This document shows, piece by piece, positions 1 through 46,406 of a DNA stretch of 46,406 nucleotides; within the stretch, counting starts at the first letter, position 1; every line of letters begins with the position of its first letter. The position numbers and the translations under genes were made by a program. Under the pieces are notes generated by a model, which saw nothing but the letters and a program-made list of their open reading frames with translations, searched no databases and was not told where the DNA came from. The DNA is taken from positions 1 to 46,406 of IMG/VR virus record IMGVR_UViG_3300043787_000086. The stretch is one strand, 5' to 3'. The stretch comes from a virus.

Positions 1-251
1 TATTTCGTCGACGCGCCTGCCTTCGGCCATCTGTCGGTCCTCGATGCGATCGATCCGGCCGCTTTGCTGGGCGAGCGTAACGAGCACGCTGCTTAATGCT
101 TCGATGCCTTTTTTTAATTCCTGAATTTCCTTGGATTGCTGGGCGCCGATCATTTCAAATCTGGTAGCCATGTTGGCCATGCGCCAGACAATTGCGCCTC
201 CCCCCGCTATAACGCTGATAATTTCCAGCGCTCGCAAGATGTTTTCCAAAT
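1..251. repeat. Terminal redundancy, left copy
   Basis: Bases 1-251 repeat 46156-46406. Six differences are visible, at 7, 34, 61, 97, 100 and 124, all transitions. Bases 125-251 (127 bp) are identical. The repeat lies inside one gene on the minus strand, and all six differences are silent in that reading frame. This marks a circular assembly whose ends overlap. The exact 127-bp part equals a common de Bruijn k-mer size, so it is probably an assembly overlap rather than a biological terminal repeat. Confidence 0.9.
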
Positions 252-273
252 CCGCGCTGTTCATCCAATCCAT
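1..273 (-). CDS. Small coiled-coil membrane protein, 5' part (continues across the circular join)
   Basis: The start codon is at 273, preceded by an AGGA ribosome site. The frame runs to base 1 and, if the molecule is closed, continues at 46155 to a stop at 46099, giving about 109 residues. There is one hydrophobic segment near residues 15-30, then a heptad-like helical part with KKGIEALSSVLVTLAQQ and a charged tail. It follows the outer-membrane protein gene and a hairpin, and precedes a second coiled-coil membrane protein (45584-46096). I do not recognise a named family. Its place at the end of the late operon would suit an envelope or lysis accessory role, which is inference only. Confidence 0.75.
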   Translation of the reverse strand, partial: MDWMNSADLENILRALEIISVIAGGGAIVWRMANMATRFEMIGAQQSKEIQELKKGIEALSSVLVTLAQQSGRIDRIEDRQMAEGRRVDEI

Positions 274-330
274 CGTTATCCTAACAAACCCGCCAATACT
301 TTCGCATTCATCCACAAGTCCCAAGACTAA

Positions 331-361
331 GGTATGGCCGGCATTGTCGCGCGGCCATACC
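331..361 (-). terminator. Hairpin after the outer-membrane protein gene
   Basis: GGTATGGCCG (331-340) pairs perfectly with CGGCCATACC (352-361) around an 11-base loop. On the minus strand it lies 29 bases beyond the stop of the outer-membrane protein gene at 390. No strong T-run follows, so it may be a weak or Rho-assisted terminator, or an RNA-stabilising hairpin. Confidence 0.5.
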
Positions 362-389
362 GTACTGACTGACGCTACTCCCTCGGCGC

Positions 390-1139
390 TTACCAGAGAA
401 CGCTAAATCCAGCGAGCACCTGATTGGTCAAACCGCCACTGGCCACTTTGGTTGGGATAGGGCCGACGGTGATTGACTGCTGCGAAACAACGTCTTTGAT
501 GTAGGTTCGCAGTGCGACGCCGTTCGACAACTGCTCCATCTGAACAATACCGAACATCGGTGCTGCCCGGAATTCCTTGTTGCTCGACAGACCTTGGAAG
601 TTGAGAGAAACGTCGTTCCAGTGCACGCCTCCCATGAGACCAACCTGGATATTCGATGCAGTCACGCCCGCCGGCAGAACATTGAACGGCGGCGGTGTGC
701 CCAGGTTGGGAGCGTTGGGAAGCCACTGCGTCAGGTTGGCGGCCGGTGTATAGGCAACGACCCTGAATTCGCCTTCGAGTGGGCCGCCAATGCTAAAGCC
801 CTGTTGCGAGCCGTTGAAGTTTGTGCCGCCGACGTCGGCTTCGACAGAGTAAGCAAAGGGGCTGTTTTTTGCGCCCCAAGCGTAGCCTACGGTCGCGCCG
901 AACGCGGCGTTCAGTTCAACGAGGCCATTGGGATTGACGGCACCACCGGGCACCGCTGCGGCACCATTGACGGGACCACCGCCGCCTTCGGTATAGAGAC
1001 CGAAGATGACGCCCGAACTTCCGTAAGGATAGCCGGTGAAAAGCGGGCTTGGCGGATTCGCCTTGGCCGCCATATCCGCCGCCATCGCCGGCATTGCCAG
1101 CGCGGTCAGCGCTATGGTGAGCAGAAGTAATTTGCGCAT
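390..1139 (-). CDS. Outer-membrane beta-barrel-like protein with signal peptide
   Basis: 249 residues. The start at 1139 has an AGGAGA ribosome site, and the longer upstream reading adds a non-protein-like leader. The N-terminus MRKLLLLTIALTALAMPAMA is a classic Sec signal with cleavage after AMA, followed by AADMAAK, a mature start typical of Rhizobiales Omp25/Omp31-type porins. The rest is rich in G, N and aromatic residues in alternating patterns, and ends in the aromatic sequence FSVLW, as expected for a barrel inserted by the BAM machinery. It sits just after the lysis genes at the end of the late module. It may have been captured from a host, acting for example to alter the surface or block superinfection. 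It could instead be a surface adhesin, but the barrel call fits best. Confidence 0.65.
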   Translation of the reverse strand: MRKLLLLTIALTALAMPAMAADMAAKANPPSPLFTGYPYGSSGVIFGLYTEGGGGPVNGAAAVPGGAVNPNGLVELNAAFGATVGYAWGAKNSPFAYSVEADVGGTNFNGSQQGFSIGGPLEGEFRVVAYTPAANLTQWLPNAPNLGTPPPFNVLPAGVTASNIQVGLMGGVHWNDVSLNFQGLSSNKEFRAAPMFGIVQMEQLSNGVALRTYIKDVVSQQSITVGPIPTKVASGGLTNQVLAGFSVLW

Positions 1140-1212
1140 GGTATTCTCCTGTGAATTGACGCTACACCATACGCTTAGAGTTGTGGCTTTGGGGCAACAC
1201 TCGCCAACTAAA

Positions 1213-1482
1213 TTAGGCACCCTGTCCAGGCACCCTGGTCGGTTCCACCGCGACCGGAGCTGCGGCGCCGCCCGACAGTGCGTTGATGGTGTCGTCTTTG
1301 GTGTTGCTGCTTTGGGTCGTGCCAAAATAGAAGCCCAGCACATGTCCCAGCGCCGCGCCGGTCATGGCGCCAACCAGCAGATTGAACGTCTGCGTATCGG
1401 TCTTGCCCTGCCACGCCAGCAAGAAAATCAGCCCGACAAATGCGCCGGTCAACATGACGCCGAGAATTGCGCGAACGCTCAT
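1213..1482 (-). CDS. Putative holin (two-transmembrane small protein)
   Basis: 89 residues with two hydrophobic helices (about residues 5-25 and 34-54) and a polar, proline-rich C-terminal tail. The start overlaps the stop of the preceding gene by ATGA (1479-1482). Size, topology and position in a cluster with an endolysin (1871-2452) fit a class II holin, which would form the inner-membrane lesion that releases the endolysin. No sequence motif proves this. The 46-residue protein at 1734-1874 is a second candidate, or an antiholin partner. Confidence 0.55.
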   Translation of the reverse strand: MSVRAILGVMLTGAFVGLIFLLAWQGKTDTQTFNLLVGAMTGAALGHVLGFYFGTTQSSNTKDDTINALSGGAAAPVAVEPTRVPGQGA

Positions 1483-1733
1483 GGTGTCTCTCTCTGTGTG
1501 CAGCCTATTTCAGTCCACTCCATTCCCGGAACCTTATACGGCTTGTGCCGGTCGAGTTCGAGCGGGATAGCATTTATGCAATCGCCGGGATTATCGAACA
1601 CCAAAGGTGGCGACGGAACGGTGTATCTGAGATCGGTCACGCGCATGGGTTGGTCGAACACTACGCGCGTGCAGTCTGTCGGCGCATTTATCATGCAAGC
1701 CACGCCGAAGAAAAACCAGTGTGCCGGAGTCAT
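1479..1733 (-). CDS. Small lysis-cassette protein with hydrophobic N-terminus
   Basis: 84 residues. It starts at 1733, directly after the stop of the 46-residue protein, and its own stop overlaps the holin-like start. A short hydrophobic N-terminus (WFFFGVACM) is followed by a Cys- and Pro-containing soluble part. Exported or membrane-anchored topology is possible. Outer-membrane spanin subunits are often encoded in such a place, but the sequence shows no clear lipobox, so I leave it unnamed. Confidence 0.55.
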   Translation of the reverse strand: MTPAHWFFFGVACMINAPTDCTRVVFDQPMRVTDLRYTVPSPPLVFDNPGDCINAIPLELDRHKPYKVPGMEWTEIGCTQRETP

Positions 1734-1874
1734 TTAGCTGCATCCCATCGTCAAACAATCAACATGAAGTTTTATCACGTAGAGCAGTCCAAGGCCAATG
1801 ACGGCTGGCGCGAGTTCGTAGATCGCAATGGCAACGATGCCGACTGCCGCCACTGTAAACGCGAGTTTTCTCAT
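1734..1874 (-). CDS. 46-residue membrane protein in the lysis cassette
   Basis: The start at 1874 lies in the ATGA that also ends the endolysin gene. The product starts MRKLAFTVAAVGIVAIAIYE and continues with a second hydrophobic stretch and a short Cys-containing tail, giving one long or two short membrane helices. A longer in-frame reading to 2048 would run inside the endolysin gene and has shadow-like composition, so the short form is preferred. Its position between endolysin and holin candidate suggests a holin or antiholin role. Confidence 0.5.
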   Translation of the reverse strand: MRKLAFTVAAVGIVAIAIYELAPAVIGLGLLYVIKLHVDCLTMGCS

Positions 1875-2452
1875 GCCGTCTCTCGCGTGAAGGTCACGGT
1901 TGGATCGAGCTTGGCGATCATCCGCAACAGCGGCGCGCAACCTGGTTGCGGGTCCATGACGGTCGATGACCAGACATGATCGCGAATCCACTTGCCGGGC
2001 TGTTGAATGTTGGTGCCGCCCCAGATGTACGACGACGGATGGCCCCAATTCTCACTGCCGACGCCATTGAACAGCAGCGTGTAGTAGAGCTCCTTTTCCA
2101 GCCGCCAATCGCTGATGCTGCCCCATCCTTCAACGTTAATCGCGTCCACGGCACCGTCGACGAACGCATTCGGGCCGGTGAACGGGCCGCGACCGGCCGG
2201 GACTTCGGTTGTTCTGATCGTCAGCGATTGGCCGTTGCCGAGATAGGTCTTGAAATTTGCATCGCTCTCGCGGCGGTGAATGCAGGCCAGCATTTGCCAC
2301 GGCACGCGCGTTTTGGATTCGAGAACCTGATAGGTGACCTTGTTGTTGATCGCAAACTGCGCCTCGTCCGTGAACTGCTGTACGCGGCCGGCATTGATGG
2401 TCATCGTGTCCCAGTATTTGGCGTAGCGCGGCCAGATGTCGGAGTATCTCAT
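1871..2452 (-). CDS. Endolysin, lysozyme-like muramidase
   Basis: 193 residues, without signal peptide. The motif VPWQMLACIHRRES has the Glu (residue 62) in the place of the catalytic acid of phage muramidases of this group. Downstream, the family-like blocks YYTLLFNGVGSENWG, PSSYIWGGT and a DPQPGC segment near the C-terminus support a complete lysozyme fold. The product would cleave peptidoglycan at the end of infection, after the holin opens the inner membrane. Its start overlaps the stop of the coiled-coil exported protein upstream (2449-2452), and its stop overlaps the next start, so the cassette is probably translationally coupled. Confidence 0.8.
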   Translation of the reverse strand: MRYSDIWPRYAKYWDTMTINAGRVQQFTDEAQFAINNKVTYQVLESKTRVPWQMLACIHRRESDANFKTYLGNGQSLTIRTTEVPAGRGPFTGPNAFVDGAVDAINVEGWGSISDWRLEKELYYTLLFNGVGSENWGHPSSYIWGGTNIQQPGKWIRDHVWSSTVMDPQPGCAPLLRMIAKLDPTVTFTRETA

Positions 2453-2691
2453 GGTTTTGGCTTATCCTTGGGCTTGTCCGCAATCTGCTTTTGCAAATCC
2501 GCAATTGTCTTTTGTGCCTGTCCAAGCTGTGCCTCTGCCGCGGCCGCCTCGTCCAAGGCGCGGTTGCGTTGCGCTTGTAGGGCATTAAGCGCCTGCTGCA
2601 AGAACGCTGGATCGGCGCCTTGCGGTATTGGTTGCTGGGCAAGCGCCGAAGCGGCGAGCAGTGTGAGCATCATTGCGATTACGAATTGCAT
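2449..2691 (-). CDS. Small exported coiled-coil protein (spanin-like?)
   Basis: 80 residues: a hydrophobic N-terminus ending ASALAQQP (signal-peptidase I-like site), then an Ala/Gln/Glu-rich coiled coil and a lysine/proline tail. It overlaps the fibre gene before it and the endolysin after it. The layout is the same as in the protein at 15465-15671 (signal, AQQP, coiled coil, Lys-rich end), so the two look like paralogues. If the N-terminus is not cleaved, this could be an inner-membrane spanin subunit. If cleaved, it is a periplasmic coiled coil. Confidence 0.65.
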   Translation of the reverse strand: MQFVIAMMLTLLAASALAQQPIPQGADPAFLQQALNALQAQRNRALDEAAAAEAQLGQAQKTIADLQKQIADKPKDKPKP

Positions 2692-4577
2692 GATCCGCCT
2701 GTGAGGATGCCGAGTGTGAACACCAACGTCTTGGCTTGGTTGACGGTACAGGTTTGGGTCAGGCCGGTCGAGGTGTTGGCGATGAAGCCGCCTGTTGCCT
2801 TGACTGTACCCTGGACGGCCAGATTGTTGGCGCTGGGATCGCCGGGAGGTGTCGTGCCGATGACGACGCCGCCGCTGGTGTAAAGGGCCATTGAATGCGT
2901 CAAGCCGGCGTTCGTATCAAATCCCATGTTGCCGTTGAAGGCGGTGATGCGGCCCATTTCAGTTGTGTTGTTATAGTAGAATGCTGCAAGATTGCCGATG
3001 AACTGAACGGCGTAGGCCGTTGACCAGCGATTTGAAGTCCCACCCAGCGCTATAGCATTGTCTACTGTAGGTTCGAAAACGGCGGCCTGCTGAACAGTGA
3101 TTGCACTCCCGTTGACCTGAAACTGAATGTCCTGTCCGGTTGGAGCGTTGAGAGCTAGATTTGTAGAGGCAGGCGCGCTGACACCGGCCACAGTGAAAAC
3201 GCCGCTGCTGGATAGTGTTGCCTGTGTCGTCACGCTGCCGCTGCCGATGAGTGAACTAAATTGCAATAGGCTTGTCGGTGCGGTCGAGCCTTGAATGGGC
3301 GCCACGTTGATGAACCAGTCGGTATTTTGACTAGCCGCTGTGGAGGCCGTTTTCCAACCCTGGCCCGACAAGTGTACGTTCGGGCTACTTTGCTGCGCGC
3401 CGTTGGCCGCCGCAGTCGTGTTTTCCAGCAACAACCCATCGCCGGCATTTGTCGGCTGCGAGCCACCGAGAGCATTATCAATGCCGGTAATCTGGCCAAC
3501 GAAACGCGAGATCGAATTGACGTTGAAGCCGTTACCGTCGCCCCAAATTTCGCTGTCCACTCCCGGCGTGCTATCAAGCCAGCGGATCGTAGCGGCATGG
3601 CCAGAATTGCCACCACCGGGCAGGTCCGCGAAGATCGAACAAGAGCCGCCGCAGCCGACAGTTGGATCGAGCGCCGTGGCGAGGACGTTAATGCCTCTGC
3701 GGAAAGTGTGATAGCCGCCGTAAGCGATGTCGATGGCGGCCGATGGTTTCGCCGCTGCAAGCCCCGCATAGGCGCCGGACGTGATCAGAAGCCCAAGGGT
3801 TTCGCCATTGGCATTGGCGTTCGGTGTGACATCGGCCGTCGTCGCAGCGTTGATGTCGAGTTGTTGGCCGAGTGTTGTGCAGCCATTGCTCCCAGTAGAA
3901 TAGCATCCACTGTGCTGTACGCCAATGCCAAGAATAGCATCAGCTATCGGAGAATGTCCGAACGTATCGTCATTGTAGGCAATGAACAGACCGCCTTGCG
4001 AACCGGCCGATGCACTTCCTGCATAATTGAAAAAATCTGAGGTTCGCGCGTAGCCGGTGATGCCTGTTGTGCCGAGTGCTGTGCCGGACGCGAGTTGCGA
4101 TGTTCCGACGATGGCCCGATTGAATAGCGTATCGAGCCACGATGGCGTTGAGGGAAGGCCCGCGAGCAGATAGTCAGCTGACGCCAGTGACGCCTCGCCG
4201 ACCTTCACGCGGTTCATATTAAAGATGACGCCATTCGATGGCAGCGCTGAACCGCCGGTACATGGATACGTCGTGGCATTGACGCAGGGATTGAAGAACG
4301 CCGTATAGGCTTTGTTGGCGTCGAGTGCACTTGGCAGCAGCGTCGTTTGATTGTTAAAGCCCGTCGCAAACAGATTGTTGGTCAGTGTTGCAAACGGTAT
4401 CGCCTGCCCCGGCCCTGGCGGCTGACCTACAATGCCAAGCCGACCATAGACGGTCTGCGACGGCAGATTTGGTGGGGCCGATTGCCCACAACAAACTGCC
4501 GCGCTCAGCAGCAAACCAAGCGCGGCAGCGGGGGCTGACAGCAAGTGTTTCCACATGCGGGTGGAGAATAGCATCAT
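2679..4577 (-). CDS. Large tail fibre/spike-like protein with signal peptide
   Basis: 632 residues. The start at 4577 follows AGGAG, and a nearby ATG at 4556 would also keep the hydrophobic N-terminus. The N-terminal 30 residues contain a hydrophobic LGLLLSAAV core and look like a Sec signal. The remainder is a low-charge, Gly/Ser/Thr/Asn-rich beta-structured protein with the fibre-type motifs LGGTSNRWSTAYA and VKATGGFIANTS, and a Cys-containing C-terminus (GGSCNS). Tail-fibre tips of Rhizobiales prophages often end in a similar way. It is the last structural gene before lysis. An exported fibre is odd for a virion part and is treated as a finding. Confidence 0.7.
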   Translation of the reverse strand: MMLFSTRMWKHLLSAPAAALGLLLSAAVCCGQSAPPNLPSQTVYGRLGIVGQPPGPGQAIPFATLTNNLFATGFNNQTTLLPSALDANKAYTAFFNPCVNATTYPCTGGSALPSNGVIFNMNRVKVGEASLASADYLLAGLPSTPSWLDTLFNRAIVGTSQLASGTALGTTGITGYARTSDFFNYAGSASAGSQGGLFIAYNDDTFGHSPIADAILGIGVQHSGCYSTGSNGCTTLGQQLDINAATTADVTPNANANGETLGLLITSGAYAGLAAAKPSAAIDIAYGGYHTFRRGINVLATALDPTVGCGGSCSIFADLPGGGNSGHAATIRWLDSTPGVDSEIWGDGNGFNVNSISRFVGQITGIDNALGGSQPTNAGDGLLLENTTAAANGAQQSSPNVHLSGQGWKTASTAASQNTDWFINVAPIQGSTAPTSLLQFSSLIGSGSVTTQATLSSSGVFTVAGVSAPASTNLALNAPTGQDIQFQVNGSAITVQQAAVFEPTVDNAIALGGTSNRWSTAYAVQFIGNLAAFYYNNTTEMGRITAFNGNMGFDTNAGLTHSMALYTSGGVVIGTTPPGDPSANNLAVQGTVKATGGFIANTSTGLTQTCTVNQAKTLVFTLGILTGGSCNS

Positions 4578-7500
4578 GGGGTGGCTCCTGTCGATACCGT
4601 GCCGGTGATCTGCCGCGTCCGGTTGTCGATGCCCTGCCGGATCAGGTGCGCGGCATCCATTTGCAATGCCGCTCTGGCTTTCGCGCGAGCATATTCGATA
4701 ATACCTTTGGCCCGCGCGGCTTTCTGCGCATCCGGGGCATTCTGGTACAGCGACGTTTGCATGTCTTTTGCCAACATCTGTTTCACAAGTGGCCCGGCAG
4801 TAGCTTCATATCGGTCGTATTGGTCGTCGTTGAGCTTGACGTGACCGATGGTGCGCTGCGGGGCCTCTGGATAGTATTTGAGACGGTCAAGCTCGGCTTT
4901 GACTGCATCCGTATTGACCGGCGCCGACCGAAACGGTGCAGCATGGTAGCCGGGATTTGGCACGGGCTCGCCATAAAGCGGATCACGTTTCGGCATCAAT
5001 TCCTCGCGGGCATACGGCGTCCTCATCATGATGCCGCGCAGAACCGTGTCGGCTTCGCGCATGAACGGATCGTGCTCGCTGGCGAGCTGGGCGCCCATGG
5101 TGAACGGGTCGAGATAGGAAGCCGCCTGGTAGGCAGCTTCCTTGGCTGCTTCCTTCGGGTTCTCGATGGCATTGACCAGATTGCGCACGGTCTGGAACCC
5201 AACGTCATCAGTGACCACCTTGGCCGTTCCAAGCCCCATCAAGAATGCCGCCTTCATCAGCGATTCATCCTGATCGCCCTCGTACTGCTTGATGATCGCG
5301 GCGTAGTTGGCGGCCAGCCGCGGCACGGCCCCCATGACCGGACCAAGCCGTTCCAGGTTCTGCCATTGACCGTTAACCAGAACGGAATTGGGCTGAATGC
5401 CCATGATCTTCCAGCGGTTACGTTCCTTCTCATCGGTCGGATAATCGCCGGTGCTCTGGCCGCTAAGCGCTAGGTTGATAAAATATGTCCCGACTGCAGT
5501 GCCGATCGAAGCCTTGACCAACGCGAGGTTCTGCGCCTCGACACCGAGTTCGCCGCGCAATGCGGAACCAATCCTCGATGCCTCGACCGGCAATGTCGCG
5601 GCTGCCATCCATGAATACCGCACACCGGCACGGGCAATGTTCATCGGAATATGGGTGAACATGAACACCCATTTCAGCGGCGTATTGCGTGCGAGTTCGG
5701 AGAACACTCGGGTTTGCTCACCGAGCTTTTCCATGAAGGTGCCTTCATAGGAACTGTCGATCACTCTCGTTAATGCCTCGTCCGATAGATTTGCCGTGTG
5801 GTATTGATAGCGCGACCAGAACTGTGTGTTACCTTCCTTGTCGATCATTGAAGGCGATAAACCTTCACGTGCCGCCGCCTTGTATGCTTCCGTGGCTGTG
5901 GCTGCGCTCTCGCCCATGAACTTGAAAAAGGTGTGCTGGAAATTGGCTGAGCGGCCGAACACGCCAATCACCCGTTCCGCTTTTGCCAATTGCTCGTCGT
6001 TAAACACTTTCTTCCATAGGCCCCACTCGGGACCTGACGTGCTGGTGTACGGAACCTGCGCGCCTTCCGCTTCCGGGTTTTCCAGTTGCCGCTTTGCCAG
6101 CTCCCATTCGCTCAATAGCGGCACGCGCTGGCCGCTCTTGAATGCCAGCACGGCCTTTTGAAATGCGTGCGGCACCGAACGAACAATGGCATTGTAGGCT
6201 TCGAGCGGCGCGCCAAAGTCTGCCGGTGCACCACGCACTTTGTTGAGCAGTTGCTGGCCAAGTGGCGCAATGACGTGATCCAGCATTATCTCAACGCCGT
6301 TGACTGCCGAGTATCCGGCGTGAGTGATCGGACCTGAGATGAGCAAGTTCTGGACCGTCCAGTAATACCAAGGCATCGGCTTGAACGGGCTGAGAACAAG
6401 AATGCGCGGGCGAGCCGCAGCGGGCGCTTCGGCAATCAGCTTGGCACGCTCGCGCAGGTCGTCGATACCCTTGAGTTTTTCAACGCCTGCGGCATCGCGC
6501 ATGGACTTCTGAAAGTCGCGCAAGGTATTGCCAGCCCGGCCCCACTCGGCGCGTAATGCTGCATAACCTTTCACGGCCACGGTCGAATCCAGCATCAACT
6601 GCCGCTGCAGTTCCAACTGCATGAGCGCGACGCCTTCGGCAGAGTCGTCGATGCCACGCTTGGCACGCAGTTCATCCGCAGCAGTGGCAATCTTGTCGTT
6701 GATGGTGCGGAATGCCTCGGTGAAATTACGCAGTTCCACATCGCTCTTGATCTTACTGCTGGTCCCGGCAACATCGATTTTGGTCGAGTCCAATCCAGTG
6801 ACACTGGCAATCTGCTCGATCTGTACCGGCCGCATGTCGCCAATACGCGCGGCGGCAAATTCATCGTTGGCGTCGACGATGCCACCAATGACCTGACGCA
6901 CATCGTCGCGCGTCGCCATATTGTCCAGCGTGCGTTCCCACCGCTTGCGCCACTCGGTCTGTTCCGGTTTGACCTCGCCAGTCACCTTGTCCGGCGGTCG
7001 GCCGGCAGCCATCGCAGCGCGGCCAGCTTCCTTGGGCGGCAATTCGTTGAGCGACGGCGCGGCACGGTCATCGCCGATCACTCCCAGCTCACGCGCCTGC
7101 TGCAGCATCGGTTGGGCGGATTTGGGCCGCAGTTCCGGCGCGTTGCGGATGATGTCGTAGCCGCGTGCGGTTTCTTCCGGTGTGGGCTTGGTTTCTGTTA
7201 CCGGCTCGCGGTCGATGTTCGGCACATGATCGTGCGGGTACGGCTTCTGATAAAGACTTGCCGGCACATCCCCGCCGGTGTTCTCACCCTGGATTTTCGG
7301 CAGCCACGACATCTGCTCCTTCTCGGCCGCCACCTGATCGATGCCGTGCGCGCGATACCATGCCTGTTCGGCAGGTTCGGCGAAGTTGAAATGCGCGACC
7401 TTGTACGCTGTCTCGTCGTCCATCCCGGCCTTGATCAGAATGTCCATGGTGTGCTGTTCGACATTCTCATGCACCACCCACGGATCGGCCGGATCAAACG

Positions 7501-8182
7501 TAATGCCACCGATGGTTTGTTCCTTCGGCACATGCCTGTCGACGAACACGGTTGGATTATTGATCGGATCGGACGCGCCGGCCATGTACGGCACGTCATG
7601 CGAACGGTCGACCACGGGATTGTCGATCACGGCCTTGGTCACCGGCGAGTTGAGCACCAGGTCGACCTCGGGAATGCCGGTCTTGGCCGCCACCGAACGC
7701 GGGATGCCGGCGAATGGCGAGCCCTCGATCGGCCGGATCGGCGCCGGCACTGTCTCTGGCGTTGGCGGCTCAAGCCGCACGCCGTCGGGGTCGCCCACGC
7801 GGGCATAGCTGTCCAGCCGTTGTGCAGCCGGGGCGATGATGCCGTCGTCGAATTGTTTGGCAATTGGAGCGATGGCCTCGACAGGACCACGCGGGATGGT
7901 CTTGCTGCCGACCGTACCTAATGCAGTGTTGAGGCCGAAGCTGATTTCTTCTGCTGATGTCAGTCCTTCTTTGACTGCTTTACCCGGTGTTTCAAACCAG
8001 TCCAACGTGCCCTTGAGCAGGTCGGCTGGGAATTTGGTGACGCCCTGCAATAGCTGGCCACGGCCCTCGCTGGTGCCGAGCATACCAACGCCCTTGGCCA
8101 GAAGGCCCTCCTGCGGCTCGGGCGAGCCCCATGGCGGGGTTTCCGATTGCTGCGGGGCATCCCATGGTGCGGTCTCGGCCAT
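4574..8182 (-). CDS. Giant internal/ejection virion protein (polyvalent-like)
   Basis: 1202 residues, in the place of the largest internal core protein of T7-like podoviruses (ejected with DNA to form the envelope conduit). The N-terminal 60 residues are Pro/Trp/Gly-rich. Residues about 200-280 resemble domains of phage polyvalent proteins: ASDPINNPTVFVDRHVP, then VHENVE (237-242) and an AHFNFAEPAEQ helix. That block could be a degenerate metallopeptidase or an interaction domain. The rest is long helical segments with some hydrophobic stretches toward the C-terminus. It overlaps the neighbouring gene at both ends. The role follows from size and position. Enzymatic activity is not established. 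Confidence 0.7.
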   Translation of the reverse strand: MAETAPWDAPQQSETPPWGSPEPQEGLLAKGVGMLGTSEGRGQLLQGVTKFPADLLKGTLDWFETPGKAVKEGLTSAEEISFGLNTALGTVGSKTIPRGPVEAIAPIAKQFDDGIIAPAAQRLDSYARVGDPDGVRLEPPTPETVPAPIRPIEGSPFAGIPRSVAAKTGIPEVDLVLNSPVTKAVIDNPVVDRSHDVPYMAGASDPINNPTVFVDRHVPKEQTIGGITFDPADPWVVHENVEQHTMDILIKAGMDDETAYKVAHFNFAEPAEQAWYRAHGIDQVAAEKEQMSWLPKIQGENTGGDVPASLYQKPYPHDHVPNIDREPVTETKPTPEETARGYDIIRNAPELRPKSAQPMLQQARELGVIGDDRAAPSLNELPPKEAGRAAMAAGRPPDKVTGEVKPEQTEWRKRWERTLDNMATRDDVRQVIGGIVDANDEFAAARIGDMRPVQIEQIASVTGLDSTKIDVAGTSSKIKSDVELRNFTEAFRTINDKIATAADELRAKRGIDDSAEGVALMQLELQRQLMLDSTVAVKGYAALRAEWGRAGNTLRDFQKSMRDAAGVEKLKGIDDLRERAKLIAEAPAAARPRILVLSPFKPMPWYYWTVQNLLISGPITHAGYSAVNGVEIMLDHVIAPLGQQLLNKVRGAPADFGAPLEAYNAIVRSVPHAFQKAVLAFKSGQRVPLLSEWELAKRQLENPEAEGAQVPYTSTSGPEWGLWKKVFNDEQLAKAERVIGVFGRSANFQHTFFKFMGESAATATEAYKAAAREGLSPSMIDKEGNTQFWSRYQYHTANLSDEALTRVIDSSYEGTFMEKLGEQTRVFSELARNTPLKWVFMFTHIPMNIARAGVRYSWMAAATLPVEASRIGSALRGELGVEAQNLALVKASIGTAVGTYFINLALSGQSTGDYPTDEKERNRWKIMGIQPNSVLVNGQWQNLERLGPVMGAVPRLAANYAAIIKQYEGDQDESLMKAAFLMGLGTAKVVTDDVGFQTVRNLVNAIENPKEAAKEAAYQAASYLDPFTMGAQLASEHDPFMREADTVLRGIMMRTPYAREELMPKRDPLYGEPVPNPGYHAAPFRSAPVNTDAVKAELDRLKYYPEAPQRTIGHVKLNDDQYDRYEATAGPLVKQMLAKDMQTSLYQNAPDAQKAARAKGIIEYARAKARAALQMDAAHLIRQGIDNRTRQITGTVSTGATP

Positions 8183-9855
8183 CAGCTAACCGGCTCCCAA
8201 TTGGCTTTGTCCAACTGGTTGCCGCCCTTGAACTTGTAGGTCGTGCCTTGGAATGATCGCTCGGTCCCGACCGGTAATGCAGCCGGTGCCGCAGGTTTGG
8301 CTGGCGCCGTATAGACCGGCAGCGGCGCGCCGACACCACCATTGGCTTGCACTCTATCAACTACTCCCGGCGCGGCCGCTTCAATAGCTTTCGATATCAT
8401 CGATTCAGGGTCTTTTAGATTCAAAGCATTGGATAGGTCTTTTCCTGCCACCTTATCCGGCAGGTAATGATTGTGGATGAAGTCGTAATAGAACTGCTGG
8501 TAGCCGGCAGGATTCATCTGTCCGGCCGCGCCCATGCTCGGCGAGATGATCGCCTTGGCCGCTTCCATGGTCTTGGTGAGCACCGGATCGTTGAGGTTGC
8601 GCAGGTCAGTGGTTAACTGCCGCATCTGCCTTTCTGTTTCTGGCGTAATGGTTTTTAAGATCGCGGCCTTGTCTATGGCTGCATTGGCCTCATCATGCGA
8701 TGCCTTCGGGTCTGTGATCGTTGCCATTGTAGCGGCAACGGTTTCCTGATTGTCAGACACCGGGGGCGCCTTGTGGGATGCTTCAACAAGTGCTTGTTGC
8801 CGCTGTGCCTTTTCTACAGCATTGGGCGCATCACGAAACATTGTCGGCACCTTGCCCACTTCGAGAGAATATTGTGGGTCGTATCTGACAGTTCCATCCG
8901 GCTGGGGATGAGCATATTTGCTGTAGGCGTCGTTGATGAACGTATTTGCTTTGTCCTCCGCCAGAAAATGGTCCATCTGGATTTGAGATTTTTGCGCGTG
9001 GTCAATACTCTTTTGATAAAACTGTTCCTGCTTCTCGAACTGCGCATTCTGTCCCGGCTGCACATATTGCGGGAATGCTTTGGTGATATCCTGATACGAA
9101 CCGCCAGCCATGATGCGGCCCTGCACCGCGCTGGTGACGATCTTCGCCTTCTCCTGCTCGGCCCATTCCTTGATGCGCGCCTGCCCGTCCGCGTTGATGG
9201 TCGGGCTGGTGCTGCTGATCGCACCGATCGCATGATCGAATGCGTTGATGTAGCCGGTCACGTCGTGCAGATTGTGACTGTTGAACGCAGCCGTGGCGTA
9301 GCCATCTGCAGTTTTCTGCAGGTTATCCTTCATGGCAATGCCGGCGGCGGTCGACTGGTCCGCCATGGCAGCCGTTGTCATGTGGCTGCGGAGCTCGGAC
9401 GTGAACCGTTGCGCGTATTGCTGGCCGCCCTCGGTCAGAAACCCGGCCTGGAAACTCTCAAGCGACGGCTCAAGGTTCTTGTCGATCCATTGCTGTGCGG
9501 CCTTGGGGTTGTTCAGCCGCTGGTCGAGCGCGGCCTTCTTGGCATTGGGATCGTTTGGGTCGTCGGGGATATCGGCCCCGCTCATGTAGCTATTGAGACC
9601 CTGTGTGGCGCTGGCCATGAGAGCGGCGCCGTGGCGGGCCCCTTGGGCGACTTCCAAATGCGTTGCGGTATCGTTGGCTATGTCACCAACAGTCTTGACC
9701 GACCCGGCGATGGCCTTGCCCTCGTTCTCCTTGGCCTGCGCTATCTGCGAGCCGTACACGCCCAGCCGCCGGCCGGCAGCGGCCACCGATTCCACGCCGA
9801 TCTCACTCGGGCGAATGTCGAGTTGCGGGGCATTATACTCGGGGATCGTTGGCAT
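8182..9855 (-). CDS. Internal virion protein (middle ejection protein)
   Basis: 557 residues, mostly helical, Ala/Gln/Lys-rich, with no signal or membrane segment. The N-terminus (RPSEIGVESVAAAGRRLGVY) resembles the start of internal virion proteins of BPP-1/T7-like podoviruses of Proteobacteria. It overlaps both neighbours by one start/stop codon and lies between the small 161-residue protein and the giant 1202-residue protein, the standard order of the three ejection proteins. The C-terminal segment has a short beta-rich end with a TYKFKGGNQ motif. Confidence 0.7.
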   Translation of the reverse strand: MPTIPEYNAPQLDIRPSEIGVESVAAAGRRLGVYGSQIAQAKENEGKAIAGSVKTVGDIANDTATHLEVAQGARHGAALMASATQGLNSYMSGADIPDDPNDPNAKKAALDQRLNNPKAAQQWIDKNLEPSLESFQAGFLTEGGQQYAQRFTSELRSHMTTAAMADQSTAAGIAMKDNLQKTADGYATAAFNSHNLHDVTGYINAFDHAIGAISSTSPTINADGQARIKEWAEQEKAKIVTSAVQGRIMAGGSYQDITKAFPQYVQPGQNAQFEKQEQFYQKSIDHAQKSQIQMDHFLAEDKANTFINDAYSKYAHPQPDGTVRYDPQYSLEVGKVPTMFRDAPNAVEKAQRQQALVEASHKAPPVSDNQETVAATMATITDPKASHDEANAAIDKAAILKTITPETERQMRQLTTDLRNLNDPVLTKTMEAAKAIISPSMGAAGQMNPAGYQQFYYDFIHNHYLPDKVAGKDLSNALNLKDPESMISKAIEAAAPGVVDRVQANGGVGAPLPVYTAPAKPAAPAALPVGTERSFQGTTYKFKGGNQLDKANWEPVS

Positions 9856-10340
9856 CAGCCGCGCCAGTTCGCTGTTGCGAGGTTGATGACACCCTCGATC
9901 ATTTCACCCTTGGCGGCCGTTTCTTCGGCAGCGGCTGCTTGATCTGCAGCGCCCGCCATCAGGGTGTAGCTTGCCTGTTGCTCGGCATAGCCGGCTTCTG
10001 TAATCAGCCCCTGTTGTCCGGTCACGGCCTGCTGCAGCGCACCCTGCTGTGCGTTGGAGCGCATGATGTCCAAGGCCGAGCCTGACTTGGCAAAACCCGC
10101 ACCGGCAACACCGGCCTCGGTCGCACCCTCGCCCATAGCGATCTGGCGCGATTGCTGCGCCTCCTTGATGGCCGTCGACATCTGCGTAAACTGTTCGTTC
10201 TGGCCGGCCAGCGCCGCAGCCTCGCTGTACTCTTTGCCCTCGGTGATGTCATAGGCGGCCTTGGCCTTGGACGCCTCGGACGAATAGATGTCGCCGATGC
10301 CGGCAGTTAACCCCGCTAATGCCCCACCGATGCTGGCCAC
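9855..10340 (-). CDS. Small internal virion protein
   Basis: 161 residues, Ala/Gly/Gln-rich helices with a glycine-zipper-like N-terminus (GGALAGLTAGIG). It has the size, composition and place (after the tail nozzle, before two larger internal proteins) of the smallest ejection protein of T7-like phages (gp14 analogue), which inserts in the outer membrane during ejection. Assigned by synteny and composition only. Confidence 0.65.
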   Translation of the reverse strand: MASIGGALAGLTAGIGDIYSSEASKAKAAYDITEGKEYSEAAALAGQNEQFTQMSTAIKEAQQSRQIAMGEGATEAGVAGAGFAKSGSALDIMRSNAQQGALQQAVTGQQGLITEAGYAEQQASYTLMAGAADQAAAAEETAAKGEMIEGVINLATANWRG

Positions 10341-13300
10341 TACTCATCGCTCCCATGCAGCATCGGCTCTATTGCCACAAGGAAGGCCGGCAACGGCCGC
10401 GACACGCGCCAGGCCACCATACCATCGAAATTGCTTTCCGCCGAAACCGTGTCCTTCCAGATGCCGCTGAATGCCTGTCCCGGCGACATCTGCGGCTGGT
10501 TTGGCACGACCTGCGGCGAGATAATCACCGGCGTCAGATGGGTGAAGTCGCGGCCGATCTGCAGCGCGGACTGGTTGCGCGCATTGCCCATGCCCAGCCC
10601 GACCAGCTGTGCGGCGACCTTATGGAAACGGCGGCGCTTGCCCAGCCCCGGCCCGTTGCGGAAGCCACCCTCGGCCGGCATTTGCGGCCGGACCAATTGG
10701 CCGTCGCTGTTATAGGTAAAGCCGATTACGATTTGGTTGGCCGCGATGGCTGCGGCTGCGAAAGTAGCCGTAAACAATCCTCCGCCCGTTCCTGCAGATA
10801 TCGAATCTCCGTAGGGGACGAAACACGACCCGTTGGAAATTGTATAGTCACCGCAGTCGAGTCCCCCGGCAAATACCGACACAACACTTCCATTGAGATG
10901 CCACAGTCCGTTGATGGCAAGTCCGCCATAGCCTACGCCTCCTGTGTTCGTGGTGGTGGTCGATGACGGCACCACAGCATCGTCGACAAGCCACGCATTG
11001 CCCAGCGGGGTCAACTCGTCCATGCTGTCGGTCAGTATCTCCACATGACGCAACGCCGCGGCCACGTTGTCGGTCACCATGGTCAGTGCATCGAGGTTGC
11101 CGCCCATGGACGGTCCGGCAGTGATGCTTTCCACCACGCGGCCCGAACCAAGCGCGTGCCGGTGCCAAGCATAATAGGTGGGCCCCTGCGAGGTCATCAG
11201 CGTATCGCGTTTGTAGGTGCAGCCGAACAGCGCGTTGGTGGTGTCGCGGCCCCAGATGATCGGGGTTGCCGCATAGGTATAAGCAATCTCGGCAATGCCG
11301 TTGCGGGTGATGTGCTGAGCCTTATCGGCAAGGTTAGGCGCGGTGAACTTTCCCGAGAACACATCCGCGAAGTATTCCAGAAGTTTCAGCGAATACCGCT
11401 GCACGAACACGTAGGTATGCTCGGTCGGCCGCGGCTCGACATTGGCGCAGCCGTGCCGTCCTGCCGGCCGCGAGTCGATATTGTTCGGGGCAAAGCCGCC
11501 CTGGCCCGGCGCGAACAGCAATATTTCTTTCTGCTGGGTGCCGAAAATGATGCCCTGCAGGTCCGGCACCATCCAATAGATCGGATTAACGCTGTCCTCA
11601 TTGAGCGTGTAGGAAATGCCGCTCGATGCCAGCACATTACCGTACTGATCGGTCGGTGCAAAATTGACCGAGCTGCCGTTGATGCCGTTTGACACGCTGG
11701 CATCGAACCGGTTGGCGACAGCGCCGCCAAGCCATAAACGGCCCGAGGCATAGCAGCCGCAGGTCGGCCAGCCGGTCGTATTACTGTAGGCGCCAAGTTG
11801 CCATGTCGCGATTGGTGCGGTGTAGAGCAGCGGCGGCCCGATGATTTCCACATTACAGCCGGCACTAACGTCCGAACTCGTAGTCGCAGAGAATACCTGC
11901 AATTGTGCGAGCGTTATGATCATGCCGGCGTTAGTCGGATTGCCAGCATTCATATTGAAATTTGTGGTCAGTGCCACCCATACATAGCGGTAACCGGTGG
12001 TCTTGTTGGTCGAGGTTATCGTTACCGGGGCCGACCCAAGAACCGAATTGACCCCTTTGGGAAATACGCCGGTGACCTGAATTTCTGTTGTCCCAAGAGC
12101 TGTGCCGCTGAGTGCGGTTGCGGGTGCGCTGTTCGACGCATACAAGGTGAACGTACAACTCAATGTGCCACTGACATTCTGGATGTTTGGATCGAAAGCA
12201 ATGAAACCATCGTCGGTTGTCGGCCAGACCGTGATGTGATCGATCGCATAGTTGCTGGCGCTGGTGGCGCCGTAGTCCTGGCCGACAAACAGGTTGAACT
12301 GCAGATTGTTGCCGATGTTCACGACGGCCGACCCGATGGCCGTAGGCGACGCGCCGACACCCTTGCTGGTATTACCGTCAAATCCAGCAGACAGACCGCC
12401 ATTGAGGGTCATGTTGCCGATCTGTGCCACGCCGGATATTCCGCCCGGAATAAAGTTGAGTAGCGAGACAATTTTGCCCCAGGTCCATTGCGCGGGACCG
12501 GCCGCGGCGAGCGGATTGGTGAAATTGGGTATCGACGGCAACGTGGCGCCGGGCGCAACCAGTTCCCAGTTTGTATCGTCGGCGCCGGGCACATGGGCAC
12601 TGCCGCCGGTCAGTGATTGCCAATAAGTTCCCTGGCCCGGTAGTCCAGTTGGATTGTATGTGATAACCGCAGCTGCGGCATAACTGGTCGCGGCGTTCCA
12701 ATACGGTGGCTCGGAATAAAGCCGCACCAGCCGGCCGATATCGGTGCCGAGAAATCCACGCCCATTGTTGATGGCCACGCCACCGCTGACCGCAACCCAT
12801 GCCGCGCTGTGCGAGGCCGGGGAGTTGTTGATGTTCTGGTCGATCAGGGACTCGTAGTTAATGGCCGACGACGTGACAAAATCCCCGACCGCGTAGGATG
12901 TGGTCGACGAATATGCCGGGAATTGCAGCGTGAGTTGGATCAGACCGGTGGTCGACGCCGGAACCGCTTGCACGCCGTTGGTGAATGGGTCGAGGTAAGG
13001 CCCGTCGTTAAATACCGCGGTGGTCAGCGAAAACACCGGATCGGTCGTGGTTGGCAGCGGCGTAGCTACCGTCAGTGCCTGCGGAGCCACGCTGCCTTGC
13101 AACAGAATGCCGGTGGTTTCGGCCTGTACCATGCGCAGCGACGACCATGAGCCGCCGATATACGGCGTGATTACATCCTCGATGCTCGATACGGTTGCGC
13201 CCGCGGCAAGACTACCCACACCCAATGTAGAGCCGTCGATTGTTGCGCCGGTCAGCGCGTCAGCAATGGTGCCGGTCGTGCCACCGGTATTGGTCCAGGT

Positions 13301-13735
13301 GAACTGCCGGTTCTGCAACAGCGGGCATGTCGCGCCGAGATTGGCGAATTTCACCCGCTTGCCGGTTGCCGGCGATGTGCCGGTCACGGTCACCACGGCC
13401 GGATTGGCGGTCGAAATGGACGATACCGACTGGCTATCGTTATTGGTCAGCCAGCGAGTGCCGGAACGGAAGCATACATTCCCGTCCGTGAATTCCAACG
13501 TAACCGGACTGATCTGCTCGAATGCCCATGAGATGACACGGCCGGGCTTGCCGCCGTATGTTGCGCCGGCAAATGCCGTACCCGGACGGCGCACCCACGG
13601 CCCGATTTCCACGGGGAATGAGTTGAGGCAGACGTTGAGACTAATCTGATAGTCGGGCTTATTGAAACGCCCTTGAGCAAATTCGCTCAGTTCCCCGCCT
13701 AAAAATGAAGTAACCGCGTAGGTTGCATCTGCCAT
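10340..13735 (-). CDS. Tail nozzle / tail tubular protein B-like, with inserted beta domains
   Basis: 1131 residues. The N-terminus (SFLGGELSEFAQGRFNKPDY, then a PVEIGPWVRRPGT block) is the typical start of podoviral tubular B/gp12-type tail proteins. The C-terminal third (LFAPGQGG, SRPAGRHGCANVEP, YTYAATPIIWGRDTTNALF) continues this fold. Between them are inserts of about 270 residues or more: two Trp/Tyr-rich carbohydrate-binding-like repeats (TTSYAVGDFV, AATSYAAAAVITYN) and a discoidin-like beta domain. It is coupled to the adaptor upstream and the ejection proteins downstream. It forms the distal tube of the short tail, and the inserts may touch surface glycans. Confidence 0.75.
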   Translation of the reverse strand: MADATYAVTSFLGGELSEFAQGRFNKPDYQISLNVCLNSFPVEIGPWVRRPGTAFAGATYGGKPGRVISWAFEQISPVTLEFTDGNVCFRSGTRWLTNNDSQSVSSISTANPAVVTVTGTSPATGKRVKFANLGATCPLLQNRQFTWTNTGGTTGTIADALTGATIDGSTLGVGSLAAGATVSSIEDVITPYIGGSWSSLRMVQAETTGILLQGSVAPQALTVATPLPTTTDPVFSLTTAVFNDGPYLDPFTNGVQAVPASTTGLIQLTLQFPAYSSTTSYAVGDFVTSSAINYESLIDQNINNSPASHSAAWVAVSGGVAINNGRGFLGTDIGRLVRLYSEPPYWNAATSYAAAAVITYNPTGLPGQGTYWQSLTGGSAHVPGADDTNWELVAPGATLPSIPNFTNPLAAAGPAQWTWGKIVSLLNFIPGGISGVAQIGNMTLNGGLSAGFDGNTSKGVGASPTAIGSAVVNIGNNLQFNLFVGQDYGATSASNYAIDHITVWPTTDDGFIAFDPNIQNVSGTLSCTFTLYASNSAPATALSGTALGTTEIQVTGVFPKGVNSVLGSAPVTITSTNKTTGYRYVWVALTTNFNMNAGNPTNAGMIITLAQLQVFSATTSSDVSAGCNVEIIGPPLLYTAPIATWQLGAYSNTTGWPTCGCYASGRLWLGGAVANRFDASVSNGINGSSVNFAPTDQYGNVLASSGISYTLNEDSVNPIYWMVPDLQGIIFGTQQKEILLFAPGQGGFAPNNIDSRPAGRHGCANVEPRPTEHTYVFVQRYSLKLLEYFADVFSGKFTAPNLADKAQHITRNGIAEIAYTYAATPIIWGRDTTNALFGCTYKRDTLMTSQGPTYYAWHRHALGSGRVVESITAGPSMGGNLDALTMVTDNVAAALRHVEILTDSMDELTPLGNAWLVDDAVVPSSTTTTNTGGVGYGGLAINGLWHLNGSVVSVFAGGLDCGDYTISNGSCFVPYGDSISAGTGGGLFTATFAAAAIAANQIVIGFTYNSDGQLVRPQMPAEGGFRNGPGLGKRRRFHKVAAQLVGLGMGNARNQSALQIGRDFTHLTPVIISPQVVPNQPQMSPGQAFSGIWKDTVSAESNFDGMVAWRVSRPLPAFLVAIEPMLHGSDE

Positions 13736-13741
13736 AATATG

Positions 13742-15406
13742 CTACCACCGCACGGTCACGTATTCATCCTGGGGAGGCGCAGCAAACCCGGCTTCGATCG
13801 CATTAACGGTTCGTGCCTCGCGCATGGCCAGAGCATATGCCTGCTTGATGCCCTGCATCTTGGCGTCGGATTGGGTGAGCGTCTGGCACACTTCCATGCC
13901 GATGCGCGCGGCCAGTCCCTCGCAGAACATCGGGTCGAATTGGGTCACGTCGACCACATCGGCACAGAAACGATAGATGATCGGCCCGAAATCCCATGTC
14001 GTGAAATAAGCCCCGCCGTAATAGGTCCAGTCGTTCTGCACGTTGCCCGCGGGGCCGCCCAGCCACGGGTCGACATCGCCCTTGGGATTCTGCGGTGCCA
14101 CACGCAAAAAGCCGGCCGGCAGCCGGTACACGTTCTTGGTCTGGAACTGCGAGGAAGGCCCGCTACCGACCGGCCATACGATGTCGAGTTGCGCCAACGC
14201 CACACCGGAAGGCGCAGCCGCGCCACCGATCTGCAGCCACTGCTGATTGCCCGGCCCCAGCGTGAACACCGTGGTCCATGGATTGAGCACGCCGGTATTG
14301 GTCCAATGCACGCCACCGTCGGTCACTGGATTGTTGCCGACGTTGCCGTTGCCAACCGACGTGTAGATATTGCCGTCGCTGCCACCGACCTGATTGCCGG
14401 TGGCATAGGTGGTGCCGACCGCCCACAGTGCCGGCGCATTGGCGGGATTGTTGTTGGTGTTAAGGTCGATCAGGCTCATGTACTGCACGCCGCCGGATAG
14501 CACGGCCCACGAGCTCGATCCTGCGGCATTGGGATAATTGCCGGTATTGGCATTGGCGATCGACACGTAGGCATTGCCGGCGAACATCACGAAGCTGCCG
14601 ATGGAATAGACCGTGCCTACATTCCATTCGATGATCGGACTTGAGGTCGGGGTGATCGGCGGCTGGCTCATGGCCGGCACGGCAAGCGACTGCAGGATCA
14701 GCACCGGTACCGGCCACCAGCTGCTCGAGTTCGACGGCGGGATATTGCCGACATTGCCCGAGGTCACCGAGGAATAGGTGTTGCCGTCCGTGTAAGTGAC
14801 CGTAGCGCCTTTGCCGTAGGTGGTCCCGACTGCCCATGCCGGGAACTGCTGCACCACGGCATTCTGAAAATATGTGGTGGTCGATGCCCATTGGTTCGGC
14901 AGCGACGGGTCGAGCGCGTTGTTGCTGACTTTCGATACATAGACGTTGTAGGTACCGTCGCCCGGCGCCGTGTAGACGACCTCACCGGCAAAATACACCT
15001 TGGTCCCGTCATAGGCCGTGACCGTCAGCGGCCCGAAATACGGCTCCCATGCGAAAATGGCGCCGGGCTGCCCCGGCTGGTTGCCGAGATTGTTGACGAT
15101 GCGGGATTGCCAGATGGTGTTGTCCTGGTCGACGACCAGCGAACCCTTGAAATATGTGGTGCCGGACTGCCACAACGCGGGCGACAGCAGCATGGTATTG
15201 GAATCGATTGCCCGGAGCGGCGCCAGCCGGGTCGAGAACGTCCACATCGCCCGCTGCAGCTCGGCGACTTTGAGCTTGCCATAGGCGAAACTGACCTCGT
15301 TGGCGCGTTCGGTGCCCTCGGTAAAGCCAAGCGTCGCGTCCATGCGCGGCAGACCGCAATGTTGCAATGCACGGTCGCCTATGTTTGCGGAGGTTTGAAA
15401 CGCCAT
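13742..15406 (-). CDS. Tail adaptor / tubular protein A-like with carbohydrate-binding-like repeats
   Basis: 554 residues. The N-terminal 75 residues (DRALQHCGLP, ERANEVSFAYGKL, AMWTFSTRLAPLRA) and C-terminal 130 (YRLPAGFLRVAPQNPKGD, DVVDVTQFDPMFCEGLAARI, LTQSDAKMQGIKQAYA) make up a gp11-type adaptor that joins portal to tail nozzle. Between them are at least four repeats of about 43 residues (near 77-118, 190-232, 260-302, 327-370) with the pattern W-GTTY-GxxV-GNxY-S-NxGNxP-W. This resembles CBM5/12 chitin- or polysaccharide-binding modules. A normal adaptor is about 200 residues, so more than half of this one is inserted binding modules. Confidence 0.8.
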   Translation of the reverse strand: MAFQTSANIGDRALQHCGLPRMDATLGFTEGTERANEVSFAYGKLKVAELQRAMWTFSTRLAPLRAIDSNTMLLSPALWQSGTTYFKGSLVVDQDNTIWQSRIVNNLGNQPGQPGAIFAWEPYFGPLTVTAYDGTKVYFAGEVVYTAPGDGTYNVYVSKVSNNALDPSLPNQWASTTTYFQNAVVQQFPAWAVGTTYGKGATVTYTDGNTYSSVTSGNVGNIPPSNSSSWWPVPVLILQSLAVPAMSQPPITPTSSPIIEWNVGTVYSIGSFVMFAGNAYVSIANANTGNYPNAAGSSSWAVLSGGVQYMSLIDLNTNNNPANAPALWAVGTTYATGNQVGGSDGNIYTSVGNGNVGNNPVTDGGVHWTNTGVLNPWTTVFTLGPGNQQWLQIGGAAAPSGVALAQLDIVWPVGSGPSSQFQTKNVYRLPAGFLRVAPQNPKGDVDPWLGGPAGNVQNDWTYYGGAYFTTWDFGPIIYRFCADVVDVTQFDPMFCEGLAARIGMEVCQTLTQSDAKMQGIKQAYALAMREARTVNAIEAGFAAPPQDEYVTVRW

Positions 15407-15464
15407 GGCGCCAATCTACCTGTAGGGGCCGATTAACGCAACGCGGTACTAGATCAAGGCCGGC

Positions 15465-15671
15465 TCACTTCTTGTCCGGGTCAGCCTTCGCCGCCTTCGC
15501 ATCCTCAATCTGCTTTTTCAAATCGGCATTCTCGCGTTGCAAAGCCTCGATAGTCTGCGCCCATTGATTGATGACGTTGTCGATCTGGATTGCGGTCTGG
15601 CTTGGCGTAGGCTGTTGCGCATAAGCCGGCAACGTTACGAGACATAGAGCGAAGGCGATCAATCTCATCAT
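15465..15671 (-). CDS. Small exported coiled-coil protein
   Basis: 68 residues from the ATG at 15671, which overlaps the stop of the preceding gene (ATGA). The signal peptide ends LPAYAQQP, followed by a short coiled coil (IEALQRENADLKKQIEDA) and a Lys/Asp tail. It is a likely paralogue of the protein at 2449-2691. It sits at the end of the run of exported fibre-like genes, before the tail adaptor. Function unknown. Confidence 0.65.
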   Translation of the reverse strand: MMRLIAFALCLVTLPAYAQQPTPSQTAIQIDNVINQWAQTIEALQRENADLKKQIEDAKAAKADPDKK

Positions 15672-16006
15672 TGCACAATCCAATTCGTGCCGTTGCAGGT
15701 AACGCCAATTGACACCGCGCCGCCACCAACGACTGTCGCAATGGCAACCGGGGTCAAGGCGTCGGTGACGATATACATCGCGCCCTTGGTGGTCGAATTA
15801 CAAGTCGGCAACTGACCGCCGCCCGCTCCGACCGTTGCGAGAGGTCGCGTCGGCGCCGCGCAAGCCAATGCCGATCCGTTATATTGCAACGTTTGCCCGG
15901 CAATCGTGCAGCCCATGTCCGCATTGACCGAAGGCACAAGACCGGCCGCAAAACTCCGGGCAGGAATTAGAAAGAGAGCGGCGGCGATGAGAATTGGTTT
16001 TTTCAT
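15668..16006 (-). CDS. Short exported fibre-tip-like protein
   Basis: 112 residues from the ATG at 16006 (an ATG at 16015 would add three residues and overlap the previous stop). A clear Sec signal (MKKPILIAAALFLIPARSFA) is followed by a Cys-containing beta-rich body. Motifs are GCTIAGQTLQYNGSALACA, then CNSTTKGAMYIVTD and a CNGTNWIVQ end. Similar short modules form C-terminal tips of phage fibres ('CNSTTKG-MY-V' type). Here the module is a separate exported gene. Confidence 0.65.
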   Translation of the reverse strand: MKKPILIAAALFLIPARSFAAGLVPSVNADMGCTIAGQTLQYNGSALACAAPTRPLATVGAGGGQLPTCNSTTKGAMYIVTDALTPVAIATVVGGGAVSIGVTCNGTNWIVQ

Positions 16007-16008
16007 GG

Positions 16009-17040
16009 TCAGCATCCCGAGCCGACAGTACTGGCGATAGTTACCGGCGTCGTGCTTGTACCCGCATAGGCGATCAAATTACATGAGCCTGCCGACCCGG
16101 CAACCCATTTGAGCACCGCGAAACCGGCGCCTGGAGCGGCAGCGGCGTCGGTTTCTTTGATCTGTGCCAAGTCCCCACCTTGACCGGCCGCCGTCGTGGA
16201 TGAGCCTATTGTTGCGGCTTGCGCCATAGATACAAATCGTGTGCTTCCGTTGATCGTGAGCCCAGTATTAGTCGCCGGGTTCACACCGCCAGCATAAAGC
16301 ACGACATTCGCGTTATTTGAGCCGGTGCCGAGATAAAGACCGCCGTTAGCACTTCCAATCCCTTCAAGAACGAAACTGGATGGCACATTGACAAGAGTCG
16401 TATTTGCGCCGGCTGAATTAACCTCTCTAGTAATGGCAGTACCGACGCCAGTGTCGTTGATGTAAGTGATAGACTCAAATGACGTGTTTGTAGTTGACTG
16501 AGACAACGCGATAGACGAATTGCTGCCGGTCGCGCCAGGCGCCTGAAATGTCTGTGTGCCGTTGAAAGTCTGCGCCGCATCAATCCGCGCCACGCTGATC
16601 GCAGCAGCAGGCCAAGTTATCGTGTTGCCGTTGATTTTGAACGTGCTGGTAAAATTTGCCGCGCCGCTCCATGTGAACGGGTTCGCCTGATTTACGGAAG
16701 CAACAACCGCGCCCGTCGTCGGCGAGATTGTCAGCGTGCCGTCGCTATTAGAGACGGATGCCACGTTTGCGGCAGAGACAAGAGCGAAGCCGCCCGCTCC
16801 GCCCGCGGTGTTGCCGAGCGCGGCAGCGACGCCTGTGCCCGGCGCCACGCCGGCAATTTTCGCAACGCTTGGATTTGGATATGTGCCGGACAGGTCGCCG
16901 CCGGCGGCACCGGTCGGGGCACCGCCACCACCAGCTCCGCCCACAGGTCCGAGCGGCACACCCTGTTGGCTTTGTGCAAAAGCTGGGGTAGCCGGCGTGG
17001 CCAGCGCCAGACCGGCAAGCAACAGGATAATCTTTTTCAT
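16009..17040 (-). CDS. Fibre-like protein with signal peptide and collagen-like motif
   Basis: 343 residues from the ATG at 17040, which overlaps the TGA of the preceding gene. Signal peptide MKKIILLLAGLALATPATP with cleavage near AFAQ. A Gly/Pro-rich linker (GGAGGGGAPTGAAGGDLSGT, then YPNPSVAKIAGV) follows. This linker is common in fibre and spike proteins of soil phages. The rest is repetitive beta structure with a Cys-containing C-terminus (GSCNLIAYAG, ending GSGC). The same architecture, signal plus fibre body plus Cys-rich end, appears at 2679-4577. Confidence 0.7.
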   Translation of the reverse strand: MKKIILLLAGLALATPATPAFAQSQQGVPLGPVGGAGGGGAPTGAAGGDLSGTYPNPSVAKIAGVAPGTGVAAALGNTAGGAGGFALVSAANVASVSNSDGTLTISPTTGAVVASVNQANPFTWSGAANFTSTFKINGNTITWPAAAISVARIDAAQTFNGTQTFQAPGATGSNSSIALSQSTTNTSFESITYINDTGVGTAITREVNSAGANTTLVNVPSSFVLEGIGSANGGLYLGTGSNNANVVLYAGGVNPATNTGLTINGSTRFVSMAQAATIGSSTTAAGQGGDLAQIKETDAAAAPGAGFAVLKWVAGSAGSCNLIAYAGTSTTPVTIASTVGSGC

Positions 17041-17387
17041 TTGAAGTATTCCACGTCCAACGTGGGTGAGCCGGAAACCGCCGTGAACTTGTACGACGCC
17101 AGCGGGCCGCAGTCCGACCATTGCGCGCCGGACGCGAACAATGTGCCGTTCGTTGTCGTGGCCGACGTGGTATCGCTGGTCCGGCGCACGCTGGCGGTTT
17201 CAACCGTAATGTACGCACAAGTCGTCAGGGGCGGCACGGTCAGTTGCGTGTTGGTAGCTATCGCCAGCCCGAATTGCCCGGCGCCGGACGATAGATAAAT
17301 GCCGGACTTTTCCTGTGGTGCATCCGCCATCACAAGAACAGCGATAGCGGCCAGTCCAGCAACCGTTGCTATGCGAGAGGCGGTCAT
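17037..17387 (-). CDS. Exported structural-module protein
   Basis: 116 residues. The start at 17387 has an excellent AAGGAGG site, and the larger reading to 17798 has shadow-like N-terminal composition. The N-terminus (IATVAGLAAIAVLVMADAP) is a signal peptide or membrane anchor. The mature part is Thr/Ser/Ala-rich and beta-like, ending in SPTLDVEYFK. The stop overlaps the next fibre-like start by ATGA. No family recognised. It is one of four consecutive exported products here. Confidence 0.65.
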   Translation of the reverse strand: MTASRIATVAGLAAIAVLVMADAPQEKSGIYLSSGAGQFGLAIATNTQLTVPPLTTCAYITVETASVRRTSDTTSATTTNGTLFASGAQWSDCGPLASYKFTAVSGSPTLDVEYFK

Positions 17388-17398
17388 GCACCGCCTCC

Positions 17399-17650
17399 TT
17401 AAATGCCCAACCCAGACGCGTATGGGAACGTACCAGCCGGCGACTGCAAGCCCTGCTGCACAAGGAACCGCTCGATTGCCAGCATAGCCAGCCGGATATC
17501 CTCGCGGGTCAGCGCCTTGGAGTTGGCATCCAGCAACTGGAACCGCAGCTCGATATCGGCCGAACCGGTGGGCGCCGACGCGGCAACCGAGAAGTCGCTG
17601 AGTTTGACGCCCGCCTGCCCGCGGTTGATGGCGATCGATACAGCCGTCAT
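17399..17650 (-). CDS. Small head/tail-module protein
   Basis: 83 residues, soluble, with the motif ASAPTGSADIELRFQLLDAN and a helical C-terminus. It lies four bases after the gene at 17654-18292 and before the exported protein with the strong ribosome site. Conserved in position in similar podoviral genomes as far as I recall. Function not known. Confidence 0.6.
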   Translation of the reverse strand: MTAVSIAINRGQAGVKLSDFSVAASAPTGSADIELRFQLLDANSKALTREDIRLAMLAIERFLVQQGLQSPAGTFPYASGLGI

Positions 17651-17653
17651 TGT

Positions 17654-18292
17654 TTAGGCCCTGGCGTAACTGAACCGCGCGTAAAGGTTCGCGGCATGAG
17701 CCGTACTGGCCGCGGTCGAGATGTAGATCAGCAGGTCGAAATACCCGCCGGGATCGGCGGCCAAACCGCGGCCGTCCGTGAAGCCGAACGTCTGCCACAG
17801 CGGCTGCTGCGTGAGATTGAGCGCCGAATAGCTGGTGCGGCTGCCATTGAAGATCAGCGAAGTCGGGCCATAGGCGGCCGTGGCCGAGGTCGGCGTGAGC
17901 TGACCGAAGATCAGGTTCGGATTGGAATACGACGTGATATTGGTCGTGCCGCCGGTATTGGAGTTGAGCGGGATCAGCCCCTGCAGCGCCGATTGCGTGC
18001 CGTCCACGGTCGAGTCCGAGAACGCGATGTTAAGGTCCATCACCACAGCCGGGGTCGAATGGCTGTCCAGATAGCTGTCGGTATAGATGGTCAGGTTCTT
18101 CGGGATTGCCCCGGTTGGGAACCGCACCACACGGTAGGTCGAGCCGGTGGAGGCAAGACCGTTGGTGGTAATGCCGATCACATCGTCCACGTCCATGAAC
18201 CGCGACGGCGCGCCTTGCCCGGCAGAGTTTTGGACAATCGGCGTAGAGTCGAGGTTGGTGATCGACTGTGATTTGAGTGCGTCTACGGCCAT
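17654..18292 (-). CDS. Putative head decoration or minor capsid protein
   Basis: 212 residues, beta-rich and weakly charged (IGITTNGLASTGSTYRVVRF, PKNLTIYTDSYLD, GYFDLLIYISTAAS), without signal peptide. It follows the major capsid gene by ten bases with a ribosome site at its start (GGAGCCACCC). This place right after the capsid gene usually codes for a head decoration or structural accessory protein. No sequence motif confirms it. Confidence 0.6.
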   Translation of the reverse strand: MAVDALKSQSITNLDSTPIVQNSAGQGAPSRFMDVDDVIGITTNGLASTGSTYRVVRFPTGAIPKNLTIYTDSYLDSHSTPAVVMDLNIAFSDSTVDGTQSALQGLIPLNSNTGGTTNITSYSNPNLIFGQLTPTSATAAYGPTSLIFNGSRTSYSALNLTQQPLWQTFGFTDGRGLAADPGGYFDLLIYISTAASTAHAANLYARFSYARA

Positions 18293-18302
18293 GGGTGGCT
18301 CC

Positions 18303-19232
18303 TTACGGCGTAATGTCGCTGCCCGTGCTATCCGAGCACAGGATCGAAACCACCTTGCCGTCCTGCAGCCGCAACGCGCCGTACATGGCCTGCGTGAGCA
18401 ACTGCAGCGGCCGGCCGGACAGGTCGTAGCGGTAGTCGGCGAAGTTCACCATGTCCTTCCAGATGCCGAGATACATGCCGGACTTGACCGCGCACCACAC
18501 GGTACGAACGCTGGCCGCGGTGGAAAGCCGCTCGGACACCACGAGCTCGAAGCCGAGGAAGCGGCGGATGCGGCCGTTCTGCAGCACCGGCGTCTCGTTG
18601 AACTCCGTGGACACCACCTGCACCTGATTGAGCAGGTCGGCGTGCTGCTGGCTGCCGATGACCATAAACGGCGGGTCCATCTCGAGATCGTTGTGGTAAT
18701 GCTCAAGAACGCGCCGCGCCTCGATCATCTTCGCCACCGACAGCCCCGACGCCGACGATGAACCGAAGGTGGATGCCACCTGGAAATTGGTGGTGGAATA
18801 GCTGGTGGCCGTCAGCGTGCCGGTATCGGTGCCGAGTTGGCGCGATGCCGTGGATGCGGTGATCAGTGCGTCGTCATAGGCGCGACCGAGCGCGGCTGCC
18901 GCTGCCTGCGCATACGGTCCCTGCGCGGAAACGATGGTTTCCTCGGTGTCGAACGAATCGATCAGTTGCGGGATTTCGACCGGCTGCGGAAACACCCACG
19001 GGCGGATGGTGTCGGGCTGCTGGATTTGCAGCGGTGCAAAACGGCCGGTGGGCGCGCGGGCCGCGACCTCGCCGAACTGGTTGATGGGCGATGCCGCCTT
19101 GCCGGTATGACCGCCTTCGCGAACCTTGCCGCGAATCTTGGAAGTCATCTGCTGCAGAAGCAACTCGACGTTTGTCGAGAACTCCTGCGTAAATATAGCT
19201 GAAAGGCCTTGGAATTCCGTCTGAGCGGCCAT
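18303..19232 (-). CDS. Major capsid protein
   Basis: 309 residues. The N-terminus (AIFTQEFSTNVELLLQQMTS KIR, spaced here) and the following blocks are typical of the phage capsid family found after scaffold genes in podoviruses: RPWVFPQPVEIPQLIDSFDT, then ALGRAYDDALITAS and PPFMVIGSQQHADLLNQVQV. The C-terminal SGMYLGIWKDM and YGALRLQDGKVV blocks also fit. Length is within the usual range for HK97-fold major capsid proteins of this type. A 128-base non-coding gap lies upstream, room for its own leader or promoter, as expected for the most expressed late gene. Confidence 0.8.
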   Translation of the reverse strand: MAAQTEFQGLSAIFTQEFSTNVELLLQQMTSKIRGKVREGGHTGKAASPINQFGEVAARAPTGRFAPLQIQQPDTIRPWVFPQPVEIPQLIDSFDTEETIVSAQGPYAQAAAAALGRAYDDALITASTASRQLGTDTGTLTATSYSTTNFQVASTFGSSSASGLSVAKMIEARRVLEHYHNDLEMDPPFMVIGSQQHADLLNQVQVVSTEFNETPVLQNGRIRRFLGFELVVSERLSTAASVRTVWCAVKSGMYLGIWKDMVNFADYRYDLSGRPLQLLTQAMYGALRLQDGKVVSILCSDSTGSDITP

Positions 19233-19360
19233 CTGAAACCCCGAAGTTGCAAGACGATCTGGCGGTCGAGTCTGCTACTGCAGGGACCAGACGAAGCAAG
19301 TTTCGGCGGTTCTCGCGCTAACGAGGGCCTTGCGTTCAGATAACAAACAGCCGGATCGGG
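19233..19360 (-). other. Non-coding gap upstream of the capsid gene
   Basis: 128 bases between the glycosyltransferase-like gene and the capsid gene, an unusually large gap in a module where most genes overlap. I see no strong promoter hexamers. It may hold a capsid-gene leader or an internal late promoter. Confidence 0.4.
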
Positions 19361-20569
19361 CTACCGGGGCTGCAACACCTGGCCGGACGTGTCCTTGCGG
19401 GGTCCGGCAACACTCAGGCAGGGGGAAGTAGTTTCATAGATTTCAGATTTGGTCAAGATGTCGGTCATTCGCTCCCATGCCGCGCTGATATTCTCATAGG
19501 TATCGTGCTCGTAAACCAGGAACTGATCGGGCCGCAACCACGGGAACTGCGCGGGCGGGGTGATGCCCATGTGCTGGGTCCAGAACGACGGCGTGTTCGG
19601 GAAATACGTGTGGCCCTCATCTTCCAGCGGCGTCAGCGAGAACATCGGACGCTCGGTGAACAGCGCCAGCGCGGCCGGGCCGTTGGCCACGAACAGATTG
19701 GCCTTGGCCATCTCGTACAGCCCGGTGCGAATGTGCAAATCGATTGCGGCCTCGGGATAGGTTGTTTCGCTTTTCAGTTTTTCCATGGCACGCCGGGTAT
19801 CGCGCACGAACACAACCTGCTCGCCCTTGCGTTTCAGGTCCGCGGCAAACCGCAGCCAAGCATCAAGATTGCTGTTGCGATGATCCCAGTGCTGCGCCTC
19901 GCGCAGCGTGATGGTGACCGGATTGACGATGCCGCGCTTGTGCAGCCAGAACGCCACTTCCATCTTTGAGCCGCCCGGCGCTTTCAGTTTCGGAACCTGC
20001 TGCCCCTCGTTACAGTAGTTCACGATATCGCGCGGCACATAGAGGTTCTTGCAGCGGCCCATAAACTTCTTGTGGTCGACCTCGACCGCGCCGATCATGG
20101 GCAATAACGGCCGCATCACGTTGTCGTAGAACTGCCGCATGATCGGTTCGTTGAGCCGGCCGATGCCATCCTGGCCTTTCCAGAACGCTACCTTGAGCGG
20201 GGCCGGCGCACCCGATGCAATGCGGCGCATTTCCGCGTCGACCAGCCAGAACAGAAAATCGAACGCAACCGGGCTGACCACCATGTTGTAGCAGACATAA
20301 TCGTCGCCCAATGTCTCGTCGCGCGGCGGCATGATGCCGTTGCTGGCGCGGCCGTCGATCGACTTGATCAACTCGACAATGCCGCGCTTGCACACGTCGC
20401 CCATGCAGACTTCGCCGGCAACGCCAAAGCCGGGGTCCTGGCCCATGATCGACATGATCACCGCGCAATGGTTCATCTTGCCCTTGCGGGCTTCGGCCAG
20501 GACTTCCTCAAGCATCTGCACCACGGCGCGGTTGCCGAGCGCGGCTACGTCATCCCTTTTTTCGGACAT
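19361..20569 (-). CDS. Glycosyltransferase-like protein inside the head module
   Basis: 402 residues from the ATG at 20569 (MSEKRDD), overlapping the end of the gene before it. Residues 10-80 form a small separate domain (LGNRAVVQMLEEVLAEARKG, MGQDPGFGVAGEVCMGD). The remainder resembles a GT-B glycosyltransferase: a PLKVAFWKGQDGIGRLN block, then TITLREAQHWDHRNSNLDAW, GEQVVFVRDTRRA and LFVANGPAALALFTERP. The last is like the nucleotide-sugar-side loop of heptosyl- or fucosyltransferases. It lies between scaffold and capsid genes, which suggests action on a virion or capsid component, or on a nearby host glycan. Family assignment is by motif memory. It could instead be a catalytically dead structural protein. 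Confidence 0.55.
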   Translation of the reverse strand: MSEKRDDVAALGNRAVVQMLEEVLAEARKGKMNHCAVIMSIMGQDPGFGVAGEVCMGDVCKRGIVELIKSIDGRASNGIMPPRDETLGDDYVCYNMVVSPVAFDFLFWLVDAEMRRIASGAPAPLKVAFWKGQDGIGRLNEPIMRQFYDNVMRPLLPMIGAVEVDHKKFMGRCKNLYVPRDIVNYCNEGQQVPKLKAPGGSKMEVAFWLHKRGIVNPVTITLREAQHWDHRNSNLDAWLRFAADLKRKGEQVVFVRDTRRAMEKLKSETTYPEAAIDLHIRTGLYEMAKANLFVANGPAALALFTERPMFSLTPLEDEGHTYFPNTPSFWTQHMGITPPAQFPWLRPDQFLVYEHDTYENISAAWERMTDILTKSEIYETTSPCLSVAGPRKDTSGQVLQPR

Positions 20570-20723
20570 GCCTGCCTGCCTTGCGCAGCGGAAGATGGCC
20601 GCCCTTGTCGGCAGCGTTGAACTCCTTGGCAACCGAAGGCTTGATGCCACGTTCCTTGGCCGCGCCGGGATGAGCGGCAGCCCAACGAAACAACCGCCGC
20701 TGCTTCTCGCTGACCGGGGGCAT
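20550..20723 (-). CDS. 57-residue basic phage protein (DUF3008-like)
   Basis: Starts with ATG at 20723, two bases after the scaffold stop, and ends at 20550, overlapping the next start by 20 bases. The product begins MPPVSEKQRRLFRWAAA and contains KPSVAKEFNAADKGGHLP, a pattern I know from small basic phage proteins of the DUF3008 kind. Basic ends suggest nucleic-acid contact. The overlap with both neighbours and good family resemblance support a real gene. Confidence 0.7.
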   Translation of the reverse strand: MPPVSEKQRRLFRWAAAHPGAAKERGIKPSVAKEFNAADKGGHLPLRKAGRHVRKKG

Positions 20724-20725
20724 CG

Positions 20726-21664
20726 CTACGCCGCCCGGCTAGGCGCATAGGCGATGACGTGCAACCCGTGCAGTTCCTGGGTCTCCTTGACGCCGCCCTT
20801 GAGATACCGCGCTTGCCAGTCGGTATCCTTCTTGAGCGCGTCGATGCGGGCCAGCGCACCCTCGCGCGACAGCGGCATGTTCTCCTGCCCGCCGCCGGGT
20901 CCCACGTAGCGATCCTCGCCGGTGGCAATACCGCCCGCGAGCAGCATCTTCATGGCCGAAGCCGCGCCAATGCCGCCAACCTTGGACAGCGCGTTCCATG
21001 CGGCCAAAGCCTCGTCCGCCGACACGCCCGCGGCAGTGGCAAGTTTGGAGAGGTAGGATTTGGCGATAAACTCGTTCTTGTCCTTGTTGGAACCCCACGA
21101 GCGGTCCAGGTCCTCCTTCTCCTTGGTGACCTTACCGGTCAGGACCGCATTTTCCTCGGCATCGGAATCTTCCAGCCACTTGAGTACCGGCTTGATGGCC
21201 GCCGCGGCATTGTCCTTGGTCACGCCGGCTTCCAACAGGCCGTTGCGCAGCGCCGTGGCAAAGCCCGGCTCGAGCTCGGCGCCGGCAAACTTGAGGCCGG
21301 ACAGGTCATAGTCCTTGGCCTCCTTGGGCACGCCCAGCCGCTGCCGGAACGCCTTGATATCGTCGGCCGCCGCATTGGCCTTTGGCACCCGCACCAGTTC
21401 ATCAGCAGGAATGCCGCGCAAGGTCTCGAACGACTTGTATGCCTTGGCCGCGGTCTCGAACGCAGCCTTCGGATCGTCGAGCTTCCAGCCCTTGTTGTTG
21501 GCGACACCCAGCGCCTCAGGGTCAAGGCCCGCGTGCCATACGCCGCCACCATCGGAACTTCCAGCGGCCCCACCTTGCGCGGCGGCTGCGCCGGCCCCAC
21601 CTTCGCCGCCTGACGCGCTCCCTTCGGGCGAATAGAACTTCCCATGATTTTTTTGCCACAGCAT
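20726..21664 (-). CDS. Scaffolding / capsid assembly protein
   Basis: 312 residues, Ala/Gly/Lys/Glu-rich and helical. A Gly/Ala-rich disordered region (residues 15-45) precedes a helical body with ADELVRVPKANAAADDIKAF, RQRLGVPKEAKDYDL and a Lys/Glu-rich segment (KVTKEKEDLDRSWGSNKDK). This is the usual pattern of podoviral scaffolding proteins placed two or three genes upstream of the capsid. It would guide procapsid assembly and leave, or be cleaved, before packaging. Confidence 0.75.
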   Translation of the reverse strand: MLWQKNHGKFYSPEGSASGGEGGAGAAAAQGGAAGSSDGGGVWHAGLDPEALGVANNKGWKLDDPKAAFETAAKAYKSFETLRGIPADELVRVPKANAAADDIKAFRQRLGVPKEAKDYDLSGLKFAGAELEPGFATALRNGLLEAGVTKDNAAAAIKPVLKWLEDSDAEENAVLTGKVTKEKEDLDRSWGSNKDKNEFIAKSYLSKLATAAGVSADEALAAWNALSKVGGIGAASAMKMLLAGGIATGEDRYVGPGGGQENMPLSREGALARIDALKKDTDWQARYLKGGVKETQELHGLHVIAYAPSRAA

Positions 21665-21951
21665 TACCCATCTCCTTGATTGCGATTGAGGCCATTGGCG
21701 TGACTACGGTATATCTGGGTCAGTTCATCCGGCTCAAGTTTCAAATACTGCCAAATGTGAAAAAACGCCCGGCGCAGGCCGAGCGCTATCAGCGCCTCGT
21801 CGTGATTACGCGCGGCCACATCGAAGGTGTGGCAGTAGTTGGCGAAGTCCTGCAATGCGGCGTGACTGGCAGTACCGGGAATGCCGAATATCTCCTGGTA
21901 TCCCTGCTTGAGATACCGTTTCTCGTTCATTTCCTCGTGAATGCTTGCCAT
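21664..21951 (-). CDS. Bbp19-like small head protein
   Basis: 95 residues with the pattern YQEIFGIPGTASHAALQDFA and a later LGLRRAFFHIWQYLKL helix. This resembles the Bbp19 family first seen in Bordetella phage BPP-1, coded between portal and capsid genes. It overlaps both neighbours by an ATG/stop. The family has no defined function; a role in head assembly is inferred from synteny. Confidence 0.6.
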   Translation of the reverse strand: MASIHEEMNEKRYLKQGYQEIFGIPGTASHAALQDFANYCHTFDVAARNHDEALIALGLRRAFFHIWQYLKLEPDELTQIYRSHANGLNRNQGDG

Positions 21952-22391
21952 TACGAGGCAACTCGTTGTCCCAAATAGTTAATTCTGTGGTCCGCCACAA
22001 TCCATTTCCTGATGGTGTCGGTCATGTCGGTGCGTTCGGTGTCGGTGAGTTTCAGCTTGTCGGCAAGGTTGCGGAACTCTCTTATCAGCTCGCCCTCGGT
22101 GTCAAACACCTTGACATTGCGCCGCACCTTGAACCGCTCGCCAACGCGGCCGATGTTGAGATCGCACACCACCTGACCGGAGTTGACGATCGTGGCGCCG
22201 CCAGTGTGGAACGGGAACCGCAAGTCACTTGCGCGGCCGTAAGCCTGCCACATCAGATATTGCGCCTGCTCCATATAGACGAAATAGAACACGGTCAGCA
22301 TCACCGATGCAAACTTGTGGTCGGCCGCTTTCAGGCAACGCACCTGCCATGTGGCGGCAAGCTGGTGCTTGTCCATCCTGGCAAATTGCAT
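21951..22391 (-). CDS. Head-module protein of unknown function
   Basis: 146 residues from the ATG at 22391, which overlaps the portal stop (ATGA). Longer upstream readings lie in the portal gene and have shadow composition. The product is a mixed alpha/beta protein with TVFYFVYMEQAQYLMWQAYG and a C-terminal helix-rich TDTERTDMTDTIRKWIV part. No family recognised. Always-coupled position after portal suggests a head or connector accessory. Confidence 0.6.
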   Translation of the reverse strand: MQFARMDKHQLAATWQVRCLKAADHKFASVMLTVFYFVYMEQAQYLMWQAYGRASDLRFPFHTGGATIVNSGQVVCDLNIGRVGERFKVRRNVKVFDTEGELIREFRNLADKLKLTDTERTDMTDTIRKWIVADHRINYLGQRVAS

Positions 22392-24121
22392 CACACCCCT
22401 TGCGGTTGTGGCTGCGGCTGGCCGGCACTTTGCGCGCCGGGATTGAGCTTCTGAATCTTCGCCTGCGCGGTCAAGAGTTGCGCCTGACCGGGTGCGGCTT
22501 CGGCCGCTGCTTTCTGTTGCTCGGCACGCGCACGGTTCTTGGCCTTGGCCTGTATCTGCTGCGGCGTGCTGATCCACTTCTCCTGCACGTTCTGGATACG
22601 CCCGGCATCCGGGGTTGCGGTGTCGAAGTTCACCGGATCGAGGATCGACATATCCCCCGTCACCGATGCCCATTCGTGCAACTGCGACACCCACCTGTTG
22701 AAGCCCGCCAGCTGATTGGCTTTGGCCGCCATCGACAACGGCGACGTGTCGGTGATCTGATATTCGCCGCGAGCTTCCTTGAGTGCGGGCGGCATGGGCG
22801 GCAGCACGCCCATTTCCGAGAGCAAATCAATCTCGCGCTCGACCAGGCCGCCGACATATTCGCTGTGCTGGCGGCCGAGCGTGGGCGCGATCAACATGCC
22901 GCGCTCGTTCATCAGCTCAATGACTTGCGTTGCGGTCATGTCGGGGTGGTCGGTGAGCGTCTTGAACAGCGGCGTGAAGAACGTGTTGTCGATGATGGAG
23001 CGTTCCTCCTGCATCATCTCCAAGGTGACCTGGATATTTCCTTCCACCAGCTTGCCGACCAACGGCTTGCCGTCAGCCGACATGCCGCCCGGATTGATCG
23101 CACCCGGCCGCTGGTCGAGGCTCATCAACCCGTCGTCGCCGATCAGATAGACCGGATCGGCAATGCGATGGCCCACCTTCAAGAACGTGCGCTTCATGGC
23201 GTTGAGCGTCTTGAGACCGGGCAGCACCAGTTGCGCCGGCCCGCGGCCATAGCATTCGCCCGGCGTTTGGTCATAACGGGATACCGCATAAGGAAACACC
23301 CGGAAGCCGCCCTCCGGGGCCATCATGGCCTCGCCCGCCACGCACCAGTACCGGCTGGCAAATGGCATTCCCTTCACATCCAGCCGCTTGGGGTCATAGT
23401 CCTCGCGCGGGCGCACCACATGCAGAAAATCGAACGGCGTCTGCGACTGCTTGTCCAACGCAGTGCGCAGCGTGCCCGGCAGCCGCTCGAACCCGAACGC
23501 CTCCGCGGCCTGCTGCGCGGTGCGGCGGAACCAGCGGATCATGATGGTGACGATGCCCTGATGGTTCTCGCCGTAGAAGGTCTCCCCCAGGGGCACGCCC
23601 TTGTAGCGCAGCCCTTTCGAGCCGTGGTGCCAGCGTGAATCCAGCTTGTCGACGAACATCGTGGCATTGCCGAACGCGCCAAGCGACTGCCAGTTGTTGG
23701 TGTTCTGGCCGTGAAAGTTGCCGATCGGGCGGTAGCGGTAGTCGAACAGGATATCCCGCACATCGTCGAAATACTCGCGCACGTCGCGGTTTTTCATGAT
23801 AGTGGGATCGGCTTTCAAGCCGTGCCAAATCTGGTTCTTGGGCGTCACCAGACTGTCGACGATGGCCACGAATTGCGACAATGCCAGCGCGCCACTGGCG
23901 TCGACCTGCTCGGCGGTTTTCTTCATGCCGGGGAAATTATATGCCCCATAGTAGAACGTGTTGAGCGACGTGGGCAAAATCAGCCGGGCAGCCTCTTCCC
24001 ACTGCGCGGCAAAGACATTGCGGTACAATTGCAGTTCGGTGAACAGCCGATAGTCGTCGCGATAGAGCTGGACTTCCTCATCGGACGGAACGTAGCCTTG
24101 TGTTCTATCCGCCATAGCCAT
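22391..24121 (-). CDS. Portal protein (podoviral head-to-tail connector)
   Basis: 576 residues (an ATG at 24115 is an alternative start). It has the podovirus-type portal pattern: LPTSLNTFYYGAYNFPG near residue 50, then SLVTPKNQIWHGLKAD. Next come FRVFPYAVSRYDQTPGECYG with GPAQLVLPGLKTLNAMK, then MTATQVIELMNERGML. The C-terminal 60 residues are Gln/Ala/Pro-rich. Twelve copies would form the vertex ring through which the terminase pumps DNA. Length is normal for the family. Confidence 0.85.
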   Translation of the reverse strand: MAMADRTQGYVPSDEEVQLYRDDYRLFTELQLYRNVFAAQWEEAARLILPTSLNTFYYGAYNFPGMKKTAEQVDASGALALSQFVAIVDSLVTPKNQIWHGLKADPTIMKNRDVREYFDDVRDILFDYRYRPIGNFHGQNTNNWQSLGAFGNATMFVDKLDSRWHHGSKGLRYKGVPLGETFYGENHQGIVTIMIRWFRRTAQQAAEAFGFERLPGTLRTALDKQSQTPFDFLHVVRPREDYDPKRLDVKGMPFASRYWCVAGEAMMAPEGGFRVFPYAVSRYDQTPGECYGRGPAQLVLPGLKTLNAMKRTFLKVGHRIADPVYLIGDDGLMSLDQRPGAINPGGMSADGKPLVGKLVEGNIQVTLEMMQEERSIIDNTFFTPLFKTLTDHPDMTATQVIELMNERGMLIAPTLGRQHSEYVGGLVEREIDLLSEMGVLPPMPPALKEARGEYQITDTSPLSMAAKANQLAGFNRWVSQLHEWASVTGDMSILDPVNFDTATPDAGRIQNVQEKWISTPQQIQAKAKNRARAEQQKAAAEAAPGQAQLLTAQAKIQKLNPGAQSAGQPQPQPQGV

Positions 24122-24302
24122 TAAGCGTCAGCCCCAACGATGATGCCCCCGGCGTCGATGATGTGTTCGGCAGCAGCCGGTTTTGGGCTTGAGCCAATAG
24201 GCGTTTACGCCGGGCCTCATCACTTTCACCAGCAACCGCGGCCGACAGGTCGGTGCCGGTCATAAGATTCGACGCGCCGGGGGTGGTGAGCGATGTGGGC
24301 AT
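24105..24302 (-). CDS. Small protein upstream of portal
   Basis: 65 residues, overlapping the portal start and beginning one base before the stop of the gene upstream. Ser/Thr/Gly-rich ends with a central basic helix (ESDEARRKRLLAQAQNRLLP). Short proteins with such an E-A-R-R-K-R helix often precede portal genes in related phages. Function unknown. Confidence 0.55.
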   Translation of the reverse strand: MPTSLTTPGASNLMTGTDLSAAVAGESDEARRKRLLAQAQNRLLPNTSSTPGASSLGLTLNGYGG

Positions 24303-24659
24303 TTAAGCTGCTCGCGCGGGTCGTCCCGGCTTGCGCTTTGCCGGCGCAGGCTTGTTGGCATTGAAGGCCGCCAGCTCGTCCTCCATCCGCTGCAGCGTCT
24401 CGGCATAGCCCTTCTCGGGGCCGCCATGGCGCCGCTCGGTCTGGTTCTTGATGTAGGCATCAATGGAGCCGCGGGTGGGCTGGGCTTTGCTGCCGCGGCC
24501 CTGCTCGATTGGGTTGCCGTCAGCGTCGGTCTTGTAGTTCTGGCCGAACGTCTGCTGGTATTCGTGCTCGATGTGCTGCTCGATGGCGTCGGGCGGCAGC
24601 TTGCCCTGGGCGATCAGTTGCCTCATCTCATCGATTTCACGGGGGGTCTTGGTCACCAT
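24303..24659 (-). CDS. Small basic-tailed protein between terminase and portal
   Basis: 118 residues from the ATG at 24659 with a GGGAG site upstream. The longer reading to 24863 would enter the terminase gene. The product is helical and charged (KTPREIDEMRQLIAQGKLPP, then IEHEYQQTFGQNYK) and ends in a Lys/Arg/Pro/Ala tail (KRKPGRPARAA) like an AT-hook or chromatin-tail motif. DNA contact is plausible. No family named. Confidence 0.6.
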   Translation of the reverse strand: MVTKTPREIDEMRQLIAQGKLPPDAIEQHIEHEYQQTFGQNYKTDADGNPIEQGRGSKAQPTRGSIDAYIKNQTERRHGGPEKGYAETLQRMEDELAAFNANKPAPAKRKPGRPARAA

Positions 24660-24696
24660 GGGTGGTAGCTCCCTGCTGTTGCGGCACAAATACCAT

Positions 24697-26259
24697 TCAT
24701 CCGAAGATATTGCCATCCCCGTCCGGATGCAGCGGACTGCCGACCGCGAACCCGACAGCCCTGCCCATTCGGTGCTGCAGGATGACATAAAAATCCTGGG
24801 TCGTTTTGGCGTAGCGAATATCCATGCACAGCACCCGGATGGCCGACAGAATATCATCGTCAATCTTGTTCACAAGACCATTCACGCGATGATATCCCTG
24901 ATATTCATCAAATGCTTGCGGCAAGTTGCGTGCGATCAAAAGCCGCTTGCTGGCGAAACGATTTTCCATTTCGGTAATACCGGCCTCGAAATCATAGCCG
25001 CCAGTCGGAAACACGGCATGGGTTGGACGCATCGTAAGCCCGAGTTTCTTGTAGGTGACTGCAATGGTTTCTCCCGAAATTATGCTGCCGCCGCGACCAC
25101 CGTCGTGCGGCCACGCCGCCGGCGCCGCTCCCATCATGTGGCTCCGAATTGCCTTGACGTGATCCGCCGCGAGCCCGAGCATCCGCACTGCGTACATGAT
25201 GTAGATGCGATCCGTCGAGCGGTCCCACGCACCAAGAACGGCCGCAAACGGGTGGCCGGTCGATATCGATCCAGAGTGACGAAAATCGAGCCCCCACAGC
25301 CACGGCCATTCCGGCGGCACGTCATTGATCGACAGATTGTGTTTGATGTCCTCGACGGGGGTCTCAAATACTGCGCCCTCACCCTGCATGTCGGCGCCAT
25401 AAAGCCGCGTCTGGCGCTTGTTCTCAGGCGTGCTGGTAATGATCGAAGCCAAGTCCTCATCGGGAATGTGACCACCCTTACTGACCAGGCAGTCCTCGAT
25501 CGTCATCAGGATTTCCCGGGCGCCCCCGTCGCCGGATTTGTACCGCCGTCGCACCCAGGTCAGGCCCAGCATCGGCGTCATCGACATGCGGATTTGGCCG
25601 CGCGTTGTGGTCAGCCGCGCGATACACTCACCGTAGATGTTCGGGTTCTCGTCGCCCTTGATATCCTCATCCAGCCATATCTCATCGACCGCGGAGCCCT
25701 CGAAAGCCTGCCGGCCCTGCTCGTAGGACTTGAACTGAATGACCGCCTTGCCACCGATTTCACGGGTCAAAGTCACGGTGTCGACAAGGTTGCCGATTCC
25801 GCGAGCCATCGTGGGCCGGCCGATGATGTTGTCGAGCGGCACCAGCCCGGTCCCCAGCGCCGCCTGACCGTCCTCGTTTAGATTGCCAAGCAGCTTGGTC
25901 TGCGCGCCGTCGCGGGTTTTCAGCGAACTGGTGCAGGCCGCCCAGCCCAGAAAATCAATCGATCTTTCAATTACCGGCGGCTTTATGTATCGACGGCCGG
26001 CATACCAGTCCGGATACATCGACAGCGCATCCATCGTGACTTGTGCGCCAACCGCATGAGTTTTCCCCAATTGATTGCCGGCGCGCAGCATCAATTCCTT
26101 GCCTAACGTATTGTGGAACTCAAGTTGCTTGGGGTTGGGCCTGTAAAAATCGAACCGGCGGAACTTCTGCCGGTACTGCATTTCCGTGTACATCCGCTTG
26201 GCGTGCCTGCGGACATCGTTCGGGTCAGGGCCTTCTTCCGTGTCTCCATCCTGTGTCAT
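24697..26259 (-). CDS. terL: Terminase large subunit
   Basis: 520 residues. ATPase part: Walker A GNQLGKT (61-67), Walker B IWLDED (194-199) and the coupling motif SMTPM near residue 230. Nuclease part: acidic positions in WLWGLDFRHSG and in the C-terminal DDDILSAIRVLCMD block. It is the motor that translocates DNA through the portal and cuts the concatemer. The gene order small subunit - 98-residue protein - large subunit - portal is normal. The sequence alone does not decide between headful and site-specific packaging. Confidence 0.9.
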   Translation of the reverse strand: MTQDGDTEEGPDPNDVRRHAKRMYTEMQYRQKFRRFDFYRPNPKQLEFHNTLGKELMLRAGNQLGKTHAVGAQVTMDALSMYPDWYAGRRYIKPPVIERSIDFLGWAACTSSLKTRDGAQTKLLGNLNEDGQAALGTGLVPLDNIIGRPTMARGIGNLVDTVTLTREIGGKAVIQFKSYEQGRQAFEGSAVDEIWLDEDIKGDENPNIYGECIARLTTTRGQIRMSMTPMLGLTWVRRRYKSGDGGAREILMTIEDCLVSKGGHIPDEDLASIITSTPENKRQTRLYGADMQGEGAVFETPVEDIKHNLSINDVPPEWPWLWGLDFRHSGSISTGHPFAAVLGAWDRSTDRIYIMYAVRMLGLAADHVKAIRSHMMGAAPAAWPHDGGRGGSIISGETIAVTYKKLGLTMRPTHAVFPTGGYDFEAGITEMENRFASKRLLIARNLPQAFDEYQGYHRVNGLVNKIDDDILSAIRVLCMDIRYAKTTQDFYVILQHRMGRAVGFAVGSPLHPDGDGNIFG

Positions 26260-26267
26260 ATTTGCAA

Positions 26268-26564
26268 CTACGGCCTATCCGCCTCGGCCAACTGCAGTTC
26301 GTAACTATCCGCCGCCGGCGGCTTCAACTCCACCGCATAGCCCATGTGACCTAACGTCTGCGTACACAGATTGAACATCTGCAGCGGCGTCATCACCGAC
26401 CGGATGTTGCCGGTCGGGCCAGTAGGGCCGCGCAGATCGATGTACCAGCACCCGTCCGGGTTCTTGCCCACCATGATATGCACCCGGTCGGGACCGGGCA
26501 GCAGCAGGCCGCCTTTACGGAACAGTGAAGGTGAGTTCAGGTCTTGCTCAAACCTATTGTCCAT
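26268..26564 (-). CDS. Small protein between terminase subunits
   Basis: 98 residues, overlapping the end of the small-subunit gene. Contains VHIMVGKNPDGCWYIDLRGP and a C-terminal helix (PLQMFNLCTQTLGHMGYAVE). No family recognised. Consistent coupling with the terminase genes suggests a packaging-associated role. Confidence 0.6.
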   Translation of the reverse strand: MDNRFEQDLNSPSLFRKGGLLLPGPDRVHIMVGKNPDGCWYIDLRGPTGPTGNIRSVMTPLQMFNLCTQTLGHMGYAVELKPPAADSYELQLAEADRP

Positions 26565-27153
26565 CCGGCTTTACCTCCACCGCGGCAGTATCGATTGTTT
26601 CACGTGAAACGCCGACCTGATCCGTCAGCGCCAACATCCGCTCATAACGATCCAGACCGGAAAACCCAAAGACTTCAAGCAGCCGATCCCGCGGCAACCC
26701 CAGAGCCTTAAGCCGCCGCAGGTCGGAAACCGCAGCGTCGGAATGGCTGACCGCCACATTACCGCTCAGACTGACATCGACCTTCGAGGTCTCGCCATGT
26801 CCGGAACGGTTCAAAACCATGTCAATCGCCCGGTCGTGCTTGGGGTGTTTTGGATTGTCCAGTAGCCGTTCAAGAGCCATTGCCGCCTTCGGGGCCAGGC
26901 TAAACAGATACTTGGTGGTCAAAGCCTGGATTGCCGCATCAATATCTTCGCGCTGCAGCAAAATATGCGCCCGGACCTTGGCCGCCTCCTTCACATCGCT
27001 ATAGCCGGCAGCCCTGGCAGCCTCTGCGCCATTGGCGCCATTGAACACGTAGTTCCAGACAAACTTGCGCCAGCGCTCGTCCCTGAGGTCCCGTAGGGCC
27101 TCCGGCAGTACATCGGGCAGCGGAATGTCCGGAACAATGCCATCTAGCGACAT
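26554..27153 (-). CDS. terS: Terminase small subunit
   Basis: 199 residues. The N-terminal region has a helix-turn-helix of the terminase-small type: FVWNYVFNGANGAEAARAAG, then YSDVKEAAKVRAHILLQ. A central helical oligomerisation part (APKAAMALERLLDNPKH) and a C-terminal acidic/hydrophobic segment follow. It recognises the packaging start site and loads the large subunit. It is the first gene of the late module, downstream of the repeat-rich non-coding region at 27154-27908. Confidence 0.75.
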   Translation of the reverse strand: MSLDGIVPDIPLPDVLPEALRDLRDERWRKFVWNYVFNGANGAEAARAAGYSDVKEAAKVRAHILLQREDIDAAIQALTTKYLFSLAPKAAMALERLLDNPKHPKHDRAIDMVLNRSGHGETSKVDVSLSGNVAVSHSDAAVSDLRRLKALGLPRDRLLEVFGFSGLDRYERMLALTDQVGVSRETIDTAAVEVKPDGQ

Positions 27154-27194
27154 GTGGCCATACTCGACATAACTCGGTTATCCGTCAATGTGAT

Positions 27195-27277
27195 ATAAAT
27201 GCAACACATATTTGAAAGGCGACCGCCCAAAAATTGAGTGATGGTCAGCATCAGAATAAGTGTTGCATTTATGCAAC
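27195..27277. promoter_or_regulatory. Inverted repeats upstream of the terminase operon (candidate operator)
   Basis: ATAAATGCAACAC (27195-27207) is repeated exactly in inverse at 27260-27272, and the second copy is part of a palindrome GTTGCATTTATGCAAC (27262-27277). The three GTTGCAT half-sites lie 42-125 bases upstream of the first late gene, in the right place to control leftward late transcription. Which protein binds is unknown; the phage regulators are candidates. Confidence 0.55.
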
Positions 27278-27416
27278 TAAGTATTTGAGATGGGCCGCGA
27301 AATTGGAAAGAGTAGTCGGGTTTCGAGCGTGCCAAAAAGTCCCCCTCCCCCACCCCACTGCCGGCCCTAAGCATGCTTGCCCATGACCGCCCGGCAGCTG
27401 TCCCGCGCCAGATGTA

Positions 27417-27700
27417 GCAATATCAATGGCTTAGCTGGTCAATTCGCATAAACTACCATTATGGAACATTTTGCCGATTGGAGGCTGATTGTGTGGCAAT
27501 ATCAATAACATAACATGCGATACTAATGCAATGTATTAGGCATGACGTTCGCTGTTCGTGCTTTGGACTGTCGTTATGCGTAATGATCCATAAATGAGAT
27601 GAATCCCAATTTTGTTACACCACGCGATTTACGGCCAAAAATACCACGATATCCACAGGATAAATCATTGATATTATTATCAGTCCCAAAATTGTTACAC
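27417..27700. promoter_or_regulatory. AT-rich repeat region with DnaA-box-like site (candidate origin or control region)
   Basis: GCAATATCAAT occurs at 27417-27427 and 27496-27506, and its core AATATCAATG occurs inverted at 27666-27675. TCCCAATTTTGTTACAC (27604-27620) recurs 80 bases on as TCCCAAAATTGTTACAC (27684-27700). Between these lies ATATCCACA (27649-27657), one base from the DnaA-box consensus TTATCCACA. The stretch is AT-rich against a GC-rich genome and has no convincing gene. An origin is possible, but promoters or operators would look similar. Confidence 0.4.
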
Positions 27701-27908
27701 GCGCATCATAGCCAATGCCAATGACAGCAATCGACTTGAACTGAGCAACAATGCCGGTGCTGTCCCAGGCAAGCGATCAAGCCGAGCCTATTCATTCTCA
27801 TTGCCGAGTAAGCCTTGCGACCGCGGATAAGGAAGCGGCTTGGCATTGAAGCGACTCACCAAAGCTGAGTATGGCCCTTGAGACCGAACGCAGCATATAC
27901 GACAGTAC

Positions 27909-28421
27909 TTATGGTGCGTTCGCGGATAACCGCTTGAGTTTGCGCCACAATTTGGAACGCTTTTTTGATGCCAATTTGCGCTTGTTCTCACGCTGTTTCT
28001 TGGTGAAATCTATTGCGCCAATGGTGGTGATCCGTAGCGCCTGCCGATCGGCGTAGGTAAGCCGCAGCCGCCAGGCGAGGCTATCGGCCTTCCAACTCAT
28101 CGGCCGCTGTACGACCTCGGCAAGGATGCTCATGGCCTCTCCGACAGTCAGCCACGGCGCCATGATGCTCGACCACTTGAGCAACCTGTCCAACGGCGCG
28201 CCGGCGAGTTGTACGAGGTGCTGTGTGGCAATGTGGATGGCATCGCGGACCTGGGGAATATCCGGCAGCACCTCGCCGTAGCGAGCTCGGTACAGCTTAT
28301 TGAGCTCGGCAACCCGTAACGCGGCGAATTGAGGCTTGGTCGCGTGCTTGCGCTTGCGGGCATAGCGGTGCGCTATCTCCCGCAGCTTGGCCTGTACGAC
28401 TGCCGGATCGGGCCGAGGCAT
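27909..28421 (-). CDS. Orphan basic protein next to the candidate origin
   Basis: 170 residues. The N-terminal half is helical with RVAELNKLYRARYGEVLPD. The middle has a WSSIMAPWLTVGEAMSILAE block. The C-terminus is LRITTIGAIDFTKKQRENKR followed by a very basic tail rich in Lys and Arg. I recall proteins with the 'ITTIGAID' block from Rhizobiales genomes and mobile elements, where they have no established function. The basic tail and its place next to repeat-rich DNA suggest DNA binding, perhaps in replication or control. That is inference. Confidence 0.65.
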   Translation of the reverse strand: MPRPDPAVVQAKLREIAHRYARKRKHATKPQFAALRVAELNKLYRARYGEVLPDIPQVRDAIHIATQHLVQLAGAPLDRLLKWSSIMAPWLTVGEAMSILAEVVQRPMSWKADSLAWRLRLTYADRQALRITTIGAIDFTKKQRENKRKLASKKRSKLWRKLKRLSANAP

Positions 28422-28511
28422 TAGATTGGCGTATCACGGAATATGTGACGCTGACACTATCGTCAGTCAGGTGCCGCCACTACCGCCCGATCGTCAGCCG
28501 CTGCCCAATAT

Positions 28512-28595
28512 ATGCCGGGATTGCTAAAGCACGCTGCGCTGATCGTTGCCGCGGCAATAGTCGTGCTGGCGTTTATCTTGATTGCTAAGGGATGA
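28512..28595 (+). CDS. Possible 27-residue membrane peptide
   Basis: A plus-strand frame, MPGLLKHAALIVAAAIVV and a short tail, would code for a single transmembrane helix. It has no clear ribosome site and overlaps the 3' end of the methyltransferase gene on the other strand. The hydrophobic run is suggestive, but the frame may be fortuitous. Confidence 0.25.
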   Translation: MPGLLKHAALIVAAAIVVLAFILIAKG

Positions 28596-29952
28596 TCCTT
28601 GGCGGCCCGTCAATCACATGGTGGGCGTGGGCCAGCATCATGCGATGAATATCCTCGCCCTTGACCACCCCCAGTTCCGGCAGCGGCACAATCCACGTCC
28701 CGCGGTATTGCGGATTGCGGGCCATGATCTGCTCGGCATAGCGCCAGGCCAGGATGATGCAGTAGTCGGGCATCAATACTGCCGATGATAATCCCATCAA
28801 GGTCTCTGGCCCGTGCACCTGCAAATGCAGCCCCGGACTGAACGTGCCTTGCTTGCCCGGCCAATCGTCGATCAGATAATCCAGGAACTTGCGCAGTTCC
28901 CATGAGTAGATCAGCGTTGTGCTTGTGGGTGACGCACCATAGCCGGCAATAGTTTGCCCGACTGTGCGGTGTGCTGAAAGCCACTTGCCGAGCTTGGCTT
29001 TGGCATCATTGATCTGCAGTCCGAACTTGTCGAACAGCGCGATGTTGTGCAGCCCCCGCAAATACTCCCACTCCACCAATGCCGGCACATCGCTGCTTAC
29101 GGGCCGCTTGCCGCTGTCGTGCTGCACATAGACGCGGATGCTGCCGCCCTTGGTTGCCACGCGCTGCACGTCGAATACCTGCATCCCCAGCCGCTGGAAA
29201 AAGCCGATCAGCGGCGACAACGCGAACGCGGTCAGGTGCTCGTGGTAGATGAAATCGAATACCATGTGGTCGATCAGATCGGCCAGGTAGAACGTCTCGA
29301 ACACGAACACACCATCCGGTGTCAGTAAATTGCGCACCGCCTCGGTGAAGCTGCGTAGATCCTCGATGTTGGCATAGACGTTGTTGGCCGTGATGAGACC
29401 GGGGCGCTCATAAGTTGCTTGGATTAAGCCGGCGGTTTCTGCGTTGAAAAATTCTTTGATGGTGGGCAGTCCACGAGTGTTCAGCGGAGCTGGATCAACT
29501 CCCAATACCGGCCGACCATCCTTGTTCAAGAACAGCCCGAATGTGCCGTCGTTTGAGCCGATATCGACTGCGAATTGATACGGCCGCAGTTTTGCCCGCT
29601 CGACAACATCGGCCGCATACTGCCGAAAATGCTCCACCAATGCCGGACTAGAACCGGTCTCGTAGGTGTAGTGCGGGTAAATCTCGTCCGCGGACACCAC
29701 GTCCAGCAATTGCGCGCAGCCGCAGTCGTCGCACAGGTATAGGTCGAGGGGGTAAAGTTTGGTAGGCTTTGCGCTGCAGTCCTGATGGTCTTGGCATCGG
29801 TCGATACAATGCTTGCTGCCAAAAGCATCGCAAACCCCGAAATTGCGGTCCTTGCGGTAATCGTCCGCCAATGGCTGCGGCGGGTAGTGCAGCGCCAGCG
29901 TCAGCCGGGTGGAGTCACACAGCCGGCATGTGGTGCGCTTGTGATAGGTCAT
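28585..29952 (-). CDS. Sugar C-methyltransferase-like SAM enzyme
   Basis: 455 residues from the ATG at 29952. Three-part layout of the NovU/TylC3-type sugar C-methyltransferases: N-terminal zinc-binding domain (CRLC, then PLDLYLCDDCG and a HYTYETGSS block), a central Rossmann SAM domain (FAVDIGSNDGTFG) and a C-terminal domain with GQTIAGYGASPTSTTL. Such enzymes methylate NDP-deoxysugar intermediates used in antibiotics and O-antigens. It overlaps the upstream dehydrogenase gene by 38 bases, and these two with the cupin gene form one leftward operon. The substrate is unknown. A host-surface glycan or phage-made sugar is likely. Confidence 0.75.
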   Translation of the reverse strand: MTYHKRTTCRLCDSTRLTLALHYPPQPLADDYRKDRNFGVCDAFGSKHCIDRCQDHQDCSAKPTKLYPLDLYLCDDCGCAQLLDVVSADEIYPHYTYETGSSPALVEHFRQYAADVVERAKLRPYQFAVDIGSNDGTFGLFLNKDGRPVLGVDPAPLNTRGLPTIKEFFNAETAGLIQATYERPGLITANNVYANIEDLRSFTEAVRNLLTPDGVFVFETFYLADLIDHMVFDFIYHEHLTAFALSPLIGFFQRLGMQVFDVQRVATKGGSIRVYVQHDSGKRPVSSDVPALVEWEYLRGLHNIALFDKFGLQINDAKAKLGKWLSAHRTVGQTIAGYGASPTSTTLIYSWELRKFLDYLIDDWPGKQGTFSPGLHLQVHGPETLMGLSSAVLMPDYCIILAWRYAEQIMARNPQYRGTWIVPLPELGVVKGEDIHRMMLAHAHHVIDGPPRIIP

Positions 29953-30559
29953 TTGCGAGACTTTCCTGCCACTGTAGAGAAACACCGCCGTCCACGGTCA
30001 ACACCTGCCCGGTCACGAACGAAGCAGCCGGCGAGGCCAGGAACGCGATTGCGCTGGCAACCTCGCTGGCAGTGCCCATGCGGCGCAGCGGCGTGATCCG
30101 CTCGTGAAACGCCTTGTTGGGCCAGTCCGGGCCACCTTTGAATACCGTGCCCGGCGCCACGCAGTTGCAGCGGATGCCCTTGGGGCCGAGCTCCACCGCC
30201 CAATAGCGGCACATGGATTCCAGGGCGGCTTTGGCCATATGGTAGCCAATGAGCATTTGCGGGTTGACCAGCCGGGCATTGACCGATGTGACGATCACGA
30301 TGGCTTTGTCGGGGCCGGTGAAGGTCATTTTCTCAACTATGGATTTGGTCAGGTCGAGACTGATATTGAACTCGTGCTGCCATTGGTTTTCATTTTCGCG
30401 GCTCCGCTGCAAAAATATGAGATAGCTGGCGATTTCCGGGTAAACGACGCCCGTGCGTTCGCGGCGAAACGGCACTATGGCATCGCCCCGCGCCGCCAAT
30501 GTGGCCACAACTTCGCGGCCGATGCCGCCGGTGGCGCCGATGATGAGGCTGCGGGTCAT
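29915..30559 (-). CDS. Short-chain dehydrogenase/reductase
   Basis: 214 residues from the ATG at 30559, overlapping the preceding stop by ATGA. NAD(P)-binding motif GATGGIG at residues 8-14, catalytic-type Ser in VTSVNARLV, YHMAKAA (the YxxxK pair) and a C-terminal VTGQVLTVDGG block typical of classical SDRs. The usual NNAG segment is missing and the protein is about 35 residues shorter than normal, so the fold is compacted between cofactor site and active site. Within a sugar-gene operon it probably reduces or epimerises a sugar intermediate. Confidence 0.75.
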   Translation of the reverse strand: MTRSLIIGATGGIGREVVATLAARGDAIVPFRRERTGVVYPEIASYLIFLQRSRENENQWQHEFNISLDLTKSIVEKMTFTGPDKAIVIVTSVNARLVNPQMLIGYHMAKAALESMCRYWAVELGPKGIRCNCVAPGTVFKGGPDWPNKAFHERITPLRRMGTASEVASAIAFLASPAASFVTGQVLTVDGGVSLQWQESLANDLSQAHHMPAV

Positions 30560-30792
30560 GGCAGGTAAAACGCCGCGGTTTCGTTCCAATGCGAAACAAG
30601 AGTTTGCCGATGAATTTGCAAATCCATAAAAGCCGCCGCAATTTGCCGATGAATGGCATCCATTTCATCTTGACTATACGGCCACGACGACATGACAATT
30701 CCACGTATTGGCATCAGCGATCCAGCCCGCACGATAGCCGGCGCGGCAACAAAGCTGATCAATCCAGTGATAAATCCGCGCCGCGTGGTCAT
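30556..30792 (-). CDS. Small exported protein with Tat-like signal
   Basis: 78 residues. The N-terminus MTTRRGFITGLISFVAAPAI has the twin-arginine pattern T-R-R-G-F-I followed by a hydrophobic stretch and a VRAG cleavage-like site. The mature part is about 55 residues and helical (SQDEMDAIHRQIAAAFMDLQ). I recall similar short proteins in Rhizobiales phages. Overlaps both neighbours by ATGA-type junctions, so it belongs to the sugar operon. Function unknown. Confidence 0.65.
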   Translation of the reverse strand: MTTRRGFITGLISFVAAPAIVRAGSLMPIRGIVMSSWPYSQDEMDAIHRQIAAAFMDLQIHRQTLVSHWNETAAFYLP

Positions 30793-31310
30793 TTGCAGTA
30801 CCCCTCCAACTTCGCCAGAAAATCCCCGACATCATGGTCCGTCTCGGCCGGCGCCCACGGCGCATACAGCGTCGATTGCCCGCGCACGAACGGCCCGCGG
30901 CAGGTCTCGTGGATCACCAGCCAATCGCTGCGCACGATGATGGTGTGGTAGACCATGACCGGGAACTGCACGATGAACGGCGCACCATTGCCGCGTACCG
31001 CGGCTTCCATGCGCATGATCTTGTCGAGCTGCCCATCGTCGGTGAAGAAAATCACATCGCACGCGCCTTCCAGCAAATGGAAGGATTCCGCCATCGGATG
31101 CCGGTTCGGCCGGTTGTAGGTCGACTTGGTGTAGACCAGCACGGTCTCATGCAGCAGCGCCTGCTCGTCCAGGTGCAGGCAGATGCGGCAGCGGTGGCGG
31201 GTCGAGCGCATCGCAGCTTCCTTGAGAAAGCGGAGTTCCGACGCGCCAATTGCCGATATCGGCTGCTTCGCAAAGTAGACTTCCGGGGATTGTCGTTTCA
31301 GTTCAATCAT
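30789..31310 (-). CDS. WbuC-like cupin metalloprotein
   Basis: 173 residues. RHRCRICLHLDEQALLHET followed by NRHPMAESFHLLEG is the metal-binding signature of the WbuC cupin family: a H-x-H/E pattern and an N-terminal R-x-C-x-H. Family members are coded in O-antigen and other polysaccharide clusters, and their reaction is not well established. With the dehydrogenase and C-methyltransferase next to it, it supports a glycan-modification operon. The start is one base before the stop of the small gene upstream. Confidence 0.75.
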   Translation of the reverse strand: MIELKRQSPEVYFAKQPISAIGASELRFLKEAAMRSTRHRCRICLHLDEQALLHETVLVYTKSTYNRPNRHPMAESFHLLEGACDVIFFTDDGQLDKIMRMEAAVRGNGAPFIVQFPVMVYHTIIVRSDWLVIHETCRGPFVRGQSTLYAPWAPAETDHDVGDFLAKLEGYCK

Positions 31311-31508
31311 TTAGTGCACCGTTTCCCGCCGGGTCCGGCCCACCATCGGCATGTGCCTGTAGACTTGGTTGGCCGCAGCCCGAATGGCGTTCGGCGGCAT
31401 TCGATCGAGGCAGAACTTGAGATAGACGAAGCACGCATTCTCCCATTCCGGGGTGCGCGGCTCCGCGTGGTCGTAGTCGACATCCGGCCGGCGGCTTGGG
31501 AAGGTCAT
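31311..31508 (-). CDS. Small protein at the head of the sugar operon
   Basis: 65 residues from the ATG at 31508, which has a GTGGAG ribosome site. A competing frame at 31303-31572 and the longer start at 31568 lack such a site. The protein is charged with one helix (CFVYLKFCLDRMPPNAIRA) and a basic end. It abuts the WbuC-like start. No family recognised. Confidence 0.55.
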   Translation of the reverse strand: MTFPSRRPDVDYDHAEPRTPEWENACFVYLKFCLDRMPPNAIRAAANQVYRHMPMVGRTRRETVH

Positions 31509-31520
31509 CGAGTTCTCCAC

Positions 31521-31539
31521 ATATCCACAGGTTTCCACA
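31521..31539. promoter_or_regulatory. Two DnaA-box-like sites before the sugar operon
   Basis: On the minus strand TGTGGAAAC is followed by TGTGGATAT, then a third TGTGG, just upstream of the start at 31508. The second differs by one base from the DnaA-box consensus TGTGGATAA, and the same ATATCCACAG stretch occurs at 27649-27658. Binding by host DnaA is possible but unproven. Confidence 0.3.
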
Positions 31540-31641
31540 GCCCAAAATTTCGGCAAAATTTCCAACAAGCAAGATTTTATATTCGTTTCAGCAGGTTAAG
31601 ACTTACTTCCTTCAAGTCCTTGCCAGATGGTGAGGGTCAGA

Positions 31642-31700
31642 GCGAGGGCATAGGACGACCAGCCCCGAGGCAAGCATTCGGGGTGGTTCCTAGCCCTCGC
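31642..31700. ncRNA. Strong bulged hairpin, candidate structured RNA
   Basis: GCGAGGGC (31642-31649) pairs with GCCCTCGC (31693-31700). TAGGA (31651-31655) pairs with TCCTA (31688-31692), leaving a bulged A. ACCA-CCCCGA (31658-31668 with a bulged G at 31662) pairs with TCGGGGTGGT (31678-31687). That is about 23 base pairs around a 9-base loop. The hairpin is flanked by CTTGCCAGATGG (31619-31630) and CTTGCCAGACGG (31704-31715). It could be the leader of the minus-strand sugar operon, a free small RNA, a protein-binding RNA or a DNA site. The strand is not decided. Confidence 0.5.
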
Positions 31701-31736
31701 GATCTTGCCAGACGGAGCCGGGCCGTCGCTTTGGGC

Positions 31737-31762
31737 GCTGGTAAGCCGCGGCGGCTACCAGC
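31737..31762. other. Second hairpin in the structured region
   Basis: GCTGGTA (31737-31743) pairs with TACCAGC (31756-31762), and an inner GCC/GGC pair can extend it. It lies in the GC-rich stretch between the GcrA-like gene and the sugar operon, 37 bases from the larger hairpin, and could be part of the same structured RNA. Confidence 0.4.
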
Positions 31763-31859
31763 TTGGCGCCAACTTCCAGGGCGTTCCGCACCCTGCCGAT
31801 CGCCGCTCGCGCCTTTCGGACCGCGGCCGCACTTTGATCACCCGGGTAGTGCGCTTGTC

Positions 31860-31896
31860 GCTTTTTGCCCCCGCGTCTTACCCGCTGGCAAAAAGC
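31860..31896 (-). terminator. Hairpin after the gcrA-like gene
   Basis: GCTTTTTGCC and GGCAAAAAGC (31860-31869 and 31887-31896) form a perfect 10-bp stem with a 17-base loop, starting 9 bases after the gcrA-like stop on the minus strand. No T-run follows, so termination is likely partial. Stem composition with five A-T pairs is unusual for an intrinsic terminator. Confidence 0.45.
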
Positions 31897-31905
31897 CTCG
31901 ATAAA

Positions 31906-32397
31906 TCATACGGTCACCATCCTCTGGCGTACCGCCAGTTGCGCATGATACGGACAATACGAACAGCCATTTTGCTGCACTGCACCACAATACAGCATGT
32001 TCACGTCCGGTTCTTCCGAAACCGGGAACCGGCACGAATCATCCTTTAGACCCATGATCTTGACCGCCAGGGATAAGCTGGGTGCGTCAATTGGGATTTG
32101 GGGTGGCTGAGTGGCCGGCGCTTCAAAGACCAGCGTAGGGTCGCCCCTGGGCCGTCGTGGGGTATTGAGCGTAATCCGCGCATTACCCACTCCGGCCCGG
32201 ATACGGCGCTGCTTGGGCTTGGAAGCCTGCTTAACGATGGCAATACCGCGACGGTAGCACATGCCGAGTATGGCATTGCGGCTCATCTTCATCTTGTCCG
32301 CCATCTGCCGTGCGGACAACCCTTTGGCCGCCAACACCTGCAACTGCTCAACGCGCTCGATTGGCCAATCGCTCTTACCTGTGCCGCGATAGGTCAT
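31906..32397 (-). CDS. gcrA: GcrA-family cell-cycle regulator
   Basis: 163 residues. The N-terminal DNA-binding part, DWPIERVEQLQVLAAKGLSA followed by RQMADKMKMSRNAILG and MCYRRGI, matches the GcrA helix-turn-helix. The C-terminal part, DSCRFPVSEEP ... YCGA ... GCSYCPYHAQLAV, matches the cysteine-containing sigma70-contact region. In Caulobacter-type bacteria GcrA recruits sigma70 RNA polymerase to promoters carrying CcrM-methylated GANTC sites. The phage copy, coupled by ATGA to an XRE-type repressor, could redirect host RNA polymerase to phage or host promoters. The linker is longer and more Pro/Arg-rich than I expect from chromosomal copies. Confidence 0.8.
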   Translation of the reverse strand: MTYRGTGKSDWPIERVEQLQVLAAKGLSARQMADKMKMSRNAILGMCYRRGIAIVKQASKPKQRRIRAGVGNARITLNTPRRPRGDPTLVFEAPATQPPQIPIDAPSLSLAVKIMGLKDDSCRFPVSEEPDVNMLYCGAVQQNGCSYCPYHAQLAVRQRMVTV

Positions 32398-32612
32398 TTG
32401 AGATATTCTCGCGAGGCTTCTTGGGAAAGATCGGCGAGTACCGCTTCGACACCAATCTCGACAATTCCGTCGATCGGAAGCTTGCCGGTTTCCCAGCGGT
32501 GGATTGTGGATTGGTTGACCCTAAAATGAACGGCAAATTCGGTTTGGCTTTCGCCGCGGCGTTTCCGATGTCGCCTGATGTCTGCTGGTTTGACCATGCC
32601 GCCAATATGCAC
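32394..32612 (-). CDS. XRE-type helix-turn-helix repressor
   Basis: 72 residues (an ATG at 32597 giving MVKPADIRRH is an alternative start). Helix-turn-helix: GESQTEFAVHFRVNQSTIHR with WETGK after it, the classic Cro/CI-type pattern. It is divergent from the early module across a 62-base gap and coupled to the gcrA-like gene. This is the place of a repressor that turns early transcription on or off. The short length (no protease or dimer domain) is Cro-like rather than CI-like. Confidence 0.75.
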   Translation of the reverse strand: MHIGGMVKPADIRRHRKRRGESQTEFAVHFRVNQSTIHRWETGKLPIDGIVEIGVEAVLADLSQEASREYLK

Positions 32613-32674
32613 ACCTGAAAAATAAATGCAAGCGGCATCATTGACAATGCGGTTGGCATGTGCAAAATGGCGAT
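32613..32674. promoter_or_regulatory. Divergent early/regulator promoter region with operator-like palindrome
   Basis: Rightward: TTGACA (32641-32646), 16 bases, CAAAAT (32663-32668), just before the start at 32675. Leftward: TTGTCA on the other strand overlaps the same bases, followed by a TTATTT -10-like site. A palindrome CATTGACAATG (32639-32649) is centred on the shared -35. One bound repressor dimer would therefore cover both -35 elements. The rightward start is nearly leaderless. Confidence 0.55.
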
Positions 32675-32785
32675 ATGAACACTGAGCCGTTGCAGCCGCT
32701 ACTACTTCTGATCTTTATTGGTTGGCTCGTGGCCGCGGTTGTGATCATCTGGCAGCAACAGGCGCGATTGCCATGGGACTTATGA
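32675..32785 (+). CDS. 36-residue single-pass membrane protein, first early gene
   Basis: Starts at 32675 with MNTEPLQPLLLLIFIGWLVA and continues with the hydrophobic AVVIIW, so one transmembrane helix, and ends QQQARLPWDL. Its stop overlaps the next start (ATGA). The start lies seven bases beyond the predicted -10, so translation would be from a very short leader. Position as first early gene suggests a role at the host membrane, such as exclusion. Function unknown. Confidence 0.5.
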   Translation: MNTEPLQPLLLLIFIGWLVAAVVIIWQQQARLPWDL

Positions 32786-32955
32786 CCCGCGAAGAATTCA
32801 TGACCGCAACCGTAGCCCGGCTGATTGACGAGGGCTTGGACTTGCAAGCAGCCCGGCTGCACGCAATTTGCATTGTCAGTTCGCATTGGCCGTTGACGGA
32901 ACTCACCGACAGGGAGTGGGCCGCGGACGAAGCCGAGAACGGGGTGTTCTCGTGA
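32782..32955 (+). CDS. Small early protein
   Basis: 57 residues from the ATG at 32782 (GGGA ribosome site nine bases upstream). Helical and acidic at its end (TEFMT-type start, then RLIDEGLDLQAARLHAICIV and EWAADEAEN). No family recognised. Coupled to both neighbours by 4-base overlaps. Confidence 0.55.
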   Translation: MTREEFMTATVARLIDEGLDLQAARLHAICIVSSHWPLTELTDREWAADEAENGVFS

Positions 32956-33194
32956 CCGATTATCCCGTCCATCACCTGTGCAATTCGCTGCATGTGCAAA
33001 CCGGCTCGTTCGTGTCCGATGCGCGCTATTGGCTGGATGAACTGGCCAAGCTACGGCAGTTCGGATTTGCAGCCGGCACATTACCCATGCTGCAGATGGC
33101 CGACGATGTGCGGAATTTGCGTATGCTGGCGACCGCGATCGAGAAGCAACATCAACTGTTGATGCAACCGGAGAAGGACTTGAAACATGCCTGA
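32952..33194 (+). CDS. Small early protein, GTG start
   Basis: 80 residues starting with GTG in a GTGA overlap with the previous stop. Contains SDARYWLDELAKLRQFGFAA and a C-terminal helix (LRMLATAIEKQHQLL). It overlaps the SSB-like start by eight bases. Not recognised. The tight coupling suggests it works with the SSB-like protein. Confidence 0.55.
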   Translation: MTDYPVHHLCNSLHVQTGSFVSDARYWLDELAKLRQFGFAAGTLPMLQMADDVRNLRMLATAIEKQHQLLMQPEKDLKHA

Positions 33195-33636
33195 CGTGAA
33201 TGACGTTTTTGGCGGCGAGACGATCAAGGCCGCTGACCTGATGACCAAGGATGTGCCGCCGCAAGCCCGCGAGTTCACCCTGGCAATCGGCAGCGTGCAA
33301 GCCAAGGAATTTGACAAGGGCAACAAGCTCGTCATCAAATTCGTCGGTGCCAAGAAGGCGTTAATCGCAAACCGCACTAACGCAAAGCGGATTGCGTTGC
33401 TGTATGGCAACAATACCGATTTTTGGGTGGGACGGCGCATTACCCTTTACCCGGAAATGGTCGATTTCAAAGGTGAGCCTACGTGGGCCGTTCGCGTAAA
33501 AGCCCCGCCGGCTGAGCAGCAGATGCCGGTTGCCGCGCAACAGCCCGCACCGCCCCAAGTGCAGCCGCACCCGCAATATATTGACGATCCAATGCCGCCC
33601 TTGGACCGAAATTCATCGGGGGATGTCCCCTTTTAG
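33187..33636 (+). CDS. SSB-like protein with acidic/aromatic tail
   Basis: 149 residues. The first 105 residues form a beta-rich domain (REFTLAIGSVQAKEFDKGNK, then NRTNAKRIALLYGNNTDFWV and RRITLYPEMVDFKG) of a phage family I associate with single-strand DNA-binding function. Then come a Pro/Gln-rich linker (about 107-138) and the end GDVPF, like the DxPF tip by which SSB recruits repair and replication partners. It is the only replication-type protein I recognise in the early module. The IS element inserted 75 bases after its stop. Confidence 0.65.
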   Translation: MPDVNDVFGGETIKAADLMTKDVPPQAREFTLAIGSVQAKEFDKGNKLVIKFVGAKKALIANRTNAKRIALLYGNNTDFWVGRRITLYPEMVDFKGEPTWAVRVKAPPAEQQMPVAAQQPAPPQVQPHPQYIDDPMPPLDRNSSGDVPF

Positions 33637-33703
33637 CCGCGTGGCAACATGCGGTTCGACCGTGCCGGCTCCTGCACAACAGCCCCTCATAGGAGCCGGC
33701 GAG

Positions 33704-33711
33704 GTTCTTTT
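33704..33711. repeat. Target-site duplication, left copy
   Basis: GTTCTTTT directly precedes the left end of the insertion element and is repeated exactly at 35291-35298 directly after its right end. Eight base pairs is the duplication length usual for the IS1595 family. Confidence 0.85.
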
Positions 33712-33737
33712 CATGCCTATCGGGTTGACACATACAG
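33712..33737. repeat. IS left inverted repeat
   Basis: 26 bases starting CATGCCTATCGG. Matches the inverse of 35265-35290 at 22 positions. It includes the -35 element of the promoter that drives the element's genes. Confidence 0.85.
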
Positions 33738-33753
33738 CGACCTGTGCTAGTAT
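33725..33753 (+). promoter_or_regulatory. IS-borne promoter
   Basis: TTGACA (33725-33730), 17 bases, TAGTAT (33748-33753), reading into the passenger and transposase genes. The -35 lies inside the left inverted repeat, so a transposase bound to the end would repress its own gene. Confidence 0.55.
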
Positions 33754-33792
33754 CCTGTCATTGGGCAACCCCGCCCTTTGATGGAGAGGAAG

Positions 33793-34017
33793 ATGCGAAC
33801 GAAAGAAAAGAAGGCAGCTTACGTTGGTCGCAGCCCTGACGGCGTGCGGCGCTTGTTTGCGCAAGATCAAGACCCGGCGCGCGCGATGGCAGAAGCTTTT
33901 GATGCCGCCCGGAAATACATCAAGGAGCGGCCGGATTGCGGTCCTTTGGAAAACTGGAGCTTTCTCCCCGCTACTATTCTCGACATGAAAGCCGTGATGT
34001 ACGGGCAGGAGGGCTGA
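33793..34017 (+). CDS. IS passenger protein 1
   Basis: 74 residues from the ATG at 33793, preceded by GGAGAGGA (an ATG at 33781 is possible). Charged, helical, with KKAAYVGRSPDGVRRLFAQD and ARAMAEAFDAARKYIKERPD. Not recognised. It is the first gene in the insertion element and ends three bases before the next start, so both passengers form one transcript with the transposase. Confidence 0.6.
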   Translation: MRTKEKKAAYVGRSPDGVRRLFAQDQDPARAMAEAFDAARKYIKERPDCGPLENWSFLPATILDMKAVMYGQEG

Positions 34018-34020
34018 GCT

Positions 34021-34206
34021 ATGGCCAAAACCAGGGCTAGCCAGTGGTGGACCGTCTATCAGATGCTTGATCGCCTGTTCACCGCGCCAGAGGCAATCGA
34101 ATGGCTTGAAACCCCGAACGTGGATTTGGGCGACCGTAAGCCTGAAGATTGCAAGGCAGAGGATGTCATTGCGGCCCTGAAACTCCTGCGGAAGGAGTTG
34201 GCGTAA
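34021..34206 (+). CDS. IS passenger protein 2, MbcA/ParS-like (DUF2384-type)
   Basis: 61 residues with a strong AGGAGGG site. The C-terminal half, EAIEWLETPNVDLGDRKPED followed by a V-x-x-x-L-x-x-L helix, resembles the short C-terminal domain of Xre/MbcA/ParS antitoxins (pattern A-x-x-W-L-x-T-P-N-x-x-L-G-x-x-P). Here it is alone, without a helix-turn-helix part and without a RES-type toxin beside it. It could regulate transposition or be an orphan antitoxin-like module. The transposase gene starts directly after its stop. Confidence 0.5.
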   Translation: MAKTRASQWWTVYQMLDRLFTAPEAIEWLETPNVDLGDRKPEDCKAEDVIAALKLLRKELA

Positions 34207-35250
34207 ATGCCCCCGCACGCCGACGTGCTCCAATGGGAGCATCTGCCATTCCCCAAGTCGCTCCGGGACTTCCAACGGTTGTTCCCGGACGACACGGCCT
34301 GCGCCCGCTACCTCGAAGGCGCCAAGTGGCCGAAAGGCTTTGAGTGCCCGCACTGCCACGAAAAGGGCGAGCCGTTCCGCATGGCGACGCGGACCAGCGT
34401 CCTGACCTGCCGGAAATGCCGCAAGCAAACGTCCCTGACGGTCGGAACCGTCATGGCCCGGACGCATACGCCCCTGACAACGTGGTTTTGGGGCGCGTAT
34501 CTGGTCTCGACCGTGACTCCGGGCATATCCGCCGTCCAATTCCAGCGCCAGCTTGGCCTTACCGTTTACGAGACCGCGTTCCAAATCCTGCACAAGCTCC
34601 GCGCCGGCATGGTCCGCCAAGGGCGCGACCGGATCGGCGGCAATCTTGGCCGTGGCGATCACGTCGAGATTGACGAAACATGGCTCGGCGGCAAGACGCG
34701 CGGCGAAGGACGTGGCACTCATGATATGACGCTGGTCGCGGCGGCTGTCGAAGTCCGCACCCGGCCGGCTAAGAAAGGCGACAAGCCGCAGCGTCGCGGC
34801 GGGCGCTATGCCGGGCGGTTGCGCCTCGAAATCGTGCCAACGCGCGGCGCCAGGTCTCTGGGCGGCTTTGTAGAAGCGGCGGTAGAGCCGGGCGCCATGG
34901 TGATTACGGACGCATGGGGCGGCTACAACGGGCTTGGCGCCCTTGGCTATGACCATCTGCCGGTCGCGCAAGCCAACGATCCCAAGGTGGCCGAAGAGTA
35001 CCTGCCGATCATCCACCTTGTTTTCAGCAACCTGAAAGCTTGGCTGCACGGCACGCATCACGGGGCGATCAGCCCTAAGCATCTGCAAACTTACCTCAAC
35101 GAGTTCACATTCCGCTTTAACCGCCGCTTCTATCCGTTCAACGCCTTCCGTTCGTTGCTCGGTATCGGGACGAACGGCGAAGGCCCGACTTACGACGGGC
35201 TGTACGACGGAACCTGGAAACACGCGACGATGGAAAGCCATCATGACTGA
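34207..35250 (+). CDS. IS1595-family transposase
   Basis: 347 residues, apparently intact. N-terminal zinc ribbon with C47-x2-C50 and C68-x2-C71, then a helix-turn-helix region (FQRQLGLTVYETAFQILHKL). ISXO2-like DDE-type nuclease core: D156 in VEIDETWLGG, D235 in VITDAWGGY and the FSNLKAWLHGTHHG block. The C-terminal LNEFTFRFNRRFYP is typical of the family. It would excise and insert the element with an 8-bp duplication, as seen here. Confidence 0.9.
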   Translation: MPPHADVLQWEHLPFPKSLRDFQRLFPDDTACARYLEGAKWPKGFECPHCHEKGEPFRMATRTSVLTCRKCRKQTSLTVGTVMARTHTPLTTWFWGAYLVSTVTPGISAVQFQRQLGLTVYETAFQILHKLRAGMVRQGRDRIGGNLGRGDHVEIDETWLGGKTRGEGRGTHDMTLVAAAVEVRTRPAKKGDKPQRRGGRYAGRLRLEIVPTRGARSLGGFVEAAVEPGAMVITDAWGGYNGLGALGYDHLPVAQANDPKVAEEYLPIIHLVFSNLKAWLHGTHHGAISPKHLQTYLNEFTFRFNRRFYPFNAFRSLLGIGTNGEGPTYDGLYDGTWKHATMESHHD

Positions 35251-35264
35251 TCGACCCATGGGGT

Positions 35265-35290
35265 CTGTATGTTCAAAGCCGATAGGCATG
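35265..35290. repeat. IS right inverted repeat
   Basis: Ends CCGATAGGCATG. It is the inverse partner of 33712-33737. Its last three bases, ATG, are in frame with the phage gene that follows. Confidence 0.85.
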
Positions 35291-35494
35291 GTTCTTTTTT
35301 CAGCAGAGTACGTCGCGAAGTGGCGCGCGATCATCCAGCGGGCGACGAGCGCGAAGGAACTGCACGAGGCATGGAAGGCCGACAAGGCGACGCGTAATAA
35401 GATCACCTGGCCGGACGACAGCAGCTTCGACGATCTGAAAGACGAGGTGACACGCGCCATCGACTTCATGAAGAAACCGGCGCAGGTCGAATAG
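35288..35494 (+). pseudogene. Phage gene with 5' end disrupted or replaced by the IS
   Basis: The readable product is 68 residues, starting MVLFSAEYVAKWRAI, where the ATG is the last codon of the IS end. The body (ATSAKELHEAWKADKATRNK, then LKDEVTRAIDFMKK) looks like a normal small helical phage protein. Joining the flanks across the duplication gives an open frame upstream with GTG codons at 33641 and 33662, but neither has a good ribosome site. Thus the original start is uncertain. The gene may be silenced, or expressed from the IS-supplied start. Confidence 0.55.
35291..35298. repeat. Target-site duplication, right copy
   Basis: GTTCTTTT, identical to 33704-33711 on the other side of the insertion element. 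Confidence 0.85.
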
Positions 35495-35521
35495 TAACGA
35501 CAGGTTAGCAGGGAGATTCCG

Positions 35522-35725
35522 ATGAAATGCGAAGATTGCCAGTTCTGGGAGAAGCCCGATCCGAAGTGGAAGGAAGAATGGGGAACGTGCTCGCGCGCCG
35601 ATGGAGCTGATGGTGCCCCTACCGTCGTCGGCACCAAGTTCTATGCCAGCGATTGCTCGGGCTACGCTGCTGGACTCAACACCAAGCCGGATTTTGGCTG
35701 CGTCGAGTTCAAAGCAAAAGAGTAA
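35522..35725 (+). CDS. Small cysteine-rich protein
   Basis: 67 residues with a GCAGGGAG ribosome site. Cysteines at C3-x2-C6, C23, C45 and C60 suggest a small zinc-binding fold (MKCEDCQFWEKPDPKWKEEW). Not a named family. Its leader is one of the recurrent start-associated sequences of the early module. Confidence 0.6.
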   Translation: MKCEDCQFWEKPDPKWKEEWGTCSRADGADGAPTVVGTKFYASDCSGYAAGLNTKPDFGCVEFKAKE

Positions 35726-35763
35726 CAACAAGTATGTCGCTAACTTAGAGGTAGGAGGACACC

Positions 35764-36168
35764 ATGAACAAGCGCAGACTTTTGAAGCTGGCCGATCTGC
35801 TCGAAGCGGACGCCAAAAATAAGAACAGCATCAAGTTTGATTTGCACGATTGGGGCAACGCCCGCGACGATAAAGAGTTGGCGCTGAATTGTGGAACAAC
35901 CGCCTGCGCGATGGGACTGGCTGTTCTGAGCGGCGCCTTTAAGCGCGCCGGACTCACCAACGGCGGCTCCAAATACTTTATCTTGCCCGAGCATGGGGAT
36001 CATCTGGGATTCGATGCGGCAGCCTCGCTTTTTGATATTCGACTTAATGAGGCAGAGTTTCTATTCGCCCAAGGAAAATACGCGTCGATATATCAGAAAG
36101 GCGCCGTTGGCGAGCGCGCTGTGGCAAAACGCATCCGCCAATTTGTCGCCGGTAAAGCGCATCCATAA
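35764..36168 (+). CDS. Early phage protein of a common unnamed family
   Basis: 134 residues, GGTAGGAGG ribosome site. Motifs RRLLKLADLLEADAKN, then FDLHDWGNARDD and NCGTTACAMGLAVLSGAF, and EAEFLFAQGKYASIY are of a kind I recall in small early proteins of many phages. The CGT-x-AC-x-G part may form a compact metal-free core. Function unknown. Confidence 0.65.
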   Translation: MNKRRLLKLADLLEADAKNKNSIKFDLHDWGNARDDKELALNCGTTACAMGLAVLSGAFKRAGLTNGGSKYFILPEHGDHLGFDAAASLFDIRLNEAEFLFAQGKYASIYQKGAVGERAVAKRIRQFVAGKAHP

Positions 36169-36204
36169 AACGGCGACAGTTACGGAATTAACACGGAGGA
36201 TTCG

Positions 36205-36480
36205 ATGCCAAAAACACCGATGCCGTCTCCTGCGCAGGCCAAGTTTATAGCGTGGACGTGGAGCGGATTTATGAACGCCGAGGTCAATGTCGGCGACTTT
36301 CGCGACGCCACGACTGCCGCCTGTATTAAAAATGGATGGCTCACGGACACCGGCCGCACCGGACTTTTCCCAAATCGCAGCGAATACAAAATCTATGTGC
36401 TTTCAGATACCGCGATGGATGCCCTTGCGGGTTATCTGCTCGACCAACGATACAAACACATCGCCGCAAAAGCCGGCTGA
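36205..36480 (+). CDS. Small early protein, winged-helix-like
   Basis: 91 residues with a CGGAGGA ribosome site. SPAQAKFIAWTWSGFMNAEV, then DATTAACIKNGWLTDTG and a YVLSDTAMDALAGYL segment. The alternation of helix, short strand hairpin and helix resembles a winged helix ending in a 'T-x-x-G' turn, so DNA binding is possible. Weak evidence. Confidence 0.55.
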   Translation: MPKTPMPSPAQAKFIAWTWSGFMNAEVNVGDFRDATTAACIKNGWLTDTGRTGLFPNRSEYKIYVLSDTAMDALAGYLLDQRYKHIAAKAG

Positions 36481-36490
36481 TGACAGATAA

Positions 36491-37189
36491 GTGCCTAACT
36501 TCACGGACCCTATGACTACGAACCGATCATCCGAGGAACTGGCCATGCGGGAGCTTATCGTGCCCCGCCTGCGCGCCGACTATCCCGCCGCTCGGATCAT
36601 CCATGAACTTCCGCTCCGCTATTCGAGCAACCGTATAGACCTCGCAGCCGTGACCGAGGGCGAGATTATTTCGGTAGAGATTAAGTCGAGCAAGGATGTG
36701 AGCGACCGCCTAGAGGCCCAGCTACGCGCGTTCCAGCCTATTTCCTCGCGCATGATCGTGGCGCTGGCCCCGGTGTGGAACACGAAGCTGCCCATGCTCG
36801 AAAAATCATTCCGGGGAGGAACGTCCTACACTCGGCAATATACCGAGGCCCAGGACATCATCGAGCGCGTCGGTGGTGCGCGCGAGATATGGACCGTTGA
36901 TGCCGAATCCGGGCTAATCGATGTGACCGACAAGGGTTACCGCAACAGCCGCCCGTGGCTCGCCAAGATGCTTTTCATGCTCCACGTTTCGGAGCTTGTC
37001 GCTATCGCGTCACGACATCGATGCTGGTCTGGCAAGCGCCCTGTTCACGAAACGCTGGTCGAAGCCTGTCATGACTTGATGACCGGCCGCGAGATCGTCA
37101 CGGCAGTATGCCGAGCCTTGCGAGAGCGCGATGCCTTCGCGGTTGGGACCGACAAGATTGCCAGCAATCAGGCGCTAACTTCTGCTTAA
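36491..37189 (+). CDS. PD-(D/E)XK superfamily nuclease
   Basis: 232 residues from GTG at 36491 (ATG at 36512 is an alternative). Catalytic pattern: E39, D50 in NRIDLAAV, then E63-I-K65 in SVEIKSSKDV, followed by a RLEAQLRAF helix. This resembles sce7726-type and other phage PD-(D/E)XK nucleases. The C-terminal 110 residues are helical and unassigned. Such proteins act in recombination, in host DNA breakdown or as restriction-like nucleases. Nothing nearby decides among these. Confidence 0.7.
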   Translation: MPNFTDPMTTNRSSEELAMRELIVPRLRADYPAARIIHELPLRYSSNRIDLAAVTEGEIISVEIKSSKDVSDRLEAQLRAFQPISSRMIVALAPVWNTKLPMLEKSFRGGTSYTRQYTEAQDIIERVGGAREIWTVDAESGLIDVTDKGYRNSRPWLAKMLFMLHVSELVAIASRHRCWSGKRPVHETLVEACHDLMTGREIVTAVCRALRERDAFAVGTDKIASNQALTSA

Positions 37190-37202
37190 CAGGGAGATCA
37201 TC

Positions 37203-37412
37203 ATGCGCGGTGCACCATTAGAGACGCGAGAGAATGCGGAGCAAGGATACGACCGGGACCTTGAGCTTCGCGATACCTATAATCTCGGGCGCAAACATGA
37301 GCGCGAGCGTTGCGCCAACGTCGCCGATCAGCACGCGGCCACTTTGACCAATGGCGGCGCAATCAACGCTTGTCGATACATCGCCCGTAACATCCGGGAA
37401 TATAAGCCATGA
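37203..37412 (+). CDS. Small early protein
   Basis: 69 residues, strong AGGGAG site within the recurrent leader. Charged helix (NLGRKHERERCANVADQHAA) with a basic end. The 3' end overlaps the next gene by ATGA. Not recognised. Confidence 0.55.
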   Translation: MRGAPLETRENAEQGYDRDLELRDTYNLGRKHERERCANVADQHAATLTNGGAINACRYIARNIREYKP

Positions 37413-37678
37413 CCATAAGCAACGCCCAAGCCAGGCGCATCCGCACCTTCGATTCGGCGCACTCGCAGGACCTCGATCAAGAATTGCTCTACATGGTCAT
37501 GAACGGGCTGGCCGTTGTGCGCGTCCGCTCACAATCGTGGACACAGCACCCTGTTCTAAGCGCCTATCTCACCGCGGAGGGCGACAAGGCGTGGACCGAA
37601 TGGAATGAAAAGCGGGTTGCCGAAGAAGATGAACGCGAGGAACGCGCGGCCAACGGCCAATTCGGGGTGGGAGCTTAG
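37409..37678 (+). CDS. Small early protein
   Basis: 89 residues, coupled by ATGA to the gene before. Begins MTISNAQARRIRTFDSAH; a short beta part (GLAVVRVRSQSW) precedes a long charged helix (EWNEKRVAEEDEREERAANG). Not recognised. Confidence 0.55.
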   Translation: MTISNAQARRIRTFDSAHSQDLDQELLYMVMNGLAVVRVRSQSWTQHPVLSAYLTAEGDKAWTEWNEKRVAEEDEREERAANGQFGVGA

Positions 37679-37682
37679 AGCC

Positions 37683-37991
37683 ATGGCAGTCGAACTTGAA
37701 GATGGAAAAGTCGTCAAACTGCCGCCGCTGACGATCTTCCAGCACGAAATTAATCTTGAGGTATTTCTTGGCGACGCCGAAAACTTTGAGCTTGCCGACG
37801 ATGAAACCGTGGATACGACGGAAGCATTCGCGGCCTTTGAGGCAATGAAGGCCAAGATCGCGAGCCAGCGGAAGGCCCTTGAGGGCGCCTATCGCTTTCT
37901 CCGCAAGATCGAAGGCGCCGGCTACGGCGGCATGGCGGACTTTGAAATTGCGCGCCAGCAATGCCGCGAACATTGCAGCGATAGCGACTAA
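37683..37991 (+). CDS. Small acidic early protein
   Basis: 102 residues from the ATG at 37683, four bases after the previous stop. N-terminal beta part (VELEDGKVVKLPPLTIFQHE), acidic middle (DDETVDTTEAFAAFEAMKAK), helical end with two Cys. Longer upstream readings overlap the previous gene in another frame. Function unknown. Confidence 0.55.
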   Translation: MAVELEDGKVVKLPPLTIFQHEINLEVFLGDAENFELADDETVDTTEAFAAFEAMKAKIASQRKALEGAYRFLRKIEGAGYGGMADFEIARQQCREHCSDSD

Positions 37992-38017
37992 CTGAGGTTA
38001 TGTGTCCGGAATAGTGG

Positions 38018-38045
38018 TTGACACGAGAAACGCAGCGTGCATTAT
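38018..38045 (+). promoter_or_regulatory. Sigma70-type promoter inside the early module
   Basis: TTGACA (38018-38023), 16 bases, CATTAT (38040-38045), then 25 bases to the XRE-type gene at 38071. The gap 37992-38070 is one of the longest in the early module, so this is a likely internal promoter for the second half. Confidence 0.5.
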
Positions 38046-38070
38046 AGGCGAACCACATTGAGGATGGCCG

Positions 38071-38295
38071 ATGAAACGCCCGCGCACCTTCAAATGGAAG
38101 CAGTTTGGGGCCGATCTTAAGGCTCACAGAAGGGCTTTCGGCTGGGGCCTGCGGGAAGCCGCCCGCAAGACCAAAACCCACCACGCGACGCTCTACCGGG
38201 CAGAGAACGGCAAGCCAATCGAAGTCCCGGACTTCATCTATCTGTGCCTGTGGACCGGCCTCAACCCGAACCACTATTTGCCGAGTCACCCATGA
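38071..38295 (+). CDS. XRE-type helix-turn-helix protein
   Basis: 74 residues. FGADLKAHRRAFGWGLREAA followed by HHATLYRAENGKPIEVPDF is a Cro/C1-type helix-turn-helix. It lies behind its own promoter-like sequence and ends in an ATGA overlap with the next gene. It is the second regulator of this type, opposite in orientation to the one at 32394-32612. It may shut down early genes or activate the later part of the module. Confidence 0.75.
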   Translation: MKRPRTFKWKQFGADLKAHRRAFGWGLREAARKTKTHHATLYRAENGKPIEVPDFIYLCLWTGLNPNHYLPSHP

Positions 38296-38507
38296 ATCTC
38301 CCCGCCGACAAAATCCCAACCGACGCCACGGCATTTCGGAAATGGGCCGATGCCGCCTGCCCGCAATGGCCCGGCGGCATGAGCGACGCGGAATGGTTCT
38401 GCACTATGGCCGAGATCGGTCGCAGGCCGCAGTTTACCGCAAAGGAGTTGCTTGAGCGAGTTCCGGCCATCGCGCAGAAGATGGCTGACGCGGTTTGCGC
38501 CGAGTAA
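38292..38507 (+). CDS. Paralogous small protein A (LPADKIPTDA motif)
   Basis: 71 residues. The first 28 residues (NLPADKIPTDATAFRKWADA, then ACPQWPGG) are nearly the same as in the gene at 40073-40282, with long stretches identical at DNA level, while the C-terminal halves differ. The shared part looks like a small domain joined to different tails. Function unknown. Confidence 0.65.
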   Translation: MNLPADKIPTDATAFRKWADAACPQWPGGMSDAEWFCTMAEIGRRPQFTAKELLERVPAIAQKMADAVCAE

Positions 38508-38695
38508 TGACAGATATGTCGGGAAATCCGATGAGAGAATGGACCTTTGATCGTTTTCGCGATGGCCAACCGCTTGCGGAAGCAGCGTCTGCTCATGCCG
38601 CTTCGCAAGTCGAAGCCGAACAAAAAATCCGCGCCCGATACGCCCGGTTTCGATCATGCGCGCGGGATACTTACGTGCTGCGTGCCGAGGACTAG
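38507..38695 (+). CDS. Small early protein
   Basis: 62 residues from the ATG overlapping the previous stop (TAATG). ATG at 38531, behind GGGAAA, is an equally good start giving 54 residues (MREWTFDRFRDGQPLAEAAS). Basic, helical C-terminus (KIRARYARFRSCARDTYVL). Not recognised. Confidence 0.5.
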   Translation: MTDMSGNPMREWTFDRFRDGQPLAEAASAHAASQVEAEQKIRARYARFRSCARDTYVLRAED

Positions 38696-38699
38696 GATT

Positions 38700-38945
38700 A
38701 TGAGCGAGAGAATGACCGCCATCAACCTGCCCGGCCGCTTTGGTTCCGGCTATGCAGATTGGGGACGCAAGACAGTCCCGGAAATGATTGCCCTACTTCG
38801 TGACCGAGCCGAATTGATGAAGAGAGACGCGGAAGCGATCTTAGCGGCGAAGGACAGCGATTTTTACGTATGCACCTATCGTGGTGTCCACGTTCGGCGC
38901 GATTTGGAAGTGCTGCAAGGTGGAAGCGGAAAGCCAAAAGCATGA
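38700..38945 (+). CDS. Small early protein
   Basis: 81 residues starting MSERMTAINLPGRFGSGYAD. A Lys/Glu-rich helix (MIALLRDRAELMKRDAEAIL) precedes a short beta stretch (DFYVCTYRGVHVRRDL). Overlaps the next gene by ATGA. Not recognised. Confidence 0.55.
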   Translation: MSERMTAINLPGRFGSGYADWGRKTVPEMIALLRDRAELMKRDAEAILAAKDSDFYVCTYRGVHVRRDLEVLQGGSGKPKA

Positions 38946-39238
38946 CGCCGCACGAAATTGAACTTGCGAAGGCGCTCAATCGCTGCTCGGGCTGGGTGGG
39001 CGCGCGGTTTATCACCGACGCCGCCGCGACCGCCGACTTGCTTCCGCAGCATGAAATCAGCTTGCGCCAGCGTCACTATCTGGAAATTCTAGCGTGGCGC
39101 TACCGTCGCCAACTGCCCTCGCATTTAGTGCCGGAAGCGAAGCCGCCGGGATTGCCAAGGACGCGGAAGGAACCGCGACGCAAAAAGGAAAAGCAGCCTG
39201 CGCCCGATCTATTTTGCGCGACAGCGGAGACGACATGA
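38942..39238 (+). CDS. Small basic early protein
   Basis: 98 residues: helical first half (HEIELAKALNRCSGWVGARF, SLRQRHYLEILAWRYRRQLP) and a Lys/Arg/Pro-rich tail. Overlaps both neighbours by ATGA. The RxRHYLxxLxWRYRRQ helix suggests nucleic-acid or protein binding. Not named. Confidence 0.55.
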   Translation: MTPHEIELAKALNRCSGWVGARFITDAAATADLLPQHEISLRQRHYLEILAWRYRRQLPSHLVPEAKPPGLPRTRKEPRRKKEKQPAPDLFCATAETT

Positions 39239-39369
39239 CAGAGCGCGAACGATACCGACGCCGCCTCATACACAATCTCGGATTCATTCTTCTGTTCGGG
39301 AAAGTGTCGGACGCGGAACTAATCAAGATCGTCCTTTGGGTTAAGGATGAATTGGCAACTGGCGACTAA
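39235..39369 (+). CDS. 44-residue early protein
   Basis: Starts in the ATGA overlap and reads MTERERYRRRLIHNLGFILL, followed by an acidic helix (DAELIKIVLWVKDEL). Small and amphipathic. No family recognised. Confidence 0.5.
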   Translation: MTERERYRRRLIHNLGFILLFGKVSDAELIKIVLWVKDELATGD

Positions 39370-39391
39370 CTTCTGCTTAACAGGGACAACC

Positions 39392-39610
39392 GTGGCTGAC
39401 ATTTTTGCAAAACGCTCCGATTGGCTGCTCCATGTAGGCAAGCTCAAAAACTTGGATGTTCTGACCATCCATCCGCTCGACGGCCTTACGCCGGAATTGG
39501 TGATCGAAGCGATGGCGGCGCAAAAGTTGCTTTATGTCAGACGCGGGCAACCGTCCTTTCGGGTTATGCAGCACGGCACCAAGATTTTCATCCAACGAGA
39601 GGCCGCATGA
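39392..39610 (+). CDS. Small early protein, GTG start
   Basis: 72 residues from GTG at 39392, ten bases after CAGGGA in a recurrent leader. An ATG further up (39347) lies inside the preceding gene. Contains KRSDWLLHVGKLKNLDVLTI and a basic C-terminal half (LYVRRGQPSFRVMQHGTKIF). Not recognised. Confidence 0.5.
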   Translation: MADIFAKRSDWLLHVGKLKNLDVLTIHPLDGLTPELVIEAMAAQKLLYVRRGQPSFRVMQHGTKIFIQREAA

Positions 39611-39837
39611 CCATCGCCGCTCTATTTGTCGAAGCTGATGGCATTTATGCCGGCTTGCCTGGTATCGATCTATGGCCGGTTGAGCGCGATGCACGGAAGT
39701 ACGCTGGCCCTTGGCCTGTAGTGGCGCACCCGCCATGTCAGCGCTGGGGTCGGTTCTGGCACGGTTCTACGCGCAAGCCTCACCAATTTAAGCTCGGCGA
39801 TGACGGCGGCTGCTTTGAAGCGGCGCTAAGGAGTTGA
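39607..39837 (+). CDS. N-terminal fragment of a 'VVAHPPC' phage protein
   Basis: 76 residues starting in an ATGA overlap. IAALFVEADGIYAGLPGIDL, then RDARKYAGPWPVVAHPPCQR and GDDGGCFEAALRS is the N-terminal third of a phage protein family that, as I remember it, is about 200 residues and continues with a GGVLEHP block. Here a stop follows GCFEAALRS and the next gene starts three bases later. Either a truncated gene or a short natural version. Confidence 0.6.
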   Translation: MTIAALFVEADGIYAGLPGIDLWPVERDARKYAGPWPVVAHPPCQRWGRFWHGSTRKPHQFKLGDDGGCFEAALRS

Positions 39838-39840
39838 ACG

Positions 39841-40071
39841 ATGAAAACCGGCAGGAAAAGAACTCTCGAATTGCGGGAGCCGGACAGACCCGCCAAAGAA
39901 TTTTGCAAACGCGGGCACCCGCTGGCGGTAGTCGGATATTATCTGAACGCAGTCGGACCATACACTGTCCGCAGATGCCGGATGTGCGCAAATGAAGATG
40001 TTTACAAATGCACCGGACGTGAACGAAGCCGCCATAGCAAATTGCTCGATACTTTGACCGCAGGCGAATGA
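39841..40071 (+). CDS. Small zinc-finger-like protein
   Basis: 76 residues with AAGGAG before the start. FCKRGHPLAVVGYYLNAVGP followed by YTVRRCRMCANEDV gives a C-x-x-G-H ... C-x-x-C zinc-knuckle pattern with basic flanks. It is likely to bind nucleic acid. Similar C-x-R-G-H fingers occur in small phage proteins near HNH genes. Confidence 0.6.
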   Translation: MKTGRKRTLELREPDRPAKEFCKRGHPLAVVGYYLNAVGPYTVRRCRMCANEDVYKCTGRERSRHSKLLDTLTAGE

Positions 40072-40072
40072 C

Positions 40073-40282
40073 ATGACCATCCTCCCCGCCGACAAAATCC
40101 CAACCGACGCCCCGTCATTTCGGAAATGGGCCGATGCAGCGTGCCCGCAATGGCCCGGAGAACTGCAAGTCCTCGCCTATCGCGCTTGGCAATGGCTGGA
40201 CGGGATGAAGTTTCGGTCGGCTGCGGACCATGAGGCGTTTATGGCGGGGTATAAGCGATACATTGGCGCTGGCACACCATGA
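40073..40282 (+). CDS. Paralogous small protein B (LPADKIPTDA motif)
   Basis: 69 residues. The N-terminal part (ILPADKIPTDAPSFRKWADA, then ACPQWPGE) repeats the gene at 38292-38507, and the C-terminal half (YRAWQWLDGMKFRSAADHEA) is different. Overlaps the next gene by ATGA. The pair looks like a duplication followed by domain swapping. Confidence 0.65.
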   Translation: MTILPADKIPTDAPSFRKWADAACPQWPGELQVLAYRAWQWLDGMKFRSAADHEAFMAGYKRYIGAGTP

Positions 40283-40602
40283 GCGACAAACCGAAACGCA
40301 TTCAATTATCACGCCGCAAAGGATGGCGGATGCCACCTAATACGGTGAAGGTTGATCGCACGACCAAATGGGGAAATCCTTTTCGAGTGCAACGTGATGT
40401 GACGCGGGAATACGCTGTTAAGCTGTTTGAACACATGCTCGCTGGTTATATCGCGATATCGGATGACCCGACAATGGAAACGCAAGAGGCTTACCGCGAT
40501 ATGGTCATCAAAGATGGTCACGAACTCAAGGGCAAGAATTTGGCTTGCTGGTGCCCAATAGGTGCGCCATGTCACGCCGATATATTGCTCAAGCTGAAAT
40601 GA
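40279..40602 (+). CDS. DUF4326 family protein
   Basis: 107 residues. TKWGNPFRVQRDVTREYAVK and the C-terminal LKGKNLACWCPIGAPCHADI are the two signatures of DUF4326: W-G-N-P-F and L-x-C-W-C-x-P-x-x-C-H-A-D. The family is widespread in phages and has no settled function. The Cys/His set suggests metal binding. Normal length. Confidence 0.75.
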   Translation: MSDKPKRIQLSRRKGWRMPPNTVKVDRTTKWGNPFRVQRDVTREYAVKLFEHMLAGYIAISDDPTMETQEAYRDMVIKDGHELKGKNLACWCPIGAPCHADILLKLK

Positions 40603-40691
40603 CAATGGACTACAGCCGCGCCAGCCGGGAGAACACCCATACCGTGCAGCGGATGCGGATGGAACAATCAGCAAAGGATAAGGTGGCTTGA
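40599..40691 (+). CDS. 30-residue basic peptide
   Basis: Starts in the ATGA overlap with the DUF4326 gene and reads MTMDYSRASRENTHTVQRMR with a short basic end. Coupling supports translation. Not recognised. Confidence 0.4.
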   Translation: MTMDYSRASRENTHTVQRMRMEQSAKDKVA

Positions 40692-40728
40692 TATGGCACG
40701 GCCATAATACCGGAACTATGAGGATGCA

Positions 40729-41007
40729 ATGCTCGTCAGATGCAAAGACTGCGGTGCGGATTACGATGATGCCGACCGCCTGACTTACTGCCCGTACGAA
40801 CTCATCATGGGTGCGGCTGATCTTGAACAGAAAAAGGTTGGCTTGGCATTGATCGGCAAGCAAGTCTGCTTTGCTCATCAACCCAAAGGACCGGCGCATC
40901 GGGTTCAAGCTATCGGCTGGAACGGCATGGTCACGCTCGCCGATATGGTTGGCGAGTTTGCACCGCACATTTTCGTGCCGGCGACCGCGGATAGCGGCTG
41001 TGGTTAG
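40729..41007 (+). CDS. Small protein with N-terminal zinc ribbon
   Basis: 92 residues. RCKDCGADYDDADRLTYCPY has C-x2-C and a third Cys, then a helical part and a beta-rich end (VCFAHQPKGPAHRV, LADMVGEFAPHIF). A Cys4-type metal site is possible. Overlaps the next small gene by eight bases. Confidence 0.55.
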   Translation: MLVRCKDCGADYDDADRLTYCPYELIMGAADLEQKKVGLALIGKQVCFAHQPKGPAHRVQAIGWNGMVTLADMVGEFAPHIFVPATADSGCG

Positions 41008-41125
41008 TCGCATCCCTTCCGCTCTGGACGCCATCGCGGACAAAGTTCTGCGATACCGGCCCAAGCCCAAGTCAAAGCCCGCCCGCCGCCGCAAGCGCCG
41101 AGCGGCAAAACTGGCGTCAAAATGA
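41000..41125 (+). CDS. 41-residue very basic protein
   Basis: GTG start at 41000 in the end of the previous gene. IPSALDAIADKVLRYRPKPK followed by an Arg/Lys/Ala tail. I recall small proteins with a V-L-x-Y-R-P-K-P-K-S-K motif in Rhizobiales phages. Its DNA end lies five bases before the inverted repeat of the radical SAM cassette. Confidence 0.55.
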   Translation: MVSRIPSALDAIADKVLRYRPKPKSKPARRRKRRAAKLASK

Positions 41126-41129
41126 GCGA

Positions 41130-41186
41130 ATGGACTCATGTATATAATTCCCCTTGGGAATCATGCTTATCCGGTTGCCACACACA
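41130..41186. repeat. Cassette left inverted repeat
   Basis: Segment 1 (41130-41152, ATGGACTCATGTATATAATT plus CCC) matches the inverse of 42091-42113 at 21 of 23 bases. Segment 2 (41162-41176, CATGCTTATCCGGTT) matches 42074-42088 at 15 of 15. ACACACA (41180-41186) matches 42064-42070. The left copy has extra bases (CTTGGGAAT) that form a small palindrome ATTCCC/GGGAAT. TATAAT (41143-41148) could act as a -10 element for the gene. Confidence 0.8.
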
Positions 41187-41204
41187 AACGCTGAGACCTA
41201 CTAG

Positions 41205-42074
41205 ATGTTGAGGCTGATCCGAGTTTTTCCGAGAAAGACGCGCGCAACGCCTGACGACGCGCTCGCCTACTTTGGACCGCCCGATATGTTTGCCGAGGCT
41301 GACGAAGTGCATGTCTCGGTGACGTTCACGCAAGACCGGGCGATCGCCGAACGATTGGCAGAGCAATGGCGCCACGTCGCGCCGGTCAAGATCGGCGGCG
41401 TGGCCTACAACGATGCCAGCCTCGAATTTATTCCCGGCCGCTACGTCAAGCCCGGCTATACGATCACATCGCGCGGCTGTCCGCGCCGCTGTTGGTTCTG
41501 CGGCGTCTGGAAAAAGTGGCCGGTCGCCAACCCGCTGCCAATCTACGATGGCTGGAACGTCCTCGATGACAATCTGCTGGCGTGCCCACGCGATCACGTC
41601 GAGGCCGTATTCGCCATGCTGCGGCGCCAGAAAAGCCCAACGGGGCGCATTGAATTTACCGGCGGCTTGGAGGCCCTTTCGCTGCAAGACTATCAGGTGG
41701 ACCTTCTGGCGAGCTTGCGGCCCCGTCCAAACATGTTTTTCGCCTATGATCCCGGCGACGCTTTCGAGACCTTGGAAAGCGCCGCAAGCCGGATGCTGGC
41801 GGCGGGATTCACCGCGCGGTCGCATCGGCTCCGCGCCTACGTCTTGATCGGCTATCCGAAGGACACGTTTGCCGAGGCGGAAAAGCGGCTCAATCAGATG
41901 ATGTCGATAGGGATTACGCCGCACGCGATGCTATGGCGCCCCGATACGCCATCGCAGGAAAAGCACGCGCCTGGCCCGGAGTGGAGAGGATTTCAGCGGC
42001 GCTGGGCGCGGCCAACTATCATCCACGCAAAGGCCGCAGCATGCCAGACACAAGCTGTAGGGCTGTGTGTCTAA
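41205..42074 (+). CDS. Radical SAM enzyme
   Basis: 289 residues. ITSRGCPRRCWFCGV carries the 4Fe-4S motif C92-x3-C96-x2-C99. Following blocks, PIYDGWNVLDDNLLACPRDH, IEFTGGLEALSLQDYQVDLL and RLRAYVLIGYPKDTFAEAEK, fit the rest of a partial TIM barrel. The N-terminal 85 residues (RVFPRKTRATPDDALAYFGP) are a family-specific extension with VKIGGVAYND, which recalls cobalamin-type relatives but lacks their binding motif. I recall close relatives in phages and prophages, with no known substrate. It makes a 5'-deoxyadenosyl radical, and the target may be RNA, protein or a metabolite. No strong ribosome site precedes the start. Confidence 0.8.
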   Translation: MLRLIRVFPRKTRATPDDALAYFGPPDMFAEADEVHVSVTFTQDRAIAERLAEQWRHVAPVKIGGVAYNDASLEFIPGRYVKPGYTITSRGCPRRCWFCGVWKKWPVANPLPIYDGWNVLDDNLLACPRDHVEAVFAMLRRQKSPTGRIEFTGGLEALSLQDYQVDLLASLRPRPNMFFAYDPGDAFETLESAASRMLAAGFTARSHRLRAYVLIGYPKDTFAEAEKRLNQMMSIGITPHAMLWRPDTPSQEKHAPGPEWRGFQRRWARPTIIHAKAAACQTQAVGLCV

Positions 42075-42113
42075 ACCGGATAAGCATGTTGGGAATTATA
42101 TACTTAAGTCCAT
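42064..42113. repeat. Cassette right inverted repeat
   Basis: Inverse of the left repeat at 41130-41186, lacking the nine-base insertion. It covers the last bases and stop codon of the radical SAM gene (TAA at 42072-42074). Confidence 0.8.
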
Positions 42114-42138
42114 GACCCCCTAGAGGTAGGAGCCCAGG

Positions 42139-42369
42139 ATGCGATTGACGGATGGTCAGAAAATAAGCCTTGGCCTCGGACTGATCTCGCTCCCCCTGGC
42201 GATGTTGCTCGCTCAGGTGACAGAACTGGTTGCTGGTGACCCGACTAGCTGGAAAGGCAAGCTGATATTTACCGCCGGAGGCTGGTTCGCTCTCGCGATG
42301 CGCGAATATGCAGCGTGGGTCAAAAGAGAACGGCGTAAATTGATGTGTAGCAAGACAAGCAGGGCGTAA
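42139..42369 (+). CDS. Small membrane protein
   Basis: 76 residues with GGTAGGAG before the start. Two hydrophobic segments (LGLGLISLPLAMLLAQV and LIFTAGGWFALAM), basic C-terminus (WVKRERRKL). Two-helix topology is holin-like, but the position in the early module speaks for another membrane role such as exclusion. Confidence 0.55.
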   Translation: MRLTDGQKISLGLGLISLPLAMLLAQVTELVAGDPTSWKGKLIFTAGGWFALAMREYAAWVKRERRKLMCSKTSRA

Positions 42370-42372
42370 ACG

Positions 42373-42480
42373 ATGACCGCTACATCTAGGGCCAAGGGAG
42401 TCAAGGGGATAGTTCCCTTCCCCTTCATAGAGCCGGAATGCCAATGGCTCGAAGGCGACGCCGCCAACGACAATCAGTGA
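42373..42480 (+). CDS. 35-residue protein
   Basis: Starts three bases after the previous stop. The sequence has VKGIVPFPFIEPECQWLEGD and ends in AANDNQ. Such short 'F-P-F-x-E-P-E-C-Q-W-L-E-G' peptides seem conserved-like, but I cannot name them. Confidence 0.4.
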   Translation: MTATSRAKGVKGIVPFPFIEPECQWLEGDAANDNQ

Positions 42481-42487
42481 GGCCCCG

Positions 42488-42682
42488 ATGGTTCTCTTAG
42501 AGTGCAGCCCGCCGTTTCAATGGAAGCCGTCGCTACGAACCGACATCGGCGACGGCTGGCGGTTCATGTGGGGATGGTTCGCTGTCGCCTATGTGCCGTA
42601 TGGGTTTGGTGAATACATCGAAGGCTTGGCCCAAGCGGGAATTGAACTTTACGACAAAGGCGAAATTGAAATCAGGCGTTAA
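42488..42682 (+). CDS. Small early protein
   Basis: 64 residues, aromatic-rich (LECSPPFQWKPSLRTDIGDG, then WRFMWGWFAVAYVPYGFGEY) and acidic at the end. The stop lies in a leader copy shared with the gene at 43668. Not recognised. Confidence 0.5.
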   Translation: MVLLECSPPFQWKPSLRTDIGDGWRFMWGWFAVAYVPYGFGEYIEGLAQAGIELYDKGEIEIRR

Positions 42683-42703
42683 CCCGTCCAAAGCAGGGAG
42701 ATT
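42680..42703 (+). repeat. Start-associated leader repeat, copy 1
   Basis: 24 bases, TAACCCGTCCAAAGCAGGGA then GATT, identical to 43640-43663. It begins with the stop codon of the upstream gene and ends with the ribosome site of the downstream gene. Confidence 0.8.
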
Positions 42704-42707
42704 CCAG

Positions 42708-43028
42708 ATGAGTGCCCAAGACATTTTGAGAGAGCATATCAGACAGCACCTTCATTGGGGGCCGCTCGATGGTGCCGATCGAATGAGGTTCATGACGCTT
42801 GCCCTATGTGGCGAGGCAGGTGAGCTTGCAAATCTCGTTAAGAAGGACTGGCGCGGAGACAAAGGCATTTCCGAGCGCCGGGCCAAGATGATTGAGGAAC
42901 TTGCCGACGTTGGCAACTACGCTTTCATGATCGCGGAATTGCTTGGCATTGATCTTCAAAAAGAAATGCTCACCAAACTTTTAGCGGTCGAGCAGCGCTC
43001 CGAATGGCGCGCGGCGGCTAATCAGTAG
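42708..43028 (+). CDS. MazG-like nucleotide pyrophosphohydrolase
   Basis: 106 residues from the ATG at 42708 with GGGAG before it. CGEAGELANLVKK (E36, E39) and KMIEELADVGNYAFMIAELL (E63, E64, D67) form the E-x2-E ... E-x2-D metal site of all-alpha NTP-PPases. Such enzymes hydrolyse (d)NTPs to NMP and pyrophosphate, cleaning damaged nucleotides or lowering host nucleotide signals. It is a frequent small phage gene. Normal single-domain length. Confidence 0.8.
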   Translation: MSAQDILREHIRQHLHWGPLDGADRMRFMTLALCGEAGELANLVKKDWRGDKGISERRAKMIEELADVGNYAFMIAELLGIDLQKEMLTKLLAVEQRSEWRAAANQ

Positions 43029-43039
43029 GAACTCGCCAG

Positions 43040-43297
43040 ATGCCAAAGGTCAGAAAGACCAATCCATTCGATGTGTGGGGACTTCCGCCGCGCGGAATGC
43101 TTCACGGCATGAACGAGAAGCAAATCGCACAGTTGAAGTCCTACATCATCAAGGTCACGGGGAGCGCCTATCGTCTGGCCTATGATCTTGGAGAGGACAA
43201 CGGGTTTGTCGAAGCGGCCACCAAGATCGCGCTCTTTACCACCATCCAACTCAAGGCGCAGCGCGACCGCGCCTTCAAAAAAACTTCTAGGCGATAA
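43040..43297 (+). CDS. Small basic early protein
   Basis: 85 residues, TNPFDVWGLPPRGMLHGMNE at the N-terminus, then helices (QIAQLKSYIIKVTGSAYRLA, TTIQLKAQRDRAFKK). Not recognised. It is 11 bases after the MazG-like gene. Confidence 0.55.
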   Translation: MPKVRKTNPFDVWGLPPRGMLHGMNEKQIAQLKSYIIKVTGSAYRLAYDLGEDNGFVEAATKIALFTTIQLKAQRDRAFKKTSRR

Positions 43298-43321
43298 CAT
43301 CACATATGCCGGGAGACTGCC

Positions 43322-43642
43322 ATGCAGCACGATTGGGTTCCTTCAACGCTCGGCCACGGCGAGACTATGTGCTCGCGATGCTTTGTTACGAACCGCGAGG
43401 CAGCAGTCCTCGGTATCATGAATACCTGCGATGCGCCCGCGCCCAAGGCCGCAAATGAAAACTGGCCGCAGGATCGAATTGATGACGAAATGGAGCAATA
43501 CGCCGAGGATGACGGGTCAGAGCCCGGCGACGAATGCGGGCGCTGGACGAACGGCCGCCTCGGCCGCCATTGCTCTAAAGCGGGGAGCGAGGAATGCGAG
43601 TTTGAATGCCCCTATCGCACCACCGATGCAGTCAGATGCTAA
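43322..43642 (+). CDS. Cysteine-rich early protein
   Basis: 106 residues. The N-terminus HDWVPSTLGHGETMCSRCFV with TNREAAVLG is a zinc-finger-like block (H ... C-x2-C). A long acidic middle (DDEMEQYAEDDGSEPGDECG) and a Cys-rich end (HCSKAGSEECEFECPYR) follow, suggesting two metal sites. Function unknown. Confidence 0.6.
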   Translation: MQHDWVPSTLGHGETMCSRCFVTNREAAVLGIMNTCDAPAPKAANENWPQDRIDDEMEQYAEDDGSEPGDECGRWTNGRLGRHCSKAGSEECEFECPYRTTDAVRC

Positions 43643-43663
43643 CCCGTCCAAAGCAGGGAGATT
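43640..43663 (+). repeat. Start-associated leader repeat, copy 2
   Basis: Identical to 42680-42703 over 24 bases; lies between the stop at 43642 and the start at 43668. Confidence 0.8.
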
Positions 43664-43667
43664 GAAA

Positions 43668-43910
43668 ATGCTCAGTTTCATCGGTGCCGGGTGCATGGCA
43701 CTCGCAATGTCTGGCGGCGTGGCTTGCTATAGCGGACAGACGCTCTACTGTTCCGATGTTCAGAACGGATCATTTCCGACTTGCACAGAGTGGAACCGTC
43801 GAATGCAGGCGGCGATGGAGCAGATGAAAAGGTCCGGCTGTATGTCACAGGATGGATCAAGTTCTTCCTGCGCCTGGATTGGGCCAGCGCTTCCGGCGAC
43901 TATTCCCTGA
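43668..43910 (+). CDS. Small exported cysteine-rich protein
   Basis: 80 residues from the ATG at 43668. The N-terminus MLSFIGAGCMALAMSGGVAC is hydrophobic and signal-like. The remainder has five Cys (CSDVQNGSFPTC, SGCMSQDGSSSSC). This would suit a disulphide-bonded periplasmic peptide or a lipoprotein. Function unknown. Confidence 0.5.
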   Translation: MLSFIGAGCMALAMSGGVACYSGQTLYCSDVQNGSFPTCTEWNRRMQAAMEQMKRSGCMSQDGSSSSCAWIGPALPATIP

Positions 43911-43919
43911 TTAGCGCCC

Positions 43920-44315
43920 ATGGAATACATCCGGCTCAGACATAGAAACGGAGAGATCGTGCCAAAGCTGGATCATATAGCCGCACGGGAACACGCTTGT
44001 GCTCTATTGCGGAAAGCCGGCTTTGCTTTGCACCAGGTCTCGCAGAGCAGCACCAGCGTCTATTATTTTCACGCGGCGCGGGCACCCTACCTGCTTCGCG
44101 TTTCCGATCATCCGTCAAAGGGTGACATCATGGGAATGCCTTACACGGTCGCGCGATTGACGATCAGCCCGAAGGATCAATATCTGAGCCAGCACCACGT
44201 TGAAAATTTGGTGACGATGGCGATCGGTCGATACTTTCTGGGCGAGCCGAAGCCATCGCGCTACTATGGCAAAAAGGGTACGTGGGAAGTTAATGAGCAG
44301 ACAGCCGGGAAGTGA
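43920..44315 (+). CDS. Early protein of unknown family
   Basis: 131 residues. AREHACALLRKAGFALHQVS, then SVYYFHAARAPYLLRVSDHP and YLSQHHVENLVTMAIGRYFL. The A-R-x-P-Y-x-L-R-V-S-D-H pattern recurs in small phage proteins I have seen, without known role. An internal ATG at 43959 with GAGAGATCG upstream is not excluded as start. Confidence 0.55.
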   Translation: MEYIRLRHRNGEIVPKLDHIAAREHACALLRKAGFALHQVSQSSTSVYYFHAARAPYLLRVSDHPSKGDIMGMPYTVARLTISPKDQYLSQHHVENLVTMAIGRYFLGEPKPSRYYGKKGTWEVNEQTAGK

Positions 44316-44316
44316 G

Positions 44317-44667
44317 ATGACCGAGCGAGACCGCTTCAGAACGCTGAACGGCAAATATAGCTCGGTCTGCGGATCATGCCTGCGTATCGTCTATAACCTG
44401 TGGGTATCAGATGAGCCGCCGCCCGCAGGCTGCTGCGAAGGTCACGATGACGCTATATGGAAATGTGGCACCGTCTATAATGCGCTGGTCGCCATGGTCA
44501 TCGGGATTGACCATTTTAATCGTGCGCCGGATGACCGACAAGAAGCGTTGCTCAAGATGCTTGGTGAAAAACGAGTAGCCGAAATGTTTGCTCATATTCG
44601 CTCTGGCAAGGAACCACCCTCGTATCGGCCGAGAGAGCCGAGCTACGAGCGCGCGCAAATTCAGTAA
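44317..44667 (+). CDS. Early protein with cysteine pairs
   Basis: 116 residues from the ATG at 44317 (GGGAAGTGAG site; ATG at 44293 is an alternative). SSVCGSCLRIVYNLWVSDEP and GCCEGHDDAIWKCG suggest a zinc site; the C-terminus is helical and charged. Not recognised. Confidence 0.55.
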   Translation: MTERDRFRTLNGKYSSVCGSCLRIVYNLWVSDEPPPAGCCEGHDDAIWKCGTVYNALVAMVIGIDHFNRAPDDRQEALLKMLGEKRVAEMFAHIRSGKEPPSYRPREPSYERAQIQ

Positions 44668-44679
44668 TAAGCGATTAAC

Positions 44680-44928
44680 ATGAGACTGCGATACCAACCA
44701 GAGAACGGCGGTTATTCGGTCGAGCTTTGCGACGAACAGGGCGTGCGCTTTATCGGCCGCGTACATCGCAGTCGCAGCACGTACCATCACAGCAATGGTC
44801 GAACCTATCGCTCATGGTCGTGGTCTGCCTCCCCATCGCCAACGGCCCGAACAACCTATCAGCACCGGACGAGAACGGCCGCTGGTGCGGCGCTTGTCCG
44901 CGCTAATGGCCAATATGTAGGGGAATGA
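44680..44928 (+). CDS. Small Ser/Arg-rich early protein
   Basis: 82 residues: a beta-like start (YQPENGGYSVELCDEQGVRF) and a low-complexity Ser/Arg/Thr part (SRSTYHHSNGRTYRSWSWSA). Not recognised. It ends two bases before the next start. Confidence 0.5.
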   Translation: MRLRYQPENGGYSVELCDEQGVRFIGRVHRSRSTYHHSNGRTYRSWSWSASPSPTARTTYQHRTRTAAGAALVRANGQYVGE

Positions 44929-44929
44929 A

Positions 44930-45127
44930 ATGGGCAAGATGAGCATTGAGCGATTTGAAATTAGATTTTGCTGCGCCATCGGTATGGCGATCTATATCCA
45001 CCTGACCGCGCACATTTGGTACGGACTATTCAGCATTCTGGTCCTGTGCGGCTGCCTAGCTTATGCGTACATGCCTGTCTGGGCAAATTGGGCCGACGAG
45101 CGACACGAGCATACAAAAGCAAAGTAA
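44930..45127 (+). CDS. Small two-helix membrane protein
   Basis: 65 residues. Hydrophobic segments IRFCCAIGMAIYIHL and LFSILVLCGCLAYAYM and a charged C-terminus (DERHEHTKAK). Early membrane protein of unknown role. Confidence 0.55.
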   Translation: MGKMSIERFEIRFCCAIGMAIYIHLTAHIWYGLFSILVLCGCLAYAYMPVWANWADERHEHTKAK

Positions 45128-45153
45128 CAAGAGATTAACCGAAGGAGCTGGGA

Positions 45154-45501
45154 ATGAGCATGACTGAGGCAATCGATCGCGATGGGGCTATCGAAATGGC
45201 TAGCGCGTTGACGATCAAAGTCGATCAGATTTACGAGCGCAACGACAGCTTGGAAGCGGAGAACGACTCGCTCAAAACCGCATTCCAAGCAGTGTCGCAA
45301 GAGAATGAACATTTGCGCAAATACGCCGAAAAGCTGGTGCGGCAACGCGACGCGGCCATGCGCAAGGTCGATCTGTACGAGTCCAAGATGAAGGTGATCT
45401 TTGCGGAAGCGCAGGAGACGTTGCGCGCGACGCATCCGCCCAAACAGGACGCGGCTGTCGTTAAGTTTGCGCCGCCGAACGTCAGGGACCAGGCTTCTTG
45501 A
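45154..45501 (+). CDS. Coiled-coil protein at the end of the early module
   Basis: 115 residues with AAGGAG before the start. A continuous coiled coil (DSLEAENDSLKTAFQAVSQE, then NEHLRKYAEKLVRQRDAAMR) and a Pro-rich end. Last rightward gene; the leftward late module ends 82 bases further on. Not recognised. Confidence 0.6.
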   Translation: MSMTEAIDRDGAIEMASALTIKVDQIYERNDSLEAENDSLKTAFQAVSQENEHLRKYAEKLVRQRDAAMRKVDLYESKMKVIFAEAQETLRATHPPKQDAAVVKFAPPNVRDQAS

Positions 45502-45583
45502 CGCTAGTATCCCACACCCTGACCAGCACCGGCCCGCATTTGATGCAGGTGCCGTTGGCGGGCAATGTGATGGAGGGCATTTT

Positions 45584-46096
45584 TCATTTGAGGGTATGCA
45601 AAACCAACGGCATGACGATGGAAATAATGAGTGCCAAGCCAGCAATCAGCATAGTTACGCCGCTGTTTGTGACTGCCGTCGTTTCATTCCTGACGCGCGT
45701 TGCTCCTAATTGTTGGTCAACCTGCTTGGTCTGTCCCGCCATATTGGCAACATACGTCGAGAGAGGCTGAATCGATGCGGCAACTTCTCGCAACGCCGAA
45801 GCCAAATCTTCCTTGGTTGCGTAGCTACCGCGCTCGCTGCTTATTTGCTCGCGGAGTTGATTGGCCTTCTCGTCCTTATAGCTTTGAATTTCGCGCGCCA
45901 GTCCAAGTGCGGCCTTGTCGGCTTCTTCCTTGATCTTTAGCGCCTTCTCACGCTCAATGTTGACTTCGGAATAGCGTCTATCGCGCTCAGCCGCGAATTT
46001 CTCGTTGGCAGCCTCAAGCGCCTCCCAATGTTCTTGGAGAGTGATTGTGCCTTCTCGTTTAAGAAGGTGTTGATTATTGTCCCCGGCCCCAGCCAT
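45584..46096 (-). CDS. Coiled-coil protein with C-terminal membrane anchor
   Basis: 170 residues. A long charged coiled coil (EALEAANEKFAAERDRRYSE, EEADKAALGLAREIQSYKDE) precedes a C-terminal transmembrane helix (MLIAGLALIISIVMPLVL). It starts two bases after the stop of the gene that spans the circular join, and is the last gene of the late module. Tail-anchored coiled coils in this place are frequent in such phages. Role unknown; an envelope or lysis accessory is possible. Confidence 0.65.
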   Translation of the reverse strand: MAGAGDNNQHLLKREGTITLQEHWEALEAANEKFAAERDRRYSEVNIEREKALKIKEEADKAALGLAREIQSYKDEKANQLREQISSERGSYATKEDLASALREVAASIQPLSTYVANMAGQTKQVDQQLGATRVRNETTAVTNSGVTMLIAGLALIISIVMPLVLHTLK

Positions 46097-46098
46097 CG

Positions 46099-46406
46099 CT
46101 ATGCCACCGAAGGTTTCCCAAAATGCCCGTTGACGTAGGTGTTCAGCCGCGAGTTTATTTCATCGACGCGCCTGCCTTCGGCCATCTGCCGGTCCTCGAT
46201 GCGATCGATCCGGCCACTTTGCTGGGCGAGCGTAACGAGCACGCTGCTTAACGCCTCGATGCCTTTTTTTAATTCCTGGATTTCCTTGGATTGCTGGGCG
46301 CCGATCATTTCAAATCTGGTAGCCATGTTGGCCATGCGCCAGACAATTGCGCCTCCCCCCGCTATAACGCTGATAATTTCCAGCGCTCGCAAGATGTTTT
46401 CCAAAT
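46099..46406 (-). CDS. Small coiled-coil membrane protein, 3' part and overlap copy
   Basis: Second copy of the gene described at 1-273. Here it reads from the window edge (the true start lies 22 bases beyond, as seen at 273) to the stop at 46099, ending LNTYVNGHFGKPSVA. The protein sequence is identical to the left copy wherever both are present. Confidence 0.75.
   Translation of the reverse strand, partial: LENILRALEIISVIAGGGAIVWRMANMATRFEMIGAQQSKEIQELKKGIEALSSVLVTLAQQSGRIDRIEDRQMAEGRRVDEINSRLNTYVNGHFGKPSVA
46156..46406. repeat. Terminal redundancy, right copy
   Basis: Counterpart of 1-251; see that entry for the six silent differences and the 127-bp exact part. Confidence 0.9.

Follow-up and report, generated by a model that had tools for sequence, protein, structure and literature searches.

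The locus considered here carries a radical SAM gene enclosed between inverted repeats, and raises the question of whether this gene lies in a mobile cassette and, if so, where such a cassette begins and ends and what might move it. The window, that is the whole stretch of 46,406 nucleotides analyzed, belongs to a tailed phage with genes for a head-tail adaptor, an internal virion protein, a major head protein and a terminase, and a gene for a GcrA-like cell-cycle regulator (31906-32397, minus strand) points to an alphaproteobacterial host. The two extremities of the record (1-251 and 46156-46406) overlap at 98% rather than 100%, which suggests that the genome is terminally redundant or circular and that slightly differing copies entered its assembly. 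Elsewhere in the window, two neighboring early genes contain 77-bp segments that are 95% identical (38298-38374 and 40082-40158), likely a partial gene duplication, and a 44-nt repeat (82%) containing TAACCCGTCCAAAGCAGGGAGATT precedes start codons at 42667-42710 and 43627-43670, possibly as a repeated translation or transcription signal. An Rfam search of the window gave no match.

Two sets of inverted ends at one locus

The original prediction described inverted copies of about 50 bp around the gene, the left one bearing a nine-base insertion, with no clear target duplication. The inverted copies are indeed present, with 91% inverted identity between the outer arms (41130-41152/42091-42113) and 88% between the inner arms (41162-41186/42064-42088), the latter being perfect over bases 1-15. 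The supposed nine-base insertion, however, consists of one base and an 8-bp sequence, TTGGGAAT, which directly adjoins the inner arms on the outside at 41154-41161 and 42089-42096 and has no further copy in the 46.4 kb. What had been taken for a single end is thus two unrelated ends standing side by side, with the duplication between them (Table 1). Exact 8-bp direct repeats combined with inverted ends matching in at least 15 of 20 positions were detected twice in the window, at the radical SAM cassette and at a resident insertion sequence (IS), against three times in total in 100 shuffles, so the combined signal exceeds chance. The duplicated 8-mers of the cassette, the resident IS and a second nested element, G2, each occur exactly twice in the window. 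Furthermore, the segment 41160-41214 is 92-100% identical to the ends of other elements of the same type (C elements), and 42045-42091 is common to their right ends.

Table 1. Positions of the elements, ends, duplications and genes discussed in the text
Feature	Positions	Strand	Basis or remarks
Probable radical SAM mobile insertion cassette, C-type, 927 bp	41162..42088	+	inverted ends CATGCTTATCCGGTT..., exact 8-bp duplication
Cassette left terminal inverted repeat	41162..41186	+	arm comparison
Cassette right terminal inverted repeat, holds cargo stop codon	42064..42088	-	
TTGGGAAT, cassette's 8-bp target duplication, left copy	41154..41161	.	two copies in window
TTGGGAAT, cassette's 8-bp target duplication, right copy	42089..42096	.	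two copies in window
Radical SAM gene, 289 aa, C92-P-R-R-C96-W-F-C99	41205..42074	+	final ~13 residues from the element's right end
G1 (G-type element to the left), right terminal repeat	41130..41152	+	end of 43 duplication-verified viral-contig G elements
G2, second G-type element, 327 bp, cassette's target; ORF 42139-42369	42091..42417	+	ends match 15/22
TTCCCCTT, G2 target duplication, left copy	41148..41155	.	
TTCCCCTT, G2 target duplication, right copy	42418..42425	.	
CTTCATAG, G1 target duplication, predicted right copy	42423..42430	.	L263 homology restarts exactly at 42423
Autonomous IS1595-family IS, C-type ends	33712..35290	+	duplication GTTCTTTT at 33704-33711, 35291-35298
IS1595-family transposase, 347 aa, candidate helper	34207..35250	+	PF12762 E=1e-31, PF12760, NF033547

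The element bounded by the inner arms has both ends of the ISAcr1/IS1595 type, a target duplication of the 8 bp characteristic of that family, and an unrelated passenger gene, the radical SAM ORF being, as originally noted, the only one between the repeats, with no transposase inside. Single ends, rather than the two full IS copies of a composite transposon, surround the cargo, and the 8-bp duplication together with the IS1595-type ends points away from an integron gene cassette. We therefore propose, with a probability of about 0.93, that 41162-42088 is an IS1595-family mobile insertion cassette (MIC), presumably mobilized by an ISAcr1-like transposase acting in trans; every feature of MIC membership that could be tested on the sequence agrees with this assignment. 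Neither a second copy of this cassette nor its exact empty site (expected to read ...AATTCCCCTTGGGAATTATATAC...) was found, and a DNA search of 50,697 phage records with the whole region gave no match.

The outer-arm sequence ATGGACTCATGTATATAATTCCC is the outward-reading end of a second transposon family, G, with many copies in viral contigs. At this locus two G ends, the right one of G1 (41130-41152) and the left one of G2 (42091-42113), point toward each other, and the spacer between them before arrival of the cassette is CTT. If G2 inserted at the right end of G1, its duplication had to be TTCCCCTT, repeated after the G2 right end; having been inferred in this way, the second copy did turn up immediately after a right end of G type, GGGAGTCAAGGGGATAGTTCCC, which matches the left end in 15 of 22 positions, and within the window TTCCCCTT is confined to 41148 and 42418. 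A related phage (L263), 97-99% identical to the window in parts, is from its position 5833 onward 99.3% identical to the window sequence starting at 42423, with an ORF that is unbroken there. It looks as an unoccupied G1 site would, with identity restarting at the predicted duplication and the frame intact. The left end of G1, searched for via CTTCATAG, was not found, nor were relatives of the G2 cargo in viral contigs. These relationships suggest that G1 was inserted before G2, and G2 before the radical SAM cassette.

The idea that C elements generally prefer G ends as a hot spot was rejected, as a flank scan found such a site for two of the 57 verified C elements, in addition to L263. In L263 itself an autonomous C-type IS (2948-4839, duplication ATATACTT) interrupts a G element with C5 methylase cargo, lying within the left end of the latter. 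Other arrangements include a 46-bp G 'element' consisting of two ends alone (L210, 1669-1714, duplication AAGCGCTT) and a C element between inverted G end fragments on both sides with no direct duplication (L141, 2095-2528).

The C and G families in viral contigs

The inner end pattern matched 81 stretches in metagenomic viral-contig records, with the boundaries of these records taken as given. These yielded 57 distinct C elements with duplications, including the two of the window, and a second scan together with references (plasmid ISAcr1 and a relative) raised the set to 68, of which 65 have exact duplications; shared ends follow from the construction of the search, the duplication being an added requirement that is rarely met by chance. 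The viral contigs also contain 43 distinct G elements with 8-bp duplications. IS1595 transposases are present in both families, and both G transposases tested (2/2) are of this type.

Sister elements provide direct sequence evidence for mobility of the C class. For example, L135 is 99.3% identical over 301 bp to the joined flanks of an element in L074, the difference being the precise absence of the 506-bp cassette together with one copy of its target duplication. Further empty sites are seen in L093 and L178, which match the joined flanks of an element in L140 at 82-83%. In L134 a 235-bp element is present in two identical copies that differ in their duplications, and the cassettes of L067 and L083 are 98% identical although their surroundings are unrelated. 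An empty site of the kind sought by the original prediction is available for a sister element, with none exact found for the radical SAM cassette. The 22-base cassette end occurs without mismatch at 43 viral loci versus one of 84,980 cellular genomes, a Rhodoplanes assembly, and with up to one mismatch in one of 398 sampled genomes of the Rhodoplanes order, again that assembly; as sampling differs between the collections, this excess is to be read as viral enrichment and not as proof of phage exclusivity.

Elements of up to 1.3 kb (n=39) are mostly one-gene cassettes with different genes and a median ORF coverage of 82%. In 34 of the 39 the ORF starts no later than base 70 (at base 40-46 in 17), and in nine it stops within the last 16 bases. 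Many elements have a common left leader (...CCTACTAGATGTTGA) and right leader (...CAAGATGTAGGGCTGTGTGTCTAA), and because of the latter unrelated cargo proteins end in -QDVGLCV; the element ends thus often supply the start codon of the cargo and sometimes its stop codon. Pfam-recognized cargo of C and G elements comprises N6/N4 methylases, C5 methylases, Dam, MT-A70, Mom (one per family), NADAR, PAPS-reductase-like and ASCH proteins, although some of these matches score under the Pfam cut-off, and a number of further cargos belong to no recognized family; the cargos scanned were hand-chosen, favoring long or recognizable ORFs, and imply no frequency. C cargo is oriented with the flanking genes in 17 cases and against them in six (p = 0.035). 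This co-orientation, and the lack of any sigma-70-like promoter found in 40900-42500, fit expression of the radical SAM gene by read-through.

The radical SAM gene makes up 94% of its cassette, with start and stop fused to the element ends, and the predicted overlap of the right repeat with the stop codon holds, the TAA lying within that repeat. Homologues of the protein occur at 60 viral loci, and C ends are absent within 400 bp at 59 of these; in the sole exception (L059) a methylase-carrying C-type IS sits inside the radical SAM gene. In L005, which encodes a 97% identical protein and has no C ends, DNA similarity covers only 41214-42034, which places a junction with element sequence on either side of the gene. 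The same comparison, with 87 synonymous and six non-synonymous codon changes (dN/dS 0.024), indicates that the gene is under purifying selection.

C92, C96 and C99 of the CxxxCxxC motif are invariant in 29 homologues, as are glycine-rich segments. A PHROG radical SAM profile matches at E=1e-14 and Pfam PF04055 at 21.7 bits, under its cut-off of 29.5. The predicted model (pLDDT 83, pTM 0.80) shows a weak resemblance to the methylthiotransferase-type fold of RimO, MiaB and MtaB (E 1e-7 to 4e-6, TM about 0.5), and cluster motif and fold together place the protein in the radical SAM superfamily. No family-level match to methylthiotransferases (RimO/MiaB) was obtained in Pfam or NCBIfam, no PDB chain is related to it by sequence, and a protein search of the 50,697 phage records gave no match. 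The neighbors of its relatives vary, with no single partner as a functional clue; the company of the cassette family suggests instead a role in modification of phage DNA or RNA.

Mobilization and alternative readings

The original prediction reported no transposase, which holds for the cassette itself, but one with matching ends lies about 6 kb upstream in the same phage. This resident IS has inverted ends CATGCCTATCGGGTTGACACATACA similar to those of the cassette, and GTTCTTTT, its 8-bp duplication, has two copies only in the window. Its apparently intact transposase combines a DDE_Tnp_IS1595 domain (PF12762) with an N-terminal zinc ribbon (PF12760) and scores 176 bits against NF033547 (cut-off 75), all above cut-off. 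The named ISAcr1 has ends CTTGCCTATCCGGTTGACTCCC and likewise an 8-bp duplication; the resident IS is 61.8% identical to it and up to 66% identical to plasmid relatives. As its ends match those of the cassette in only 21/25 (left) and 19/25 (right) positions, counted by eye, the resident IS is not necessarily the helper. That a different IS1595 element, of the host or a co-infecting phage, served instead is a variant of our explanation rather than an alternative to it, and falls only slightly short of an even chance: other autonomous C elements, e.g. those of L080, L093, L096 and L103, have a CATGCTTATCCGGTTGACACA end closer to the cassette, whereas the resident IS has in its favor an apparently intact transposase and recognizably similar ends in the same genome. 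Two small ORFs precede its transposase (33793-34206), one of which (34021-34206) weakly matches an Xre/MbcA/ParS antitoxin C-terminal domain (22.5 bits, under the cut-off of 24.5), and the IS is inserted directly behind a hairpin GCCGGCTCCT...AGGAGCCGGC with a T-rich stretch (33640-33711) that is terminator-like by eye.

Three other readings of the locus have to be weighed. Movement of 41130-42113 as a single cassette with ends of about 50 bp would account for both arm segments standing in the same order on each side, but it is highly improbable and already contradicted by the target duplication that separates these segments, by the lack of the outer arm in other C elements, and by the identity of that arm as the outward-oriented terminus of a different family, whose elements have duplications of their own. 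The original idea of a non-autonomous mobile cassette was accordingly right as to kind, the extent being 41162-42088 and the outer arms belonging to the target transposon family. We would give hardly any credence to matched promoters or terminators around a fixed gene, a notion drawn from the TATAAT in the outer arms; this hexamer is part of the G terminal repeat, the region has no sigma-70-like promoter and terminator-like matches only at chance level, and the target duplications and the empty sites of sister elements would be left unexplained. Non-autonomous derivatives usually arise by deletion, and this usual origin would favor decay of an autonomous IS, with loss of its transposase, next to what happens to be a phage gene. 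Yet the element shows no remnant of a transposase and is nearly filled by the gene, with fused start and stop; the 39 small elements have a similar layout with different genes, and L134 and L067/L083 speak for independent transposition of such cassettes. Together these observations make decay very improbable.

Under the preferred reading of a mobile insertion cassette, an IS1595 transposase acting in trans (34207-35250 or a relative with closer ends) would bind the cassette ends and move the segment, leaving an 8-bp duplication. The cassette landed in the left end of G2, itself earlier landed on the right end of G1, and the split G1/G2 ends simulated one inverted repeat of 50 bp. A phage radical SAM gene was probably the source of the cargo, with the left end of the element supplying the ATG and the right end the last residues and the TAA, such that the gene would travel as a ready-made reading frame, probably expressed by read-through.

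Known relatives and implications

These elements are comparable to known MICs, such as IS231-MIC of Bacillus cereus and the qnrD and qnrS2 MICs (PMC3913671, PMC2600179, PMC5444012), which likewise have a passenger gene between IS ends, no transposase, a target duplication and presumed mobilization in trans. The MICs described in the papers located are bacterial or plasmid-borne, whereas the present cassette resides in a phage, has IS1595 ends, is nested in other elements and comes from a large set whose ends often supply the start codon of the cargo and in some cases its stop codon. The IS1595 family and ISAcr1 (PMC8101967, PMC12561309; Siguier et al. 2009 cited there) share the transposase domains, 8-bp AT-rich duplications and ISAcr1-like ends of our elements, but the radical SAM cassette has no transposase. 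The ultra-small mycobacteriophage mobile elements MPME1/2 (PMC3029335) are also sub-kilobase phage elements with inverted ends; however, their insertions add an odd 6 bp at one end where ours have duplicated 8 bp, and the description covers two related types rather than a set with varied cargo. Passenger genes and IS ends are again combined in tIS elements such as ISPa75-fosZ (PMC12888890), but ISPa75 keeps its transposase, with the passenger gene downstream, whereas most of the small elements described here have none. A radical SAM cassette in a phage, which the original prediction considered potentially new, is of a known kind (MIC/tIS), and what we did not find in the open-licence papers searched is a description of phage-borne IS1595 cassettes or of a phage-borne family of such size and cargo.

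We tentatively suggest, at somewhat less than even odds, that these elements form a dedicated phage pool of single-gene cassettes on two IS1595 mini-vector lineages, moving DNA-modification and counter-defence genes among phages of Alphaproteobacteria and rarely settling in bacterial chromosomes. If so, the ends would act as mini-vectors that sometimes give the cargo both its start and its stop codon, and the radical SAM gene would encode an unrecognized base- or nucleic-acid-modifying enzyme. Gene swapping among phages is thought to proceed mainly by recombination, with few insertion sequences carried. A family of phage cassettes with numerous DNA methylase, Mom and NADAR genes as cargo would offer a specific and testable way for counter-defence genes to enter new phages. 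The duplications make each insertion readable base by base, so that gene capture and flow between phages become directly traceable, and the company of the cassette may serve as a guilt-by-association clue to an uncharacterized radical SAM enzyme.
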